DNA of 64,000 bases from Oribacterium sp. P6A1 (GTDB lineage: Bacteria; Bacillota; Clostridia; Lachnospirales; Lachnospiraceae), in contig NZ_JNKO01000014.1 in assembly GCF_000702885.1 (NCBI RefSeq), forward strand, positions 1 to 64,000, read 5' to 3'. Of this stretch, positions 1-64,000 are shown piece after piece (within the stretch, counting starts at the first letter, position 1; each line of letters starts with the position of its first letter). Position numbers and translations under genes: made by a program. A model generated the notes under the pieces. That model did no database searches. It was given only the letters and a program-made list of their open reading frames with translations, and was not told the DNA's origin.

Positions 1-501
1 CCTGTAGAATTCGGTGCCAAGATCGATCTTAGTATTGAAAATGGACTCGGCAGATTGGAAAAAATATCATTCGACGCATACAATGAAAGCGAAGTATTGA
101 TATCTGCTATTGAGAATTTCTTTAAGCGTAATGGTCATTATCCTAAACGAGCACTTGCAGATAAGATTTACCGAAACAGAGAAAATCTCGCATACTGTAA
201 AGCACGCGGGATAAGACTTGCGGGACCAGCTTTAGGAAGGCCCGGAAAGAATGTTTCAATTGATAAGCACACGGAGTACGTGGATAGCGTTGACAGAATT
301 GAAGTAGAGCGAAAATTTGCATTATCAAAACATAGTCACGGTCTTGGATTAATCATGACAAAACTTGAAGAAACAAGCCGAAGCTCTATAGCACTATCGA
401 TCATATCCATGAATTTAGATTGCCTCCTCAGGCTTTCTTTGTTCCAAAAATTGATTTTGATATTTTCAAGGTACAATTGTTTATATGAGGCAGCCGTCTG
501 A
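1..501 (+). CDS. IS5/IS1182-family DDE transposase, C-terminal part (cut by window start)
   Basis: The frame is open from the first base, so the 5' part lies outside the window. The visible 166 residues match the end of the large IS5/IS1182 (DDE_Tnp_1_6) transposases: a PVEFGAK strand near the start, then the RNRENLAYC and GPALGRPGK segments, the IEVERKFALSKHSHGLG stretch around the catalytic Glu, and a helix rich in Ile, Met and Asn. It would cut and join DNA at the element ends. A hairpin (490-496 with 511-517) lies just past the stop and may be part of the IS end. The catalytic Asp residues are not visible, so I cannot say whether the element is intact. Neighbouring genes are broken mobile-DNA pieces, which fits an island edge. 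Confidence 0.8.
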   Translation, partial: PVEFGAKIDLSIENGLGRLEKISFDAYNESEVLISAIENFFKRNGHYPKRALADKIYRNRENLAYCKARGIRLAGPALGRPGKNVSIDKHTEYVDSVDRIEVERKFALSKHSHGLGLIMTKLEETSRSSIALSIISMNLDCLLRLSLFQKLILIFSRYNCLYEAAV

Positions 502-557
502 AAAATTAGGCGGTTGCTGAGCATACACTACTTAAGTTCCAGAAAGGAGAAGAACTA

Positions 558-1190
558 ATGAAAAGATTGTCGGTGATTTTTCTATCAATAGTTATGTCAA
601 TGTTTGTTTGTTCTTGCGGTGGTGACACTAAGTCAGCAGAGACAAGTTCAGTAACAGCGGAAAGTAAAGATACGGAAAAAGCTGATAACACTGCCGATTC
701 ATCAGAAGCTCCTGCTTCAGAAGAATCAAAGGACAAAATATCTGAAAGTAATGTAGTTTATACTTTTGAAGGTGAGCCTGTGGATCAATTAACGATTGAG
801 GAGATAACCATAGAACCGTACATTGTGAAAAGTGTAGATGATGCTCAATTTTATGGATGGAAAATGAAAGTCCGTAATACTTCCGGAAGTGATTTAAAAG
901 TAAAAGAAAGTTCTATGAGAATCTTTTACACTTATCTTGATGAGAATATGGATGTTTTGCAATCGAATTATATGAGTGGGGGATATGTTAATACTATCAA
1001 GGAAGGACGAGCTGAATTGCTTGAGGAGCATGCTTACCCCGCAAATTGGAGTAAAAAAGAACTGGAAGCTGTTAGATACGTGGAATTCTATGGATACACA
1101 ATAACTCTACATGGTTCACCGGATTTTGAATTCACAAGTCCGATATTAATAGACTTAAAAGAATTAAAATGTGTTAAACCTGAAAAATAG
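558..1190 (+). CDS. Putative lipoprotein of unknown function
   Basis: This is a 210-residue protein with a good ribosome site (AGAAAGGAG) 8 nt before the ATG. It starts with a short basic region, a hydrophobic stretch and a lipobox ending at Cys20 (VCSC), so it should be a membrane-anchored lipoprotein. Residues 25-65 are a Ser/Glu/Ala-rich linker; the rest (about 70-210) is a beta-rich folded domain with a pattern like FxLYD/DUF5780 extracellular domains (WKMKVRNTSG, then an IFYTYLDE strand). I cannot assign a function. It lies between a transposase and toxin-antitoxin debris, so it may be island cargo. A strong terminator follows at 1262-1296. Confidence 0.75.
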   Translation: MKRLSVIFLSIVMSMFVCSCGGDTKSAETSSVTAESKDTEKADNTADSSEAPASEESKDKISESNVVYTFEGEPVDQLTIEEITIEPYIVKSVDDAQFYGWKMKVRNTSGSDLKVKESSMRIFYTYLDENMDVLQSNYMSGGYVNTIKEGRAELLEEHAYPANWSKKELEAVRYVEFYGYTITLHGSPDFEFTSPILIDLKELKCVKPEK

Positions 1191-1261
1191 TGGATAATAA
1201 GAAAGAGTATAAAGCAAGTATTAAGCCGAAAAAAATGTTGTTTATTTAAATTTACAATAAC

Positions 1262-1296
1262 AAAAGGCAGAGGAATTGTGAACCCTCTGCCTTTTT
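1262..1296 (+). terminator. Rho-independent terminator after the lipoprotein gene
   Basis: A perfect stem AAAAGGCAGAGG / CCTCTGCCTTTT with a 9-10 nt loop ends in a T-run. Because the arms are A-rich and T-rich it could work in both directions. Confidence 0.85.
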
Positions 1297-1359
1297 ATGG
1301 TAACTATACAATCTATGTGTTGCTTATTGATGGAAAGTCAAAACACTTGTGGGCAACAA

Positions 1360-1521
1360 TCATAACTGATTCAAGTTCTTTTGAAGAGCTTCAATGCCCG
1401 TCTGAGAAACCGCAAGATAATATAGCTGTGTAACGTGAATATTTCCATGCCCCATCTGATTGCAGAGAAGATGTGCCGGGGTGTTCATCTCCGCCATAAG
1501 AGTGCCGTAAGTAAAACACAA
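1360..1521 (-). pseudogene. Tyrosine recombinase (phage integrase), C-terminal remnant
   Basis: Read on the minus strand this short frame gives about 53 residues ending in a natural stop at 1360-1362. The residues follow the end of tyrosine recombinases: a TLMAEMNTPAHLL helix where the HxxR region normally lies, then QMGHGNIHVT (the conserved LGH-like box) and Y(L)AVS with the expected nucleophile-region tyrosines. A stop codon at 1522-1524 interrupts the frame upstream, and no catalytic-domain start or Arg boxes are found on that side. I call it a decayed integrase of the element that once used the tRNA-like site at 2996-3074. Confidence 0.6.
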
Positions 1522-1643
1522 TCAATCATATGGTTGTAAATAACAAATATATTTTTCCGTTTTCACGTGCTATAGCACCCTAACAGCACTTGATTATTCC
1601 TCCTCACTCTGAGATAATATTTATTAGAAGGAGGCAAATAGAG

Positions 1644-1913
1644 ATGATCTCAACCACAGAAGAAATGACAAATTTCACATTTAAAATAGATAAAAAGACT
1701 AGAGAAGGATATAGCGCACTTTGTGAAGCTTTAGGACTTTCTATGTCAGCTGCTACACTTGCGTTGATAAGACAGGCAGTCCGTTCTCAGAGCATGACAT
1801 TTTCATTAAAAGATTCCAACGGATTAACTATAGCTGAAGGGGCAGAGTTGAAACGTCGCATCCAAGATATTGAAAAAGGCAAGGTATTCCAATGCAATAT
1901 CATCGAGGACTAA
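1644..1913 (+). CDS. RelB/DinJ-family antitoxin
   Basis: An 89-residue antitoxin. I start it at 1644 because AGGAGG lies 8-9 nt upstream; the frame stays open further upstream without a ribosome site. The N-terminus (NFTFKIDKKTREGYSALCEALGLSMSAAT) is the ribbon-helix-helix DNA-binding part of the RelB/DinJ family; the rest would wrap the toxin. In a normal operon it binds and neutralises a RelE/YoeB/Txe RNase and represses its own promoter. Here the gene 2 nt downstream is only an 18-codon toxin stub, so this antitoxin has lost its partner at this site. Confidence 0.8.
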   Translation: MISTTEEMTNFTFKIDKKTREGYSALCEALGLSMSAATLALIRQAVRSQSMTFSLKDSNGLTIAEGAELKRRIQDIEKGKVFQCNIIED

Positions 1914-1915
1914 TA

Positions 1916-1972
1916 ATGAGAAATCTATTATGGCAGTCCGATGCATGGGCAGAATATGAAGCTATACACTAA
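1916..1972 (+). pseudogene. YoeB/Txe-like toxin, 5' stub
   Basis: An ATG 2 nt after the relB stop opens a frame of 18 codons that reads MRNLLWQSDAWAEYE and then IH-stop. The first 15 residues look like the start of YoeB/Txe RNase toxins (family start: M..L.W...AW.DY..W). The match ends abruptly near 1960, where unrelated sequence leading to the next antitoxin gene begins. I infer a deletion or recombination that removed the toxin body; catalytic residues are absent, so no active toxin is made. Confidence 0.6.
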
Positions 1973-2009
1973 GGTACTAATCAATGTTATTAAACAAGGA
2001 ATTGATTAT

Positions 2010-2318
2010 ATGACTAACGAGCAAGCTTGGAATTATGCTATAGGCATGATAAAAGTTGATGGTCTTGAACCAACAGAAGACTTTAAGCAATATATAGAAA
2101 AAGAAAAACGAGGTGAATTAACCACCGAAGACCTAAAACGATACTTAGACCAAAAATATAAGATGAAAAATCAAAAAGATATCGAACAAATCTTGTTAGA
2201 AACAGATGAGTGCGCGGAAACTAATCCTGAGAGGTTAACTCATGGCGAAGTTTTTGGGATGTTAAGACAACAGATAAATGAAAAAAGGGGCAATTTAGCG
2301 TTCAAGATTGGCACTTGA
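2010..2318 (+). CDS. VbhA-like antitoxin, possibly chimeric
   Basis: A 102-residue protein starting at an ATG with AAGGA 9 nt upstream; the longer frame from 1941 lacks a ribosome site and runs through the toxin stub. Residues 1-50 follow the VbhA antitoxin pattern (AIGMIKVDGLEPTEDF, then a GELTTEDLKRYL helix); VbhA proteins inhibit Fic AMP-transferases. No Fic gene follows. Residues 55-95 (LLETDECAETNPERLTHGEVFGML) look instead like the tail of RelB/Phd-type antitoxins that normally precede a RelE toxin. The gene may be a fusion of two antitoxin fragments, or the C-terminal resemblance may be chance. Confidence 0.55.
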   Translation: MTNEQAWNYAIGMIKVDGLEPTEDFKQYIEKEKRGELTTEDLKRYLDQKYKMKNQKDIEQILLETDECAETNPERLTHGEVFGMLRQQINEKRGNLAFKIGT

Positions 2319-2342
2319 TACGTAACGGGTTACACTATAATT

Positions 2343-2621
2343 ATGATTAAATCATTTGCACACAAAGGACTGAAAGAGTTCTACGAAACCGGATCAAAAA
2401 AAGGAATACAGGCTGAACATGCTCCAAAGCTCGGAAGAATGCTTGACAGACTTGATGCAAGTGCTTCAGCACAAGATATGAACCTGCCGGGTTACAGACT
2501 ACATCCCTTAAAAGGTGATAAACAGGACATGTGGTCTGTAACAGTAAATGGTAATTGGCGAATCACCTTTTATTTTGAAGGCAATGATGCATATCTTGTG
2601 GATTATTTGGATTACCACTAA
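2343..2621 (+). CDS. higB: HigB-family toxin (RelE/ParE fold mRNA interferase)
   Basis: 92 residues with the full HigB pattern: IKSFAHKGLKEFYETGSKKGI at the start, the AxKLGRMLDRLDAS helix, PGYRLHPLKGD, and the closing strands WSVTVNGNWRITFYF and VDYLDYH. HigB cleaves mRNA on the ribosome. The partner antitoxin gene starts 17 nt after its stop, the usual toxin-first order of higBA. No clear Shine-Dalgarno is seen before the ATG. A small palindrome (GTAAC-GG-GTTAC, 2322-2333) lies just upstream and could be an autoregulatory operator. Full length, so probably functional. Confidence 0.9.
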   Translation: MIKSFAHKGLKEFYETGSKKGIQAEHAPKLGRMLDRLDASASAQDMNLPGYRLHPLKGDKQDMWSVTVNGNWRITFYFEGNDAYLVDYLDYH

Positions 2622-2638
2622 GGAAGGAGGAACTTGAA

Positions 2639-2950
2639 ATGACGAGAAGACCAACCCATCCGGGAACTGTACTTTTGGAGGATGTAATAAAGCCATTGAA
2701 TCTTTCGATTACAAGCGCGGCACAGATGCTTGGAGTTACCAGAAAAGCATTATCAGAGTTTGTAAATGAGAAAACTGCATTAAGCCCTGAAATGGCAATA
2801 AGGATAGGCAAAGCCACAAATACATCTCCGGAAAGCTGGATGAACATGCAGCAAAAACTCACTCTATGGGAAGCAGAACAACATTCACCTGACAACGTTA
2901 TTCCTTTCCCTAGCATTAACTCTGAAGAACCTGTATCTATGCAAATGTAA
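2639..2950 (+). CDS. higA: HigA-family antitoxin (HTH, XRE-like)
   Basis: 103 residues beginning TRRPTHPGTVLLEDVIKPLNLS, the family start, followed by a helix-turn-helix (SAAQMLGVTRKALSEFVNEKTALSPEMAIRIGKA) and the SPESWMNMQ segment. It binds HigB and represses the operon. AAGGAGG lies 7-8 nt upstream. The last 20 residues (PFPSINSEEP) are a short tail. This is the only complete toxin-antitoxin pair in the island. Confidence 0.9.
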   Translation: MTRRPTHPGTVLLEDVIKPLNLSITSAAQMLGVTRKALSEFVNEKTALSPEMAIRIGKATNTSPESWMNMQQKLTLWEAEQHSPDNVIPFPSINSEEPVSMQM

Positions 2951-2995
2951 CACATTTATAATTCAATCAGGTCTCCAATTAGGTCTCCAATGCCG

Positions 2996-3074
2996 AAAAC
3001 CTTAGGAAATCCAATGGTAAGATATCGGTCTCCAAAACCGCTCATGGGGGGTTCGAATCCCTCAACCCCCTGCT
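2996..3074 (+). tRNA. tRNA-Trp-like remnant (pseudo-tRNA, probable attachment scar)
   Basis: The anticodon arm CGGT-CTCCAAA-ACCG has the CCA anticodon of tRNA-Trp, and a T-arm GGGGG-TTCGAAT-CCCTC and a C-rich acceptor end AACCCCC follow at correct spacing. The D-arm side (ATCCAATGGTAAGATA) is partly conserved. The 5' acceptor strand does not pair with the 3' strand and the base after the acceptor is T followed by GCT, so I do not think it makes a working tRNA. A terminator lies 20 nt downstream, as after a real tRNA gene. The likely cause is integration into a tRNA-Trp gene. Confidence 0.45.
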
Positions 3075-3094
3075 CTATAAAAGGGCAGTAAATC

Positions 3095-3126
3095 AAGGAT
3101 TTCCGAGTAATCGGGAATCCTTTTTT
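3095..3126 (+). terminator. Rho-independent terminator after the tRNA-like remnant
   Basis: A 12-bp stem AAGGATTTCCGA / TCGGGAATCCTT (one G-T pair) with GTAA loop is followed by TTTTTT. It marks the end of the island side. Confidence 0.85.
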
Positions 3127-3268
3127 GTTGTCCGGAGAGATAATTTTCTTATCAAAATGGACCCCAGCGTGGTCTCCAATTTGGGCTCCAATGGATACTC
3201 CATATTATACTGACTCCCAAGACGATAAGCCCATAGCAGTCTTTGATTCTCAAACTCATTCATGATAA

Positions 3269-3296
3269 TTGATATGGTATTATGGATGTATATGAT
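3269..3296 (+). promoter_or_regulatory. Candidate sigma-A promoter for the zinc-ribbon gene
   Basis: TTGATA (3269-3274) and TATGAT (3291-3296) are 16 bp apart, about 20 bp before the start codon at 3317. The motif ATGATAATT occurs twice around it. Confidence 0.45.
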
Positions 3297-3316
3297 AATT
3301 ACAGTGGAGGACTCAA

Positions 3317-4459
3317 ATGACAATTCAGAATCCTAACTATATGTACTATAAGCAGCTTGCAGACACATGGAAGAGCGCTGACGGTTCCATAACTGCCATA
3401 CTTACTGATACTGTTAATATTACCGTTAATTATGGAAATGCAACAATTAATGGTTATTACGATGTGGTTCCGGCAGGCCTGGATATGACAACTTCATTTC
3501 CGGGTCTTATGGGCTTGGGAATGATGGGCGCTTTAGATGGTTTTTCATATCAGCATAACTTCGGTGAGGATCTGAAAATAAAGCTTGGTGAAACGGCCCT
3601 CAAAAAAGATAATGTGACAGCCTACAATATCGTATCTGCCTGGCATGATATTGAAGACAAACTTCACATCGATCTGGTTGCTGTTTCAACGGGTGAAAAA
3701 CTGAGTTTCACACTGTCACGGGACAAGGCATCTTCTGCCGTGACTCTGAAGGAGGGAGAAGTTCAATGTGATTGTGGACAGATTTTCTCGGGAAAGTTTT
3801 GTCCCAATTGTGGAGCTATGCGAAAAGAAAAAGATACATTTTTGTGTGAGTGCGGTTATAGCGGACCCATCAGCAGTTTTTGTCCAAACTGTGGTAAGCC
3901 GTATTCAGCACAGCCGCAGAAAATCACACCTTCACCTGCTTACTCAGTACCGAAGGCAGCCTACAGGCTTTCCGAAGATGGTACATGGCAGCCGGTACTT
4001 GATGATGGAATCGATAGTTCTCTGCAGGATGAGGAAGTCGGCTGGACATGTTCCAAATGCGGAGAAAAGTTTCAAAAGGGAGAGGTATGCCTTAAGTGTG
4101 GTGCGGAGATCAGGAAGGAACTGCTTTTCACATTGTCAGAATATAAGTCGACTAATCCCCCTCAGTATGATGGCGTACAGGTATGGAAGTTTTCAGACAC
4201 TCAGCTCATAACAGAGAGGGGTAAACATTACCGTTTCATACCTGCTACAGTTATTGAATCTGCTTTGGAAATCATCAAAAAATATGGTCTCGATAAGAAG
4301 GACGAGAATAAAAGTCTCATGCCGGCAGTTTGTGGCGGCAGTCAGTCGGTAAGTTTTTGGGATGGCGAAAAGATGGTTGGAGCTTCTACGGAAAGCATGC
4401 CGGGCGTATCAGGCGCGTACTATGAACTGATGACCCTGTTTACGACGACATCAGATTGA
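3317..4459 (+). CDS. Triple zinc-ribbon protein of unknown function
   Basis: A 380-residue soluble protein with GGAGG upstream. Residues 1-145 are a beta-rich domain; residues 55-75 are Gly/Met-rich (GLMGLGMMGALDGF). Then come zinc-ribbon units: CDCGQIFSGKFCPNCG (about 151-166), CECGYSGPISSFCPNCG (about 176-192) and, after a Pro-rich spacer, CSKCGEKFQKGEVCLKCG (about 245-262). The C-terminal 110 residues form another folded domain. Paired CxxC knuckles of this kind bind structural zinc and usually mediate protein contacts. I do not recognise the family. No partner gene is obvious: the next gene is an SDR enzyme 55 nt away. Confidence 0.75.
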   Translation: MTIQNPNYMYYKQLADTWKSADGSITAILTDTVNITVNYGNATINGYYDVVPAGLDMTTSFPGLMGLGMMGALDGFSYQHNFGEDLKIKLGETALKKDNVTAYNIVSAWHDIEDKLHIDLVAVSTGEKLSFTLSRDKASSAVTLKEGEVQCDCGQIFSGKFCPNCGAMRKEKDTFLCECGYSGPISSFCPNCGKPYSAQPQKITPSPAYSVPKAAYRLSEDGTWQPVLDDGIDSSLQDEEVGWTCSKCGEKFQKGEVCLKCGAEIRKELLFTLSEYKSTNPPQYDGVQVWKFSDTQLITERGKHYRFIPATVIESALEIIKKYGLDKKDENKSLMPAVCGGSQSVSFWDGEKMVGASTESMPGVSGAYYELMTLFTTTSD

Positions 4460-4514
4460 CAAAAATCATCACATCTATAGATATTAAATAGAATTTTTTT
4501 CGGAGGTGATATAA

Positions 4515-5327
4515 ATGGTCGATTATGGATTAACCGGCAGGGTAGCTTTGATCACAGGAGTAAATAACCCCCAGGGGATTGGCTCAGCCACAGCTTTGGC
4601 ATTTGCCCGGGAAGGGGCAAAGCTGGTTTTGGTATATAAGAAAGTGGACCGACCCTTTGATTCCCATAAGACAGACAAAAACGGAGTGGACAGATACTAT
4701 GCCGCCAATGCCGGAAACGCGGATTATCTGGAAGAAAAACTCCGGGAAATGAATACGGACTATCTGATTTTCGAAGGGGATATTTCAGATGAAGATACCG
4801 TAAAAAAGATCTATACATCGGCTTTTGAAAGATTCGGAAGAGTCGATATCCTGGTCAATAATGCCGCAACAGATGATGAAACCGGTTCCGACACCATAGA
4901 AGCCATCACTCAAAATGTTATCGATGATACATTTTCGGTAAATGTCCGGGGAAGCCTTCTGATGATAAGAGAATTTGTGAAACACCGCAGCGATTACGGA
5001 AGAATTCTTAATGTTTCCACCGATGCGGCACAGATTTTTGCCGGTCAGATAACCTATGGAGCAAGCAAAGCTACGATGGAAGCATTAACCCGCAGTATCG
5101 CCCTTGAGGTTGCAAAATATGGAATAACCGTTAATTGTATTGCCCCGGGACCGACTCAGACAGGATGGATAGATGAGGATTTTGAAAAAGTGGTTATTCC
5201 GCTTATCCCTATGGGAGAATTGATCCAGCCTCAGGATATTGCTGAAACCATGCTGTTCCTGGCAAGTGAACAGGCACGGATGATAACGGGACAGGTTATA
5301 AAAGTTTCCGGCGGGAAAGCACTGTAA
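4515..5327 (+). CDS. SDR-family NAD(P)-dependent oxidoreductase
   Basis: 270 residues with CGGAGG 8 nt upstream. It has a classical short-chain dehydrogenase layout: cofactor motif LITGVNNPQGIGSATA near residue 12, the D-rich segment after the second strand, NNAAT near residue 116, a catalytic Ser in the LNVSTDA strand, and YGASK near residue 181. The end (PGPTQTGWI, then ITGQVIKVSGG) is like 3-oxoacyl-ACP reductases. The spacing in the first motif (extra residues NPQ before GIG) resembles enoyl-ACP reductase-like or aminoglycoside-3'-type SDRs. Substrate cannot be told. It stands alone. Confidence 0.85.
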   Translation: MVDYGLTGRVALITGVNNPQGIGSATALAFAREGAKLVLVYKKVDRPFDSHKTDKNGVDRYYAANAGNADYLEEKLREMNTDYLIFEGDISDEDTVKKIYTSAFERFGRVDILVNNAATDDETGSDTIEAITQNVIDDTFSVNVRGSLLMIREFVKHRSDYGRILNVSTDAAQIFAGQITYGASKATMEALTRSIALEVAKYGITVNCIAPGPTQTGWIDEDFEKVVIPLIPMGELIQPQDIAETMLFLASEQARMITGQVIKVSGGKAL

Positions 5328-5515
5328 TATGACCAAAATATAAAAGCCTCATACTGTATCCGGAGAGGCAGGTTTCTGAAGGAATAATTTATGAATTATT
5401 TCTTCCATATAAGTGAAGGATTTAGTCCATTTAATGAAAATGTGTCTTTACTGTGATAAATTTAATGGCATCAATCAAAGTAAGACATATTGATAATTAG
5501 AGGGGTATTACAGAA

Positions 5516-5986
5516 ATGGAAACTGAATCCAAGTGGACTATAGAAGAGTTAAAGAAGTATCAGTGGGCAACATTGTTCAGCATGCATAAGGGCTATATTT
5601 GTTTTATATTAATTCTCGATATACTGTCTTTGATTGCTGCTGTTGCTGCATTTCATTATGGCTATCGTTTTCTGGGTACGGAATTCATCATATTTATATT
5701 AATCATACCTTTAGTGATTTATCTAATCACCTTGTACCGGGTAAAAAAGAATTACAAATCAAGTAAGTTCCTGCAAAGCACTGTTACAACCTTTAAATTT
5801 GCAGAAGATCGATTCGAAGCAGTAAGTGAAAGAGGACATTCTGTTATCCGATATGATGATCTCTACAAAGTAATAGAAACAAAAACAAACTTCTATCTTT
5901 ATATCAGCAATAATCAGGCTTTAACTGTAATAAAGGCAAACTGTTCCGATGAACTAGTGTCATTTTTAAAAGGCCGTATAATATAA
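5516..5986 (+). CDS. YcxB-like membrane protein
   Basis: 156 residues: a cytosolic N-terminus, two close transmembrane helices (about residues 28-50 and 54-76), a basic turn (RVKKNYKSSK), and a soluble C-terminal domain with FKFAEDRFEAVSERGHSVIRYDDLYKVIETKTNFYLYISNNQA. That C-terminal pattern is the YcxB family (PF14317), of unknown biochemical role. AGAGGGG lies about 10 nt before the ATG. Single gene with 190 nt of unremarkable sequence before it. Confidence 0.7.
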   Translation: METESKWTIEELKKYQWATLFSMHKGYICFILILDILSLIAAVAAFHYGYRFLGTEFIIFILIIPLVIYLITLYRVKKNYKSSKFLQSTVTTFKFAEDRFEAVSERGHSVIRYDDLYKVIETKTNFYLYISNNQALTVIKANCSDELVSFLKGRII

Positions 5987-5993
5987 TATTTTT

Positions 5994-6260
5994 GTCAAAA
6001 GGTTCTTCACGGTGGATGTAACCTTTACAGACGGAACAGCAGTAATTGCACTGGTGGCCATGATAAAGACCATATACTCAATTGTCCGCACCATCGGGCG
6101 TGGTGTTTACTTTGCCTGTTAGCCCATGATAGGTGTCCTCTTTAGCGGGAAAGATTACGATGGAATATGCAAAGTATTTATCACAGGTCTTATCCGGGGC
6201 ACCGCTTACGCAGCGGGTCTAGCTGCATTTCTAATTGTATTCAGGAATCCGGTTCATTAA
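5994..6260 (+). pseudogene. Membrane-protein remnant with an in-frame stop
   Basis: One frame reads through 88 codons with a single TAG at 6120-6122. The translated pieces are DVTFTDGTAVIALVAMIKT... and, after the stop, PMIGVLFSGKDYDGICKVFITGLIRGTAYAAGL..., both with membrane-helix character and ending in a normal TAA at 6258. No start codon with a ribosome site is visible and the 5' part is missing. I do not recognise the parent family. The frame after the stop keeps protein-like composition, so the decay looks recent. Confidence 0.45.
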
Positions 6261-6278
6261 AGACTCATGGAGGAATAA

Positions 6279-6881
6279 ATGAAAATATACGTTGATTTTG
6301 ATGATTGCCTCTGCGAAACAGCAAGACATTTTTCCGGCTTTGTAAAGGAGCTTTTTAACAAAGATGTTCCCTACGAAGACATCAAATACTTTGACCTTCA
6401 GAGGTCCTTTTCTCTGGAAAACGACCAGTATGAATATATGATGATCGAAGCCCACAAACCGGAGATACTTCTGTCCTATGAAGAAACTCCCGGTGCTTCC
6501 GAAACCATCAACAGCCTGCTTGATAAAGGTCATGAGGTTTCCATAATCACAGGACGTCCAGGCAGTGCTTATGAGGCCTCCCGCACATGGCTTGACAACC
6601 ATAGTCTTGACCGGGTCAGGCTGTACTGTCTCAACAAATACGGAAGAGACAGTTTTATCAGGAACAGTGATTTCAATCTTGAACTCGAAGATTACTATAA
6701 GATGCATTTCGATTATGCCATTGAAGATTCTCCCAAGGCCTTTAAGTTTTTTGATCATCTGCCGGATTTAAAAGTAATGGTTTTTGACCGCCCATGGAAC
6801 AGGACCTCAGAACTCCCGGGAAAGAACTATCACCGCTGTTCAGACTGGAAAACCATAAAAGAGCACATATCGGAAATCTGA
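6279..6881 (+). CDS. HAD-superfamily 5'(3')-deoxyribonucleotidase-like hydrolase
   Basis: 200 residues with GGAGG 8 nt upstream. The N-terminus YVDFDDCLCET is HAD motif I (nucleophile Asp followed by the acid/base Asp). Motif II is the Thr of SIITGRPGSA near residue 90, and AIEDSPKA near residue 150 supplies the motif IV acidic residues. The size and the cap position fit the NT5C/YqfW-like group, which dephosphorylates nucleoside monophosphates. Substrate is inferred only from family resemblance. The next gene starts 60 nt downstream, possibly cotranscribed. Confidence 0.75.
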   Translation: MKIYVDFDDCLCETARHFSGFVKELFNKDVPYEDIKYFDLQRSFSLENDQYEYMMIEAHKPEILLSYEETPGASETINSLLDKGHEVSIITGRPGSAYEASRTWLDNHSLDRVRLYCLNKYGRDSFIRNSDFNLELEDYYKMHFDYAIEDSPKAFKFFDHLPDLKVMVFDRPWNRTSELPGKNYHRCSDWKTIKEHISEI

Positions 6882-6942
6882 AGTAACCCATAAAAGTATA
6901 TATGGTCACTGTAGTCATTACAAACCGGATCGTGAGAATACC

Positions 6943-7908
6943 ATGAATCTTGAATTTTTTACACCGAAATCAACGGATGCAGAAAAGATAGCACCCTTTT
7001 ACTATATGAGGCCCAACAAAGCCTGCGACAGCGGAGTCCTTGATACTTTTCTCTGGAGAGACTATTACAATATTCGTGTGTGTATAGCTGATGATAAAGC
7101 CCTGCTGTTTCTGATGGAGAGTAAGGGTGAGTATTTTTCTGCCATGCCTTTCTGCAAAGAAGAAGACCTTTTGTACTATTTCAATGTCCTGGAAAAGTAT
7201 TTTAATGATGTATTGAAAAAGCCGTTAAAGATATATCTTGCCGATGAAGAAGCGGTGGAAGCATTGGCACTTAATGAAAACTGCAGCTATCTTGTTAAAG
7301 AGGAATTTGACCTGAAGGACTATCTCTACAGCGGGGATGACTTAAGAAATCTTTCCGGCAAAAAATTTCACAAGAAGAAAAATCTCGTAAATAAGTTTAT
7401 GAGAGAATACGAGGGTCGATGGGAATACAGAAGCCTGTGCTGCAGTGATAAAGAGGAAGTGCTTGAGTTTCTTGACAAATGGTACGAAAAAAGAAGTGAT
7501 GAGGAAAAGGAAGCGGAAGATACCCTGGAATACGAAATCATGGGTCTCCATGAAATGTTAAAGGAATGTTTCCATCTTGATACCTTTAAAGCCGGAGGAA
7601 TATATGTTGACGGCAATCTGGAGGCATTTTCCATAGGAGCTCTTAACCCTGGGGAAGATATGGCCTGCATCGCTATCGAGAAGGGCAATTCAGAGATTCC
7701 AGGCATATATCAGGTCATAAACCAGCAGTTTCTTTGCCACGAATTTCCCGAGGCAGCCATCATAAACCGGGAGGATGACGTAGGTCTTCCGGGATTAAGG
7801 AAGGCAAAAGAAAGCTATAATCCCATCGGTTACGAAAGAAAATTCATGGTGCTCCAAAAGGATTTTGAGGGCTGGAGAGATGAAATAAGCGATATTTACG
7901 AAACCTGA
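6943..7908 (+). CDS. DUF2156 (LPG-synthase C-terminal-like, GNAT-fold) protein
   Basis: 321 residues. The start LEFFTPKSTDAEKIAPFYYM, the segment NLSGKKFHKKKNLVNKFMREY near residue 140, and FKAGGIYVDGNLEAFSIGAL near residue 220, then INREDDVGLPGLRKAKESYNP, fit the soluble DUF2156 family, which shares a double GNAT fold with the catalytic part of lysyl-phosphatidylglycerol synthases. It is likely an aminoacyl- or acyl-transferase of unknown acceptor. The next gene, also GNAT, starts 4 nt after this stop; the two are commonly paired in Firmicutes. Confidence 0.8.
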   Translation: MNLEFFTPKSTDAEKIAPFYYMRPNKACDSGVLDTFLWRDYYNIRVCIADDKALLFLMESKGEYFSAMPFCKEEDLLYYFNVLEKYFNDVLKKPLKIYLADEEAVEALALNENCSYLVKEEFDLKDYLYSGDDLRNLSGKKFHKKKNLVNKFMREYEGRWEYRSLCCSDKEEVLEFLDKWYEKRSDEEKEAEDTLEYEIMGLHEMLKECFHLDTFKAGGIYVDGNLEAFSIGALNPGEDMACIAIEKGNSEIPGIYQVINQQFLCHEFPEAAIINREDDVGLPGLRKAKESYNPIGYERKFMVLQKDFEGWRDEISDIYET

Positions 7909-7912
7909 ATCA

Positions 7913-8680
7913 GTGAATTATAAAAATATCATTAGTTCCAACCATGACCGAATCATTTTAAGTGATTCAGCACTGCGGCCACTTGAAACCCTGTCGAAAA
8001 AATACAAATCTATGAACGAAATCTATGTCCTGACTGAAAAAAATCAAAAATACGAAACCAAAGCACTTTATGAGGAAGTGTTCCCGGAAGACAAGGGGCC
8101 GTTTTCAGACTGGTACTACGAGGACCGCTGCCGGGATAATATCATTATAAGCATGAAAAGCCATGGCGAAATCATAGCCATGGCCCATCTCAATCCTTTT
8201 ACGGTTTGTAACAAAGATGGACAAGAAGCTCCAATATACTATATTTATGCGGTGGCCACCAAAAAAACTGAGCGGCACAAAGGGTGCATGACTGCCGTTT
8301 TAAATAAATCCTTTGAAACAATGAAGGAAAAACATGTTCCTTTTTGTTTCCTCATACCTGTCAGCGAATCTATCTATACCCCCTTTGGTTTTTATACCGT
8401 TTCGAAGTTTACTCCTGAACGGATATTGGATTTTTCCGAGGTTACTTCAAATTATGATATTTATATAAAAGAGGATGAGGATTATCAGAGAAGAGCACTT
8501 AAGGAAGATGAGTTATGTGAAAACATGGAGGAAGACCTTCCCGAGAATCCCGTTATCATGGTGAAGATAATTTCCGAAAAGTCTTTTGCCATCTTCAGCG
8601 GTCTTTCTGATGATGCCACGGAAAAGGAAATGATCAGTTGGCTTAAGAAACAGAGAATCTATATTTCAGAGTCTGTATAA
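7913..8680 (+). CDS. GNAT-family N-acetyltransferase
   Basis: 255 residues from a GTG start 4 nt after the previous stop, with no strong Shine-Dalgarno, suggesting translational coupling; an in-frame ATG at 8012 is a less likely start because it would remove the first conserved helix. The acetyl-CoA-binding region is IYYIYAVATKKTERHKGCMTAVL (about residues 105-127), followed by CFLIPVSESIYTPFGFYTV. The layout resembles the Eis-like GNAT group with a C-terminal sterol-carrier-like half. Acceptor unknown; likely functions with the DUF2156 partner. Confidence 0.7.
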   Translation: MNYKNIISSNHDRIILSDSALRPLETLSKKYKSMNEIYVLTEKNQKYETKALYEEVFPEDKGPFSDWYYEDRCRDNIIISMKSHGEIIAMAHLNPFTVCNKDGQEAPIYYIYAVATKKTERHKGCMTAVLNKSFETMKEKHVPFCFLIPVSESIYTPFGFYTVSKFTPERILDFSEVTSNYDIYIKEDEDYQRRALKEDELCENMEEDLPENPVIMVKIISEKSFAIFSGLSDDATEKEMISWLKKQRIYISESV

Positions 8681-8717
8681 TGATACTTTAAAAAAATAAT
8701 ATGTTATCCGCTTATTC

Positions 8718-8767
8718 ATACTAAAAAGCCTGCCGAAATCTTTGGGTAGAGTAAATTTTTTAGTATG
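8718..8767 (+). repeat. Inverted repeat before the VOC gene
   Basis: CATACTAAAAA (8718-8728) and TTTTTAGTATG (8757-8767) are perfect reverse complements 28 nt apart. The right arm touches the GGAAGG ribosome site (8768-8773 region) of the gene at 8783. It may be an operator or an RNA stem controlling translation. Confidence 0.45.
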
Positions 8768-8782
8768 GAAGGAGTATACCCT

Positions 8783-9166
8783 ATGAAAATCACAGGTTTT
8801 TGCCCATTGATCGTAACTAAGGACCCTGAATCGGTAATGAAGGTTTTTGAAGAGCTGGGTTTTGAAAGACGCCACACAAAGAAGGATATCGAGGGCGGCA
8901 CCGTTACCAGTTATTCCATGAAGGATGTAAACGGCTTCCGCATTAATATAGCAGCTTCTGAAAACATGGAAAAAGACCTTACCTCCATGAGTATGAATGT
9001 TGATAATTTTCAGGAGGCTTATGATTTCTTTATTTCCAAGGGCTATGTTAATCCCCGGGGAGATAAGGTCACAGATACAAGTTCATCAAGAGCAACTATG
9101 CTTATTTCACCTTCAGGTTTCCCGATCACGATTTCAGAACACATAAAGAAGGGAAACCGGGAGTAA
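8783..9166 (+). CDS. VOC (glyoxalase/bleomycin resistance) superfamily protein
   Basis: 127 residues. I choose the ATG at 8783, behind GGAAGGAG, over the in-frame ATG at 8765, which overlaps that ribosome site. The fold pattern is beta-alpha-beta-beta-beta: PLIVTKDPESVMKVFEELGFERRHTK, then SMKDVNGFRINIAAS, then a second half with SMNVDNFQEAYDFFISKGY and MLISPSGFPITISEH. VOC proteins bind a metal or sequester small molecules; the usual first metal ligand His is not obvious, so a binding rather than catalytic role is possible. A strong terminator follows. Confidence 0.75.
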   Translation: MKITGFCPLIVTKDPESVMKVFEELGFERRHTKKDIEGGTVTSYSMKDVNGFRINIAASENMEKDLTSMSMNVDNFQEAYDFFISKGYVNPRGDKVTDTSSSRATMLISPSGFPITISEHIKKGNRE

Positions 9167-9186
9167 GCGTCTTAACATAAATGCTG

Positions 9187-9216
9187 ACGGACTTTCGGAA
9201 ACGAAGGTCCGTTTTT
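9187..9216 (+). terminator. Rho-independent terminator
   Basis: Stem ACGGACTTTCG / CGAAGGTCCGT with a GAAA tetraloop and TTTTT. It lies between the VOC gene and asparaginase and rules out the long upstream extension of the asparaginase frame. Confidence 0.9.
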
Positions 9217-9303
9217 GATTATGCTTCCCATAACGTAATCTTATTTAAACATACTGAAAAACCATATATAATATGGCATAAGAATCATCCCAGGGAGGCA
9301 ATC

Positions 9304-10302
9304 ATGAACAAGAAAATACTGATAATCAATACCGGCGGAACCTTATCATCAGTCATGAAAGAAAGCGGGCTTGTTCCCGGCTTATCCATCCATGACATGC
9401 AGAAGGAACTCCATGTGGTTTCCGGCGATACCAAAATAGAAATCGAAGATTTCTGTTCTTTGGACAGTGCCAACATTTTTCCGGAAGACTGGAGCATTCT
9501 GGCACAGCATATAAGTGAAAGAAGAAATGACTATGACGGTATCGTAGTGATACACGGAACCGATACCATGGCATACACTTCATCCATGCTTTCATTCATG
9601 CTGAGAAACATTAACATCCCCGTGGTTATCACAGGTTCCCAGCTTTCCATCACAAACCCTGTGGCAGATGCCATGGAAAACTGCCGCTGCGCTATTCATA
9701 TGGCTGCAAGCGGTATTCCCGGAGTGTTTGTAGCCTTTAACAGAAAGGTGATGCTGGGATGCAGAGTATCAAAGGTACGTTCCCTCAGTTTTGATGCCTT
9801 TGAAAGCATCAATTATCCGAACATCGCTACCATCAGCTCTCTCGGAATGAAGATAGATAATTCCGCAGTGCCGGAAAGAAGCGGTATATTTCAGCTTTCC
9901 AATAAGTATTCAGATAAAGTGGCCATGATAAAGATGTTCCCGGGACTTCACAGAAGTCTTCTTGAATCCATTGCGGAGCAGGGCTACAAAGGTCTTTTCA
10001 TCGAAGCCTATGGAATAGGGGGAATGCCCTTTCTGAAGCATGACTTCATCAGCACTCTTGATAAGCTGATACAGGGAGGCATGACTGTTGTGGTCGGAAC
10101 CCAGTGCAGATACGAAGGTTCCAAAATGGACGTATACGAAACCGGAAGAAAGACTCTCGAAATCGGCGCACTTCAGGCTCATGATATGACCGCGGAAGCA
10201 GCATTGACAAAACTTATGTGGATACTCGGCATCACCGAGAATCCTTCTGAAATCAGGGATTACTACTCCATGAGTATCGCCGGAGAGATAAGAAAAGCAT
10301 AA
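9304..10302 (+). CDS. ansA: Type I L-asparaginase
   Basis: 332 residues starting at the ATG behind GGGAGG (8 nt spacing); the frame extends upstream only through a terminator hairpin. It hydrolyses L-asparagine to aspartate and ammonia in the cytosol (no signal peptide). The two nucleophile motifs are present: NTGGTLSS at residues 9-16 and VVIHGTDTMAYT around residue 80-92. VVITGSQLSI and the C-terminal ALTKLMWIL segment match the type I (AnsA-like) family. The stop is followed directly by AAAGGAGG for the next gene 11 nt on, so it may be cotranscribed with the formate dehydrogenase locus. A TATAAT at 9267-9272 lacks a good -35 element. Confidence 0.9.
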   Translation: MNKKILIINTGGTLSSVMKESGLVPGLSIHDMQKELHVVSGDTKIEIEDFCSLDSANIFPEDWSILAQHISERRNDYDGIVVIHGTDTMAYTSSMLSFMLRNINIPVVITGSQLSITNPVADAMENCRCAIHMAASGIPGVFVAFNRKVMLGCRVSKVRSLSFDAFESINYPNIATISSLGMKIDNSAVPERSGIFQLSNKYSDKVAMIKMFPGLHRSLLESIAEQGYKGLFIEAYGIGGMPFLKHDFISTLDKLIQGGMTVVVGTQCRYEGSKMDVYETGRKTLEIGALQAHDMTAEAALTKLMWILGITENPSEIRDYYSMSIAGEIRKA

Positions 10303-10313
10303 AGGAGGTCCTT

Positions 10314-12149
10314 ATGCGCCTACTTCCCAAAAAAGGAAACATGAATGAACGTATAGATACAGTGCTTCATAAATTTCGTTCAAGAATGACATCATATCCC
10401 CCGGGTATGTGTCCTCTTACTCTGTACCGTTCACTTCTCCATATTTCCATGAATCAGTCCTGCGGAAAATGCATCCCCTGCAGAGACGGTCTCCATGAAG
10501 TGGACCGGCTGTTAAAAAGCATCATAAACGGCGATGCCTCAAGAGATTCCCTGTCAGAACTCGAAAAAAAATGTCTGATGATCGAAGAAACCTCCGACTG
10601 TGCCGTAGGCGCTTCGGGAGCGAGACTCATTCTTGACTCGCTTAAGGACTTTTCAGACGAGTACGAAAGCCATATCGAGAAAAAACGCTGTGTGGAAAAT
10701 ACAGTTCAGACTATTCCCTGTATAACTCTCTGTCCCGCCCATGTGGATGTCCCGGGATACATAGCACACATAAAAGAAGGTAACATGGCAGATGCCATAA
10801 AGGTGATACGTGACAGAAATCCATTCCCCACAGCCTGTGCCTACATATGCGAGCATCCCTGTGAAAATAAATGCAGAAGATCACTGATTGACGCCCCTTT
10901 AAATATAAGAGGGCTTAAAAAGTATGCTGTTGACAATGTTTCCGCCGACAGTGTACCCACGCCCCGGAGAAATGTCAGCACCGGAAAAAAAGTGGCCATC
11001 ATAGGCGGCGGTCCCGGAGGACTTACTGCTGCATATTTTCTTTCTCTTATGGGACATGAAGCCGATATTTACGAGGAACATGAAAAGCTTGGAGGGATGC
11101 TCAGATACGGAATCCCGGAATACAGACTTCCTAAAGACAAACTGGACTCTGATATAAACGCCATACTGTCTGCCGGTGATATAAAGGTCTTTACAGGTAC
11201 AAAAATCGGAAGAGATATTCCCTTTGAAAAGCTTAAAAAGGATTATGATGCCGTATATATAGGTATAGGAGCACAGCTTGGAAATCGTATGCCCATGGAA
11301 AACCATGATGCAGAGGGGGTTATACCTGCTGCTGATTTTCTTCAGAAAGTGGCAAGGGGCGATTCCATGGATCTCAGCGGAAAAAAAGTGGTGATCATAG
11401 GCGGCGGAAATGTGGCTATGGATGCCGCAAGAACAGTTGTGAGACTTAATGCAGAAACTGTCCATGTGTTTACAAGAAAAAGAGACGACTATACAGCACT
11501 TGAAAGTGAGATGGAATCAGCCATGCAGGAAGGTGTGAGATTCCGTACTCTGTTAAGCTTTCTGCATATAGAAACAAACCCGGATACAGGGGCTGTTCAG
11601 GCTGTGTGGCTGCAGCCCGAAATCGTAAATACCTATGACGACTTCGGCTTTGTGACCACCGAACATTCAAGTAACTATCCTTATCGTTTCAAGTGTGATC
11701 TCCTTATTCTGGGGGTAGGTCAGAGAAGCGACAGCGAAGCCTTTTCGGAAGCAGGCGTACCTGTACAAAGAGGCAGGATACAGGCATCGGAAGCCTGCAT
11801 AGTACAGGGGATGGATGGAGTCTTTTCCGGAGGGGACTGTGTCACAGGACCTTCCACTGCCATAAGAGCCATCGCTGCCGGTCAGGTTGCCGCCATAAAC
11901 ATTGACGAATATCTGGGATACCACCATAAGATTAGTCTTGAGACAGATATCCCTCCTGCATATCCCAATCCCTGTATCCCCACAGGAAGAGCAGAGATTG
12001 AAGAAAAAGATCCCTTTGAGAGAAGAACCAATTTTGATTTTGTAGAACTGCCCATGACTTATGAAGAGGCCATGAGAGAATCCGGAAGGTGTCTCCGATG
12101 CGATCATTATGGCTGCGGTTCGATGGAAGGAGGCCGGGGAGATAAATGA
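10314..12149 (+). CDS. Formate dehydrogenase-associated FAD/Fe-S electron-transfer subunit (NuoF C-terminal + GltD-like)
   Basis: 611 residues behind AAAGGAGG. Three parts: residues 20-120 match the C-terminal 4Fe-4S domain of NuoF/HndC-type subunits (SCGKCIPCRDG, then DCAVGAS); residues 135-205 match the DPYD/GltD N-terminal helical Fe-S domain (CITLCPAHVDVPGYI, CEHPCENKCRR); residues 220-550 are an FAD/NAD(P) two-Rossmann reductase (IIGGGPGGLTAAYFL and VVIIGGGNVAMDAARTV). The tail has CLRCDHYGC. The FMN-binding core of NuoF is missing. It should pass electrons between NAD(P)H (or ferredoxin) and the catalytic subunit, whose gene overlaps by 4 bp (ATGA). Which pyridine nucleotide is used is unknown. 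Confidence 0.85.
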   Translation: MRLLPKKGNMNERIDTVLHKFRSRMTSYPPGMCPLTLYRSLLHISMNQSCGKCIPCRDGLHEVDRLLKSIINGDASRDSLSELEKKCLMIEETSDCAVGASGARLILDSLKDFSDEYESHIEKKRCVENTVQTIPCITLCPAHVDVPGYIAHIKEGNMADAIKVIRDRNPFPTACAYICEHPCENKCRRSLIDAPLNIRGLKKYAVDNVSADSVPTPRRNVSTGKKVAIIGGGPGGLTAAYFLSLMGHEADIYEEHEKLGGMLRYGIPEYRLPKDKLDSDINAILSAGDIKVFTGTKIGRDIPFEKLKKDYDAVYIGIGAQLGNRMPMENHDAEGVIPAADFLQKVARGDSMDLSGKKVVIIGGGNVAMDAARTVVRLNAETVHVFTRKRDDYTALESEMESAMQEGVRFRTLLSFLHIETNPDTGAVQAVWLQPEIVNTYDDFGFVTTEHSSNYPYRFKCDLLILGVGQRSDSEAFSEAGVPVQRGRIQASEACIVQGMDGVFSGGDCVTGPSTAIRAIAAGQVAAINIDEYLGYHHKISLETDIPPAYPNPCIPTGRAEIEEKDPFERRTNFDFVELPMTYEEAMRESGRCLRCDHYGCGSMEGGRGDK

Positions 12150-14854
12150 TTGATGTTACCATCAACGGAAAAACCTGTTCAGGTAATGAAGGCTCTACCA
12201 TACTTGAAATCGCCCGTGACAACGGAATATTTATTCCTACTCTTTGTTTTCTTGAAGGTGTAAGCGATATAGGCTCCTGCAGGATGTGTATGGTGGAATG
12301 CGAAGGATATGAGATGCTCCTTGCCGCCTGCAGAACTAAAATAAAAGAGGGCATGGTCATAAGAACCGAATCAGAGAAGATTAACTCCTACAGAAAAGCC
12401 ATGCTGGAACTTATCCTGTCCAATCATAAAACCGACTGTATGAGCTGCCCTTCCAACGGAGCCTGTGAGCTTCAGACTCTTTGCAACAGGTATGAGGTGA
12501 GCCATGCCCTTTCACCGGGTACGAGAGTCGCCATGGATATGAAGCTTCCTGTTCTTAGGGAACACCCATTCATAGATTATGATCCGGGAAAATGCATACA
12601 TTGCCAGAGATGCATCAATGCCTGCCACCGTATAGCCTGCAACGGTACACTGAAAAGCGACAGGCTGGGAAGTTTTCATATAGTCAATGCTCCTTTTGGA
12701 AAAGATTATAAGGAATCCGGATGTGAATCCTGCGGAAATTGTGTAAGTGTATGTCCAACGGGGGCTCTTACTTTAAAAAAGGAAAATGACTACAGAAACT
12801 GGGAAGTAACAAAGGTTCTTACCACCTGTCCGCACTGCGCCACAGGATGCCAGTTATATCTCATTGTAAAAGACGGGAAGATCGTAAACGTGGAGGCAGC
12901 CTCAGGCCCTTCCAATCATAAAAGACTATGCGTAAAGGGCAGAAGCGGAAGCTTTGAATTTGTACATTCAAAGGACAGACTAACTAAGCCTCTGATAAAA
13001 GACCGGGTTACGGGAGTCTTCAGAGAAGCATCCTGGGAAGAAGCCATTTCCTATACGGCTCAAAGATTCATGTCAATTAAAGAAAGTTTTGGAAGCGAAG
13101 CTTTGGCCGGCTTTGCCTGCTCACGATCCGCAAATGAAGACATTTACATGGTGCAAAAGATGGTCCGCACCTGTTTTGGCACCAATAACACAGATAACTG
13201 CGCAAGAGTCTGTCATTCCGCCTCAGTCGCAGGTCTCGCAAAAACCCTTGGATCAGGAGCCATGACAAATCCCATCAGGGATATCACTGCGGATGTGGAC
13301 TGTATTCTCCTTGTGGGCTCAAATCCGGAAGAAGCCCATCCTGTTGTGGGTATGCAGATCCGGAAAGCCGTAAAAAACGGAACCAGACTCATAGTGGTGG
13401 ACCCCAGAGATATAGGTCTTTCGTCCCTTGCGGATATACATCTGAAGCTTCGCCCCGGCACAAATGTAGCTTTTGCCAACGGCATGATGCATGTGATGAT
13501 AAAGGAAGATCTTATAGATCATGAATACATAAAAGAACATGCCGAGGGCTTCAATGAGCTTAAGACACTTGTGGAGAAGTATACTCCCGAAAAAGTTGCA
13601 GAGATCTGTCATATAGATCCCGATAAGCTTAAAGAGGCTGCCAGAATGTATGCCACCGCAAAAAAAGCCCCTATCATCTACTGTCTCGGAGTTACCGAAC
13701 ACTCTACAGGCACGGAAGGTGTCATGAGCATGTCAAATATGGCTGTCATCACAGGTAAGATAGGAAGAAGCGGCTGTGGTGTGAACCCTTTGAGGGGTCA
13801 GAACAATGTTCAGGGCGCCTGTGACATGGGTGCCATGCCCACAGACTATCCCGGTTATCAGAAGGTTGATAATGAAGAAGTCCGGAAAAAATTCGAAAAA
13901 GCCTGGGGCGTTGACCTGAATCCTGTTCCTGGCCTTAAGGCTACTGATGTTTTCCCTGCCGCTATAGAAGGAAAGATAAAGGGGCTTTATATCTGCGGTG
14001 AGGATCCAATAGTTTCGGATCCCGACACTCACCATATCATAAAAGCCCTGGAGAGTCTTGATTTCCTGGTGGTGCAGGACCTCTTCATGACAAAGACCGC
14101 GGAGTACGCAGATGTGATACTTCCCGGAATAAGCTATGCAGAGAAGGAAGGAACCTTTACGAACACGGAACGCCGGGTACAAAGAATACGAAAGGCTGTC
14201 ACTCTGGATGGTGATATGCGCCCGGACACAGACATTATCACAGACCTTATGAACGCCATGGGGTATAAGCAGCCTTACCTTACTCCGGCAGAAATCATGG
14301 ATGAAATAGCTTCCGTCACTCCAAGCTTCCATGGAATTTCTCATGAACGACTTGACAGAGGCGAGAGTCTTCAGTGGCCATGCCCGGATAAGGACCACCC
14401 CGGAACTCCCATCATGCATACAGGACATCCCGCAAGAGGAAAAGCCCTGCTTTATCCTGCGGAATTTAAAGAATCCCGGGAACTTCCCGATGAGGAGTAC
14501 CCGTTTATACTAAGCACCGGCCGCATACTTTACCATTACAATGCTGGCGCCATGACAAAACGGACCCCCGGACTTATGGATATCTCCGGGGAAGGCTTCA
14601 TAGAAATAAACTTTAAGGATGCCGACAGACTGGGAATTAAAAAAGGTGACAGGATAACTGTCAGGAGCAGAAGAGGTGAGATAACAGCCACAGCTCATGT
14701 GGGAAGAAAGGTTTCGGAAGGCGAAACCTGGATGCCTTTCCATTTTCCGGATTCTCCTGTAAATGTTCTCACAAATGCTGCACTAGACGAATTTGCAAGG
14801 ATACCTGAATACAAGGTCTGTGCTGTACAGCTGGTTTCGCATAATGAAAGCTGA
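12146..14854 (+). CDS. fdhA: Formate dehydrogenase catalytic subunit (cysteine type, NuoG-like N-terminus)
   Basis: 902 residues. The N-terminus carries a 2Fe-2S domain (CFLEGVSDIGSCRMCMVEC), a His-Cys 4Fe-4S site (NHKTDCMSCPSNGACELQTLC), and a double 4Fe-4S ferredoxin domain (CIHCQRCINACH; CESCGNCVSVCP). The molybdopterin oxidoreductase part begins at CPHCATGC near residue 230. The metal-ligand position is Cys356 in CARVCHSASVAGL, encoded by TGT, so this is not a selenocysteine enzyme. It oxidises formate or reduces CO2 using a bis-MGD Mo/W centre. The C-terminal MGD-binding domain (FILSTGRILYHYNAG, ending near residue 895) is complete. Downstream MobA could supply the MGD cofactor. Confidence 0.9.
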   Translation: MIDVTINGKTCSGNEGSTILEIARDNGIFIPTLCFLEGVSDIGSCRMCMVECEGYEMLLAACRTKIKEGMVIRTESEKINSYRKAMLELILSNHKTDCMSCPSNGACELQTLCNRYEVSHALSPGTRVAMDMKLPVLREHPFIDYDPGKCIHCQRCINACHRIACNGTLKSDRLGSFHIVNAPFGKDYKESGCESCGNCVSVCPTGALTLKKENDYRNWEVTKVLTTCPHCATGCQLYLIVKDGKIVNVEAASGPSNHKRLCVKGRSGSFEFVHSKDRLTKPLIKDRVTGVFREASWEEAISYTAQRFMSIKESFGSEALAGFACSRSANEDIYMVQKMVRTCFGTNNTDNCARVCHSASVAGLAKTLGSGAMTNPIRDITADVDCILLVGSNPEEAHPVVGMQIRKAVKNGTRLIVVDPRDIGLSSLADIHLKLRPGTNVAFANGMMHVMIKEDLIDHEYIKEHAEGFNELKTLVEKYTPEKVAEICHIDPDKLKEAARMYATAKKAPIIYCLGVTEHSTGTEGVMSMSNMAVITGKIGRSGCGVNPLRGQNNVQGACDMGAMPTDYPGYQKVDNEEVRKKFEKAWGVDLNPVPGLKATDVFPAAIEGKIKGLYICGEDPIVSDPDTHHIIKALESLDFLVVQDLFMTKTAEYADVILPGISYAEKEGTFTNTERRVQRIRKAVTLDGDMRPDTDIITDLMNAMGYKQPYLTPAEIMDEIASVTPSFHGISHERLDRGESLQWPCPDKDHPGTPIMHTGHPARGKALLYPAEFKESRELPDEEYPFILSTGRILYHYNAGAMTKRTPGLMDISGEGFIEINFKDADRLGIKKGDRITVRSRRGEITATAHVGRKVSEGETWMPFHFPDSPVNVLTNAALDEFARIPEYKVCAVQLVSHNES

Positions 14855-14878
14855 GAAACCTATGAGGAGAAGTTATAT

Positions 14879-15472
14879 ATGAAAGACGGAATTATATTTT
14901 CAGAAAAAGAGAAAAAAGTGTCTCGTTCTGCCATCACACGTAAGATAGAACGGACAGGATATGAATGCATATTTATGATTCTATGTTGTGTTGCAGGAGT
15001 CCTGGCCAAAAAAGCCATTAACCCCGCAGCCAATATGATGACTGACTTTCTTCATATTCCCGGAGGAATATCCACAGCCCTGTCACTCATGTTTCTTGTT
15101 ATGGGAGCAGGCCTCACAAACGGCAGATGGAATGCGGGAATCATGGGACTTGTTCAGGGAATCAGTGCACTTTTGATGGGCTCCGTGGGAAGCATGGGAG
15201 TTCTTATCCCTGTAGCCTATTTCATTCCCGGTGTTGTAATTGACCTGATGATGCTGCTTCCCCTTAAAACTCCTTCCGGAATGAGAGTGAAAGCATTCCT
15301 TGCAAATCTTGCATCATCATTATCAGCAGCTTTATTTGCGGATGTAATGGTCTTTCACCTTCCTTTAAACGTTCTTACTGTTTATATCCTTGTGGCAGCC
15401 CTGTCGGGAGCTGTATGCGGATATGCTGCGGGAGAAGTTATTAACCTGACCCATGGAGATAAAAATGAATAA
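14879..15472 (+). CDS. ECF-transporter S-component-like membrane protein
   Basis: 197 residues behind AGGAGAAG. A basic N-terminus is followed by about five to six hydrophobic helices with Gly/Ala/Met-rich faces (for example ALSLMFLVMGAGLTNGRWNAGIMGLVQGISALLMG), the look of substrate-binding S-components of energy-coupling-factor transporters (the YkoE/ThiT-like size class). No ECF ATPase or T-component is next to it, which fits group II ECF systems that share a distant module. Its place between fdhA and mobA suggests import of something needed for the molybdo-enzyme, but that is inference from context only. Confidence 0.6.
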   Translation: MKDGIIFSEKEKKVSRSAITRKIERTGYECIFMILCCVAGVLAKKAINPAANMMTDFLHIPGGISTALSLMFLVMGAGLTNGRWNAGIMGLVQGISALLMGSVGSMGVLIPVAYFIPGVVIDLMMLLPLKTPSGMRVKAFLANLASSLSAALFADVMVFHLPLNVLTVYILVAALSGAVCGYAAGEVINLTHGDKNE

Positions 15473-15905
15473 AAAAATAAAATTTATCCTGGCGGGGCTC
15501 ATTCTGGGCCTCGCCATAGTAACGGGAATCGTTTCAGCCATATATCTTAAGGGGCGAAAAAGCATCCCCGAAAATCAGATATCCCTTACTGTTAATTCCG
15601 AGGAAAAATTTATATCTCTTTCGGATTTTAAGTTTTCTAAAGTAAGTGAAGATATATCAAACAAAAAGGGAGAAACAAAACATATCGAAGGTGATGGGGT
15701 ACTAATCAAAGATATCATAGGTTCCGTTTCTTTTTCCGATATCACTGTTATATCAGATGATGAATACAGAGCATCCCTTGGTCCGGATGACATGGAAAAC
15801 GCCTGGCTGCTGCTTGATGAAGGAACTGCGAGACTGATCGTAAAAGGAGATAAAAACTCGAAACGTGATGTGAAGAATGTTGTAAGGATAGAAGTCAATG
15901 AATGA
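15465..15905 (+). CDS. Small exported protein with molybdopterin-binding (SUOX-like) fold
   Basis: 146 residues from an ATG with GGAG 6-7 nt upstream; overlaps the preceding gene by 8 bp and mobA by 8 bp. A signal anchor (residues 5-26) precedes a domain with DGVLIKDIIGS, ITVISDDEYRASLGPDDMENAWLLLDEGTARLIVKGDKNSKRDVKNVVRIEV. The pattern of GVLLKDIL, VTV.S.D.Y, AWLL, LRLVVPGDK..KR.VKN..KIEV is that of the oxidoreductase molybdopterin-binding domain (PF00174), here in a single minimal copy. The Cys ligand of sulfite oxidases is not visible. It may bind a pterin or assist the dehydrogenase; function unknown. Confidence 0.65.
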   Translation: MNKKIKFILAGLILGLAIVTGIVSAIYLKGRKSIPENQISLTVNSEEKFISLSDFKFSKVSEDISNKKGETKHIEGDGVLIKDIIGSVSFSDITVISDDEYRASLGPDDMENAWLLLDEGTARLIVKGDKNSKRDVKNVVRIEVNE

Positions 15906-16464
15906 GTATTCTGCCATCATACTGGCCGGAGGAAAAAGCAGCCGCATGGGAAGAAAGAAGGCTGAGCTGTCTTTTTCCGGTAAAACCTTTTTGGAAATCC
16001 TCATAGATAAACTGGAAACTCTCGGGATAAGGGATATCCTTCTTTCAGGATACGAATGCAGTGATAACAGAGTAAGAAGTGTCTACGATATCTGTAAAAA
16101 CAAAGGCCCCATTGGAGGAGTCCATGCCTGCCTAAAGGAAATTAAGTATCCCCATGCCCTGGTCCTTGCGGAGGATGCCCCTTTTATCCCCGAAGAATTT
16201 CTGAAAAGACTGATAAAATGCCACAGTGAAGGTCAACAGCAGATAACCGTTACGGTCTGTAACGGAAACCTGCAGCCTCTTGTGGGAATTTATGACAAAT
16301 GTCTATACGAAAAATGCGAAAAACTGCTTTCTGAAGAAAAAGCGAACCTCAGAAAACTGATACTGTCAGCTCCGCACAAAGAAGTTTCCTTCACAGGAGA
16401 TGAGCTTCTGATACGGGGCTGCAACACTGTAGAAGAATTTGAACGTATGTCTCTCCTTAGATGA
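15898..16464 (+). CDS. mobA: Molybdenum cofactor guanylyltransferase
   Basis: 188 residues starting within the end of the previous gene (8-bp overlap). The N-terminal LAGGKSSRMGRKKAELSF is the GTP-binding signature of MobA; VLAEDAPFI near residue 88 holds the metal-binding Asp but with Glu in place of the usual Cys/Gly before it; QPLVGIYDK near residue 120 is also conserved. MobA joins GMP to molybdopterin to make MGD, the form used by the formate dehydrogenase encoded upstream. Last gene of the run; a terminator follows at 16489. Confidence 0.85.
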   Translation: MNEYSAIILAGGKSSRMGRKKAELSFSGKTFLEILIDKLETLGIRDILLSGYECSDNRVRSVYDICKNKGPIGGVHACLKEIKYPHALVLAEDAPFIPEEFLKRLIKCHSEGQQQITVTVCNGNLQPLVGIYDKCLYEKCEKLLSEEKANLRKLILSAPHKEVSFTGDELLIRGCNTVEEFERMSLLR

Positions 16465-16488
16465 TCATGTAGCAGTACTTCCTTATTT

Positions 16489-16531
16489 CCGAAGAGTTCC
16501 GGGTGATACCGGGAATCCTTCGGATCTTTTT
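16489..16531 (+). terminator. Terminator of the formate dehydrogenase operon
   Basis: CCGAAG(AGTT)CCGGG and CCGGG(AATC)CTTCGG form an interrupted stem of about 11-15 bp with a short loop, followed by ATCTTTTTG. It ends the run of genes from about 9304 or 10314. Confidence 0.7.
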
Positions 16532-16534
16532 GTT

Positions 16535-16698
16535 CATGACTTATCCTGTATCCTTTTTTACAACCATAAGAGCAGCAGGTATCAACAGTTTCCTCAAATG
16601 CAATGGCTTTGTTCTTAGTGTGCTGAGGAAATACAATGCCCACAAGCGCAATAACAGCCGCAACCGCAACTATGAATATAAGTTTATTTTCATACCAT
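16535..16698 (-). pseudogene. Possible small Cys-rich membrane protein, no usable start
   Basis: On the minus strand a frame reads WYENKLIFIVAVAAVIALVGIVFPQH, a single membrane helix, and then VDTCCSYGCKKGYRI, a Cys-rich patch, before running on through the terminator hairpin into mobA. The TM-plus-Cys layout recalls FeoB-associated or similar small membrane proteins. No ATG with a ribosome site opens the frame (an ATG nearby is in another frame and stops after two codons), so it is probably a broken gene or chance. I give it as a weak call for the otherwise empty 16465-16857 stretch. Confidence 0.25.
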
Positions 16699-16756
16699 AA
16701 ATTAAGGTTAAAGATTATTACATGCTTTTCTGACAGATTATTTACGGGCCTGTTCT

Positions 16757-16787
16757 TTGACGATTTTGACAAATCCGCATATATAAT
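16757..16787 (+). promoter_or_regulatory. Candidate promoter for the exported OYE gene
   Basis: TTGACG (16757-16762) and TATAAT (16782-16787) with 19 bp between, or TATATA at 17 bp. About 70 bp of leader precedes the ATG at 16858. Confidence 0.4.
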
Positions 16788-16857
16788 ACTTCAAATTTAT
16801 GTTAAAATTTACATTATATGGGTTTTGTTTGAGACTAAACGAAAGGAGTAGTAATAG

Positions 16858-19158
16858 ATGAGTATGGAAAAGAAGATCTCAAGACGAGATTTTTTGAAGG
16901 GTGGTGCTGCACTGGCTGCAACCACCGCAATTCTCGATTTAGCAGCATGTGCAAATGGAGAGACACCTCCTCCCGCAACTACAGCAGCTGCTGAAACTAA
17001 AGCAGCAGAGACTGAAGCCGCAGTGACCGAAGCTGCCACTGAAGCTGCAAAGGAAGAGGCTTCCAAGGCTGTTGAAACTGTGAAAGCTGTTGTTTCTGAA
17101 CTGAATCCTCAGGACTATGATTTCAGAAGTACAGATTCTGATCTTTCTGCTGTATTCAGTCCATGGAAGTTCGGAGGGCTTAACCTTACCCACCGCATGG
17201 TTAAGTCAGCAGCAGGTTCCGATACACAAAGGGGAAGTGTAGAGGAAGCTGTGGAGTACTATTCGGCATTTGCCAAGGGCGGAGTTGAGATGGTATGGGT
17301 TGAGGATTTCCTTGCCTTCGGAGAGAATTTCCCAAGCGGAAGAGCTGCGAAAATCGAGGATACTCATGTTAAGGAAGTTATCGAAGGGGTGCATGCAGCA
17401 GGCGGTTACATCGGATATCAATTAAGCTGCATGGGCAGATCCTTCAGCGGCTTTGATGCTGCCACAGCTCCTCAGTACGCATCGGCATTTGCAGAGCACC
17501 TTACTCTTGATGAAGTTAAAAAGGTTCAGGAGGATTTCATCAAGGGCGCCAAGAAGATGCAGGATCTCGGTTTTGATGCGGTTGAGATCAATGCAGCCGG
17601 AAACAACATCGGACAGGCCTTCTTCTCACGCCAAAGAAACCACAGAGATGATGAATACGGTCCTCAGAGCTTTGAGAACCGTGCACGTTTTGTCGGCGAG
17701 ATCATAAGCGGTATCAAGGAACTTTGCGGAAAGGATTTCCCTGTTCAGGTTCTTCTCAATGGTATCGAGGAGAATGACATCAATATAGGTGAGTCAGATC
17801 TTTCCACTACCGTTGAGGAAAACTGCAAGATCTGTAAGGCTCTTGAGGATTTCGGAGCCGATGCACTCCATGTGAGACTGGGAGTATTCCGCATGCATGT
17901 TTGCCAGTTCGCATCCGACCTTTACTTCACAGGAAACGGAATCATCGGTACCACAGCAAACGGTACCCGTTTCGATTTCTCGCGCCATTTCGAAGGAAAG
18001 CTTCTTGCAAACCACGATGCTTACGGCATGATGCTGAATGTTGCAAAGGAAATCAAGCAGGCTGTATCCATCCCTGTGGGAACAGTTACATGTATGAACC
18101 CGGCTTATGCTCCTAAGTTCTTTAACGACGCCATCGCTGACGGCATGTGCGACTTCTTCATCATGAACCGTCCTCTGACCGTTGATACCGAGTATGTAAA
18201 CAAGCTCCGTGAGAAGCGTCTTGACGAAATAGCACCATGCACACGCTGTATGCATTGTCACTTCGATTATGATGAAGAAGGCAAGATGTATGAGCATTGC
18301 CGCGTAAATGCAGCAACACAGAGAGCATGGCATGAGGATATGCCTGAAGGCGCCATCCCTGCACCTGCAGCTGAAAAGAAGAAGGTCATGGTCATCGGCG
18401 GCGGTCCTGCAGGACTTGAGGCTGCACGTATCGCGGCAGAACGCGGTCATGATGTAACACTTTATGAAAAAAACGGTTTCCTGGGCGGACTTCTCACATT
18501 TGCAGAAGCCATAAAGGGACCTCATGAGAACCTGGGAGATCTCAGAAATTATCTTATCCGCCAGCAGGAATTAAAGGGTGTCAATGTCAAGACCGGAACA
18601 GAAGTCTCTGCTGATCTCATTAAGTCCGAGGCTCCTGACTATGTGGTTCTCGCTACAGGCGGTAAGAGACCCGAGCTTGAACTGAGTTCTAAAGGTGCCA
18701 CCAGTGTTATCTCCATCGACGATATCGCTTCAGCTGATATCGGTGACAATGTCACCATCATCGGAGGAAACGCACAGGCTGTTGATGCCGCTCAGTATCT
18801 GATTGCTCACGGCAAACACGTTACCATGGTTTCACCTGAAGGCAAGGAACGTCTTGACAAGGGTCAGTCCCAGTGGGTTAAGCAGTTCACCATTCCTATG
18901 CTTTACGCAAACGGTATGCGTTTATGGCCAAATGCTTCCATCAAGGAGGTTCAGGACGGCAGGATAGTTATCGACGGTGAGACAGGATGTGATGTGGTCA
19001 TCGACTGCAACACGGTTATCGATGCCCGTGATATGCTTCCGAACACATCACTCCTGGATGGTCTCGATATACCTTCTATCGCTGTAGGTGACTGCAACAA
19101 GCCTTTCAACATCGCCGAAGCCATAGCAGCAGGAAATATCGCTGCAAGAAAGATCTGA
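16858..19158 (+). CDS. Tat-exported lipoprotein: Old Yellow Enzyme/FAD reductase fusion
   Basis: 766 residues behind AAAGGAG. The N-terminus has a twin-arginine signal (SRRDFLKGG) and a lipobox-like LAAC at about residue 31, then a Thr/Ala/Glu linker to about residue 80. Residues 95-450 are an FMN TIM barrel of the 2,4-dienoyl-CoA reductase/BaiCD group. CTRCMHC plus a Cys near 481 is the 4Fe-4S site. Residues 500-766 are a GltD-like FAD domain (VIGGGPAGLEAARI). Odd points: the barrel reads EINAAGNNIGQAF where relatives have EIHxAHGYL, so both active-site His are replaced; and the second Rossmann motif is IIGGNAQAVDAA, with Asn for a conserved Gly. An exported reductase would not meet cytosolic NAD(P)H. 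Substrate unknown. Confidence 0.8.
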   Translation: MSMEKKISRRDFLKGGAALAATTAILDLAACANGETPPPATTAAAETKAAETEAAVTEAATEAAKEEASKAVETVKAVVSELNPQDYDFRSTDSDLSAVFSPWKFGGLNLTHRMVKSAAGSDTQRGSVEEAVEYYSAFAKGGVEMVWVEDFLAFGENFPSGRAAKIEDTHVKEVIEGVHAAGGYIGYQLSCMGRSFSGFDAATAPQYASAFAEHLTLDEVKKVQEDFIKGAKKMQDLGFDAVEINAAGNNIGQAFFSRQRNHRDDEYGPQSFENRARFVGEIISGIKELCGKDFPVQVLLNGIEENDINIGESDLSTTVEENCKICKALEDFGADALHVRLGVFRMHVCQFASDLYFTGNGIIGTTANGTRFDFSRHFEGKLLANHDAYGMMLNVAKEIKQAVSIPVGTVTCMNPAYAPKFFNDAIADGMCDFFIMNRPLTVDTEYVNKLREKRLDEIAPCTRCMHCHFDYDEEGKMYEHCRVNAATQRAWHEDMPEGAIPAPAAEKKKVMVIGGGPAGLEAARIAAERGHDVTLYEKNGFLGGLLTFAEAIKGPHENLGDLRNYLIRQQELKGVNVKTGTEVSADLIKSEAPDYVVLATGGKRPELELSSKGATSVISIDDIASADIGDNVTIIGGNAQAVDAAQYLIAHGKHVTMVSPEGKERLDKGQSQWVKQFTIPMLYANGMRLWPNASIKEVQDGRIVIDGETGCDVVIDCNTVIDARDMLPNTSLLDGLDIPSIAVGDCNKPFNIAEAIAAGNIAARKI

Positions 19159-19280
19159 TAAAACTGCCTGATTCACAGTGTTTCATCAGACCTTCCCGGG
19201 ATTTCAGGATTTTTAAAGAGAATACATGAGATCTGACAGATCAATTACAGAAATAAGCATATGTAATTGCTGCCATATTG

Positions 19281-19314
19281 CCCGGTGGAGCTCAGTCTCC
19301 ACCGGGATTTTTTA
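19281..19314 (+). terminator. Rho-independent terminator after the OYE gene
   Basis: A perfect 10-bp stem CCCGGTGGAG / CTCCACCGGG with CTCAGT loop and ATTTTTTA tail. Confidence 0.9.
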
Positions 19315-19320
19315 TTCGCG

Positions 19321-19414
19321 ATAAGGCCTTCACGCGTGCGTTGTGCTTGTGAAAACTCATCTGCATATCCCAATGTTCCATAATAAGGCCTTCACGCGTG
19401 CGCGTTGTGCTTGT
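19321..19414 (+). repeat. Two-copy 30-bp direct repeat
   Basis: ATAAGGCCTTCACGCGTGCG followed by TTGTGCTTGT occurs at 19321-19350 and again at 19383-19414, where CG is inserted before TTGTGC. The copies are 62 bp apart. They lie in a 438-bp gene-free stretch (19159-19596) whose remainder (19415-19596) shows nothing I can identify. Each copy contains the palindrome ACGCGT. Function unknown. Confidence 0.7.
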
Positions 19415-19596
19415 ACAATAGCATTTGGGAACTTTCATAGTTATTTAATTGAATAGCTGAAGCCTTCATTGTATACTCTATTTGCAATTTTTACACCGTT
19501 GGAATACGCCGGCGGTTTACTGCATAAGTCCAGGTATCAGGCGGCTTTGCAGACTCAGGTAACATATATGCTTATAGCAGCAAATTTTATATAAAA

Positions 19597-20700
19597 ATGG
19601 AAAATACACATATTACAGAAGAAATTCTGCCCGGAATCTACAGAGTTGATCTTTCAGACACCACTGTGGAACAGGGCGTAAGCAATATTCATATATTTAT
19701 CATCAAGGGACGGGATGACATCAACAACGGGCGCAGCCTCATGATAGACACAGGCTTCAGAAACGATGACTGCCTTCATAAGCTTTTGTCTGCTCTTGAA
19801 GAGCTCAACATCAGTACCGACACTCTTGACATTTTTCTCACTCACAGGCACCATGATCATTGCGGTCTCGCAGAGGCTTTTTCGAAAAAAGGTGCCCGTC
19901 TTTTCATGAATCCCACAGAGGAACGTCATCCCTATGACTGCCTTGCATACAGAGTAAGTCAAGAGTCTATTGATGCTCAGAAAAAGGTTCTCCATTCCGT
20001 GGGAATCACCCCTGAACGTACCCCTCAGGTCTGGAAGACCTTCATGGAAATATCCGACAGGGTACGGCATCATGGTGAATGGGTGCTTGCAATCTGGGGA
20101 TTTCCTTACACTGAGATCCATGAGGGTGACCGGTTCTGCTACGGGGATTATGAATTTGAAGCAACACCTTTAAAAGGACACACCTATGGTCAGATGGGAC
20201 TTATGGATCATGAAAAGAAGATCTTCTTCACTGCTGATCAGATAATTCATGATATTTCACCTATAGTTGCCACCACCTACCCGGATGAAGGGCTGCTCCT
20301 CAGCTTCTTTGACTCACTCCGTTATATAAAGGAGCATTGCTCTAACTGGACGGTCATTCCTTCCCATGGGGAAATTCTGTCCGATGTTCAAAGAGACGTT
20401 GATAAAACTGTATTCAGTTATCTTAATAAGGCAACTGTGGTAAGGGACATTTTGAAAGCAAAAGCCATGAGAACAAAAGAAATCTCAGCATATGACCCTG
20501 ACGTAACATCGGAAATGACCATTCAGGAAGTTGCCGAAATTATTTATAATGTAAAGCATATGCCTGAAAACGAGGGTGAATTTTTCATCTACAAGATGTT
20601 CATGACAAAAACCTACAGCCTTCTCGAATATCTCTATGACCTGGGTTTTGTCAGAAGAGAAGATAGAGAAGGTACATTCTATTGGAGTTACACAAACTGA
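19597..20700 (+). CDS. MBL-fold metallo-hydrolase
   Basis: 367 residues. The metal-binding motif THRHHDHCG (about residues 80-88) is the HxHxDH signature; a further His is in KGHTYGQMG near residue 193, an Asp in FFTADQIIHD near residue 208, and the last His in VIPSHGE near residue 255. The C-terminal 90 residues look like a winged-helix tail, as in the YcbL/LACTB2-like group. It probably hydrolyses a thioester or phosphoester; substrate unknown. No Shine-Dalgarno is seen before the ATG, and no other in-frame start exists nearby. The next gene begins 4 nt after its stop. Confidence 0.8.
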   Translation: MENTHITEEILPGIYRVDLSDTTVEQGVSNIHIFIIKGRDDINNGRSLMIDTGFRNDDCLHKLLSALEELNISTDTLDIFLTHRHHDHCGLAEAFSKKGARLFMNPTEERHPYDCLAYRVSQESIDAQKKVLHSVGITPERTPQVWKTFMEISDRVRHHGEWVLAIWGFPYTEIHEGDRFCYGDYEFEATPLKGHTYGQMGLMDHEKKIFFTADQIIHDISPIVATTYPDEGLLLSFFDSLRYIKEHCSNWTVIPSHGEILSDVQRDVDKTVFSYLNKATVVRDILKAKAMRTKEISAYDPDVTSEMTIQEVAEIIYNVKHMPENEGEFFIYKMFMTKTYSLLEYLYDLGFVRREDREGTFYWSYTN

Positions 20701-20703
20701 TTT

Positions 20704-22605
20704 ATGGCACAGAACAATATCATAACTATAGAACATTTATCCAAGGTCTACACAGAAAGAAAGATCTTTGAGGATACTGATTTTTCCATGCTGGAGGGCG
20801 AGAAGGTTGCTCTCATAGGCATTAACGGAACCGGCAAGTCTACACTCCTCCGAATCGTTGCGGGGCTGGAGGAACCTGATGAAGGAAGCATTGCCAAACG
20901 CAGAAATCTGGCGGTACGCTTCCTTTCACAAACTCCCGAATTCGACCCGGAAGACACCATCATCGAAGCTATAATTCATGACAACGAGGGTCAGCAGCAT
21001 GTTTGGGATCTGGAAGCAGAGGCAAAGAAGTTCCTTTCAAAACTCGGAGAAGATGACTTCTCACAGAAGATTAAAAATCTTTCCGGCGGTCAGAAAAAGC
21101 GAGTGGCTCTTGCCAGCACCCTGCTTTCAACAGCAGATCTCCTCATACTTGACGAGCCTACCAACCATCTGGACGGAGAGATGTCCGAGTGGCTGGAGGG
21201 TTATCTCAAGAGTTTCCGGGGCTCACTTCTTATGGTGACTCATGACAGATATTTCCTTGATTCTGTCTGTGACCGCATAGTGGAACTGGATCAGGGAAAA
21301 CTATACAGCTACAAGGCAAATTATGCCGGATATCTGGAGCTGAAGGCAGAGCGCATGGACATCGCAAGGGCCCAGGAGCGTACCAGACAGAACATCCTGA
21401 GAAATGAGCTCAAGTGGGTGATGAGGGGTGCCAAGGCCCGTACCACCAAACAGAAGGGCCGTCTTCAGAGATATGAAAAGCTTTCTCAAATGCACGGTCC
21501 CACCGAGGAAGAGGAGCTTAAATTAAGTTCCATAAAGACAAGGCTCGGAAAATCCACCATTGAGATAGACGATGTGAGCAAGGCCTATGATGGAAAGACC
21601 CTGATACAGAACTTCAGCTACAATTTTCTGAGAAATGATCGTGTGGGAATCATCGGTCAGAACGGCGCCGGAAAGTCCACCCTCATCAAGATGATAACCG
21701 GATGGGAAAAGCCGGACAGCGGTGAGATCCGCATAGGCCAGACCGTCCGTATCGGATATTTCTCACAGGAGAATGAGGAACTGGATGGAAATCAGAGGGT
21801 TATCGATGCCATGACTTCCATTGCGGAATATGTTCACACCACAGACGGTCTTGTCAGCGCCAGCAACATGCTGGACAAGTTCCTGTTCCCGCCTTCACAG
21901 CAGTTCATGAAGGTTGAAAAACTGAGCGGCGGAGAAAAGAGGAGACTCTATCTTCTCCGTGTGCTTATGTCAGCTCCCAATGTACTCATTCTCGACGAGC
22001 CCACCAATGATTTAGACATTCGCACCATGACCATACTTGAGAATTATCTGGATCATTTTGACGGAATCGTTATTGCGGTTTCCCATGACAGATATTTCCT
22101 TGACCGTGTGGTAAACCGTATTTTCTCCTTTGAGGGCAACGGTGTGATTTCACAATATGAGGGCGGATATACAGACTATCAGGTTGAGTACCTTCGCCGC
22201 CATCCGGATCTGGACAGTGTTTTTGCAAATGCAGGTTCCATCGCAGGAGTTGGCAAAGCCGGCACTTCATCCGGAAACTCTGATGCAGCACTTGCAACTG
22301 ACCCGGAGGGAAAAGTCAATACAGTTAAAAATTCAGAGCTCACAAGACGTGACCACAGTCGGAAGAACCTCCGCATGAGCTACAAGGAAGCAAAAGAATG
22401 GGAGAACATAGAGTCTGACATCGAAACGGCAGAAAACAAAATCGCCGATATTGATGCGTCAATCCTCAAGTACTCAAACGATTTTATAAAGCTTAACGAG
22501 CTCACAAAAGAGAAGGAGGAACTGGAGACCTTCCTTTCGGAGAAGATGGAACGCTGGGAATACCTCTCGGATCTTAATGAACGTATACTTGCTCAGGGAA
22601 AGTGA
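20704..22605 (+). CDS. ABC-F family ATPase (Uup/Ettaylor-like ribosome-associated type)
   Basis: 633 residues with two ABC cassettes in one chain and no membrane helices. Cassette 1: Walker A GINGTGKST near residue 38, signature LSGGQKKR near 125, Walker B LLILDEPTNHLD. A basic linker with ARTTKQKGRLQRY follows (residues 215-265). Cassette 2: GQNGAGKST near 317, LSGGEKRR near 406, LILDEPTNDLD. After residue 530 is a spacer and a C-terminal coiled coil (residues 570-630), as in Uup. ABC-F proteins act on ribosomes or branched DNA and use ATP. Starts 4 nt after the MBL gene stop. Confidence 0.9.
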   Translation: MAQNNIITIEHLSKVYTERKIFEDTDFSMLEGEKVALIGINGTGKSTLLRIVAGLEEPDEGSIAKRRNLAVRFLSQTPEFDPEDTIIEAIIHDNEGQQHVWDLEAEAKKFLSKLGEDDFSQKIKNLSGGQKKRVALASTLLSTADLLILDEPTNHLDGEMSEWLEGYLKSFRGSLLMVTHDRYFLDSVCDRIVELDQGKLYSYKANYAGYLELKAERMDIARAQERTRQNILRNELKWVMRGAKARTTKQKGRLQRYEKLSQMHGPTEEEELKLSSIKTRLGKSTIEIDDVSKAYDGKTLIQNFSYNFLRNDRVGIIGQNGAGKSTLIKMITGWEKPDSGEIRIGQTVRIGYFSQENEELDGNQRVIDAMTSIAEYVHTTDGLVSASNMLDKFLFPPSQQFMKVEKLSGGEKRRLYLLRVLMSAPNVLILDEPTNDLDIRTMTILENYLDHFDGIVIAVSHDRYFLDRVVNRIFSFEGNGVISQYEGGYTDYQVEYLRRHPDLDSVFANAGSIAGVGKAGTSSGNSDAALATDPEGKVNTVKNSELTRRDHSRKNLRMSYKEAKEWENIESDIETAENKIADIDASILKYSNDFIKLNELTKEKEELETFLSEKMERWEYLSDLNERILAQGK

Positions 22606-22640
22606 TATCGCCTGATGGGGAGATATCATGTAAAAACCTC

Positions 22641-22669
22641 TTGACGCATCTCGGATGATTTGCTATTAT
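22641..22669 (+). promoter_or_regulatory. Promoter of tRNA-Ser
   Basis: TTGACG and TATTAT with exactly 17 bp between; the tRNA begins 14 bp after the -10 box. Confidence 0.75.
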
Positions 22670-22682
22670 TATGAAGCTTTAT

Positions 22683-22767
22683 GACGAGGTGTGATAATTG
22701 GTAGTCGGCCAGCCTGGAAAGTTGGTGCCCGTTTTACGGGTTGTGAGTTCGAGTCTCATCCTCGTCG
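22683..22767 (+). tRNA. tRNA-Ser (anticodon GGA)
   Basis: A class II tRNA of 85 nt: acceptor GACGAGG pairs with CCTCGTC plus discriminator G; anticodon arm CCAGC-CTGGAAA-GTTGG gives GGA, which reads UCC and UCU; long variable arm TGCCCGTTTTACGGG; T-arm with GAGTTCGAGTCTC. CCA is not encoded. Confidence 0.95.
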
Positions 22768-22773
22768 CTCGAG

Positions 22774-22802
22774 AAACCGGTTCAAATGAACCGGTTTTTT
22801 TG
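22774..22802 (+). terminator. Terminator of tRNA-Ser
   Basis: Perfect stem AAACCGGTTC / GAACCGGTTT with AAAT loop and T-run. Confidence 0.9.
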
Positions 22803-22842
22803 TTATAATTAAAAAGAATATATAGAAGGGAGGGTCTAAGTT

Positions 22843-24000
22843 ATGCTTGAACTGCTCAAACTCCGTATAGATGGATTTGGTGTTGGCGAGAGTTCTATCA
22901 ATATATGGACTCAGAACGGAAGATTACGTTATTCATACGATCGTTCACCACTTGATACGGATCCGAGTATTATCGTAAAAGTACCAAAGAGCATAGCTGA
23001 TGACTTTCTTTCAAAACTTCAGGATATTCATGTATATCGCTGGAAAGATCATTACGAAAAAGAAACGGCGGAAACAGGTAAACATTTTTCTCATATGAAA
23101 GCTCATTGGGGCCTTATTTATAAGGAAGTAGGTGGAGAAACCCTTTCCTTCAGCGGCAATGATGCTTATCCGAAAAACTGGAAAACTTTCATGGATCTCA
23201 TTAACAACCTCGTTAATGAATCCCAGTCTATGCATCTCAACGGTCTCTCACATATGGATATAGATTTCCATGACACGCATATATTAGAGGGATATGATGC
23301 CATCAGCCAAAAGCCTGTTAAAAAAGCTGTTCCTTACAGGGAAACCCTTTCCATTGACCGTAAAGAAGGCATGCTCCGTTATGTGCAGTTTCCTAACGAT
23401 CACACTTCAGTAAAACATGAATACAGCGTACCTGAAATCATCGATTATCTATTGGGTAACTGCGAGAGATATTTTCATGATTTCGAAAAGCGGCCTTATG
23501 AACATGTAAATCACCGCCAGGCATCTATCTCGGTACATTTATTCTATCGTAACGGACGAAATGTGAGCTTCACAAGAACCTATGACCGTTCCGGCATACC
23601 TGATGACTGGCATGAGCTTCTGGACGACCTCCATGACACCATGGCGTTCTTTGGTCTTTACGGACCTCTTTTCGATGAGAACCTGTATAAGCATGGTGTA
23701 AAAAACGGCGAGTTCATCTACCTGTTTGTTTCGGATACACGGGGCAGAAGCCATTATTTCCGGACCCTTGATGACACTCTGAATGTCGGAGATCTGGTCA
23801 TCATACCGGACATAAACATTTCCAGAAAAAAGATCGCCATGATTTCCGAAATCGTATACTGCACAGCGGATAACGTCCCCAGTCCTCTGAATGAGACGGG
23901 ATTTATCATCGGCAGATACCGTCCTCGCGATACCTTTGGACCTGATTACGAAGACGATGACTACGATCCGTATGACGACTTGGATGACGATGATTTCTAA
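22843..24000 (+). CDS. Unrecognised protein with internal duplication and acidic tail
   Basis: 385 residues behind GGGAGGG. No signal peptide or membrane helix. Two similar halves are visible: residues 15-130 (INIWTQNGRLRYSYDRS ... ETLSFSGNDAYPKNWKTFMDLINNL) and residues 165-290 (ETLSIDRKEGMLRYVQF ... ISVHLFYRNGRNVSFTRTYD ... PDDWHELLDDLHDTM), each ending with a [PK][ND]W...[LF]...L[IL] helix. Residues 295-365 form a third piece with NVGDLVIIPDINISRKKIAMISEIVY, like a small beta-barrel. The tail is Asp/Tyr-rich (DDYDPYDDLDDDDF). I do not know the family. The neighbour 88 nt downstream is an NYN nuclease-like gene. Confidence 0.65.
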   Translation: MLELLKLRIDGFGVGESSINIWTQNGRLRYSYDRSPLDTDPSIIVKVPKSIADDFLSKLQDIHVYRWKDHYEKETAETGKHFSHMKAHWGLIYKEVGGETLSFSGNDAYPKNWKTFMDLINNLVNESQSMHLNGLSHMDIDFHDTHILEGYDAISQKPVKKAVPYRETLSIDRKEGMLRYVQFPNDHTSVKHEYSVPEIIDYLLGNCERYFHDFEKRPYEHVNHRQASISVHLFYRNGRNVSFTRTYDRSGIPDDWHELLDDLHDTMAFFGLYGPLFDENLYKHGVKNGEFIYLFVSDTRGRSHYFRTLDDTLNVGDLVIIPDINISRKKIAMISEIVYCTADNVPSPLNETGFIIGRYRPRDTFGPDYEDDDYDPYDDLDDDDF

Positions 24001-24006
24001 ATCGAT

Positions 24007-24037
24007 GTGAAGGTGCTTAAAGAATCGGCACCTTCAC
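24007..24037 (+). terminator. Hairpin between the unknown gene and the NYN gene
   Basis: GTGAAGGTGC / GCACCTTCAC, 10-bp perfect stem, 11-nt loop, no T-run. It could be a weak terminator or an mRNA processing or stability element within one transcript. Confidence 0.5.
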
Positions 24038-24088
24038 CGTAACACTTGTTGTAAGGGGTCAAGTGCCCCGATTTACAGGAGAAATCTC

Positions 24089-26092
24089 GTGATTATTTTA
24101 GTTGATTTTGAAAACACCCATGTATCCGGTCTTGACGGATACGAGTACCTTAATGACAGTGACACCCTTGTTATGTATTACAGCGACGAAAACAGCGCCG
24201 TAACGAAAGGCATGGTCACCGACCTTAAAAAGAGAAATGTACATGTAAGCCTGGTGAAGCTTTTGAAGCAGCACAGCAATGCTCTCGACATGTACATTGC
24301 CTCCACCACCGGCATGTTTCTTGAATCCGGCGAAAAGATATGTATAGTTTCCAAGGATAAGGGCTATGCAGCGGTACGTGATTTCTGGCACAGTCTGAGA
24401 GGCGCGGAGATACTGCTTGGTGAGACCATCAAAGAGTGCTTCCTCAGTTCCGAAAAAAATGATGATGAACGTATCAGCTTATGTAAGGAACGTGCCCAGA
24501 AAGCAACCCTGGTGGATTCCTTCGCCACTATGAACACCATTCCTACGAGACCTACTCTCAGCAAGGCAAATCAGAGAAGAAGAAACAGAAATATTCATTT
24601 CACAGAGGTTTCGGAGCCTGCTTCTCTGATACCGAACCCTTTGATGTTCGAGACTCCCGCAGACCAGCTTGTGAAGCAGATGAAGGAGATGCCCTTCGGA
24701 AGAGTTCCTGAGGCCAATTACTCAGAGTCCAGATTCTCACAGGATAAGGAATCTTCAAAAACAGAGACTTCCGGAGAGACCCGCCGTGAAGACCGCCGCA
24801 GAGACGGTTCAAAACGTCAGGGAGACAGAGACAGGAACAGACAGAGAAGAGAATCCGAGGATTCCCGCCATGTTAATTCCCGACAGGATGCTGTGAAAAC
24901 TGATTCTGCAGCATCAGCAAATCCTCCTAAGGAAGTTCCGAAGGCAGAGGATAAGAGTTCGGCAAAAGACTATAAGGAAACGGAAAAGAAAGTTGAAAAA
25001 AGCGATTTAAAGAATCCTATAGTTAAATCCGAACCGGAGAAAACAGCCATCATCATAAGACCGGAGCAGAAGACTGCCATTGCCAAATCCGAACCAAAAT
25101 ACGATCCTAATCGTGTCCAGTTCGTTTATGACCCTGTTTCCCGTTCCATGAAGAAGGTGGGCGAGGCTTCAGAAGAAAAGAAGGACCAGACTGCAGCTGC
25201 AGAAAATAATGAAGTTGATTCAAAAGATACCCTAAAGGCTGAAACCACGGAATCAGGCGGCAAAATATCAGAGGGTGCCGAAACAGAGAATAAGGATTCA
25301 TCAGAAACTCCTGCAGCATCAACCGGAGAGGTTCCTGAAAATCCCGTTGAGACTGTTTCATCTGATATAAACGACCTCGCAGAAAAAGCAGAAAAGGCCG
25401 TGACAGATACTGCGGTTACCGAAGAAGTAAAGTCAGAAGCTGACCATTCCGAAGATGCTGTTTCAAAGTCCGATGACGATAAAGCCGGCGAAAAAAAGAC
25501 TGCAAGAAAGCCCGGTGCAAGAAAGAGTGCTTCAAAGAGGAGAACCGCAAGAAAGAAAGCCTCAAAAGAAGCTTCAGCTGAGGAATCAGTCGTCGAAACC
25601 ACTGCTGCAGATCCGGAAACATTGACAGATACTGGGGAAGCAGGTAAGACCTCAAAGAAGGTTTCCGCAAAGGATTCCCCATCAGATGAGAAGGCAGCCT
25701 CCGAAAATGCTGAGGAAGAAGGAATCACAGCAGCTGAAAAAAAGCCTAAAAAGAAAGCCACTGCAAGGGGTAAAAAGGCTGATGCTGCATCAGAGGAATC
25801 AAAAACAAAAAAGACACGTTCAGGCAAAAAGGCCAAGGCTTCAGAGAGTACCGGAGCAGAAACAGGTGACAACAAAGAACAGCCAAGGTCATCAGCCGTT
25901 TCTCCTCAGGAGGCAATTGAAAAATACGGTATGACAGCCAACACTCTTCACACATACTATGTTCGTCTGGTGAAGGCTTACGGAAAAGAAGAGGGGCGTT
26001 CAGTTTATGACGCCAGCAAGAAAGCCGTTCAGGAAGAGATAAAGAAGCGGAAAGCTGCTGAAAAGGCTGCTGAAATAACAGTTACTGAATGA
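24089..26092 (+). CDS. NYN/PIN-like domain protein with long Lys/Ala/Glu-rich tail
   Basis: 667 residues from a GTG start behind GGAGA. Residues 1-120 are a PIN-like NYN fold: ILVDFENTH holds the first acidic residues, NALDMYIAST the middle Asp, and CIVSKDKGYAAVRDF the SxDxGY motif. NYN domains cut RNA. Residues 150-600 are predicted disordered: first Arg/Asp-rich (REDRRRDGSKRQ), then KKTARKPGARK and similar histone-H1-like blocks mixed with acidic stretches. Residues 605-660 are a short folded end (YGMTANTLHTYYVRLVKAYGKEEGRSVY) often seen at the end of such PIN-like proteins. It may bind and trim structured RNA. Terminator follows. Confidence 0.7.
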   Translation: MIILVDFENTHVSGLDGYEYLNDSDTLVMYYSDENSAVTKGMVTDLKKRNVHVSLVKLLKQHSNALDMYIASTTGMFLESGEKICIVSKDKGYAAVRDFWHSLRGAEILLGETIKECFLSSEKNDDERISLCKERAQKATLVDSFATMNTIPTRPTLSKANQRRRNRNIHFTEVSEPASLIPNPLMFETPADQLVKQMKEMPFGRVPEANYSESRFSQDKESSKTETSGETRREDRRRDGSKRQGDRDRNRQRRESEDSRHVNSRQDAVKTDSAASANPPKEVPKAEDKSSAKDYKETEKKVEKSDLKNPIVKSEPEKTAIIIRPEQKTAIAKSEPKYDPNRVQFVYDPVSRSMKKVGEASEEKKDQTAAAENNEVDSKDTLKAETTESGGKISEGAETENKDSSETPAASTGEVPENPVETVSSDINDLAEKAEKAVTDTAVTEEVKSEADHSEDAVSKSDDDKAGEKKTARKPGARKSASKRRTARKKASKEASAEESVVETTAADPETLTDTGEAGKTSKKVSAKDSPSDEKAASENAEEEGITAAEKKPKKKATARGKKADAASEESKTKKTRSGKKAKASESTGAETGDNKEQPRSSAVSPQEAIEKYGMTANTLHTYYVRLVKAYGKEEGRSVYDASKKAVQEEIKKRKAAEKAAEITVTE

Positions 26093-26096
26093 ATAT

Positions 26097-26144
26097 AAAA
26101 AAGCTGAATGCTTTACCTTAAAAAGGTACTGCATTCGGCTTTTT
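26097..26144 (+). terminator. Rho-independent terminator after the NYN gene
   Basis: AAAAAGCTGAATGC and GCATTCGGCTTTTT pair over 14 bp with one G-T; the loop holds a second small stem TACCTT/AAGGTA. Probably bidirectional. Confidence 0.85.
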
Positions 26145-26255
26145 AAATCTATAAAACCGGCTTCATCCCCACCGCTCCGATATATGTTTTTAACACTCAT
26201 GTCATATTATGCTCTCCGGAGAAAACATGTCGCAGCAAAAAAATTAAATTTGTGC

Positions 26256-26284
26256 TTGCCAAAACATTTTCGTCGTGCTAATAT
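26256..26284 (+). promoter_or_regulatory. Promoter of tRNA-Leu
   Basis: TTGCCA (26256-26261), 17 bp, TAATAT (26279-26284); the tRNA begins 13 bp later. Confidence 0.65.
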
Positions 26285-26296
26285 ACTTCTTGTCGC

Positions 26297-26380
26297 GCGG
26301 AGGTGCTGAAATTGGCAGACAGGCAAGACTAAGGATCTTGTGTCCGGTAGGACGTGTGGGTTCAAGTCCCATCCTCCGCA
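26297..26380 (+). tRNA. tRNA-Leu (anticodon AAG)
   Basis: Class II tRNA of 84 nt: acceptor GCGGAGG / CCTCCGC with discriminator A; anticodon arm CAAGA-CTAAGGA-TCTTG gives AAG; long variable arm TGTCCGGTAGGACG; T-arm GTGGGTTCAAGTCCCAT. CCA is not encoded. An A34 in a bacterial tRNA-Leu implies that inosine or unmodified A reads CUN codons. Confidence 0.95.
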
Positions 26381-26385
26381 TGAAT

Positions 26386-26420
26386 AACCCTTGAAAACGT
26401 TATGTTTTCGAGGGTTTTTT
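26386..26420 (+). terminator. Terminator of tRNA-Leu
   Basis: AACCCTTGAAAAC / GTTTTCGAGGGTT, 13 bp with one G-T pair, then T-run. Confidence 0.9.
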
Positions 26421-26467
26421 GTTAATTATATTTATTACCGCATACAATAGGAAAGAGGACTATAATT

Positions 26468-27226
26468 ATGATGAATCAGTTTTCCAGAACCCAGCTGTTA
26501 TTGGGTGCTGATGCCATGGAAAAACTCAGAAATTCAAGAGTTGCCGTATTTGGCATAGGCGGAGTAGGCGGTTACGTCTGTGAAGCACTTGTCAGAAGCG
26601 GTGTGGGACATTTTGACCTTATAGACAATGACAAAGTGTGCATTTCAAATATTAACAGGCAGATAATAGCTACAAGAAAAACAGTGGGACAATACAAGAC
26701 AGACGTCATGAAGGAACGAATGCTGGATATCAATCCTGACGTGGAAGTATCTGTACACAAATGTTTTTTCCTGCCTGAAAACGCCGATGAATTCCCCTTT
26801 GAAGAATATGATTATGTGGTAGACGCTGTTGATACTGTCACCGCTAAAATCGAGCTCGTAATGAAGTGTAAAGAAAAGGGTGTTCCCATCATCAGCTCTA
26901 TGGGTGCCGGAAACAAACTGGACGCCGCTGCTTTCAAGGTAGCCGATATTTATAAGACCAATGTGTGTCCACTGGCCAAAGTAATGAGACATGAACTTAA
27001 AAAGCGTGGTGTCAGAAAACTGAAGGTTGTATACTCTGAAGAAAAGGCACTGAAACCAATAGAAGATGTGTCTGTAAGTTACGAAAATAACAGTACCTGC
27101 CCGCCCGAATCAGAATTTAAAGCTGAAAAACGCAGATCAACCCCCGGAAGCATCGCTTTTGTACCATCTGTAGCAGGTCTTATTCTGGCAGGAGAAGTGG
27201 TAAAGGACCTTATACATACAAACTGA
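26468..27226 (+). CDS. tcdA: tRNA threonylcarbamoyladenosine dehydratase
   Basis: 252 residues. The ThiF/E1-like nucleotide-binding motif VFGIGGVGGYVCEAL is at residues 28-42, followed by DNDKVCISNINRQIIA (residues 58-73), the family's Arg/Gln ATP contacts, and DAVDTVTAKIELV near residue 119. The C-terminal segment GSIAFVPSVAGLILAGEVVKDL is typical. It activates t6A37 in tRNA with ATP and cyclises it to ct6A. The conserved Cys region CPLAKVMRHELKKRGV is present. Downstream SDR gene starts 16 nt after the stop; cotranscription likely. Confidence 0.9.
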   Translation: MMNQFSRTQLLLGADAMEKLRNSRVAVFGIGGVGGYVCEALVRSGVGHFDLIDNDKVCISNINRQIIATRKTVGQYKTDVMKERMLDINPDVEVSVHKCFFLPENADEFPFEEYDYVVDAVDTVTAKIELVMKCKEKGVPIISSMGAGNKLDAAAFKVADIYKTNVCPLAKVMRHELKKRGVRKLKVVYSEEKALKPIEDVSVSYENNSTCPPESEFKAEKRRSTPGSIAFVPSVAGLILAGEVVKDLIHTN

Positions 27227-27242
27227 GCAGAGGAGATTTTTT

Positions 27243-28073
27243 ATGAAGGTAGCGGTTATTACAGGAGCGACTTCAGGAATGGGACGCCGTATGGCTATAG
27301 AACTGAATGATCAGATTCCCAATATTCAGGAGTTCTGGCTTTTCGGGCGCCGTATGGAAAGGCTTAGTGAACTGGAGAAGATGCTCTCAAAACCCTGCAG
27401 ACTGTTCCGGGAAGATCTTCTTTCCGATGATTTCCTTTCTGCCTATGAAAAAACATTGTCCAAAGAAAAGCCTGAAATAATATTTCTTGTAAATGCCGCA
27501 GGCTTTGGAAAAATCGGAAAGGTTCGCGAATTAAGTCTTTCGGACCAGCTTAGCATGGTGGACCTCAATATAAGAGTCCTCACAGGCATATGCCGGCTTA
27601 GCATCCCCTATATGGCAGCACATTCAAGAATCATTAATTTTGCTTCCGCCGCTGCTTTTCTGGCCCAGCCTTCCTTTGCGGTTTATGCCGCAAGTAAAAG
27701 CTATGTGCTCAGCTTTTCAAGAAGCCTTAACGAAGAGCTTCTTAGTACAGGCTGTTACATAACAGCAGTATGTCCTGGTCCTGTGAAGACCGAATTTTTT
27801 GACATTGCAGAGACCACCGGAAAGATTCCTTTCTACAAATATCTTTTTATGGCAGACCCTGAAAAGGTATGTCATAAGGCCCTGGTGGACAGCATTACCA
27901 AAAGCGATATCTCTGTTTACGGCATTGGCATGAAGGTATTTATGGTTTTTGCGAAACTGATGCCTGCAAAGCTTATTTTCTTAATGATGCGGGCCCTTAA
28001 CCTTTTCAGCAAGTCCGGGTCTTCCCATGAACATACAGAAACCACCGGAACGAAGCACCAGACCGGACTTTGA
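27243..28073 (+). CDS. SDR-family oxidoreductase
   Basis: 276 residues with AGGAG 9-10 nt upstream. Cofactor motif ITGATSGMGRRMA at residues 6-18, NAAGFG near residue 83, INFASAAAF with the catalytic Ser near 138, YAASK near residue 150, and VCPGPVKTEFF. The C-terminus has a hydrophobic segment (FMVFAKLMPAKLIFLMMRALNLF), suggesting membrane association as in DltE/YqjQ-type classical SDRs. Substrate unknown. Stop is 28 nt before the RluA-like gene. Confidence 0.8.
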   Translation: MKVAVITGATSGMGRRMAIELNDQIPNIQEFWLFGRRMERLSELEKMLSKPCRLFREDLLSDDFLSAYEKTLSKEKPEIIFLVNAAGFGKIGKVRELSLSDQLSMVDLNIRVLTGICRLSIPYMAAHSRIINFASAAAFLAQPSFAVYAASKSYVLSFSRSLNEELLSTGCYITAVCPGPVKTEFFDIAETTGKIPFYKYLFMADPEKVCHKALVDSITKSDISVYGIGMKVFMVFAKLMPAKLIFLMMRALNLFSKSGSSHEHTETTGTKHQTGL

Positions 28074-28101
28074 TTCCAAAAACCGAAAGTGAGATCAGAT
28101 T

Positions 28102-29241
28102 TTGAAAGAGTTAAACATTTCCCTTAACGAAGCAGGCCAGCGTCTTGATAAGCTCCTGCACAAATATCTTTCCAATGCCAATACCAGCTTTATATACAAA
28201 ATGCTGCGTAAGAAAAACATAGTTTTAAATGATAAAAAAGCCGAAGGGAAAGAACTGCTGAAGGACGGAGACGTCGTAAAGATATACTTTTCAGACGAGA
28301 CTCTGGAGAAGATGACAGGGAAGCCCTCATTTTCGGACTCTCCGCGGAAGGAAAAGAATTCCTCCGTCAAAACCTTAGAGCAGTACGGAAAAGGTTCCTT
28401 GAAGAAGGGGGCATCCGAAAAGGCACAGGAGCCTTCCTCAGAAAGATCCGGTAAAGAAGCTTCAAATAAATCAGAAATGCTTTTCGGACTAAAGCATGGA
28501 GCAAAAACAGAAAAGCTCATTTCTGAACTTAAAACACATATCATTCATGAGGACTCTCACCTTCTGATCATTGATAAGCCTGCAGGATGGCTCAGCCAGC
28601 AGGACGAGCCCGGAAGCATATCCGTCAATGAACTCTGCCTCATGTATCTCTTGAAAAAGGGGGAGCTCACGGAAGAGCAGCTCCGGACCTTTAAGCCGGG
28701 AATCGCAAACCGTCTGGACCGAAACACCTCCGGACTCATTCTTTTCGGCAAAACTCTGCCGGCACTTCAGAGCCTTGCAGAACTGCTCAGAAACCGTACC
28801 GTTGAGAAATACTATATGGCTGTTGTCAGCGGAATTATAAGGGAGCCGAAGACCATAAAGGGCTATCTTTCAAAGGATTCCGGAAAGAACAAAGTCGTCA
28901 TCAAAAAAGAAAAGTCTGATGATGCTTCCGAGATAAATACGGCCTACACTCCTATAAAGAAGGGTGATGACTATACTGTTCTGAAGGTTCATCTCATAAC
29001 CGGAAAGACTCATCAGATACGTGCCCATCTTTCATCCATTGGACACCCGATAATCGGCGACCCAAAGTACGGATTTATGAAGGAAAACAACCGTTATAAG
29101 GCCTCCGCCGGGGTTACCCGTCAGCTCCTTCATTCATGGCAGCTCACCTTCCCGGATGATCTTTCCGGAGTACTCGGCCCCCTTTCCGGAAAGACCATTA
29201 CTGCAGAGCCTCCGAAGGAATTCAGGCACTTCACGGATTAG
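28102..29241 (+). CDS. RluA-family pseudouridine synthase with S4 domain
   Basis: 379 residues from a TTG start; no other start in frame keeps the S4 domain (ISLNEAGQRLDKLLHKYL, NIVLNDKKAEGKELLKDGDVV; residues 5-70). Residues 72-145 are a Ser/Lys/Glu-rich insert not normal in RluC/RluD. The catalytic domain starts at IIHEDSHLLIIDKPAGWLSQ; the nucleophile is Asp206 in NRLDRNTSGL; KYYMAVVSG and the LITGKTHQIRAHL motif follow. It isomerises uridines in rRNA (RluC-like) but the exact target is not clear. The ribosome site is weak (GAGAT). Confidence 0.85.
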   Translation: MKELNISLNEAGQRLDKLLHKYLSNANTSFIYKMLRKKNIVLNDKKAEGKELLKDGDVVKIYFSDETLEKMTGKPSFSDSPRKEKNSSVKTLEQYGKGSLKKGASEKAQEPSSERSGKEASNKSEMLFGLKHGAKTEKLISELKTHIIHEDSHLLIIDKPAGWLSQQDEPGSISVNELCLMYLLKKGELTEEQLRTFKPGIANRLDRNTSGLILFGKTLPALQSLAELLRNRTVEKYYMAVVSGIIREPKTIKGYLSKDSGKNKVVIKKEKSDDASEINTAYTPIKKGDDYTVLKVHLITGKTHQIRAHLSSIGHPIIGDPKYGFMKENNRYKASAGVTRQLLHSWQLTFPDDLSGVLGPLSGKTITAEPPKEFRHFTD

Positions 29242-29333
29242 CGCATATTATGGTCGTTTTTCAGACCATACCATTTTTCCTCTCTTTGTGATATGTTCAA
29301 AAAGGTTATAGACATTCCTCCGAGAGAGGTAAT

Positions 29334-30980
29334 ATGTTATCAAAAATTCATAGTGCCGGTCTGTCCGGCATGGACGGTTTTCCCGTAACAGTTGAAGTGG
29401 ACGAGAGCGACGGACTGCCGAAGTCCGTCATAGTCGGCAATGTCTCCGCATCTGTGAGGGAATCTCTGGAGCGCTGTCAGGTGGCGCTCCGCAATGTAAA
29501 CATTATCATTCCCCCGAAAAGACTCACCATAAACTTAGCTCCCGCGGACCGGCGGAAAGACGGAACCCATTATGACCTTGCCATCGTGACAGGCATACTT
29601 AAATCCATATTTCTGGATGATGCCTCCTTCATAGATGATTATGGCTTTGTGGGAGAGCTGGGGCTCGACGGAAAAGTACGTCATGTCAACGGTATCCTTC
29701 CCATGGTGGCAGAAATGAAACGTGCAGGTCTCAAAGGTGCCGTAGTCCCTAAAACAGACATTCAGGAGGCCCTGGTGGTGGAAGAAATGGACATCGTAGG
29801 GGTGGAAGACCTGCCGGACCTTTGCAGAATCCTGGCGAAGGAAGAATCTTTCACGGATTATCCACGGGACACTCCCAGAGTATCCACCCGTCACGAGTCC
29901 TACAATGTTGACTTTTCAGACATTCATGGACAGTCCTTTTCCGTCAGGGCTGCTCTGATTGCAGCCGCGGGGGGACACAACCTTCTTTTATCGGGTGTTG
30001 CAGGCTCCGGAAAGACCATGATTGCAAGACGCATCCCCACTATACTCCCGGAACTGTCAAGAGAAGAAAATATCGAGATCACAAAAATTTATTCTATAGC
30101 AGGGCTCCTTCCCGAAGGCTCTGCCCTCATGAACCGGCGTCCCTTCAGGACACCTCACCACACCATCACAACTCCCGCTCTGGTAGGCGGCTCCTCCAAT
30201 TCGGGTGTGATTCCCGGAGAGATAGCATTGGCATCCCGTGGAGTCCTGTTTCTGGACGAATTGCCCCTTTTTTCAAAATCCTCCATAGAAGCCCTGAGAC
30301 AGCCCCTTGAAGAAAAACAGGTAACCATAAACCGCCTGAACGGAAGCTTCAGGTATCCTGCCAACTGTATGCTGGTGGCAGCCATGAACCCCTGTCCCTG
30401 CGGTTATTACCCGGACAGAAGCAAATGCCACTGCACAGAAAGCCAGATACGGCATTATCAGCGTGGAATCTCAAAACCCATACTTGAACGTATAGACCTC
30501 TGTGTGGAAGCATCCCCCATCAGCTTCAGGGAAGCCACCAGTAAAGACTCAAGTGTAAGCTCTGCCGAACTGAGAGAAAAAGTTCATAAAGCAAGAGAAG
30601 TCCAGCGAATGAGATTTAAAGACAGTCCCCACCTTTTGGTAAATGCCGACATGAACTCCAGAGACATTGAGCAGTTCTGCCCGCTGAACAGGCAGAGCAG
30701 AAGCTTCATCGAAAAGATCTTCGAACTGAAATCCATGTCCATGAGAACCTTCCACAAGGTCCTTAAGGTGTCCCGTACCATAGCGGATCTTGAAGATTCC
30801 CCGGAAATAAGCATTACCCATCTCAGTGAAGCGGTAAGCTACAGAGGTCTCGAAGACCAGCTGTACGGTTCCATGGAGGAAGCATTGTCAAACCCGGATC
30901 CTAATGACCGAAGCAGAGGAACTAATAGTATTTCGATTTCCGAAAATAAAGAACCAAAAGTCAGGGGGTGCAATGAATGA
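29334..30980 (+). CDS. comM: ComM/YifB family AAA+ ATPase (Mg-chelatase-like)
   Basis: 548 residues behind GAGAGG. Residues 1-125 are the Lon-protease-like N-terminal domain (IVGNVSASVRESLERCQVALRN, DLAIVTGIL); residues 205-350 carry Walker A GVAGSGKTMIARR, Walker B GVLFLDELP and the Mg-chelatase insert; CMLVAAMNPCPCGYYPD with a zinc-like Cys cluster (CHC) is typical. It is a hexameric helicase-like motor that aids branch migration during natural transformation. Overlaps dprA by 4 bp (ATGA), the usual Firmicutes order, so the two likely act together on incoming DNA. Confidence 0.9.
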   Translation: MLSKIHSAGLSGMDGFPVTVEVDESDGLPKSVIVGNVSASVRESLERCQVALRNVNIIIPPKRLTINLAPADRRKDGTHYDLAIVTGILKSIFLDDASFIDDYGFVGELGLDGKVRHVNGILPMVAEMKRAGLKGAVVPKTDIQEALVVEEMDIVGVEDLPDLCRILAKEESFTDYPRDTPRVSTRHESYNVDFSDIHGQSFSVRAALIAAAGGHNLLLSGVAGSGKTMIARRIPTILPELSREENIEITKIYSIAGLLPEGSALMNRRPFRTPHHTITTPALVGGSSNSGVIPGEIALASRGVLFLDELPLFSKSSIEALRQPLEEKQVTINRLNGSFRYPANCMLVAAMNPCPCGYYPDRSKCHCTESQIRHYQRGISKPILERIDLCVEASPISFREATSKDSSVSSAELREKVHKAREVQRMRFKDSPHLLVNADMNSRDIEQFCPLNRQSRSFIEKIFELKSMSMRTFHKVLKVSRTIADLEDSPEISITHLSEAVSYRGLEDQLYGSMEEALSNPDPNDRSRGTNSISISENKEPKVRGCNE

Positions 30981-31873
30981 CAGCTCAGGATATTAATTTC
31001 AAAAATGAAATCCGGGAACTGACACCTCTTGATAAAGACTATCCGGAACGTTTACGACAGATATCCAACCCGCCAACGACTCTATATGTAAAAGGGCAGC
31101 TTCCTCCTGATGACATGCCAACCGTTGCCATCATTGGTTCCAGAACATCAACGGAATACGGTCTTGATGTAGCGAGAACCTTCGGTCGGGTACTGGCTTC
31201 ACAAGGTGTAGGCATTGTCAGCGGTATGGCAATGGGGGCTGACAGCGCCGGACAATGGGGTGCGTTGGACGGTGGCGGTCACACCTATGCGGTTCTTGGA
31301 TGCGGGATAAATATCTGTTACCCGGCAAGAAACTATCGGCTGTACGGTGAGATACTGCGAAGCCGTGGCGGCATAATGTCAGAAGTCCCCCTGGATTCAC
31401 CTCCCCTCGGGAAACAGTTTGCTTCAAGAAACAGGATCATCTCTGGGCTTTCCGATGCGGTGATAGTCATTGAAGCAAGAGAACGATCAGGTACTCTTAT
31501 CACTGTAAATGCGGCTCTTGATCAGGGCAAGCAGGTCTTTGCCGTGCCCGGGCGGCTAAACGATCCTCTTTCAAAGGGCTGTCTTCAGCTCATCAAAGAA
31601 GGTGCCGAAATCCTCACTTCCCCGGAGGACATCCTGGAATATCTCCATCTGAAATCCGCCGGTGAACAGCTAATGCTTGAAAAAGATACCTCCGCCCTTA
31701 ATCCGAAGCAAAAATCCGTATATGACGTTCTCTCTGTAAACGCCCTGCATCTCGATTCCATTATTTCAAAATGCCGGCTACCTGTTCAGGAGCTGGCACC
31801 TATACTTCTTGAACTGGAGATATTGGGCTTTTCGGAGTGTACCAAAACCGGATTCTACAGAAGAAAGCTGTAG
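30977..31873 (+). CDS. dprA: DNA-processing protein DprA
   Basis: 298 residues. The Rossmann-like core has VAIIGSRTSTEYGL (about residue 50), GIVSGMAMGADSAGQWGALDGGG, AVLGCGINICYPARNYRLY, SEVPLDSPPLGKQFASRNRIISGLS and VIVIEARERSGTLITVNAALDQGKQVFAVPG: all conserved DprA blocks. The C-terminal 60 residues form a winged helix (SVYDVLSVNALHLDSIISKCRLPVQEL). It binds single-stranded DNA and loads RecA. A canonical promoter for the next transcript starts 20 bp after the stop; no hairpin terminator is seen between them. Confidence 0.95.
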   Translation: MTAQDINFKNEIRELTPLDKDYPERLRQISNPPTTLYVKGQLPPDDMPTVAIIGSRTSTEYGLDVARTFGRVLASQGVGIVSGMAMGADSAGQWGALDGGGHTYAVLGCGINICYPARNYRLYGEILRSRGGIMSEVPLDSPPLGKQFASRNRIISGLSDAVIVIEARERSGTLITVNAALDQGKQVFAVPGRLNDPLSKGCLQLIKEGAEILTSPEDILEYLHLKSAGEQLMLEKDTSALNPKQKSVYDVLSVNALHLDSIISKCRLPVQELAPILLELEILGFSECTKTGFYRRKL

Positions 31874-31893
31874 CACAGTAAGCTCAGAAAAAC

Positions 31894-31922
31894 ATTGACA
31901 AGAATCTTTATAAGCAATAGAA
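31894..31922 (+). promoter_or_regulatory. Strong sigma-A promoter of thrS
   Basis: TTGACA and TAGAAT with 17 bp between; transcription should start near 31929. Confidence 0.85.
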
Positions 31923-31928
31923 TAGTGC

Positions 31929-32195
31929 CGTCTTTAAATTTAGCTTCCGTTAAGGAAGTGCATGAAATCGTTGAAGAGGACAGTAACTTTTTCAGCCTGC
32001 TACAGAGAGAAGCCGTTTGGTGCGAGGCTTCGCAGCGGAAGATGTGAAAACCACCTCCGAGAGGTCCTTAATCGGACACGTTGATCACGTTACAATCATA
32101 AAAAAGTGGTTGCTGTATCATTACAGCAGCAATTTGGGTGGAACCGCGAGATATCGTCCCAATCTGTGATTTAGATCATGGATTGGGACTTTTTA
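31929..32195 (+). promoter_or_regulatory. T-box riboswitch (threonine)
   Basis: The leader has the AG-bulge AGAGAG (about 32005), the distal-loop TTTGGTGCGAGG, then GTGAAAACCACCTCCGAG, in which ACC sits at the specifier position and codes for Thr. The T-box sequence GGGTGGAACCGCG is at 32136-32148, and the terminator GTCCCAATC / GATTGGGAC with TTTTT is at 32156-32194. Uncharged tRNA-Thr should bind and prevent termination, raising thrS expression. Confidence 0.95.
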
Positions 32196-32257
32196 CATGC
32201 TGTTTTCAAAAAAGCTTCCCCAAAGGGCTTTTTACATTTTAAATAGGGAGAACCAAA

Positions 32258-34144
32258 ATGGAAAAAGAAGAGATTTTAAAGGTTTATCGTCATTCTCTTG
32301 CTCACATCCTTGCAAAGGCTGTTATCGAGATCTATGGCAAGGAAGTACAGTATGCCATCGGACCTGAAATCGATGACGGAGCATACTATGATTTTGCATT
32401 ACCTGAGGGCAAGACTATAACAGACAAGGATTTCAAGCAGATCGAGAACAAGATGCGTGAGATCATCAAGAGAAGAGAAGATTGGACCCGTAAGGAAGTT
32501 TCAAAGGCAGAGGCTCTTCTGATCTTTAAGGATCAGAAGTTCAAGACTGAGCTTATCAATGATCTTCCAGAGAACGAGATCATCACTATCTACTACACAG
32601 GTGAAGACTATGTTGACCTCTGCCGCGGACCTCACGTAGACAATTCACAGGAGCTTATGAGTGCAGCCTTCGAGCTTCACGCAGCTTCCATGGCTTACTG
32701 GAGAGGTGACGAGAAGAGAGACAAGCTTCAGCGTGTTTATTTCTACGCATTCCCAAACAAGGATGAGCTTAAGCAGCATATCAAGATGATCGAAGAGGCC
32801 CGTGAGCGTGACCACAAGAAGATCGGTGCACAGCTTGAACTCTTCATGTTCGATGAGACAGCTCCCGGTATGCCATACTGGCTTCCACGAGGCTGGGTAA
32901 TGTATCAGACCCTCCTTAAGTACAGCCGCGAACTTCAGAAGGCTCACGGATATACCGAGATCTCTGCTCCTCTTATCAACAACAAGAAGCTCTGGCTCAT
33001 AAGCGGACACTGGGCACATTATCTCAACAACATGTTCATCGTTCCCGGTATCGAGGGACATCTTACAGCAGATGCGGATATCTCAGGTGTTATTGAGAAT
33101 CCTAAGGACACAGCAGCAGAGGCAAAGGCAGTAAAGATCATGGCCGGTTCTGTAGTTTACAACCGTGAGAACCTTGACACTATGGCAGCAAAGCCTATGA
33201 ACTGCCCTAACGCTATGATGACCTTTAAGCGTAAGAACCGTTCTTACAAGGAACTTCCTATCCGTTACAGCGAGTACGACGTCCTTCACCGTAAGGAGAA
33301 GTCAGGTCAGATGAACGGTCTTTTCCGTGTACAGGAGTTCCGTCAGGATGATGACCATACATTCGTAATGGAATCCCAGATCAAGGATGAGATCAAGGAT
33401 ATCATCTCAATCGCAGATGAGATCTACACAACCTTCGGTGTAACATACCGTGCAGAGCTCTCAACACGTCCTGATGACTACATGGGAGATATCGAGGTAT
33501 GGAACCAGGCAGAGGCTGACCTTAAGGAGATCCTCACAGAGCAGTACGGTGAGAACGGATTCGAGATCAATGAGGGTGACGGTGCATTCTACGGTCCTAA
33601 GATCGATCTTCAGATCAAGGATGCTCTCGGAAGAGAATGGCAGTGCGGAACTATCCAGCTCGACTTCCAGCTTCCTCACAACTTCGGTCTTACCTACATC
33701 AATGATCAGGGTGAGTCTGTAATGCCTGTAGTTATCCACCGTGCTATCTACGGTTCACTTGAGCGTTTCATCGGTATCGTTATCGAGAACTTCAAGGGAA
33801 TGTTCCCGTTCTGGCTCAACCCGTATCAGGTAGCAATCGTTCCTATCCGTGAGAGCCACAATGAGTACGCAAAGAAGGTTGAAGAGGCTCTTACAGAAGC
33901 AGGCGTACGTGTTGAGGCTGATTACTCAGACAACAACATGAAGACCAAGATCAAGGGCTTCAAGAACTTCAAGGATCCTTATATCCTTGTTCTCGGAGAT
34001 AAGGAGGCAGAGGAGAATACTGTTTCCATCAATATCCGCGGAACAAACAAGCAGGTTCAGAACGTTCCTCTTGATAAGTTCGTTGAAATCTGTAAGAAGC
34101 TCAATAAGGAGCATACTCTCGAGCTTCCTGAGAATTTTGACTGA
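32258..34144 (+). CDS. thrS: Threonyl-tRNA synthetase lacking the TGS domain
   Basis: 628 residues with GGGAG 9 nt upstream. The protein begins directly with the editing domain (YRHSLAHILAKAV, then CRGPHVDN with metal-binding HxxxH and Cys), so the N-terminal TGS domain (about 60 residues) of usual ThrRS is absent. Catalytic class II motifs: GMPYWLPRGW (motif 1 region), RYSEYDVLHRKEKSGQMNGLFRVQEFRQDDDHTF (motif 2), and RAIYGSLERFIGI (motif 3). The anticodon-binding domain is residues 525-628. The codon choice (AAG, GAG, CTT, CGT) is that of highly expressed genes. Regulated by the T-box upstream. Confidence 0.95.
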   Translation: MEKEEILKVYRHSLAHILAKAVIEIYGKEVQYAIGPEIDDGAYYDFALPEGKTITDKDFKQIENKMREIIKRREDWTRKEVSKAEALLIFKDQKFKTELINDLPENEIITIYYTGEDYVDLCRGPHVDNSQELMSAAFELHAASMAYWRGDEKRDKLQRVYFYAFPNKDELKQHIKMIEEARERDHKKIGAQLELFMFDETAPGMPYWLPRGWVMYQTLLKYSRELQKAHGYTEISAPLINNKKLWLISGHWAHYLNNMFIVPGIEGHLTADADISGVIENPKDTAAEAKAVKIMAGSVVYNRENLDTMAAKPMNCPNAMMTFKRKNRSYKELPIRYSEYDVLHRKEKSGQMNGLFRVQEFRQDDDHTFVMESQIKDEIKDIISIADEIYTTFGVTYRAELSTRPDDYMGDIEVWNQAEADLKEILTEQYGENGFEINEGDGAFYGPKIDLQIKDALGREWQCGTIQLDFQLPHNFGLTYINDQGESVMPVVIHRAIYGSLERFIGIVIENFKGMFPFWLNPYQVAIVPIRESHNEYAKKVEEALTEAGVRVEADYSDNNMKTKIKGFKNFKDPYILVLGDKEAEENTVSINIRGTNKQVQNVPLDKFVEICKKLNKEHTLELPENFD

Positions 34145-34219
34145 AATTTTTCTTAAAAGAATAATCAGAATACAGTCATTCCGGTATAACCTTCCTCAAT
34201 GAACTGCTTCTGTAAAAAA

Positions 34220-34262
34220 CGCCGGTGCGGAAATCAGATTCTTCCGCACCGGTGTTTTTTTA
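34220..34262 (+). terminator. Terminator of thrS
   Basis: CGCCGGTGCGGAA / TTCCGCACCGGTG, 13 bp with one mismatch or G-T, then a seven-base T-run. Confidence 0.9.
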
Positions 34263-34341
34263 TCTACATAAAAGCATTATAAATCCGTCATTTAACCCCT
34301 TTCATACGTATGCAAATTACACCTCTTCAGAAAACTGTTGC

Positions 34342-34370
34342 TTGCAAAATAAAAAAGAGTGGTGTATATT
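34342..34370 (+). promoter_or_regulatory. Candidate promoter of topA
   Basis: TTGCAA, 17 bp, TATATT; about 70 bp of leader before the ATG at 34444. Confidence 0.45.
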
Positions 34371-34443
34371 GACCTCGATTTACGCTCTTAAAAAGCAAAT
34401 TATGACATTTATATAATTAATTTATAAAGGTGAATGCATAGAA

Positions 34444-36438
34444 ATGGCAAACAGCTTAATCATCGTTGAGTCTCCTGCAAAGGTTAAGACTATAAAAAAA
34501 TTTTTAGGTAAAACATACACTGTTGATGCGACCATGGGTCACCTCATCGACATGCCGAAGAGCTCTCTTGGTGTCGATGTTGACAATGACTATGATCCGA
34601 AATATATCACCATCCGCGGTAAGGGTGAACTTCTTTCAAAACTTAAGAAGGAAGCAAAAAAGGCCGACAAGATCTATCTCGCAACCGACCCTGATCGTGA
34701 GGGAGAGGCTATAAGCTGGCATCTCAAGAATGAACTTGATAAGGATGCTGCAAACAGAGATAAGATTTCACGTATCACATTTAATGAGATCACAAAGAAT
34801 GCGGTAAAGAACGCAATTAAGAGTCCAAGAGACATTGATATGGATCTTGTCAATGCCCAGCAGGCCCGTCGTGTCATTGACAGACTTGTAGGCTACACCA
34901 TAAGCCCTTTATTATGGAAGAAAATCCGTAAGGGTCTTTCTGCAGGACGTGTACAGTCTGTTGCTCTCCGCATGATTTGTGACAGAGAAGCTGATATAGC
35001 TGCTTTTACTCCTGAAGAGTACTGGTCCCTGGACGCAAATCTTCTGTACGGCAAAAAGAAGCTTAAAGCGGCTTTTTACGGCAAAGACAAGAAGATGCCC
35101 TTATCAAACGAAGCAGAGGTTGATGATATCATCAACCACATCGGAGAGGGAGAGTTCACAGTAACCGATGTAAAGAACTCAGAGCGTCGTAAAAAGGCTC
35201 CGCTTCCTTTCACTACAAGTACCATGCAGCAGGAAGCTGCCAAGTCCCTCGGTTTTGCCACAAGCAAGACCATGAAACTTGCACAGACTCTTTACGAAGA
35301 CGGTTACATCACCTACCTTCGTACCGACAGTACACGTATTTCGGTTGAAGCTGATGCTGCGGCAAAGATTTATATTTCTGACAAGTACGGTGAAGACTAT
35401 GTAAACGGCGGTTCCCAGGATGCAAGAAAGCCTCAGGAAAAGGAAGTCAAGATTCAGGATGCTCACGAAGCCATCCGTCCTACAGATCTTGATTTGACTC
35501 CTGAAGAAGCAAAGGCAAAACTTCAGAGAGATGAAGCCCGTTTATATACTCTTGTTTACAAAAGATTCCTGGCAAGCCGTATGACAGCAGCGGTTTATGA
35601 CACAGAATCAATCAGACTTGATTCAAAGGGATATACATTTACACTCAGCGGCTCAAAGCTCCGTTTCGACGGTTTCCTTTCAGTCTACATGTCTGAAGAG
35701 GATAAGGAAGACAAGGATATATCTCTCCCTGATATCAAAGTGGATGAGAAGCTTAAGCTTACTAACTTTGATAAGGAACAGCATTTCACCCAGCCACCTG
35801 CCCACTACACAGAAGCATCTCTGGTAAAGGCACTGGAGGAAGACGGAATCGGAAGACCTTCAACCTACGCGCCCACCATCGGAACTCTTCTTGCGAGAAG
35901 ATATATCACCAAGGAGAAACGAAACATTTTCGTCACCGAGCTTGGTCAGGCAGTTGATGATATGATGCAGAAAAATTTCCCGACCATCGTGGATACAGCA
36001 TTTACCGCAAACATGGAGTCACTTCTTGATACTGTTGCAAACGGAGACATTAACTGGAAAACCATAGTCGAGAATTTCTACCCTGATCTTTCAGAGGCAG
36101 TTGAAAAGGCTCAGCTTGAAGTTGAAAAGATAACCATAAGAGATGAAGAGACAGATATCGAGTGTGACAAGTGCGGACGCAAAATGGTTATTAAGTACGG
36201 ACCTCACGGTAAGTTCCTTGCCTGTCCGGGCTTCCCTGACTGCAGAAACACCAAGCCTTATGTGGAGTATGCCGGTTTTGTATGTCCTGACTGCGGAGCT
36301 GAATGCGTAAAGCGTCGTTCAAAGAAGGGCCGTATCTTCTACAGCTGTTCCAGATATCCTGATTGTAATTACATGACATGGAATAAGCCGAAGGAGCCTG
36401 TAACCGGAGAGAAGAAAGACGGAGAAATCATGGCATAA
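34444..36438 (+). CDS. topA: DNA topoisomerase I
   Basis: 664 residues. The Toprim domain has LIIVESPAKVKTIKKFLG at the start and ATDPDREGEAISWHL (acidic DxDxE) near residue 80. The active-site Tyr is in YITYLRTDSTRIS near residue 296. Domains II-IV follow, then two C-terminal zinc ribbons: CDKCGRKMVIKYGPHGKFLACPGFPDC (about 576-602) and CPDCGAECVKRRSKKGRIFYSCSRYPDC (about 617-644). It relaxes negative supercoils. Only two zinc ribbons rather than three or more makes it slightly short. The usual dprA-topA neighbours are separated here by thrS. Confidence 0.95.
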   Translation: MANSLIIVESPAKVKTIKKFLGKTYTVDATMGHLIDMPKSSLGVDVDNDYDPKYITIRGKGELLSKLKKEAKKADKIYLATDPDREGEAISWHLKNELDKDAANRDKISRITFNEITKNAVKNAIKSPRDIDMDLVNAQQARRVIDRLVGYTISPLLWKKIRKGLSAGRVQSVALRMICDREADIAAFTPEEYWSLDANLLYGKKKLKAAFYGKDKKMPLSNEAEVDDIINHIGEGEFTVTDVKNSERRKKAPLPFTTSTMQQEAAKSLGFATSKTMKLAQTLYEDGYITYLRTDSTRISVEADAAAKIYISDKYGEDYVNGGSQDARKPQEKEVKIQDAHEAIRPTDLDLTPEEAKAKLQRDEARLYTLVYKRFLASRMTAAVYDTESIRLDSKGYTFTLSGSKLRFDGFLSVYMSEEDKEDKDISLPDIKVDEKLKLTNFDKEQHFTQPPAHYTEASLVKALEEDGIGRPSTYAPTIGTLLARRYITKEKRNIFVTELGQAVDDMMQKNFPTIVDTAFTANMESLLDTVANGDINWKTIVENFYPDLSEAVEKAQLEVEKITIRDEETDIECDKCGRKMVIKYGPHGKFLACPGFPDCRNTKPYVEYAGFVCPDCGAECVKRRSKKGRIFYSCSRYPDCNYMTWNKPKEPVTGEKKDGEIMA

Positions 36439-36523
36439 CTTGCGCCACATGATCTGTGGCACACAGATTATGTCCAGCTTCATGTCATATAGGCCGGTTA
36501 ATAATTCTTTCATCTAAAAGTGA

Positions 36524-36553
36524 TTGACAGCCTGAAAAAAACTATGTTATATT
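36524..36553 (+). promoter_or_regulatory. Promoter of the rpsB leader
   Basis: TTGACA (36524-36529), 18 bp, TATATT (36548-36553). Transcription should begin near 36560. Confidence 0.75.
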
Positions 36554-36556
36554 ACA

Positions 36557-36706
36557 AGTCGCGTCCAAAGAGGGCGCGGCTTTTGTGTTTGCAAAAGCGT
36601 AACTTAAAAAAGCACATCTGACCGAAAACCGGAATGGTACCTTATTAAGGCGACGCCGGTGAGCACACACGATCGGATGGAAGATTTTAACCAGGAGGTA
36701 TTTGAA
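36557..36706 (+). promoter_or_regulatory. Structured rpsB (S2) mRNA leader
   Basis: The transcript starts with a 9-bp hairpin GTCGCGTCC / GGGCGCGGC closing AAAGA, followed by TTTT, an attenuator-like form right at the 5' end. Further on are GACCGAAAACCGGAATGGTACC and GGCGACGCCGGTG, which can form short stems, before AGGAGG and the ATG. Position and GC-rich stems fit an autoregulatory leader bound by S2, known in other bacteria; binding is not shown here. Confidence 0.5.
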
Positions 36707-37450
36707 ATGAGTGCAATTGGAATGAAGCAGCTCCTTGAGGCTGGCGTACATTTTGGTCATCAGACAAGAAGATGGAACCCTAAGATGGCTCCATACATCT
36801 ACACAGAGCGTAACGGTATCCACATCATCGATCTTCAGCAGACAGTAAAGATGGTTGACGATGCTTACAATGCTATGGTTAAGCTTGTACAGGACGGTGG
36901 AACTGTTCTTTTCGTTGGTACAAAGAAGCAGGCTCAGGACGCTGTTAAGTCTGAGGCTCTTCGTTGCGGTGAGTTCTATGTAAACGAGAGATGGCTCGGC
37001 GGTATGCTTACAAACTTCAAGACAATCCAGACACGTATCGATCGTCTTAAGGAAATCGAGAAGATGGCTGAGGACGGAACTTTTGAAGTTCTTCCTAAGA
37101 AGGAAGTTGCTCTTATCAAGAAGGAGTGGGACAAGCTCGAGGCTAACATCGGTGGTATCAAGGATATGAAGGTTATTCCTGATGCAATCTTCGTAGTTGA
37201 TCCTAAGAAGGAGAAGATCTGCGTTAAGGAAGCTCGCGCACTTGGAATCACACTTTTCGGTATCGCTGATACAAACGCTGATCCTGAGGAGCTTGATTAT
37301 GTTATCCCTGGTAACGATGACGCTATCCGTGCTATCAAGCTTATCGTAGGCAAGATGGCTGACGCTGTTATCGAGGCTAAGCAGGGCGAGATGACTGAGG
37401 AAGAGGCAGCAGCTGCTACAGCTGGTGAGGACTTCGCTACAGAGGCTTAA
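36707..37450 (+). CDS. rpsB: 30S ribosomal protein S2
   Basis: 247 residues; the start is the ATG behind AGGAGG (7 nt), not the upstream in-frame GTG at 36659. It reads [26 protein letters not shown], the S2 signature, and has the conserved [25 protein letters not shown] and [30 protein letters not shown] blocks. Strong bias toward GCT, AAG and CTT codons fits very high expression. tsf follows with a terminator-like hairpin between. Confidence 0.97.
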
Positions 37451-37464
37451 TAAAGTAAACGTAA

Positions 37465-37510
37465 AACCAGCATTAGACAATTACATAAATTGCTCAATGC
37501 TGGTTTTTTT
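37465..37510 (+). terminator. Attenuating hairpin between rpsB and tsf
   Basis: AACCAGCATT / AATGCTGGTT, 10-bp perfect stem with a 21-nt loop that can itself form AATTACATAAATT, followed by TTTTTTT. It would lower tsf relative to rpsB; no separate tsf promoter is obvious in the 35 bp left. Confidence 0.8.
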
Positions 37511-37545
37511 CAGATAAAGAAACATATATCTAGGAGGATATAAAA

Positions 37546-38490
37546 ATGGCAATTACAGCAGCTCAGGTTAAAGAATTACGTGATATGACTGGTGCAGGTA
37601 TGATGGCTTGTAAGAAGGCTCTTGCTGCAACAGACGGAGATATGGATAAGGCAGTAGAGTTCCTCAGAGAGCAGGGTCTTGCAGGTGCTGAGAAGAAGGC
37701 CGGCAGAATCGCAGCTGAGGGTGTATCTTTCACAAAGCTTGCTGATGATATGCATACAGGTGTTGTTGTTGAGGTTAATGCCGAGACTGACTTCGTTGCA
37801 AAGAACGAGAAGTTCCAGACATACGTTTCAGAGGTAGCAGCTCAGGCTCTTAAGTCAGAGGCAGCTGATATCGACGCTTTCCTTGCTGAGAAGTGGGATC
37901 TTGACAACACAAGAACTGTTGCTGAGCAGCTTTCAGAGGAGATTTCAATCATCGGTGAGAACATGCACATCCGTCGTTTCCAGAAGCTTACAGAGAACGA
38001 TGGTTTCGTACAGGATTACGTACACGGCGGCGGACGTATCGGTGTTCTTCTTCAGGTTAAGTCAAACGTTGTAAACGAGGCTGTTACAGAGATGGCAAAG
38101 AACATCGCTATGCAGGTAGCTGCTCTTAAGCCAAAGTACACATCACGTAAGGAAGTTGACCAGGCTTATCTTGCAAGCGAGACTGAGATCCTTACAGCTG
38201 CAGCTAAGAACGAGAAGCCAAACGCTCCTGAGAAGGTTATCGCAGGTATGGTTCAGGGTCGTATCAACAAGGAGCTCAAGGAGATCTGTCTTCTTGATCA
38301 GACATACGTTAAGGCTGAGGACGGAAAGCAGACTGTTCAGCAGTATGTTGATTCTGTTGCAAAGGCTCAGAACGCTGCTATCGAGGTTGTTACATTTGTA
38401 CGTTTTGAGACAGGTGAAGGCCTTGAGAAGAAGAACGAGGATTTCGCTGCAGAGGTTGCTGCACAGCAGGCTGCTGCTAAGAAGGCTTAA
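37546..38490 (+). CDS. tsf: Elongation factor Ts
   Basis: 314 residues behind AGGAGG. The N-terminal UBA-like part ITAAQVKELRDMTGAGMMACKKAL and the TDFVAKNEKF motif (residues 80-90) that drives nucleotide exchange on EF-Tu are both clear. The C-terminal coiled part (GLEKKNEDFAAEVAAQQAAAKKA) is Ala/Lys-rich. Highly biased codons as in rpsB. In most Firmicutes pyrH follows at once; here it is 13.8 kb downstream. Confidence 0.97.
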   Translation: MAITAAQVKELRDMTGAGMMACKKALAATDGDMDKAVEFLREQGLAGAEKKAGRIAAEGVSFTKLADDMHTGVVVEVNAETDFVAKNEKFQTYVSEVAAQALKSEAADIDAFLAEKWDLDNTRTVAEQLSEEISIIGENMHIRRFQKLTENDGFVQDYVHGGGRIGVLLQVKSNVVNEAVTEMAKNIAMQVAALKPKYTSRKEVDQAYLASETEILTAAAKNEKPNAPEKVIAGMVQGRINKELKEICLLDQTYVKAEDGKQTVQQYVDSVAKAQNAAIEVVTFVRFETGEGLEKKNEDFAAEVAAQQAAAKKA

Positions 38491-38515
38491 TTCTTTCTTA
38501 AATTATGATTATCCA

Positions 38516-38548
38516 AAGCTTCGGAGGAAACTCCGGAGCTTTTTTTTA
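38516..38548 (+). terminator. Terminator of tsf
   Basis: AAGCTTCGGAG / CTCCGGAGCTT with GAAA loop and an eight-base T-run. Confidence 0.92.
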
Positions 38549-38684
38549 TTTCATTGCTCCCTGTTTTGATTCCTCCGATGATATCCGCCATTTGAGATCC
38601 CATGGTATTCACTTATATTCCATAGTTTTTTATCCTATGATTTTATGATACAATTATCTTTATTAAAAAATATGAGGTATCCCC

Positions 38685-39098
38685 ATGATTTTTGATTTTT
38701 TGAAAAAATATTCGGAGCAATTTGATGGGGCATCACATAAAGACGTCAAAGATGACGTCCCTTCATCACAGCCTTCAAAGACTGAAAAAAATCATATACA
38801 GAGATCTTCTCGAAAAGATGCTGACAGGATGACACGTCGGCATCTGGTTTTTCGCGGTTCGGTACAGGGCGTAGGCTTCAGATATACCGCCCATCATCTG
38901 GCGGAATCCCTCGGGCTTACAGGTTGGGTACAAAACGAATACGACGGTTCAGTGAGCTGTGAAGTTCAGGGGCCTTCCTATGTTATCGAAGAGTTTTTAA
39001 GAAGACTCAATGATCAGCGATGGATACGTATCATGGATATGGATTCAGAGACTATGGATGTGATTTCCGATGAAAAAAGTTTTAGAATCACCTATTGA
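38685..39098 (+). CDS. acyP: Acylphosphatase with N-terminal extension
   Basis: 137 residues. The acylphosphatase domain occupies residues 52-137: VFRGSVQGVGFRYTAHHLAESLGLTGWVQNEYDGSVSCEVQG, with the catalytic Arg (GFRY) and Asn (VQNEYDG). It splits acyl phosphates. The first 50 residues (FDFLKKYSEQFDG, then Ser/Lys/Asp-rich) are not part of the usual 90-residue enzyme; an internal ATG at 38829 (codon 49, in DRMTRRH) would give the standard length but lacks a ribosome site, while the long start has TGAGGT upstream at suitable spacing. Confidence 0.85.
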   Translation: MIFDFLKKYSEQFDGASHKDVKDDVPSSQPSKTEKNHIQRSSRKDADRMTRRHLVFRGSVQGVGFRYTAHHLAESLGLTGWVQNEYDGSVSCEVQGPSYVIEEFLRRLNDQRWIRIMDMDSETMDVISDEKSFRITY

Positions 39099-39167
39099 TA
39101 AGACATTGTGCTTCCAGGGAAGTAACACTTATATATCTTATGTGATTCCGTTTAATGAAAGGTTTAA

Positions 39168-39944
39168 ATGAAACATAATTATAAAATGATACTAAGCTAT
39201 GATGGCTCCCGCTATTACGGCTGGGAACATCAGCCCAATACTGAACTGACCATACAGGGGAAGCTCGAGCAGGTTCTGACCCGAATGGTTTACGGTGAAA
39301 ACTATAAGGCTCAGGATTTTTCTTCATTTCCCATTACGGTTATAGGCGCCGGCCGCACCGATGCAGGTGTCCACGCAAGAGCCATGACCGCCAACGTCAT
39401 CCTTGATACCGAAAAAACAGAGGATGAGATCAGGGCATATATGAATAAGTATCTGCCGGATGATATAAGCATTAACGAGCTGAAACTATGCGGTGACAAG
39501 TTCCACAGCCGTTTCAAGGCAAGCGGCAAAACATACAGATACAGCTGCTGGTACAGTGACCAGAAACCTGTATTTGAGAGAAAGTACGTTACTGTTCTGG
39601 ATCGTCATCCGGATATAGAGGAAATGAGAAAAGCCGCCAGGTACATCGTCGGAGAACATGATTTCAAGTGCTTCTGCGGCAATTCTCATATAAAGAAATC
39701 CACTGTTCGAAACATCGATAATATTGAGATAACAGAGAATGGTCCATATATAAGATTCTACTATCATGGAACGGGTTTTCTGCAGAATCAGGTCCGTATC
39801 ATGACCGGAACTCTCCTTGAAGTCGGCTTCGGGAAGCGCACTCCGGAATCACTGAAGGAAACCATAGAAAGCAGAAACCGTCAGAATGCCGGATATACGG
39901 CGGAACCTCAGGGACTATGTCTCATGAAGGTGGATTACGACTGA
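39168..39944 (+). CDS. truA: tRNA pseudouridine(38-40) synthase
   Basis: 258 residues. LSYDGSRYYGWEHQPN at the start, the catalytic Asp65 in GAGRTDAGVHARA, FHSRFKASGKTYRY, and the C-terminal YHGTGFLQNQVRIMTGTLLEVGFGK all match TruA, which isomerises U38-U40 in tRNA anticodon arms. AAAGG lies 8 nt upstream. Stands between acylphosphatase and a cell-wall enzyme. Confidence 0.95.
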   Translation: MKHNYKMILSYDGSRYYGWEHQPNTELTIQGKLEQVLTRMVYGENYKAQDFSSFPITVIGAGRTDAGVHARAMTANVILDTEKTEDEIRAYMNKYLPDDISINELKLCGDKFHSRFKASGKTYRYSCWYSDQKPVFERKYVTVLDRHPDIEEMRKAARYIVGEHDFKCFCGNSHIKKSTVRNIDNIEITENGPYIRFYYHGTGFLQNQVRIMTGTLLEVGFGKRTPESLKETIESRNRQNAGYTAEPQGLCLMKVDYD

Positions 39945-40018
39945 CAGGCTTCAGCCGTATGAAGATATGACATTAATACAAAACTGATACTAAATACTTT
40001 GCCAGAGGGGATGTAATT

Positions 40019-41386
40019 ATGAGAAGCAAAGGTATAGCTATACTATTGGGACTTACCATCGGAGTCACAGCGGGCTATCTTGCCAGCACAACATTTATGA
40101 GAGGCAAGATGATGCCCGGAACCATAATAAACGGAGCAGATTTTTCCATGGTTCCGAGAACCGAATTAAATCAAAGACTGTCTGACATGGAGAGAGACTC
40201 TTATGCGATCACAGTCAGAGATATACATGGAAATGAGAGTGTCATAAGCGGTTCAGACATTGATCTTAAAGCAGATTTTGCCGTTTCGGACATACGTGTG
40301 CAGAATCCTTTTATCTATCCTTACTATATGCTGAATCCGGGAAACTATTTCATAGTTCCCGAATCGGTTTCCTATGACGAGGAAAAGCTTCAGAGCATCA
40401 TTGACAGCACCATATTGCCGGCTGCAGGTTCCACAGTTAAGCCTTCAGATGCTTTCCTTACAGCCTATGTACCGGGAGCCGGCTATACCATAGCAGAAGA
40501 GGTGGACGGAGATACTCCGGATTCAGCCACTGTGAGTCAGCTTATTAAGGATGCCATCTATGACAGATCTGTTTTTCTGGATCTTGCATCAAACGATTGT
40601 TACCTGAAGGCTTCAATCCGTTCAGACAATGATTCTCTGAACAAAGAAGCTTCAACCCTTAACGATGCTCTTCAGGCTTCCATAACCTATGACTTCGGAA
40701 ACCAAAAGATAACATTGAACTCCGATACATACTTCCCATGGCTCATTACTGCAGAAGACGGAACTGTGTCTCTGGACGAGAAGATGGTCAATGATTATGT
40801 GACCGGGCTGAAGGCAGCTACCGATACCGCATATACTTCAAGAGGTTTCACTACCGTTTCTGGACGATCTATCAATGTTAAGGGTCCTTACGGCTACAAT
40901 ATTTCAAAGAAGAAGGAAGCCGAACAGCTCACAGAGGATATCCTTTCCGGACAGAAGGTAGAGCGTGAGCCGGTTTATACTACAACAGGTCATTCACGTT
41001 CAGGTCAGGAATACGGTGACAACTATATCGAAGTTGATATGACCAACCAGACTGTTTATTTCATTCAGGATGGACAGGTGATTTTCACCTCTGACTGCGT
41101 AACCGGTAATACGAGTCTCGGAAGAGGTACACCTACAGGTATTTTCAGTATCATGTACAAAGCAAAAAATGTTGTACTTCGCGGAGCGAACTATGCCTCA
41201 CCGGTTACCTACTGGATGCCTTTCTACAACGGCTGCGGTTTCCACGACGCTTCCTGGAGAGGTTCCTTCGGCGGAACCATCTACAGATACAGCGGTTCCC
41301 ACGGCTGTGTAAATATGCCCATCCCTAAGGCAAAAGAGCTCTACAGTCTCGTTGAAGCAGGCCTTCCTGTAATTATTTATTATTAA
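40019..41386 (+). CDS. L,D-transpeptidase (YkuD) with peptidoglycan-binding domain
   Basis: 455 residues behind AGAGGGG. A signal anchor (residues 5-25) leads to a region like the PG_binding_4 (VanW-associated) domain (PGTIINGADFSMVPRTELNQRL; DAFLTAYVPGAGYTIAEEVDGD; residues 30-310). The YkuD domain is residues 335-455 (YIEVDMTNQTVYFIQDG, TPTGIFSIMYK, MPFYNGCGFHDASWR) with the catalytic Cys430 in GSHGCVNMP. It makes 3-3 cross-links in, or anchors proteins to, the cell wall. The next gene encodes a second transpeptidase 96 nt on. Confidence 0.92.
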   Translation: MRSKGIAILLGLTIGVTAGYLASTTFMRGKMMPGTIINGADFSMVPRTELNQRLSDMERDSYAITVRDIHGNESVISGSDIDLKADFAVSDIRVQNPFIYPYYMLNPGNYFIVPESVSYDEEKLQSIIDSTILPAAGSTVKPSDAFLTAYVPGAGYTIAEEVDGDTPDSATVSQLIKDAIYDRSVFLDLASNDCYLKASIRSDNDSLNKEASTLNDALQASITYDFGNQKITLNSDTYFPWLITAEDGTVSLDEKMVNDYVTGLKAATDTAYTSRGFTTVSGRSINVKGPYGYNISKKKEAEQLTEDILSGQKVEREPVYTTTGHSRSGQEYGDNYIEVDMTNQTVYFIQDGQVIFTSDCVTGNTSLGRGTPTGIFSIMYKAKNVVLRGANYASPVTYWMPFYNGCGFHDASWRGSFGGTIYRYSGSHGCVNMPIPKAKELYSLVEAGLPVIIYY

Positions 41387-41400
41387 ATCGTCTTACCAAA

Positions 41401-41441
41401 ATATGACGATATTCGGTCATATAAATAATCCGTCCGAATAT
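41401..41441 (+). promoter_or_regulatory. Overlapping inverted repeats before the second L,D-transpeptidase gene
   Basis: ATATGAC (41401-41407) pairs with GTCATAT (41416-41422), and ATATTCGG (41409-41416) pairs with CCGAATAT (41434-41441). The two stems share bases and cannot form together. They may be regulator sites or alternative RNA folds. Confidence 0.4.
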
Positions 41442-41482
41442 ATGTTAAGATATAAGTGAATCTGTAATTTGAAAGGATCACT

Positions 41483-42223
41483 ATGAAACATTTTAAATCA
41501 TCACTACATATTATCATTATGGCCCTGACCCTTGCTCTTTGCAGCGCTTTTTCCGCATTTGCGGAATTCGGACCGGGGGCAGACATCCAGAGAGTGGTCA
41601 TCAACTCTGATGTCAAGGCCGACAAGGTCTCAGACCCCATAGCTGAAAAGCTCGGGAAGACCATGACGGCTCAACTCACAGATCAGATCATTCTTGTCAA
41701 CGATCACAATCTGACTCTCTGGAACAGACAGTCTGACGGAAGCTGGATCAAGGATATGGATGTCTACTGTGGTTACGGACGTAATGGCCTCAAAGCTTAT
41801 ACAGAAAGAAAAGAAGGAGACCAGACCACACCTGTAGGTTCATTTCCCATACTTCACGCCTTTGGCTTCGGTTCCAATCCGGGAACAGCCATGACATGGA
41901 GAGAGATAACCGAAAACTCCTATTGGTCAGGGGAAAAGTCCACCTACAACACATGGGTGGAAAGTGCAACACCTGTAGGCGGTGAACACTTAAGCGAATA
42001 CACTATCTGTTACAAATACGCCATGGCAATCGGCTTCAATATAAACCCGACCGTTTACAAGCGAGGTTCTGCGATCTTCCTTCACTGCAAGAATCCTGCA
42101 GAATGGGGCTCTGCCGGCTGCGTATCGGTTACAGAAGACAATATGCTTACACTTCTTAAAAAGTGTCATGACGGATGCTATATCATGATAGTACCTAATG
42201 AGGACTATATTTCAAATTTCTGA
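41483..42223 (+). CDS. Secreted L,D-transpeptidase-family protein
   Basis: 246 residues with AAAGGA upstream. A cleavable signal peptide is clear: basic start, hydrophobic helix and AFSAFA-EF cleavage near residue 28. The catalytic domain has ILVNDHNLTLWNRQ, TPVGSFPILHAFGFG and HCKNPAEWGSAGCVSV with Cys213 as nucleophile and His nearby. This variant (longer spacer between His and Cys, SAGC instead of SHGC) resembles the YkuD-like proteins that act as wall hydrolases or transpeptidases. Partner to the upstream gene; no membrane anchor, so secreted or wall-bound. Confidence 0.85.
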   Translation: MKHFKSSLHIIIMALTLALCSAFSAFAEFGPGADIQRVVINSDVKADKVSDPIAEKLGKTMTAQLTDQIILVNDHNLTLWNRQSDGSWIKDMDVYCGYGRNGLKAYTERKEGDQTTPVGSFPILHAFGFGSNPGTAMTWREITENSYWSGEKSTYNTWVESATPVGGEHLSEYTICYKYAMAIGFNINPTVYKRGSAIFLHCKNPAEWGSAGCVSVTEDNMLTLLKKCHDGCYIMIVPNEDYISNF

Positions 42224-42253
42224 TGACATATCAGTTAGCGGGGGTTTTCGATT

Positions 42254-44173
42254 ATGAGTTGGAAACTCGATTATGAAATCGTATCTTTGGCCATGACAGT
42301 AATTCTGTTCATGGCCTACCGCCCTGAGAAGTATCTTCCGCTTCGAAGGAACCGGTTTTTTTACCTCACTATAGCCTGCGAAATCTCAGTTATTGTATTT
42401 GATATAATAGCTTCTGTTACTACGGCTAATTTCGGGAATTATCCTTTGTGGTTTCTTTACAGCGAAAACATCGTTTATTTCCTGCTGCTGTCTCTGGAAT
42501 ATTATCTTTTCTTTAACTACACTATTTCCATTTCCAAACACTCACTGCTCAGTTCAACAAAACGCAAGGTGATCATCTCCATACCCCTTATACTCATAAG
42601 TATCCTGATCATCTCCACGCCTTTTACAAATGCCCTGTTCGAAGTAACAAGGGCAACAGGCTATCAAAGGCAATGGGCATACTACTACATACTGGTTCCG
42701 TACCTGTATTTCTATATCATTTTATCTGTAATATACCTGTCATATTTTCACAGAGAGATCATTCCGGAACAGATGATAGCTGTTCTTTGTTCTTATGCTC
42801 TTTTTATTCTGGGAACCTTTCTTCAGGCCTCGGTTTTTCAGGGAACACTTCTGATAAGCTGTTTCGCAGCCTTTGGACTGTTGATAGTGTACATGTCACT
42901 CCAGAATCCGGAGTATTATCTCAGCGTAAAGGCCTCCTGCTTTAACTCAAAAGCTTTCAGGGATCTGACAACGGATTATTCCGAAACAAACCGGTCCTTC
43001 TCGGTTTTCAGTTTTTCCATCGATCATTATCCCATTCTGCTCAATGCTTACGGCGAAGAGACTATGAATGATATACTTCATCAGATAGTTCTGCTGCTTA
43101 AGTCAAACTATAAAAATGCTTTGATATTCTACCTTGAGGATGGTGTTTTTTCATTCATCGACCCTGATGATGTGGATCCCGATAATGCGACGGACCTTTT
43201 GAAAAACCGCTTCGAACATTCATGGTCAACATCCATAGGTGAACTTCGTCTGAATGCATATTTTACATATTTGCCCAGGGACCTGTGCAACTATAAATCA
43301 CCGAATCTGATCTCCATAATAAGAAACTCTTTGATTTTAGCGGCAATGCACAACGAAACCCGCTATGAGATCATAGAGGCGGAGATTTTCGAAAAGCAGC
43401 AAAAGGACAACGAAATACATCAGGCGCTTCAGCGGGCGGTGGACAGGAACTCCATACAGATGCATTATCAGCCGATTTATGATACAAAGAGTCATAAGAT
43501 CGTATCTGCAGAGGCCCTGGCCAGACTTCATGATGACAAGCTTGGAAATATACCTCCTGACGAATTTATAGTCACTGCCGAACAGGACGGTTCCATCATA
43601 AAACTGGGAAATCAGATCTTCATAAAGACCCTTTCCTTCATGAGAGACCATAAGAAGGATTTAAAAGACATAAAATATATGGAAATCAATCTGTCTCCGG
43701 TCCAGTTCACCAATCTGAACTTTGCCGAGGATTTCATTGATCTGGCTTTTGAAAACAGGGTTGAACTCAACAATGTAAATCTTGAAATCACGGAAACCGC
43801 CACCTCTGATATCTCCATACTGAAAAAACAGATGAAGATTCTATACAACATGGGTGTAAGATTTTCTCTGGATGACTATGGAACAGGATTCTCCAATCTG
43901 ACACTTATCCTTCAGCTTCCTCTGGAAATCATAAAGATCGACAAAAGTCTGGTCTGGGCCTACTTTGACGGTTCAAACCTCATGCTTAAAAATATCGTAA
44001 AGATGTTCAAGGAACAGAATTATAAGATACTGTGCGAAGGAATCGAAACTAAAGAAATGGTAGATGAACTTACGGAAATGGGCGTAGATCACCTTCAGGG
44101 CTTTTATTTCTCCAAACCTTTACCGGAGGCGGAATTTATCAACTTTATAAAGGAGTTTAATGGAAACAACTGA
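42254..44173 (+). CDS. Membrane c-di-GMP phosphodiesterase (EAL) with degenerate GGDEF
   Basis: 639 residues. Six or seven hydrophobic helices lie in residues 8-220. Residues 235-375 resemble a GGDEF fold but the GGDEF motif is lost. The EAL domain (residues 385-635) has YQPIYD, AEALARL, EINLSPVQF, EITETATSD, LDDYGTGFSNL, IKIDKSLV, CEGIET and QGFYFSKP, so the metal and catalytic residues are present and hydrolysis of c-di-GMP is expected. No clear ribosome site other than GCGGGGG. It overlaps the patatin gene by 14 bp, implying coupled synthesis. Confidence 0.88.
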   Translation: MSWKLDYEIVSLAMTVILFMAYRPEKYLPLRRNRFFYLTIACEISVIVFDIIASVTTANFGNYPLWFLYSENIVYFLLLSLEYYLFFNYTISISKHSLLSSTKRKVIISIPLILISILIISTPFTNALFEVTRATGYQRQWAYYYILVPYLYFYIILSVIYLSYFHREIIPEQMIAVLCSYALFILGTFLQASVFQGTLLISCFAAFGLLIVYMSLQNPEYYLSVKASCFNSKAFRDLTTDYSETNRSFSVFSFSIDHYPILLNAYGEETMNDILHQIVLLLKSNYKNALIFYLEDGVFSFIDPDDVDPDNATDLLKNRFEHSWSTSIGELRLNAYFTYLPRDLCNYKSPNLISIIRNSLILAAMHNETRYEIIEAEIFEKQQKDNEIHQALQRAVDRNSIQMHYQPIYDTKSHKIVSAEALARLHDDKLGNIPPDEFIVTAEQDGSIIKLGNQIFIKTLSFMRDHKKDLKDIKYMEINLSPVQFTNLNFAEDFIDLAFENRVELNNVNLEITETATSDISILKKQMKILYNMGVRFSLDDYGTGFSNLTLILQLPLEIIKIDKSLVWAYFDGSNLMLKNIVKMFKEQNYKILCEGIETKEMVDELTEMGVDHLQGFYFSKPLPEAEFINFIKEFNGNN

Positions 44174-45026
44174 GAAGAAAACAGGACTTATATGTGAGGG
44201 AGGCGCCATGCGGGGACTTTTCACCGCCGGCGTCCTGGATATACTTCTGGAAAATGATATAAGCTTCGATGGCATGGTGGGAGTTTCCGCCGGTGCAACT
44301 TTCGGCTGTAACTTTAAATCGAAACAGATCGGCCGTACCGTCAGATACAATCTTGAGTATGCGGGTGACAAACGTTACGGAAGCTTCGAATCCTTCATAA
44401 AGTCAGGGGATCTCTATGATACGGAGTTTTGCTACCATACTTTGCCGAATGAACTGTTCCCTTTTGATTGGGACACATTCCTCAGTAATCCTATGAAATT
44501 CTATCTCGTAGCCACAGACGTAAACACAGGAAAACCTGTTTATCATGAAATGAAAAAACGGGGTGACAACGAACTTGAATGGCTGCGGGCAAGTGCCTCC
44601 ATGCCTCTTGTTTCCAAGCCTGTTTCCGTCGACGGATACGAGCTTCTGGACGGTGGAATTTCAAACTCCGTTCCTCTCGAGTTTTTCGAGCATATAGGCT
44701 ATAACCGGAATGTAGTCATTCTTACTCAGGATGCAAGTTACGTTAAAAGTGCACTTCCGGCTGGATTTTTAACTAAATTATTACTAAAAAAACAGCCGGC
44801 CATCTATACAGCCATGTCCAGGCGACATATAATGTACAATGCTCAAATTGACTATATAAAAAAGAAAGAAGCGGCCGGTGAAGTTTTCGTCATCCGTCCT
44901 CCCGAGCCTTTGGGCATAAAAAGGGTGGAGCATGACCGAAATGAGCTGGAGAGGGTATACAAGCTTGGAAGATCCACAGCTCTTTCCCTTCTTTCCGAAT
45001 TAAAGGATTATTTAAATAAAAAATGA
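44160..45026 (+). CDS. Patatin-like phospholipase
   Basis: 288 residues beginning 14 bp inside the EAL gene with AAAGGAG upstream. The oxyanion loop is CEGGAMRGLFTAGVL (residues 13-27), the catalytic Ser43 is in GVSAGATFG, and the Asp in LLDGGISNSVP near residue 165, the complete Ser-Asp dyad. The length and order match the YjjU/RssA-like bacterial group. It likely cleaves membrane phospholipids or lysolipids on the inner face. The Dus gene overlaps the end by 4 bp. Confidence 0.9.
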   Translation: METTEKKTGLICEGGAMRGLFTAGVLDILLENDISFDGMVGVSAGATFGCNFKSKQIGRTVRYNLEYAGDKRYGSFESFIKSGDLYDTEFCYHTLPNELFPFDWDTFLSNPMKFYLVATDVNTGKPVYHEMKKRGDNELEWLRASASMPLVSKPVSVDGYELLDGGISNSVPLEFFEHIGYNRNVVILTQDASYVKSALPAGFLTKLLLKKQPAIYTAMSRRHIMYNAQIDYIKKKEAAGEVFVIRPPEPLGIKRVEHDRNELERVYKLGRSTALSLLSELKDYLNKK

Positions 45027-46015
45027 AATTTTGTTTTGCACCAATGGAAGGCATTACCGGATATCCGTTCCGTAATGCCTTCCAACAATGTTTTCCGGGG
45101 ATAGACCGTTTCTATACCCCTTTTTTGTCTGCCAATGATACTTTTTCCTTTACAACGAGGGAGATAAGGGACACCGCCCCCGAAAACAACCGGGTTCCGG
45201 ATCTGGTTCCGCAGATAATCACCAACAATGCGGAAATGTTCGTATGGGCCATAGAAGAGATGATAAGTCTGGGTTACAGGGAAGTGAATCTCAATGTGGG
45301 ATGTCCCTCAGGCACGGTTGTTGCCAAGGGAAAGGGCTCAGGAATGCTGAGATATCCTGACAGACTTGATGAATTTTTTGAAGAGAGCTTTGAACTTCTT
45401 CAGAAAAAGGGGATAAATTACCTCTCAGATTCTTCCGAAGCATCTGCCGCTTCTCCTTCTGTCAGAATCTCAGTTAAAACAAGAATAGGGCTTCATGATA
45501 CTTCCGAAGCCGAAGACATCATCACCATTTATAATCGCTATCCCATAAGCGAAGTCATCGTTCACGGAAGGGTTCAGAAAGAATTTTACCGGGGCGAAAT
45601 ACATCTTGATGTTTTCGGAAATTTTGTTGAAGCATGTAAGCATCATTTGGTGTATAACGGAGATATATACAGTAAAGAGGATTTTGAAAAAATAGTCAGA
45701 CTATTCCCCGGAATAGATACCGTGATGATAGGCCGTGGTCTTTTGATGAATCCGTCTCTTGTCCGGGAGATAAACGGCGGCGAAAGAGCCACACTTCCGG
45801 AGATAAAGCATTTTCATGAAACACTTATAGATAACTATATTCCCGAAATGGGCAGTGATAAAAACCTTTTATTTAAGGTAAAGGAATACTGGAACTGGCT
45901 CAGCAAGTCTTTTTCCGGCTCCGAAAGATATATGAAAGACATAAGAAAAGCAAAGAGCCTTGCCGAATACAGAGCCGCAGTAAGAAATCTCATGGCTAAC
46001 TGCGACCTTGTATAA
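45023..46015 (+). CDS. tRNA-dihydrouridine synthase family protein
   Basis: 330 residues, ATGA overlap with the patatin gene. FAPMEGITGYPFRNAF is the FMN-binding start; PQIITNNAEMFVWA follows; NLNVGCPSGTVVAKGKGSGML near residue 90 has the catalytic Cys; SVKTRIGL near 155 and VIVHGRVQKEFYRGEI with the FMN-binding His near 180; VMIGRGLLMNPSLVREI near 240. The insertion of Ser/Ala-rich residues at 138-150 is unusual. It reduces uridines in tRNA D-loops using NADPH; which position is unknown. Confidence 0.9.
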   Translation: MKFCFAPMEGITGYPFRNAFQQCFPGIDRFYTPFLSANDTFSFTTREIRDTAPENNRVPDLVPQIITNNAEMFVWAIEEMISLGYREVNLNVGCPSGTVVAKGKGSGMLRYPDRLDEFFEESFELLQKKGINYLSDSSEASAASPSVRISVKTRIGLHDTSEAEDIITIYNRYPISEVIVHGRVQKEFYRGEIHLDVFGNFVEACKHHLVYNGDIYSKEDFEKIVRLFPGIDTVMIGRGLLMNPSLVREINGGERATLPEIKHFHETLIDNYIPEMGSDKNLLFKVKEYWNWLSKSFSGSERYMKDIRKAKSLAEYRAAVRNLMANCDLV

Positions 46016-46039
46016 CGGTCCATGCTATGGAGATAATAA

Positions 46040-47056
46040 ATGATACTTGAATACCCTGAATACTTTGAACGTTTCCGCTGTATAGGCGGAGCCTGCCCCG
46101 ACACCTGCTGCGCCGGCTGGGAGGTAGACGTCGACCCTGATTCGGCAGAATATTATAAATCCGTTACCGGGGAATTCGGCGAAAGGTTGCGCAAACATAT
46201 ATGCGAAGATGAGGGGGAGTGCTATTTCCCTCTGACCGAAAAGCGTCGATGTCCATTTCTGAACGACAAAAACCTTTGTGATATATACTCCAATATCGGC
46301 GAAGAAAGTCTTTGCCAGACCTGCACAGAGTATCCGCGCTATTTTATGGATATCGGAAACTATGAACAGATGGATATGAGCTTAAGCTGTATGGAGCTTG
46401 GCCGTATTTTCTATACGGAAACGGATAAAATCACTTATATCCGTTCAGAAAATGACGTTGAGGGAGAAGTGCTTTCCCCGGAGGAACAGGGAACCCTCAT
46501 AGAGGTTCTGGCTCTGAGAAATCAGTGCATCTCGGTTATGCAGGACAGTACCGACAGTTTTCCGCAAAAGATGGATACTGTACGTGCACTTGTATCAGAA
46601 GCTCAGGGAGAAGATCCTTCTTTGAAGGACAGCACGAGAGCCTTCCTGAAAGAGGACTTTAACGACCTTAGTCTGCTCCTTTCATCCATGGATTCCATAA
46701 GTCCGGAATGGACAGAAAAACTCGACTTTTACAGGAAACTCGCCGGTTCACCTGAAGAGCTTTCAAAAATGGAGACATTTGCAGCGGATAATGCTGACCA
46801 CCTGGACCTTTGGATGTCAAAAACCGCGGTTTACTTCATATTCAGATATTTTATAGACACCTGCATAGACGGAGACATAGAGCATGAACTCTGTCTATTG
46901 CACCGAAGCCTTACCCTGATACAATTCATGCTGTTTGCAGAGTGGCTCATAAAGGGAAGTGTTGATGTCTCAGATATGATATACGTTTCCCATCTCTTCT
47001 CCAAGCAGGTAGAACATGATGACGGTAACGTAGCTAAAATCAAGAACCTGTGTTAG
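46040..47056 (+). CDS. FliB-like Cys-cluster protein (flagellin lysine N-methylase family)
   Basis: 338 residues. The N-terminal metal or Fe-S cluster region CIGGACPDTCCAGWEVDVD, then RRCPFLNDKNLCDIY and LCQTCTEYPRYF, is the signature of the FliB/YkgJ-type family; FliB methylates lysines of flagellin. The rest is helical (residues 130-338). No flagellar genes are in the window, so the target is uncertain; many homologues occur away from flagellar loci. It is 24 nt after the Dus gene and probably in the same transcript. Confidence 0.8.
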   Translation: MILEYPEYFERFRCIGGACPDTCCAGWEVDVDPDSAEYYKSVTGEFGERLRKHICEDEGECYFPLTEKRRCPFLNDKNLCDIYSNIGEESLCQTCTEYPRYFMDIGNYEQMDMSLSCMELGRIFYTETDKITYIRSENDVEGEVLSPEEQGTLIEVLALRNQCISVMQDSTDSFPQKMDTVRALVSEAQGEDPSLKDSTRAFLKEDFNDLSLLLSSMDSISPEWTEKLDFYRKLAGSPEELSKMETFAADNADHLDLWMSKTAVYFIFRYFIDTCIDGDIEHELCLLHRSLTLIQFMLFAEWLIKGSVDVSDMIYVSHLFSKQVEHDDGNVAKIKNLC

Positions 47057-47161
47057 ACTTCAGGAAAGACATCCTGTTCCCTAAGGTCCCGGCTGTGTGA
47101 TTCAGGCGGCCTTGCTTTTTAAGTATTATGTAGTGTTATCTGTAATGTTGGGAGGCACTGT

Positions 47162-47776
47162 ATGTTCATATCAATCAGGAAAAGTACATATCTTATATTA
47201 TTATCCATGACGCTTATCATGATCACATCCTGCGGACAGCGTAAGATGCCTCATGAAACGGTATCATCCGAGGATCTTGCACAACAGATCATCACCGGTC
47301 TTGCGGAGGGATTCAAAAGCGGAGAGATAGATGTAACAACCAGGGAGAAGAAACTCATATCAAACCTTATAGATTACGCTTTGGAAAATCCGGAATCCAC
47401 CATGCTGTCCCTTACACAGGCTGTGGAAAGGGCCGGTTTCAGCGCCACATTCCCGGAATCTCTTTCCGGTGTTAAACCATATTTCAATGCCGTTGCCGAC
47501 TCTCTTATTGAAGCCTCATACAAAACCGAAGACGGTAACGATATAGTCATCCGAAAAAGCAACGACAGTGATTCTCTTTCCCATGTAGCAGGCATCGCCA
47601 TGGAAAACAAAACCAAAATAACCCAAAAAATCGGTGACAAAGAAGTCAGTATCGTTCTGGATCAGGGCAAGATATATGATGCCCTTTGGAAGGATGGAGA
47701 AAATGCCTACTCTATCTATTCTCAGAGCGGAATTGATGAAGAAACATTAAAATCACTTATCAAAACGGTAAAATAA
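47162..47776 (+). CDS. Putative lipoprotein (DUF4367-like)
   Basis: 204 residues with GGGAGG 8 nt upstream. Lipobox MITSC with Cys24. Residues 90-160 (AGFSATFPESLSGVKPYFNAVADSLIEASYKTEDGNDIVIRKSNDSDSL) follow the pattern of DUF4367 outer-face domains often linked to anti-sigma factors and sporulation proteins, but no regulator is adjacent. Function unknown. The rsmH-like gene starts 6 nt after the stop. Confidence 0.7.
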   Translation: MFISIRKSTYLILLSMTLIMITSCGQRKMPHETVSSEDLAQQIITGLAEGFKSGEIDVTTREKKLISNLIDYALENPESTMLSLTQAVERAGFSATFPESLSGVKPYFNAVADSLIEASYKTEDGNDIVIRKSNDSDSLSHVAGIAMENKTKITQKIGDKEVSIVLDQGKIYDALWKDGENAYSIYSQSGIDEETLKSLIKTVK

Positions 47777-47782
47777 TATACT

Positions 47783-48910
47783 ATGACAGATAAAACAACC
47801 AAAGAAATCAATCAGATCAGTGTATCTGATACTCCGACAGAAATAAGCAGTTCCGAAGACAGCAGGGAGACTCCCGCTGTACACAAGAGAAGAAAACGCT
47901 ACAGCGGAAAGTATCCCCGTAAATTCGAGGACAAGTACAAGGAACACCAGCCGGAAAAGTACAAGGATGACATTGAAAAGATCATCTCTAAGGGAAAGAC
48001 TCCTGCCGGTATGCATATTCCCATTATGGTTGCGGAGATTCTGGATGTTCTTAAGATACAGCCCGGAGAAACAGGTATGGACGCCACTCTCGGATACGGC
48101 GGTCACAGTGAGAAAATGCTGGAGAAGCTGGAGGGTCGGGGCCATCTCTATGCAACGGATGTGGACCCTATCGAATCTGTAAAGACAGAGAAACGTCTCA
48201 GGGATAAGGGCTACGGCGAAGACATTTTCACCATAAAGCATACCAATTTCCGAAATGTTGATACTGTTGCAGATTACGGAGAAAAGTTCGACTTCGTTCT
48301 TGCGGATCTCGGGGTTTCTTCCATGCAGATAGACAATCCTTCCCGGGGATTCAGCTACAAAACCGAGGGGCCTTTGGATCTTCGTCTGAATCCGGAAAGC
48401 GGAAAGAGTGCGGCAGAACGTCTCAGAGAGCTGGATTATGATGCCATGGTCAATATCTTTGTCGAAAACTCCGACGAACCTTACGCAGAGAAAATCGCAA
48501 AGGAGATAGTCAGGGCATATCATAAGGGCGCAAAGATCGAAACCACAGGAGAGCTTCGTGAAATCATAAATAAAGCCCTTTCTTTCCTTCCTGAAAAGGA
48601 AAGGCCCGAAGCACAGAAAAAGTCCTGTATGAGAGTTTTTCAGGCACTCCGTATAGAAGTGAACAGCGAATTCGAGGTTCTGTACGATTTCCTGAGCAAG
48701 GTGCCTGAATGTATGAACTCCGGCGGAAGAATAGCGGTTCTCACATTCCACAGCGGAGAGGACCGTCTGGTGAAGCAGTTCTTCAAGGAAATGAAACGTT
48801 CCGGCATATACAGTGAGATTTCACGGGATGTCATCCGTCCGGGCAGGGAAGAGTGTTTTATCAACCCCCGTGCCCACTCCACAAAACTACGTTGGGCGAT
48901 AAAAGCCTGA
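47783..48910 (+). CDS. RsmH paralogue with basic N-terminal extension
   Basis: 375 residues, about 60 longer than ordinary RsmH. Residues 1-65 are Ser/Thr/Glu-rich and then Lys/Arg-rich (VHKRRKRYSGKYPRKFEDKYKEHQPEKYKD). The methyltransferase part begins at GMHIPIMVAEILDVL; SAM motif MDATLGYGGHSEKML; DFVLADLGVSSMQIDNPSRGFSYKTEGPLDLRLNP; and the C-terminal LTFHSGEDRLVKQFFKE. RsmH methylates N4 of C1402 in 16S rRNA. Lachnospiraceae-type genomes often carry this extended form beside the division-cluster rsmH; no mraZ or ftsL is here, so this is the second form. Its target may differ. Confidence 0.85.
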   Translation: MTDKTTKEINQISVSDTPTEISSSEDSRETPAVHKRRKRYSGKYPRKFEDKYKEHQPEKYKDDIEKIISKGKTPAGMHIPIMVAEILDVLKIQPGETGMDATLGYGGHSEKMLEKLEGRGHLYATDVDPIESVKTEKRLRDKGYGEDIFTIKHTNFRNVDTVADYGEKFDFVLADLGVSSMQIDNPSRGFSYKTEGPLDLRLNPESGKSAAERLRELDYDAMVNIFVENSDEPYAEKIAKEIVRAYHKGAKIETTGELREIINKALSFLPEKERPEAQKKSCMRVFQALRIEVNSEFEVLYDFLSKVPECMNSGGRIAVLTFHSGEDRLVKQFFKEMKRSGIYSEISRDVIRPGREECFINPRAHSTKLRWAIKA

Positions 48911-48987
48911 TATACATATTTTAGACTGACATGGGACCATTCAGAGCATCAGGCTGCAATGGTCCTTATATCAGTTAGGTGCGTTAC

Positions 48988-50382
48988 ATGAAAAACAATA
49001 GACCCGATATCAACGACCAGAAAAACGCTGTTTCTGAAACAGCACCTGTTTACAATACAATCACCCAGGGTGTGATGTGGAAGTCTCTGATCTTTTATGT
49101 CATGCCTTTAATTATGGGCACCTTTTTCCAGCAGCTCTACAACACAGTGGATGCTGTTGTGGTGGGAAGATTTGTAGGAAAGGAGGCCCTTTCTGCAGTA
49201 GGCGGTACCGCAGCCATCCTTGTCAATGTCTTCGTGGGCTTCTTTGTGGGGGTATCCTCAGGTGCAGGGGTGGTGGTAGCACAGTATTTCGGCGCCAAGG
49301 ACGAAGAAGATGTGCATAAATCGGTACATACAGCCATCATGCTTTCCATCGTAAGCGGTATAATTCTCACCTTCATCGGTTTTTTCATGATGCCGGTATT
49401 CACTGTATGGATGAAAACACCGGAGGATGTCCTTTCCCTCACCATAACCTACCTCCGTATATATGCCCTCGGCATGATCCCGAATCTTATATACAATATG
49501 GGCTCAGGCATACTTCGCGCAGTGGGTGATTCCAAACGTCCTCTGTATTTCCTTATAGTATCCTGCGTCACCAACATCCTTCTTGATATAGTTTTCGTAT
49601 TGAAACTTGACCTTGGGGTTGTGGGAGTTGCCATAGCCACAGTTCTTTGCCAGATCATAAGCGCGGTTCTTGTGATCATAACACTTTCGGGGGTAAAAGA
49701 GAGCTACAGACTCATCCCGTCAAAACTTGGTTTTAAAAAGCGCCAGCTCATGCGTATATTGTCAATAGGAATTCCGGCAGGTGTGCAGTCTCTTATGTAC
49801 TCCCTGTCCAATGTTTTCATCCAGACAGCCATAAACGAATTCGGCACGGATGCTGTCGCGGCCTGGGCAGCCTATGCAAAGATAGACGCTCTCTACTGGA
49901 TGGTCATAAGCTCCTTCGGAATAGGCGTCACCACCTTCGTTGGCCAGAATTACGGAGCCCGAATTTACAAGCGTGTCCGTGAATGTGTACGTCAGAGCGC
50001 AGTCATCATGGGAATCATTACCATCGCATTTTCCGTGATATTCTATCGCTACGGAGCTCTTGCCTTCAACCTGTTCACCACTGATGAGAACGTAATGAAA
50101 GTCGGAGAAGTGATGCTTCATTACCTTACGCCTTTCTATATAACCTATACTGCCATTGAGCTTTTCTCAGGATCACTCCGGGGAATGGGCGACAGTCTCA
50201 GGCCAATGCTTATATCAGTGCTTGGCATTTGCGTTCTCCGTATCTCCTGGATAATGATAGCTGTTCCCATCTGGCACAGAATAGAAACCATCGAGGCCAG
50301 CTATCCCCTTACATGGATAACCACTTCAATAATGTTTATGATCTATTATTTTTGGTACATAAACAAACGACATATAAGATGA
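48988..50382 (+). CDS. MATE-family efflux transporter
   Basis: 464 residues from the ATG at 48988 (an in-frame GTG at 48979 is an alternative; TTAGGTG lies upstream). Twelve membrane helices in two halves; QGVMWKSLIFYVMPLIMGTFFQQLYNTVDAVVVGRFVGKEALSAVGG is the MATE start, and AWAAYAKIDALYWMVISSFGIGVTTFVGQNYGA is the mirror motif in the second half. It exports cationic compounds with Na+ or H+. The substrate cannot be read from sequence. Confidence 0.92.
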   Translation: MKNNRPDINDQKNAVSETAPVYNTITQGVMWKSLIFYVMPLIMGTFFQQLYNTVDAVVVGRFVGKEALSAVGGTAAILVNVFVGFFVGVSSGAGVVVAQYFGAKDEEDVHKSVHTAIMLSIVSGIILTFIGFFMMPVFTVWMKTPEDVLSLTITYLRIYALGMIPNLIYNMGSGILRAVGDSKRPLYFLIVSCVTNILLDIVFVLKLDLGVVGVAIATVLCQIISAVLVIITLSGVKESYRLIPSKLGFKKRQLMRILSIGIPAGVQSLMYSLSNVFIQTAINEFGTDAVAAWAAYAKIDALYWMVISSFGIGVTTFVGQNYGARIYKRVRECVRQSAVIMGIITIAFSVIFYRYGALAFNLFTTDENVMKVGEVMLHYLTPFYITYTAIELFSGSLRGMGDSLRPMLISVLGICVLRISWIMIAVPIWHRIETIEASYPLTWITTSIMFMIYYFWYINKRHIR

Positions 50383-50394
50383 AGTAATCTAAAG

Positions 50395-50423
50395 TTGACA
50401 TCTAATATAAGTAAAACTATACT
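50395..50423 (+). promoter_or_regulatory. Strong sigma-A promoter of the DUF1846 gene
   Basis: TTGACA, 17 bp, TATACT: near consensus. About 125 nt of leader follows. Confidence 0.8.
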
Positions 50424-50458
50424 TTTTTAGATTATGCATGAAACATACAGACATACAT

Positions 50459-50489
50459 TGCTGCCACCGGTCCGGGACCGGTGGCAGCA
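50459..50489 (+). promoter_or_regulatory. Near-perfect palindrome in the DUF1846 leader
   Basis: TGCTGCCACCGGTCC and GGACCGGTGGCAGCA are perfect inverted arms around a single G. As RNA this gives a 13-bp stem with a 5-nt loop and no T-run. A second small stem GGAATCC/GGATTCC lies at 50512-50528. Confidence 0.7.
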
Positions 50490-50555
50490 GAGCGGCTGTG
50501 AGCGGTTCATGGGAATCCCTAAGGATTCCTTCGATTTTTAAGGGAGTACACATAT

Positions 50556-52040
50556 ATGTTTAAAAAAGGTTTTGACAATGACAAGTATCTGAAGATGCAA
50601 TCTGAGCATATCAGAGAGCGTATTTCAAAGTTCGGAGGCAAATTGTATCTTGAATTCGGAGGCAAGCTTTTCGATGATTATCACGCATCAAGAGTTCTGC
50701 CCGGATTCCAGCCTGACAGTAAGATCCGCATGCTCACTCAGTTAAAAGAGGATGTTGAGATCGTTGTCGTTATCAATGCCGGTGATATAGAAAAAAACAA
50801 GGTAAGAGGAGACCTGGGCATCACCTATGATATGGATGTTCTTCGTCTCATCGACGCTTTCAGAAGCTACGGTCTTTTCGTAGGTTCTGTAGTACTCACA
50901 AGATTCGACGGCCAGGAAAGTGCCATTGCATACCAGAAGAAGCTTGAAAGCCTCGGAGTAAAGGTATATCGTCATTATCCTATCCAGGGATATCCGGGAA
51001 ACCTTCCTCTCATCATCAGCGACGAGGGCTTCGGAAAGAACGAATACATCCAGACCACCCATTCCCTTGTTGTAGTTACCGCTCCTGGTCCCGGATCAGG
51101 AAAGATGGCTGTATGTCTTTCACAGCTCTACCAGGAGAACAAGCATGGTGTAAAGGCAGGATATGCGAAATTCGAGACATTCCCAATCTGGAATATACCT
51201 CTTAAACATCCTGTAAACCTTGCTTACGAGGCCGCCACTGCAGACCTTAACGATGTAAACATGATCGACCCTTACCATCTGGAGGCCTACGGCAAGACAA
51301 CTGTAAACTATAACCGCGACGTAGAGGTATTCCCTGTGCTCAATGCCATGTTCCAGCGCATCTACGGTGAGTCTCCTTACAAGTCACCTACAGACATGGG
51401 CGTAAACATGGCAGGCTACGGTATCGTGGATGATGATAACTGCTGCTATGCATCACGTCAGGAGATCATCCGCCGCTACTACACAGCCCTTTGCGATCAC
51501 AGAAAAGGTGACGGTTCACAGCAGGTTATCGATAAGATACAGCTTCTTATGGAGCAGGCCAATATCTCTCCGGATGACAGACCTGTCATCGCTGCCGCAA
51601 AGCAGAAGGCCGAGCTCACAGGGGAGCCTGCTGCCGCAATAGAGCTTTCAGACGGAACAGTAGTAACAGGAAAGACCTCAACTCTTCTTGGTGCATGTTC
51701 GGCTATGCTTTTAAATGCCCTCAAGGTTCTCGGAGGCATCGAAGACTCAGTGAACCTCATTTCGAGAGAGATCATCGAGCCTATACAGCACCTGAAAACA
51801 GAGCATCTTGGCAATCATAACCCCCGCCTTCATACTGACGAGATACTTATCGCTCTTACCATATGTGCCACAACAGATGACAATGCCGAGAAGGCCATGC
51901 AGCAGCTTGAGAAGCTTAAGGGATGTGAAGTACACAGCTCGGTTATCATTTCAGAAGTAGATGCCCGTACTTTCAAGAAACTGGGTGTTAATGTTACCTG
52001 CGAGCCTCAGTACCAGACATCAAAGCTTTTCCACAACTGA
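50556..52040 (+). CDS. DUF1846 domain-containing protein
   Basis: 494 residues with AAGGGAG about 11 nt upstream. FKKGFDNDKYLKMQSEHIRERISKFGGKLYLEFGGKLFDDYHASRVLPGF and VTAPGPGSGKMAVCLSQLYQE (near residue 180) mark the DUF1846 family, a highly conserved, soluble Firmicutes protein with a P-loop-like segment and a kinase-like N-terminal fold. Function is not known; it may bind nucleotides. Full length for the family. Codons are moderately biased, indicating good expression. It stands alone between a promoter and a terminator. Confidence 0.9.
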   Translation: MFKKGFDNDKYLKMQSEHIRERISKFGGKLYLEFGGKLFDDYHASRVLPGFQPDSKIRMLTQLKEDVEIVVVINAGDIEKNKVRGDLGITYDMDVLRLIDAFRSYGLFVGSVVLTRFDGQESAIAYQKKLESLGVKVYRHYPIQGYPGNLPLIISDEGFGKNEYIQTTHSLVVVTAPGPGSGKMAVCLSQLYQENKHGVKAGYAKFETFPIWNIPLKHPVNLAYEAATADLNDVNMIDPYHLEAYGKTTVNYNRDVEVFPVLNAMFQRIYGESPYKSPTDMGVNMAGYGIVDDDNCCYASRQEIIRRYYTALCDHRKGDGSQQVIDKIQLLMEQANISPDDRPVIAAAKQKAELTGEPAAAIELSDGTVVTGKTSTLLGACSAMLLNALKVLGGIEDSVNLISREIIEPIQHLKTEHLGNHNPRLHTDEILIALTICATTDDNAEKAMQQLEKLKGCEVHSSVIISEVDARTFKKLGVNVTCEPQYQTSKLFHN

Positions 52041-52108
52041 TGCTTTTTTAGTGGTTCACGGGTGACTGAAACCGGTTATCTTATATATTTTATATTCTTT
52101 TAGTTATC

Positions 52109-52146
52109 AAAAAGCCCCGCAGCACTTTCTGCTGCCGGGCTTTTCT
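52109..52146 (+). terminator. Terminator of the DUF1846 gene
   Basis: AAAAGCCCCGCAGCA / TGCTGCCGGGCTTTT, about 15 bp with one mismatch, CTTTC loop, TTTTCTG tail. Confidence 0.88.
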
Positions 52147-52243
52147 GTATATTGGCACCAACAGTCAGGATGTCCCGCTGTGCCGGTGTTGCCCCTGTGA
52201 TTTTAATATGCTAGAATATTTTTTAATGTAGGTGCTGTTACAG

Positions 52244-52319
52244 TTGCCGACTTATAATCTAAATCATTATGATAGTGTGAAGGATTTCCTTCATGACTAT
52301 ATGCCGCATTTCAGCGGCA
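52244..52319 (+). promoter_or_regulatory. Promoter and two-hairpin leader of pyrH
   Basis: TTGCCG (52244-52249), 18 bp, TATGAT (52268-52273). The leader then has TGAAGGA-TT-TCCTTCA (52278-52293) and GCCGC-ATTTCA-GCGGC (52303-52318) before the ribosome site at 52325. Confidence 0.55.
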
Positions 52320-52335
52320 GAACGGAGAATTATTT

Positions 52336-53040
52336 ATGTCAGATAAGCGCAGAGTTATGCTGAAGCTTTCCGGTGAGGCACTTGCCGGCGAAAAGCACTT
52401 CGGTTTTGACGATGACACCATAAGAGAAGTAGCTCAGGAAGTTAAATCTGCTGTAGACGAAGGTGTGGAAATCGCCATCGTTATAGGCGGGGGAAATTTC
52501 TGGAGAGGACGCCAGTCCGAGGCAGTGGACAGATATAAGGCAGATCAGGTGGGAATCCTCGCTACAGTCATGAACTGTATCTATGTCTCAGAGATATTCC
52601 GCACCCAGGGTATGAAGACCATGGTCATGTCATCAATAGAGATTGGAGATATGGCAGAACTTTTCAATAAAGATAAGGCTATTAAGGCTATGGCAGAGGG
52701 AACTGTTGTATTCTGTGCAGGAGGAACCGGACATCCTTACTTCTCAACCGATACAGGCGTTGTACTTCGCGCGGTTGAGCTTGAATGCGCTGAGATCCTT
52801 CTTGCAAAGGCAATAGACGGAGTTTACGATTCAGATCCTAAGATAAATCCTGATGCAAAGAAGTATGATACTCTTTCCATTCAGGAAGTAGTTGACAAGC
52901 GTCTCGGAGTCATCGACCTTGCAGCTTCTGTTATCTGCATGGAGAACCACATGCCTCTCGCAATTTTCTCACTTAATGAGAAGCACGGCATTTCAAATGC
53001 ATTAAAGGGTCAGATCACCGGAACCAGAGTGACTGCCTAA
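52336..53040 (+). CDS. pyrH: UMP kinase
   Basis: 234 residues with CGGAG upstream. KRRVMLKLSGEALAG at the start, VIGGGNFWRGR near residue 53, GILATVMNCIYVSEIF, FCAGGTGHPYFSTDTGVVLRAVEL and KAIDGVYDSDP match bacterial PyrH of the amino-acid-kinase fold. It makes UDP from UMP. First gene of the pyrH-frr-uppS-cdsA-dxr-rseP-ispG-polC run. Confidence 0.97.
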   Translation: MSDKRRVMLKLSGEALAGEKHFGFDDDTIREVAQEVKSAVDEGVEIAIVIGGGNFWRGRQSEAVDRYKADQVGILATVMNCIYVSEIFRTQGMKTMVMSSIEIGDMAELFNKDKAIKAMAEGTVVFCAGGTGHPYFSTDTGVVLRAVELECAEILLAKAIDGVYDSDPKINPDAKKYDTLSIQEVVDKRLGVIDLAASVICMENHMPLAIFSLNEKHGISNALKGQITGTRVTA

Positions 53041-53143
53041 GGGTTAAGCATTATATTAATATACCTGTCATTCCCGCAAAATACGGGCTCACAGAGTTTT
53101 TCAACCAGGACATTACCCTTAAACGGGTTTAGGAGGAATAATT

Positions 53144-53698
53144 ATGGATGATCAATTTACTATCTACATCGAAAAGATGCACAAGACTCACGACAATCTC
53201 ATGTCAGAGCTCGCTACCATTCGTGCAGGCCGTGCGAACCCCCATGTTCTTGACCGTATCATGGTAGATTACTACGGAACACCTACACCTATTCAGCAGG
53301 TTGGTAACGTTTCCGTTCCTGAGGCACGTCTTATTCAGATCCAGCCATGGGACAAGACATTACTGAAGGAGATCGAGAAGGCTATCAATATGTCAGAGCT
53401 CGGCATCAACCCTACAAACGACGGTACAGTTATCCGCCTTGTATTCCCTGAGCTCACTGAGGAGAGACGTAAGGAGCTCACAAAGGACGTTAAGAAGAAG
53501 GGCGAGGAAGCCAAGATTGCCATCCGTAATATCCGCCGTGATGCCATGGACCTTGCCAAGAAGCTTGAGAAGTCTTCAGAGATGACAGAGGATGACCTTA
53601 CACGTGCAACAAAGGATATTCAGGAGCTCACAGACCATATGTGTGAGAAGATTGACAAGTCTGTTGAAGCCAAGAACAAGGAACTCATGACAGTCTGA
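53144..53698 (+). CDS. frr: Ribosome recycling factor
   Basis: 184 residues behind AGGAGG. KMHKTHDNLMSELATIRAGRANPHVLDRIMVDYYGTPTPIQQVGNVSVPEARLIQIQPWD is the RRF signature; the C-terminus is a long helix bundle (RRKELTKDVKKKGEEAKIAIRNIRRDAM). It splits post-termination ribosomes with EF-G. Biased codons. uppS begins 1 nt after the stop. Confidence 0.97.
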   Translation: MDDQFTIYIEKMHKTHDNLMSELATIRAGRANPHVLDRIMVDYYGTPTPIQQVGNVSVPEARLIQIQPWDKTLLKEIEKAINMSELGINPTNDGTVIRLVFPELTEERRKELTKDVKKKGEEAKIAIRNIRRDAMDLAKKLEKSSEMTEDDLTRATKDIQELTDHMCEKIDKSVEAKNKELMTV

Positions 53699-53699
53699 T

Positions 53700-54452
53700 A
53701 TGGAAAATGTTAATGATATTATAGATAACGAAGGACGCTCTATTCCTGACCACATTGCCATCATTCTTGATGGCAACGGAAGATGGGCACAGCGCAGGGG
53801 ACTTCCGAGAGCCATGGGACACAAACAGGGCTGTGAAACCCTCGAAACCATTATCGGTGACTGTGCAAAGCTCGGCGTAAAGTACCTCACGGTATACGGA
53901 TTTTCCACCGAAAACTGGAAGCGATCCGAAGAAGAGGTCGGAGCCCTCATGAAGCTTTTCCGTTTTTATATGGTAAAGCTTGTTAAGGTTGCCAATGAGC
54001 ACAATGTGCGCCTTCGTATGATTGGTGAAAAAAGCAGATTTGCCCCCGATATCCAGGAAGGTATAACCAGACTGGAAAACGAAACCAGGGACAATACCGG
54101 AATGACATTTGTCTTTGCTGTGAACTACGGTTCAAGAGACGAAATAGTCAGAGCCATAAGAAAGTATACTATAGAGGCTCTCAAATCCGGAAAATCAGAA
54201 GAAGAGATCGAAGCTCTTACCGAGCAGGAATTTGCCGGCTATCTCGATACTGCAGGTATGCCTGATCCGGATCTCGTTATACGAACCTCCGGGGAATTCC
54301 GTATTTCCAATTATCTTCTCTGGCAGAGCGCATACACAGAGTACTATATCACGCCTGTACTTTGGCCTGATTTCAACAAGGCAGAACTGCTTAAGGCCAT
54401 TGACGATTTCAACGGCCGTGAACGTCGTTTCGGCGGCAGATTAAAAAAATAA
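53700..54452 (+). CDS. uppS: Isoprenyl (undecaprenyl) diphosphate synthase
   Basis: 250 residues. HIAIILDGNGRWAQRRGLPRAMGHKQGCETLETI near residue 18 gives the substrate-binding Asp and Asn-Gly-Arg-Trp motif; YLTVYGFSTENWKRSEEEVGALM and PDPDLVIRTSGEFRISNYLLWQSAYTEYY follow. It builds the C55 lipid carrier for wall synthesis. The N-terminal NVNDIIDNEGRSIP is ordinary. A hairpin at 54461-54493 follows. Confidence 0.96.
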   Translation: MENVNDIIDNEGRSIPDHIAIILDGNGRWAQRRGLPRAMGHKQGCETLETIIGDCAKLGVKYLTVYGFSTENWKRSEEEVGALMKLFRFYMVKLVKVANEHNVRLRMIGEKSRFAPDIQEGITRLENETRDNTGMTFVFAVNYGSRDEIVRAIRKYTIEALKSGKSEEEIEALTEQEFAGYLDTAGMPDPDLVIRTSGEFRISNYLLWQSAYTEYYITPVLWPDFNKAELLKAIDDFNGRERRFGGRLKK

Positions 54453-54460
54453 TTTTTGGC

Positions 54461-54498
54461 ACAGGCTTCTTTCACACAGGAAAAGAAGCCTGTCTTTA
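54461..54498 (+). terminator. Hairpin between uppS and cdsA
   Basis: ACAGGCTTCT / AGAAGCCTGT, 10-bp perfect stem with a 13-nt loop, then CTTTAG. A weak or leaky terminator; the pathway genes on both sides normally share transcription. Confidence 0.6.
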
Positions 54499-54584
54499 GT
54501 ATGAAAAAATATAGCAGAAGACGGTGCATGTCACTCACGTAATATTATGTATTGTATTTCTGCCAATGAAAGTTTAGAGATAAC

Positions 54585-55439
54585 ATGGATGAAAATTTGA
54601 AAAAAGATCATAATGAGAAAAAAATGAGCTCCTTCATCACACGTCTCATCAGCGGAATCATACTGGTTCTTTGTGCCGTGGTGATAGTTCCTTTGGGTGG
54701 ACTTCCTCTTTTTCTTCTCACATTCATCATTTCCATGATAGGGCTTTTTGAGCTCTACAGAGTATTCGGGATCGAAAAACGCTCCCTGGGACTGGTGGGC
54801 TACTTAACAACCATATCCTACTATGTGATAGTCTGGTTCAACAAAAACGAATATTTCACTCTTATGGTGGTCTTAAGCCTTATGGCTCTTATGGCTTTTT
54901 ACGTGATTTCATATCCCACCTATAAGATATCAGCAGTGGCAAAGGCCTTCATGTCTGTGTGCTATGCCGGTATCATGATGAGCTACCTGTATCAGACAAG
55001 AGCCATGCCCGACGGAGCTTATCTGGTCTGGCTTATTTTCCTTGCCAGCTGGGGTTCGGATACCTGCGCCTACTGTGCCGGAATGCTCTTCGGTAAACAT
55101 AAGATGACCCCTATCCTCAGTCCTAAAAAGACCATTGAGGGTGCTGTGGGCGGAATACTTGGAGCCGCACTTTTAGGTTTCGTATACGCCACCATATTCA
55201 GGAACCGTTTCGCCTTTATCCTGAATCCGGGAGCCACCTGTGCCATAGCCTGCGGCATAGGCGCTCTTATTTCCATGGTGGGTGATCTGACAGCTTCAGG
55301 AATTAAAAGAGATTATTCGGTTAAGGATTACGGAACTCTGATTCCGGGCCACGGAGGAATCATGGACAGATTTGATTCTCTGATCTTCACCGCCCCGGCA
55401 GTGTTCTTTGCCTTATCCTTCTTCAATATATCATCTTAA
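54585..55439 (+). CDS. cdsA: Phosphatidate cytidylyltransferase
   Basis: 284 residues with seven or eight membrane helices. The C-terminal signature SWGSDTCAYCAGMLFGKHKMTPILSPKKTIEGAVGGILGA and MVGDLTASGIKRDYSVKDYGTLIPGHGGIMDRFDSL is the CTP-transferase motif. It makes CDP-diacylglycerol for phospholipids. The first 18 residues are charged (KKDHNEKK). Ribosome site AGAGA is weak. Confidence 0.95.
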   Translation: MDENLKKDHNEKKMSSFITRLISGIILVLCAVVIVPLGGLPLFLLTFIISMIGLFELYRVFGIEKRSLGLVGYLTTISYYVIVWFNKNEYFTLMVVLSLMALMAFYVISYPTYKISAVAKAFMSVCYAGIMMSYLYQTRAMPDGAYLVWLIFLASWGSDTCAYCAGMLFGKHKMTPILSPKKTIEGAVGGILGAALLGFVYATIFRNRFAFILNPGATCAIACGIGALISMVGDLTASGIKRDYSVKDYGTLIPGHGGIMDRFDSLIFTAPAVFFALSFFNISS

Positions 55440-55465
55440 TTAAAGTGAAATGGAGTTCTATAATA

Positions 55466-56623
55466 ATGAGAAATTTAGTCATACTCGGATCCACCGGTTC
55501 CATCGGTACACAGACCATCGATGTCATCAAGGACGATCCTGAAATAAAAGTCACCGGTCTTGCCGTTTACGGCTCTGTAGATAAGCTTAAGGAGCAGGTG
55601 GAAAAGCTTCATCCCGAAGCAGTTTGTATCTACGACGAGAAAAAGGCAGAGGCATTTAAAGCCTTCGGCCTTCCGGTAAAAGTCCTTTCCGGTATGGATG
55701 GTCTCATAGAGATCGCCACCATGGATAGCTGTGATGAGGTGGTTGTTTCCGTAGTGGGAATGATAGGTACCAGACCTACCATTGCTGCTCTTAAGGCAAA
55801 GAAGAGAGTTGCTCTTGCCAACAAAGAAACTCTTGTATGTGCAGGACATATCATCATGCCTCTGGCTTCGGAGTGCGGTATAGAGATAAAACCCATTGAT
55901 TCCGAGCACAGCGCCATATGGCAGTCACTTACGGGAGAACCTCATAACCGTATAGAAAAGATTCTGCTTACTGCTTCAGGAGGTCCTTTCAGAGGAAAGA
56001 AGCGAGAAGAACTCCGGGGCAAGACCAAGGAGGATGCTCTGAAGCATCCAAACTGGGCAATGGGCAGAAAGATAACCATAGATTCCTCCACCATGGTCAA
56101 CAAAGGTCTCGAGGTACTGGAAGCTCACTGGCTCTTTGATGTTCCCGTGGACATGATAAAGGTGGTTGTCCAGCCTCAGTCCATCGTTCACTCAGCTGTT
56201 CAGTATGTTGACGGTTCCGTTAAGGCACAGCTTGGTCTTCCTGATATGAGAATTCCTATAGAATATGCGCTTTATGCCCCTGACCGTCATCCCCTTCCTG
56301 AGGACAGAAGACTTGATCTTGCAGAACTTGCAAAACTTACATTCGAGGATCCCGATATGGAGACCTTCAAGGGTCTCGCCCTTGGTTATCGTGCAGGAAG
56401 ATTAGGTGGCTCCATGCCTACTGTCTATAATGCTGCAAATGAAGAAGCCGTTGCCATGTTCCTGGAAGACCGCATAGATTTTCTTGAGATAGCGGATGTT
56501 ATTGAGGAAGCCATGGACGCACACGAGAAAGACATTATCCCGTCACCTACCCTTGAAGAGATTCTCTCCATCGAGGAGTGGGCGAGAAACTATGTAAAGA
56601 CCAACTCAAAGATCGTACGATAA
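55466..56623 (+). CDS. dxr: 1-deoxy-D-xylulose 5-phosphate reductoisomerase
   Basis: 385 residues from the ATG behind GGAG (10 nt); the frame from GTG 55445 lacks a site. RNLVILGSTGSIGTQTIDV binds NADPH; ALANKETLVCAG and KPIDSEHSAIWQSL hold metal and substrate residues; LTASGGPFRG and HPNWAMGRKITIDSSTMVNKGLEVLEAHWLFDV complete the family. First committed step of the non-mevalonate isoprenoid route, matched by ispG downstream and uppS upstream. Confidence 0.97.
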   Translation: MRNLVILGSTGSIGTQTIDVIKDDPEIKVTGLAVYGSVDKLKEQVEKLHPEAVCIYDEKKAEAFKAFGLPVKVLSGMDGLIEIATMDSCDEVVVSVVGMIGTRPTIAALKAKKRVALANKETLVCAGHIIMPLASECGIEIKPIDSEHSAIWQSLTGEPHNRIEKILLTASGGPFRGKKREELRGKTKEDALKHPNWAMGRKITIDSSTMVNKGLEVLEAHWLFDVPVDMIKVVVQPQSIVHSAVQYVDGSVKAQLGLPDMRIPIEYALYAPDRHPLPEDRRLDLAELAKLTFEDPDMETFKGLALGYRAGRLGGSMPTVYNAANEEAVAMFLEDRIDFLEIADVIEEAMDAHEKDIIPSPTLEEILSIEEWARNYVKTNSKIVR

Positions 56624-56639
56624 GAATAGGAGATGTGAT

Positions 56640-57830
56640 TTGAGTATAATCGTAGCCATACTTGGATTAAGTTTTTTAATATTCTTTCATGAGCTTGGAC
56701 ACTTTCTGGCAGCCAAAATCTGCCATGTCGGTGTCCTTGAGTTTTCAATCGGAATGGGCCCACGATTAGTGAGCCGTGTATGGAAAAACACCCGTTATTC
56801 CCTGAAGCTGCTTCCCATAGGCGGAAGCTGTGCCATGCTTGGGGAAGATTCCGCAGGCTCCGGCGATTTCTCTACTGCTGAAGGAAAGGAGCTTTCCGAG
56901 CTTGAGGGGGACCCCCTTATAGATTATGACGGCGTCCGCTTCCGTAAATCAGAAATAGAGAAATATAATTTTCAGAACAAACCAGCCCATCAAAGATTCT
57001 TTATCTGTATAGCCGGTGTTCTGAACAACTTTATCCTCGCCGCAATCCTTGCGGGAATCATCGTTTTTTTCTGCGGCTATGACAATTTGTACGTATCCGT
57101 TCCTTCTGAGGGAAACATCGCATCGGAAAACGGATTTGAGGACGGAGATATTTTCAGATCCATAGGTTTCCATGATAAAGGCCAGTCCTTCACCCCGGGT
57201 TACAGGGATCTTTTTATATGGAGTTATGTTAATAACGAGTATTTCGATGACTCCACAATCCTAGATGCGGTTGTCATAAGAAACGGCGAGAAAAAGACCA
57301 TCAGCTTTAAGCCTCATTTTGATGAAGCATCACAGAAGTATATGCTGGGAATTAGTTTCTACGGAGGAAGATTTGCCGCCGGGAATCTTTATGAGTTTTT
57401 AACAGATACATTTTACGAAGTAAGATATAATGTAAACATTGTCATCCAGAGCCTCGGACTCATCGCGAGAGGCAGGGTTCAGCGGAATGAGGTCATGGGA
57501 CCTGTGGGAACCGTCACTGTCATGGGAAACACCGTGGAGCGCTCAACCAAATATGGTTTTTTCAATGCTTTCCTGGTGCTTCTGGAGCTTCTCGTCATGA
57601 TCTCCTCAAACCTCGGAATCATGAACCTGCTGCCCATACCTGCACTGGATGGCGGAAGGCTTATATTTATTACTTTCGAGATGCTTTCAAGAAGAAAGCT
57701 TGACCCTTCCATCGAAGACCGCATAAACCAGGCCTGGATGGTGGCACTGCTTGTGCTCATGGCACTTATTATGTCAAATGACATATGGAATATATTCTCA
57801 GGCGCCTACGCGTCTGTACTTGGAGGTTAA
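56640..57830 (+). CDS. rseP: RIP metalloprotease (site-2 protease)
   Basis: 396 residues from a TTG start behind AGGAGATG. FLIFFHELGHFLAAKICHVGV is the zinc HExxH helix; FSIGMGPRLVSR and IGGSCAMLGED follow; one PDZ-like domain (residues 150-240) and the LDG motif MNLLPIPALDGGRL near residue 330 complete an intramembrane protease. It cuts transmembrane anti-sigma factors and signal peptides. Starts 16 nt after dxr; ispG ribosome site overlaps its end. Confidence 0.94.
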   Translation: MSIIVAILGLSFLIFFHELGHFLAAKICHVGVLEFSIGMGPRLVSRVWKNTRYSLKLLPIGGSCAMLGEDSAGSGDFSTAEGKELSELEGDPLIDYDGVRFRKSEIEKYNFQNKPAHQRFFICIAGVLNNFILAAILAGIIVFFCGYDNLYVSVPSEGNIASENGFEDGDIFRSIGFHDKGQSFTPGYRDLFIWSYVNNEYFDDSTILDAVVIRNGEKKTISFKPHFDEASQKYMLGISFYGGRFAAGNLYEFLTDTFYEVRYNVNIVIQSLGLIARGRVQRNEVMGPVGTVTVMGNTVERSTKYGFFNAFLVLLELLVMISSNLGIMNLLPIPALDGGRLIFITFEMLSRRKLDPSIEDRINQAWMVALLVLMALIMSNDIWNIFSGAYASVLGG

Positions 57831-57833
57831 AAA

Positions 57834-58895
57834 TTGTTACCAAGAGAAAATACAAAGGTTGTTTCCATCGGAAACGTTAAGATCGGCGGTGAAAATCCCA
57901 TCGCCATCCAGTCTATGTGCAATACAAAGACCGAGGATGTAAAGGCCACAGTGGAGCAGATTCTGAGACTTGAAAAGGCTGGCTGCCAGATTATCCGCTG
58001 TACGGTTCCTACCGCTGAAGCCGCAAAGGCTTTTAAGGAGATAAAGTCACAGATCCATATCCCTCTTGTTGCGGATATCCATTTCGACTACAAGATGGCC
58101 ATAGCTGCCATAGAGAACGGAGCTGATAAGATCCGTATCAATCCGGGAAACATCGGTTCAAACGAAAAAATCCAGGCTGTTGTGGACTGTGCAAAGGAGC
58201 ACGGTGTCCCTATCCGCGTTGGTGTCAACTCAGGTTCTCTTGAGAAGGATCTCATAGAGAAATACGGCGGACATGTTACAGCAGAAGGCATAGTGGATTC
58301 CGCTCTTGACAAGGTAGCCCTCATAGAAAGCATGGGCTATGACAATCTGGTGATTTCCATCAAGTCTTCAGACGTACTTATGTGTGCAAAGGCTCATGAG
58401 CTTATAGCTCCGAAGACCAGACACCCACTTCATGTAGGTATCACCGAATCCGGTACCGCATGGTCAGGAAATATCAAGTCCTCCATCGGTCTCGGTATCA
58501 TCCTCGGTCAGGGAATCGGAAACACCATCAGAGTTTCATTAAGCGCCGATCCTGTTGAGGAAATCAAGTCGGCAAAGCTCATTCTCCGTACCCTCGGTTT
58601 AAGAAAGGGCGGCATAGAAGTTGTTTCATGCCCGACCTGCGGAAGAACCAACATTGACCTTATCTCTCTTGCAAACGAGGTTCAGACTCTTGTGGAAGAG
58701 TACGATGATAAGAAGAACCTGAAGGTGGCTGTTATGGGCTGCGTGGTCAACGGACCGGGAGAGGCCAGGGAAGCCGACATCGGAATCGCCGGCGGAAAGG
58801 GAGAGGGTCTCCTGATCAAAAAGGGCGAGATCATCCGAAAGGTTCCTGAAGCAGAGCTTCTCAGCACACTGAGAGAAGAAATTGCAAAAATGTAA
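57834..58895 (+). CDS. ispG: 4-hydroxy-3-methylbut-2-enyl-diphosphate synthase
   Basis: 353 residues from a TTG start with GGAGG 8-9 nt upstream, 3 nt after the rseP stop. GNVKIGGENPIAIQSMCNTKTED and PLVADIHFDYKMAI, then RINPGNIG, are the TIM-barrel blocks; CPTCGRTNIDL near residue 265 and MGCVVNGPGEAREADIGIAGGKGEG give the three Cys and Glu of the 4Fe-4S cluster. Second-last step of the DXP route. A long hairpin follows. Confidence 0.97.
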   Translation: MLPRENTKVVSIGNVKIGGENPIAIQSMCNTKTEDVKATVEQILRLEKAGCQIIRCTVPTAEAAKAFKEIKSQIHIPLVADIHFDYKMAIAAIENGADKIRINPGNIGSNEKIQAVVDCAKEHGVPIRVGVNSGSLEKDLIEKYGGHVTAEGIVDSALDKVALIESMGYDNLVISIKSSDVLMCAKAHELIAPKTRHPLHVGITESGTAWSGNIKSSIGLGIILGQGIGNTIRVSLSADPVEEIKSAKLILRTLGLRKGGIEVVSCPTCGRTNIDLISLANEVQTLVEEYDDKKNLKVAVMGCVVNGPGEAREADIGIAGGKGEGLLIKKGEIIRKVPEAELLSTLREEIAKM

Positions 58896-58907
58896 TTACA
58901 GCGGAAC

Positions 58908-58954
58908 AATATGAATTATGATTTCGTGCTTGCACGAAAAGCATAATTCATATT
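58908..58954 (+). terminator. Long AT-rich hairpin between ispG and polC
   Basis: AATATGAATTATG (58908-58920) pairs with CATAATTCATATT (58942-58954); inside, TTTCGTGC pairs with GCACGAAA, giving a stem of about 20 bp with one bulge. No T-run, so termination is uncertain; it may be an mRNA stability or RNase III site. Confidence 0.6.
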
Positions 58955-58977
58955 AACCATTCAATTTTAGAGAGGGG

Positions 58978-61900
58978 ATGTACCGCAGAGACCGCGGAAT
59001 GCGAGGGCGGTACGCCAAAAAAATGAAGAAATTTTTTGAAGTATTTGACTCCCTTGAGCTCGATTCGGAGCTTGAGGGTCTGTTTCGTGACACATTCGTC
59101 ACCCGTGTCACTATCACAAAGGACCGGAAGCTTATCCATATATATATTCTCAGTCCTCATCTCATCGATAAAAGCGTCATTTTTCGCCTTGAACAGATCA
59201 TAAAAACAAAGATCTTCGGCAAAAAGCAGATCACTGTAAAGATCTCCGAGCGCTTCCACTTAAGTTCCCAGTACAATGCCAGAACTCTTTATGACATGTA
59301 CAAGGACAGCATCCTCATTGAACTCAAGAACTACAATATCATACTCTACAATATGATGACAAAGGGCAGAATCTCATGGCATGACGATGATACCCTTGAG
59401 CTTACTGTACCCAATTCCCACCTCTATCAGGAGGCCGGCAAGGAGCTTCTCCATGTTATGAAGCGCCTTTTTGAGGATCGCTGCTCCATAGAGTTTAATC
59501 TGAATATGCTCTATGAGGAGAAAAAGCGTGAGGCTGTTCCCGAACTTGACAGAAACTACATTCCGCCTGAGCTTAGAGGGGACACCGACGAATCAAGACG
59601 ACAAAGATCCGAACTCAGAAAAACCGAAGGCTTCATGAATGCCTCCGGCAGAGACATTGCCGGAATGGATACACCCGATGGAAACAACAGTGATGCAGAG
59701 CGCGCTGCCCTTGAGGAACAGAATGCCCGTATGGCTGCGGACCTTGCAGGTATTAATGCAAACTCCCGGAACAACGATGCCTCCAAAAATACAGGAGCCT
59801 CCCAGCCTGCCAGAACAGGCAGCCGTTTCGGCGGAGAAACCGGTCAGTACCAGAGGAAGAAACGAGCCTTCAAGATGTCTGAAAACGCAGAGGTTCTCTA
59901 CGGCAAATACTTCGAAGGCGAAACAGTCCCTCTCAAGGATATCGATGCGGGCTCCGGCAATATCATCATCGCCGGAAACATTTTCCTCGTACACGATCCT
60001 GTTCATACAAAGACAGGAAAGAATATCGTGAAGTTCGATATCACAGACTACACAGATTCCATCACCTGCAAGATCTTCGTTGAAGACGATGATATGGAGC
60101 AGGCCAACGAGTTCATCAAGCCAGGAACAGGCCTCATGATAAAGGGCTCCGTTTCCTTCGATACCTTCGACAAGCAGGTGGAAATGAGCTTCATCGACGG
60201 AATCCTGAAGCACGATATAAACCGTGCTAAGAGAACCGATAACTCACCGGAAAAGCGTGTTGAGCTTCACCTCCATACAAAGATGTCCGATATGGACGCA
60301 GTCTCTGACGTTACAGATTACATAAATACAGCCATTTCTTTCGGTATGAAGGCCATGGCCATCACGGATCATGGTGTGGTCCAGGCCTTCCCTGACGCCA
60401 ACCTGCACCTTAAAAAGATTGGTCACGATAAGGATTTTAAGCTTATCTACGGCTGCGAAGGATATCTCGTTGATGATCAGGAAATCATTGTTCAGAACGA
60501 AAAGGGTCAGAATCTCGACGCAGAGACCGTTGTTTTCGATATCGAGACCACAGGCTTCAGTGCGGAAACCGACCATATCATAGAAATCGGTGCCGTAAAG
60601 CTCAGGAATAACGAAATAGTGGACCGTATGGACGTTTTCGTAAATCCGAAGGTGCCCATTCCATTCCGTATAACCCAGCTCACCTCCATCGATGACTCCA
60701 TGGTCATAGGCGCAGACCCCATCGAAGTGGTTCTGCCAAAATTCCTTGAGTGGTGCGGGGATGCCGTGATTGTTGCCCACAACGCCTCCTTCGATACAGG
60801 CTTCATTGCGAAAAATGCCAAGCGCCTGGGTCTCCGCTATGATCCGACCATCATTGACACCGTGAGCCTGAGCCGTCTTCTCCTTCCGAAATTAAATCGT
60901 TTCAAGCTGGATACAGTAGCCAAGGAGCTCAATGTTTCCCTGGAACATCATCACAGAGCCGTGGATGATGCAGGCTGCACCGCAGAGATTTATATCAAGG
61001 AGATCGAGATGGTGAGACAGCGCGGCTGCACCAGACTTTCAGAGATAGATACTCTGGAGTTCGACCATGCTGCAAATGTCATGAAGCTGCCCACCTACCA
61101 CATTATCCTGCTTGCAAAGAATGACATCGGACGTATAAACCTGTACCGCCTTATTTCCGAGAGCCACCTTAATTACTTCAAGTCATGGCCCCGTATACCG
61201 AAGTCTCTGCTGAGAGAACATCGTGAAGGCCTGATTATCGGAAGCGCCTGCATTAAGGGCGAGGTATTCCAGGGCATGCTTCGTGGTATGGATGAGACAC
61301 AGCTCCTGAATACAGCCTCCTTCTATGACTATCTGGAGATACAGCCTCTCGGAAACAACAGTTTCATGCTTGGCTCTGAAAAATACCCCGCTTCCACAAG
61401 GCAGGATCTGATTGACTACAACCTGAAGATCATATCTCTGGCTGACCAGCTCGGTAAGCCTGTTTGCGCTACCTGTGATTCACATTATCTTAACGAGGAT
61501 GATGACATATACAGAAAGATAATTCAGGCAGTCCGCGGATTTGATGAGGAGGAGAGTGATGCAAAGCTCTATTTCCGTTCCACAGAGGAAATGCTTCAGG
61601 AGTTCGATTATCTGGAGCCCCAGAAAGCAAAAGAGGTAGTCATTGACAATCCGAACATGATAGCGGACATGTGTGACCCCATAAAGCCGGTACGTCCCGA
61701 CAAGTGTCCTCCCGTCATCGAAAACTCCGATGAAACACTTCGTGAGATCTGTTATGAGACTGCCCACAGAATGTACGGACCGAATCTGCCGAAGATCGTT
61801 TCAGACAGACTGGAAAAGGAGCTTAACTCAATCATTTCCAACGGATACTCCGTTATGTACATCATCGCCCAGAAGCTTGTAGACAAGTCAAACGAGGACG

Positions 61901-63609
61901 GTTATCTGGTTGGCTCCCGTGGTTCCGTAGGTTCATCCTTCGCAGCCACCATGTCCCATATCACAGAGGTTAATCCTCTGAGCCCACACTATGTCTGCCC
62001 GGACTGCTTCTGGTACGATTTTGACTCACCTGAAGTAAAGCAGTACTCAGGTATGGCAGGATGTGATATGCCGCCTAAAAAGTGTCCGAAGTGCGGAGCA
62101 GAGCTGAACCGCTGGGGCTATGATATCCCATTCGAGACCTTCCTTGGTTTTAAGGGAGACAAGGAGCCTGATATCGACCTTAACTTCTCGGGCGAATATC
62201 AGGCAAAGGCCCATGCCTACACCGGAGTCATCTTCGGCGAAGGCCACACCTTCAAGGCCGGAACCATCGGTACCCTGGCTGACAAGACTGCCTACGGAAT
62301 GGTGAAGAAATACTATGAGGAGCGCGGCGTCGAAAAGCGTACCGCAGAGATCGACAGACTGGTTCAGGGCTGTGTAGGCATTCGCCGAACCACGGGACAG
62401 CACCCCGGCGGAATCGTCGTTCTTCCTCACGGTGAGGAGATCAACACCTTCACTCCGGTACAGCACCCCGCAAACGATATGGCGAGCCCTATCATAACCA
62501 CCCACTTTGATTACCATAAGATCGACCATAACCTTCTGAAGCTTGATATCCTGGGTCACGACGATCCTACCATGATACGACGTCTTCAGGACCTCATCGG
62601 CATCGACCCGGTTAAGGATATCCCACTTGACTGTAAGGAGGTCATGAGCCTCTTCCAGTCAACGGAGGTTCTCGGCATTACCCCCGATGATATCCACGGC
62701 GTTAAGCTCGGCTGCCTCGGAATCCCGGAGTTCGGAACTTCCTTCGCCATGCAGATGGTTGAGGATACGAAGCCGAAGTACTTCTCCGACCTTATCAGGA
62801 TTTCGGGTCTTTCACATGGTACGGACGTGTACCTGAACAATGCCCAGGACCTCATCAAGGATGGCATAACCACTCTGCAGCAGGCCATCTGCTGTCGAGA
62901 TGATATCATGGTTTACCTTATGCATAAGGGCATGGATCCGGGAGAGTCCTTCAGTATCATGGAGGCCACCCGTAAACACAAGCCTCTTAAGGACAGCTGG
63001 TGTCAGGACATGCTGGATCACGACGTACCTCAGTGGTACATTGACGCATGTAAAAAGATCAAGTACATGTTCCCTAAGGCCCATGCCGCGGCTTACGTAA
63101 TGATGGCCTGGCGAGTTGCCTGGTGTAAGGTGTTCCACCCCATCGAATACTACACCGCCTACTACAGTATCCGTGCCGACGGCTTCGACTATGACAAGAT
63201 GTGCGGAGGCATCGATAATCTTCGTTACTACATCGATCAATACCTGAATATTCCGAAGCCCACCAACACGGAAGCAGTGTGTCTCCGTGACATGCGTATC
63301 TGTGAGGAAATGTATGCAAGAGGCATCGAATTTGCACCTCTTGACATTTATAAGGCAAAGGCCAAGGACTTCACCATCACCCCTGACAAAAAGATCATGC
63401 CGAGTTTCACCTCCATGGCAGGTCTCGGAGAGGCCGTTGCCCAGGGCATCGAGGATGGCGGTAAGAGCGGAGTCAAATATCTCAGTAAGGACGATTTCAT
63501 TAACCGTACCCACTGTCCTAAGGGCTTCGTGGATAAGTTCAGTGAGCTTGGACTTCTTGGAGATATTCCGGAGTCGAATCAGATGAGCATTTTTGATTTT
63601 ATGAGCTAA
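58978..63609 (+). CDS. polC: DNA polymerase III PolC-type alpha subunit
   Basis: 1543 residues. The ATG at 58978 lies very close to GAGAGGGG; family comparison suggests the conserved start MKKFFEVFDSLEL at 59023, so the first 15 residues are doubtful. Order: N-terminal domain (15-190), linker (200-295) rich in Ala/Asn/Arg, OB-fold (300-415), PHP domain split (VELHLHTKMSDMDAVS at 422; AITDHGVVQAFPDA), inserted DEDDh proofreading exonuclease (VFDIETTGFSAETDHIIEIG at 521; HHHRAVDDAGCTAEIY), PHP rest, a zinc module (CPDCFWYDF ... CPKCGAEL, 1006-1043), and the polymerase core with PDIDLNFSGEYQ (1064) and KAHAAAYVMMAWRVAWCKVF. Replicative leading-strand polymerase of Firmicutes. Confidence 0.97.
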   Translation: MYRRDRGMRGRYAKKMKKFFEVFDSLELDSELEGLFRDTFVTRVTITKDRKLIHIYILSPHLIDKSVIFRLEQIIKTKIFGKKQITVKISERFHLSSQYNARTLYDMYKDSILIELKNYNIILYNMMTKGRISWHDDDTLELTVPNSHLYQEAGKELLHVMKRLFEDRCSIEFNLNMLYEEKKREAVPELDRNYIPPELRGDTDESRRQRSELRKTEGFMNASGRDIAGMDTPDGNNSDAERAALEEQNARMAADLAGINANSRNNDASKNTGASQPARTGSRFGGETGQYQRKKRAFKMSENAEVLYGKYFEGETVPLKDIDAGSGNIIIAGNIFLVHDPVHTKTGKNIVKFDITDYTDSITCKIFVEDDDMEQANEFIKPGTGLMIKGSVSFDTFDKQVEMSFIDGILKHDINRAKRTDNSPEKRVELHLHTKMSDMDAVSDVTDYINTAISFGMKAMAITDHGVVQAFPDANLHLKKIGHDKDFKLIYGCEGYLVDDQEIIVQNEKGQNLDAETVVFDIETTGFSAETDHIIEIGAVKLRNNEIVDRMDVFVNPKVPIPFRITQLTSIDDSMVIGADPIEVVLPKFLEWCGDAVIVAHNASFDTGFIAKNAKRLGLRYDPTIIDTVSLSRLLLPKLNRFKLDTVAKELNVSLEHHHRAVDDAGCTAEIYIKEIEMVRQRGCTRLSEIDTLEFDHAANVMKLPTYHIILLAKNDIGRINLYRLISESHLNYFKSWPRIPKSLLREHREGLIIGSACIKGEVFQGMLRGMDETQLLNTASFYDYLEIQPLGNNSFMLGSEKYPASTRQDLIDYNLKIISLADQLGKPVCATCDSHYLNEDDDIYRKIIQAVRGFDEEESDAKLYFRSTEEMLQEFDYLEPQKAKEVVIDNPNMIADMCDPIKPVRPDKCPPVIENSDETLREICYETAHRMYGPNLPKIVSDRLEKELNSIISNGYSVMYIIAQKLVDKSNEDGYLVGSRGSVGSSFAATMSHITEVNPLSPHYVCPDCFWYDFDSPEVKQYSGMAGCDMPPKKCPKCGAELNRWGYDIPFETFLGFKGDKEPDIDLNFSGEYQAKAHAYTGVIFGEGHTFKAGTIGTLADKTAYGMVKKYYEERGVEKRTAEIDRLVQGCVGIRRTTGQHPGGIVVLPHGEEINTFTPVQHPANDMASPIITTHFDYHKIDHNLLKLDILGHDDPTMIRRLQDLIGIDPVKDIPLDCKEVMSLFQSTEVLGITPDDIHGVKLGCLGIPEFGTSFAMQMVEDTKPKYFSDLIRISGLSHGTDVYLNNAQDLIKDGITTLQQAICCRDDIMVYLMHKGMDPGESFSIMEATRKHKPLKDSWCQDMLDHDVPQWYIDACKKIKYMFPKAHAAAYVMMAWRVAWCKVFHPIEYYTAYYSIRADGFDYDKMCGGIDNLRYYIDQYLNIPKPTNTEAVCLRDMRICEEMYARGIEFAPLDIYKAKAKDFTITPDKKIMPSFTSMAGLGEAVAQGIEDGGKSGVKYLSKDDFINRTHCPKGFVDKFSELGLLGDIPESNQMSIFDFMS

Positions 63610-63663
63610 GAATTCGAATCCTCTTGCTCGTAAAACCCGCGTATATTTCATCAGATGTAGCTC

Positions 63664-63692
63664 TTGACTTTTACACTTAAACGCATTAAAGT
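63664..63692 (+). promoter_or_regulatory. Promoter with overlapping palindrome before the prephenate dehydrogenase gene
   Basis: TTGACT, 17 bp, TAAAGT. TTACACTT (63671 on) and AAAGTGTGTAA (63688 on) are imperfect inverted repeats spanning the spacer and the -10 box, a layout expected for a repressor site. Confidence 0.55.
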
Positions 63693-63733
63693 GTGTAAGT
63701 GCTTAAAAATATTACGAGAAGAGGAAGATGATT

Positions 63734-64000
63734 ATGAAGACAGCAGCATTTATAGGATTTGGCCTCATCGGAGGCTCCATTGCTAAGGGACTCAAGAAAA
63801 AAGATCCCACCATGCGTATCATGGCTTATGCAAGAAACAAGTCCAATCTTGAAGTAGCCCAGGAGGATGGGATCATCAATGTGGTTCTTGATACTCCGGA
63901 CAGTGAGAGACTTTCAGAGGCAGACATAGTATTTCTTTGCGCACCTGTAGAGACCAATATTTCCTATATGGAGAGTATCAGTAAGCTTCTGAAAGATGGC
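63734..64000 (+). CDS. tyrA: Prephenate dehydrogenase, N-terminal part (cut by window end)
   Basis: The first 89 codons are present; the frame stays open to the last base. I choose the ATG at 63734, 8 nt after GAGGA, over the ATG at 63728. The start TAAFIGFGLIGGSIAKGLKK is the NAD-binding motif of the TyrA family, and EADIVFLCAPVETN near residue 68 is the next conserved strand. The enzyme makes 4-hydroxyphenylpyruvate for tyrosine synthesis. A homologous arogenate dehydrogenase cannot be excluded from this part. Confidence 0.85.
   Translation, partial: MKTAAFIGFGLIGGSIAKGLKKKDPTMRIMAYARNKSNLEVAQEDGIINVVLDTPDSERLSEADIVFLCAPVETNISYMESISKLLKDG

Follow-up and report, generated by a model that had tools for sequence, protein, structure and literature searches.

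The window, by which we mean the whole 64,000-nt stretch of DNA from Oribacterium sp. P6A1 that was analysed, carries a single ATG-initiated ORF of 766 aa at 16858-19158 on the forward strand. The source is an anaerobe related to gut and rumen species. The features of the gene, with residues numbered along the 766-aa protein, are the following:

16858..19158, + strand: whole gene, predicted Tat-exported OYE / Fe-S / FAD oxidoreductase, 766 aa (ORF, sequence, Pfam)
16858..16950, + strand: twin-arginine signal peptide with R9 and R10, and lipobox-like LAAC up to Cys31 (Pfam TAT_signal 6-24, sequence)
16951..17142, + strand: Ala/Thr/Glu low-complexity linker (sequence; the genome's other exported proteins have similar linkers)
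17143..18222 (end approximate), + strand: OYE (Oxidored_FMN) barrel (Pfam 99-300, alignment columns)
17203-17205, + strand: Lys116, in the barrel (alignment columns)
17584-17607, + strand: EINAAGNN, residues 243-250, in the barrel (alignment columns)
17752-17754, + strand: Leu299, at the position of the flavin Arg, in the barrel (alignment columns)
17875-17877, + strand: Arg340, in the barrel (alignment columns)
18238..18300, + strand: four-Cys 4Fe-4S site, CX2CX2CX13C (alignment columns)
18370..19155, + strand: FAD / second Rossmann domain, with intact FAD motif GGGPAG and a KGPHEN loop holding Lys553 and His556 (Pfam, alignment)
18763-18780, + strand: GGNAQA, residues 636-641, second Rossmann motif (alignment)
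18832-18834, + strand: Ser659, at the position of the acidic NAD-ribose residue (alignment)
19281..19306, + strand: intrinsic-terminator-like hairpin of 10 pairs, 8 of them G-C, then a T run

Three Pfam models match the protein above their cut-offs: TAT_signal (residues 6-24; 29.8 bits against 22.7), Oxidored_FMN (residues 99-300; 88.3 bits against 27), which places it in the OYE superfamily (PF00724), and Pyr_redox_2 (residues 508-736; 73.4 bits against 26.1). The N-terminus reads SRRDFLK, followed by a hydrophobic stretch and by LAAC at residues 28-31, which resembles a lipobox; a linker of about 60 residues, rich in Ala, Thr and Glu, comes next. The genome holds TatC and a TatA/B-family gene, the components on which the earlier note had made export depend, and with its twin-Arg motif and lipobox Cys the protein has the makings of a Tat lipoprotein, lipidation being predicted. 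The layout given in that note (twin-arginine signal, lipobox-like Cys, linker, FMN barrel, 4Fe-4S site and FAD domain) is confirmed by Pfam and by the sequence. No NCBIfam model reached its cut-off for the window protein. The best match was the long form of BilR (NF045599; 260.3 bits against 750), and mycofactocin OYE_2 (248.6 against 793) and BaiCD (239.9 against 825) also scored below their cut-offs, as did the best model for the relative L023 (260.9 against 793). BilR is a gut OYE-FAD enzyme with a substrate-specific HGDR motif at its catalytic positions, according to the portion of PMC10769871 consulted; the window protein has no such motif.

A proposal that the gene is separately regulated, behind its own promoter and terminator, stands in its second half. 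The hairpin at 19281-19306 is in place downstream, whereas no promoter was found upstream: a scan of 16400-19700, where 5.0 promoter-like sites would be expected by chance, gave two, and both lie downstream of the gene. No regulator gene lies beside the window copy, unlike many of its relatives, and no link to the upstream FDH-like operon was found. The gene has a dN/dS of 0.029 against L026 and of 0.048 against L039 (dS was saturated for three further relatives, for which there is no ratio), values that indicate strong purifying selection, rule out a decaying gene and argue that its unusual residues are maintained. A MobA-like gene lies upstream; downstream comes a gene for an MBL-fold protein, which L026 and L039 have at the same position.

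The exported clade

A scan of the collection found 179 relatives, 80 of which are listed. Among these 80 are, from Bacillota, Oribacterium, Holdemania, uncultured Hungatella and many rumen MAGs and rumen Clostridia; from Coriobacteriia, including Eggerthellaceae, Gordonibacter, Slackia, Adlercreutzia and Raoultibacter; and one Anaerolineaceae MAG (Chloroflexota). Eggerthella lenta is absent from the 80 of 179 listed. The closest named relatives among the matches listed are Oribacterium sp. C9 (96%) and Lachnospiraceae bacterium JC7 (95%). The distribution is patchy. In the genus, 3 of 17 genomes gave matches at 1e-50, own genome included. In samples of the family and the phylum, where the best two or three candidates per genome were scored, matches were found in 3 of 299 genomes at 1e-60 (own genome, G298, which has two exported copies, and G015, whose copy lacks a signal) and in 22 of 398 at 1e-40, respectively. 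Four of these 22, all outside the own genome, carry exported-type proteins at 668-679 bits (phmmer), and the best of the remaining 18 genomes reaches at most 263 bits.

We aligned 84 exported rows (the window protein, L023, 78 of the 80 listed loci, L142-L144 and L163) with 30 cytosolic OYE-FAD rows, namely FadH and 29 proteins found in the phylum of the window protein with that protein as query. The truncated L058 and L105, the same-genus copies L024 and L025 (95-96%) and L021, which looks the same as L090, were excluded from the 84. In a tree rooted at the midpoint, in which many terminal branches are long and which leaves out NCR, TMADH and HADH (all discussed below), the exported rows form one side of a branch against the cytosolic rows with an SH-aLRT of 100, so that the comparison suggested in the earlier note yields one exported group. 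Since the exported rows are one clade, their counts reflect approximately one evolutionary event. The collection scan selected proteins by the pattern R[DTE]DEYG[PN]Q or [IFL]NG[IV]EEND, so residues 263-270 and 300-307 are conserved in part because of the selection itself; residues 116, 245, 299, 340, 556 and 659, and the signal, lie outside these patterns.

A Tat-type signal was found for all 84 exported rows, in support of the proposed Tat export. The pattern R[RK]x[FLIVM] accounts for 82 of them (Arg-Lys in L078); for L096 the signal lies in frame, immediately ahead of the aligned part, and for L028 it precedes a stop in a different frame. Of 80 N-termini, 38 match the Pfam TAT_signal model at E 0.001 or better, and a permissive lipobox pattern matches 43 of the 84 rows. 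A loose RR pattern flagged 3 of the 29 cytosolic rows (L110, L148 and L154), none of which has a signal by eye. At L091 a TatA/B-family gene lies 36 bases downstream.

Flavin pocket and NAD(P)H site

Standard OYEs place two His and one Arg around the FMN pyrimidine, as described in the portion of PMC6502838 consulted, where 2-naphthoyl-CoA reductase (NCR) is said to keep the Arg alone. In the window protein EINAAGNN stands where most cytosolic relatives have a sequence like EIHGAHGY. The replacement of both His, noticed earlier from the single sequence, is real and shared by the relatives. The first His position (N245) is N in 75, K in 8 and H in 1 of the 84 exported rows and H in 27/30 cytosolic rows; the second (G248) is His in none of the 84 and in 22/30. 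No exported row has both, and the window protein has neither the two-His nor the His/Asn arrangement of OYEs. The position of the Arg that contacts flavin N1-C2-O is Leu throughout the exported rows (84/84) and Arg in 26/30 cytosolic rows. At the position of FadH Tyr166, 71 of the 84 read N and 24 of the 30 Tyr.

The exported rows also share residues of their own. Lys116, Arg340 and His556 are invariant (84/84), against 0, 1 and 0 of the 30 cytosolic rows, and the combination K-L-R-H at positions 116, 299, 340 and 556 is found in 84/84 exported and 0/35 cytosolic rows. Gln188 and Arg438 are likewise conserved in 84/84 exported rows, FMN binding itself being predicted. The Cys residues of the 4Fe-4S site (461, 464, 467 and 481) are present in every exported row and in 30, 29, 30 and 30 of the 30 cytosolic ones. 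Beyond the mere loss of residues, the flavin pocket thus looks rebuilt with another invariant residue set, in which Lys116 and Arg340 could supply the positive charge lost with the His and Arg residues.

The best solved relative is NCR (PDB 6qkg; 189 bits with the single sequence and 313 with the profile), which has the same order of three domains and also lacks both OYE His. A missing His pair therefore does not expel the window protein from the superfamily. In the excerpted text of PMC6502838, NAD(P)H is no donor for NCR, its NADPH site is absent and single electrons enter at the FAD. The second Rossmann motif of NCR reads GGNEIS. Like NCR, the window protein lacks both His and, judged by sequence, an NAD(P)H site. 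The two part elsewhere: NCR retains the flavin Arg (R245) where all 84 exported rows have Leu (Leu299 in the window protein), and it keeps an acidic residue at the position of Ser659. NCR is cytosolic and acts on a CoA ester, and an export signal is not mentioned in the excerpts of PMC6502838; a CoA-ester substrate outside the cell is unlikely. Loss of the His pair is hence not unprecedented, NCR lacking both His, FadH reading MGSEGY and the signal-less L146 having neither His nor the Arg, nor the exported residue set. The statement that NAD(P)H serves the cytosolic relatives is not generally valid, given NCR, which lost the His pair and NAD(P)H use, and L146. With cytosolic NCR as precedent, these losses are not tied to export, and the novelty lies in a clade that is exported, has invariant residues of its own and includes FMN_bind fusions.

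The window protein lacks the NAD(P)H motif in its second Rossmann fold, where it has GGNAQA and Ser659. GGNAQA, like the barrel change, is shared by relatives. The third-glycine position is A in 82/84 exported rows, against G in 28/30 cytosolic rows, and the second-glycine position is G in 16/84 against 27/30. The view that GGNAQA alone proves the loss of NAD(P)H binding is weakened by these 16 rows; 15 of them read GxGxxA and L091 reads GxGxxG. GxGxxA is also an NADP-type motif. Position 659, at the end of strand 2 and with a role at the NAD ribose, is acidic in none of the 84 exported rows and in 28/30 cytosolic ones, which appears to be a stronger sign than GGNAQA. After it the exported rows have no conserved basic residue, the commonest being a Lys at 663 (28/84). 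Taken together, these signs make it look as if the exported group had lost its NAD(P)H site.

Could the exported enzymes still take NAD(P)H, for example from lysed cells? They keep the Rossmann domain and, in those 16 rows, the second Gly, and NADPH serves cytosolic relatives such as FadH, which has the OYE / 4Fe-4S / FAD / Rossmann architecture of the window protein and is NADPH-dependent according to the portion of PMC6502838 consulted. FadH, too, has no acidic residue at the 659 position. It keeps Arg214 and has no signal, where the exported rows have Leu and a signal. The absence of an acid at 659 and of a conserved base after it, together with the FMN_bind fusions of the relatives described below, makes continued NAD(P)H use very improbable.

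The signal-less L145 groups beside the exported clade, with support of 100 on a short branch, L145 itself being long. It has N at the position of the first His, Cys at that of the second, Leu at that of the Arg and Arg at 340, and it retains GAGLQG and an Asp at 659. This single row suggests that the change in the barrel came first and that the NAD(P)H site was lost along with export. L145 is the sole cytosolic relative found with a rebuilt barrel: in the five of its relatives that were read (of six; L172 was not picked up), the first His and the Arg are kept in 5/5 and the second His in 4/5.

Electron supply and direction of catalysis

Besides its Tat genes, the genome encodes one ApbE, 22 FMN_bind domains, four of them in a single 504-aa protein, and an rnf-like operon that includes an FMN_bind subunit and whose other rnf genes were named by eye. 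FMN_bind also occurs in several Tat or Sec lipoproteins, with linkers that resemble that of the window protein and FAD domains read by eye. A search for two markers of a quinol or cytochrome donor spoke against one: neither MenA (control matches in 9 of 14 genomes) nor Cytochrom_NNT (NrfH/NapC; control matches in 1 of 14) has a match in the draft genome, which is 97.57% complete.

Among the relatives, an FMN_bind domain lies between signal and barrel in 17 of the 84 exported rows (16 by architecture, L100 by eye); Pfam alone finds it in 13 of 80 N-termini. On the tree the fusion takes three changes, which could be repeated gains or a single gain with two losses. At L058 a gene for a protein with FMN_bind and FAD_binding_2 lies 68 bases downstream on the same strand. 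The window protein has no FMN_bind domain, nor was one found by Pfam in the seven window proteins scanned, and no donor gene is encoded beside it; its donor would therefore be a separate protein. Multi-flavinylated proteins are named as possible longer-distance carriers in the portion of PMC8238504 consulted, and electrons could plausibly reach the FAD from a membrane donor by way of flavin carriers. The idea of a different electron source, which the earlier note had drawn from the motif loss, gains from the lost NAD-site hallmarks, the 17 fusions and the flavin genes of the genome; its original ground, GGNAQA by itself, is weak.

From the signal, the domain order, the loss of NAD-site hallmarks, the altered flavin-site residues, the FMN_bind fusions and the genome's flavin electron-transfer genes, all read in the sequence, we conclude that the window protein is probably an extracytosolic, flavin-fed terminal reductase without NAD(P)H use, a Tat lipoprotein of a distinct exported OYE clade. 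FMN, the Fe-S cluster and FAD, the likely cofactors, would be inserted in the cytosol, and the folded protein would leave through Tat and be tethered outside the membrane by Cys31. There the FAD would be reduced by extramembrane one-electron carriers, presumably FMN_bind proteins flavinylated by ApbE, to which a membrane donor, for instance Rnf, would supply electrons; in the 17 fused relatives this carrier would be part of the enzyme. From the FAD the electrons would travel over the 4Fe-4S cluster to the FMN of the barrel, and this FMN would reduce an extracellular acceptor, perhaps a small organic compound, as an electron sink. The term respiratory, meaning use of an external acceptor, is to that extent our interpretation. 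The protein shares its export signal with known extracytosolic flavin-dependent respiratory reductases. Fumarate-reductase-like flavinylated reductases (of urocanate and fumarate) are exported and receive electrons through FMN_bind, as stated in the excerpted text of PMC8238504; their catalytic domain is PF00890 (FAD_binding_2), whereas that of the window protein is PF00724, and it lacks FMN_bind.

The same chain could run in the opposite direction, with an exported dehydrogenase that oxidises an outside substrate and hands the electrons, via FMN and Fe-S, to an acceptor; trimethylamine and histamine dehydrogenases (TMADH and HADH) work this way with ETF. These enzymes have the same architecture, match the family profile at 183-207 bits and, in the HADH alignment, have the CX2CX2C Fe-S spacing found in 84/84 exported rows. 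The profile scores higher, however, for 2-naphthoyl-CoA reductase (the 313 bits given above) and dienoyl-CoA reductase (273 bits), and the second-His position, which TMADH-type enzymes use, is never His in the 84 rows. TMADH and HADH deliver electrons to ETF and bind ADP in place of FAD, according to the portion of PMC6502838 consulted. As to the carriers, the excerpts of PMC8238504 allow that FMN_bind proteins may also accept electrons from oxidases, but the FMN_bind-linked reactions named there include reduction of fumarate, urocanate, N2O and organohalides. An electron sink is also more plausible in anaerobes, and we regard a dehydrogenase as unlikely.

Substrates and wider setting

Regulator genes adjoin the gene at 38 of 81 loci (LysR 17, LuxR 18, PucR-type 3), where the ORF considered was the closest one of 120 aa or more within 450 bases, with one seed per class and four representatives checked by Pfam. 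Among the 80 listed loci, 14 of 61 assemblies have two to four copies. Regulators and multiple copies fit inducible enzymes with different, specific substrates. They fit less well an enzyme that reduces metals or quinones at the surface (Fe(III), humic quinones) and serves no one particular organic compound. Tethering at the surface would suit such an enzyme, and flavinylated proteins are tied to iron reduction and assimilation in the portion of PMC8238504 consulted; the strictly conserved barrel residues nevertheless suggest a defined pocket, and together with the adjacent regulators and the several diverged copies per genome they make this reading rather improbable.

For the terminal reductase that we prefer, a broader proposal has in our judgement a slightly better than even chance of being right: exported OYEs would form a third class of gut-anaerobe terminal reductases, not counted so far, next to the FAD_binding_2 and molybdopterin enzymes. 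A cytosolic OYE-FAD enzyme would have lost its NAD(P)H site, rebuilt its pocket (two His and an Arg giving way to Lys116 and Arg340), been rewired to covalently flavinylated carriers, with a fused FMN_bind in some lineages, and been duplicated onto many substrates. Gut and rumen anaerobes dump electrons on dietary and host compounds, and their enzymes set which compounds change; the exported enzymes probably let anaerobes do so on extracellular compounds. A preprint on Eggerthella lenta draws respiratory reductases from two superfamilies alone, COG1053 and COG0243 (PMC13060105, in the portion consulted), a definition outside which exported OYE-type enzymes would fall. The clade would also be a case of an enzyme family seemingly shedding its NAD(P)H site on moving outside the membrane. 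In the open PMC subset, no title was found with an exported OYE as its topic.

As to a mobile or phage origin of the gene, plasmid records gave 309 matches, all below 60% identity, and the 15 listed reach at most 27.5%. The PHROGs match was to a family of unknown function, at 215 bits.

Signal-less relatives of the exported OYE

The OYE-FAD protein encoded at L145:1084-3183 has no signal and a flavin pocket that is rebuilt in part, while its Rossmann motif still reads GxGxxG...D; by its sequence, it is possibly an intermediate. The OYE-FAD protein of L146, also without a signal, lacks both His and the Arg of the standard flavin site, with the pocket sequence SINGGGAALV and an Asp at the Arg position. 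Lys116, Arg340 and His556, the invariant set of the exported group, are all absent from it. Judged from these residues, the L146 protein presents another divergent flavin pocket.

Genes flanking the exported OYE

The row of genes on the 5' side of the exported OYE has the appearance of an operon for a molybdenum formate dehydrogenase:

10314-16464, gene row comprising:
GltD/NuoF-like protein
formate-dehydrogenase-alpha protein (NCBIfam, 861 bits against a cut-off of 666)
14879-15472, ORF, no match in Pfam or NCBIfam
15453-15905, ORF, no match in Pfam or NCBIfam
MobA-like protein

On the 3' side, beyond the terminator, the 20-nt repeat ATAAGGCCTTCACGCGTGCG occurs in two identical copies within 82 bases, and the gene directly downstream of the exported OYE keeps its position in two relatives, L026 and L039:

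19321-19340, ATAAGGCCTTCACGCGTGCG, first copy
19383-19402, ATAAGGCCTTCACGCGTGCG, second copy
19597-20700, metallo-beta-lactamase-fold protein

At the start of the window, the ORF at 55-501 looks, by eye, like a transposase fragment.

Tat gene and candidate flavin carrier

In a Defluviitaleaceae MAG, a TatA/B-family gene (L091:10388-10765) lies 36 bases downstream of an exported OYE. A protein of 504 aa encoded on contig 11 of the window's own genome (L139:5268-6779) carries four FMN_bind domains and is a candidate multi-flavin electron carrier.
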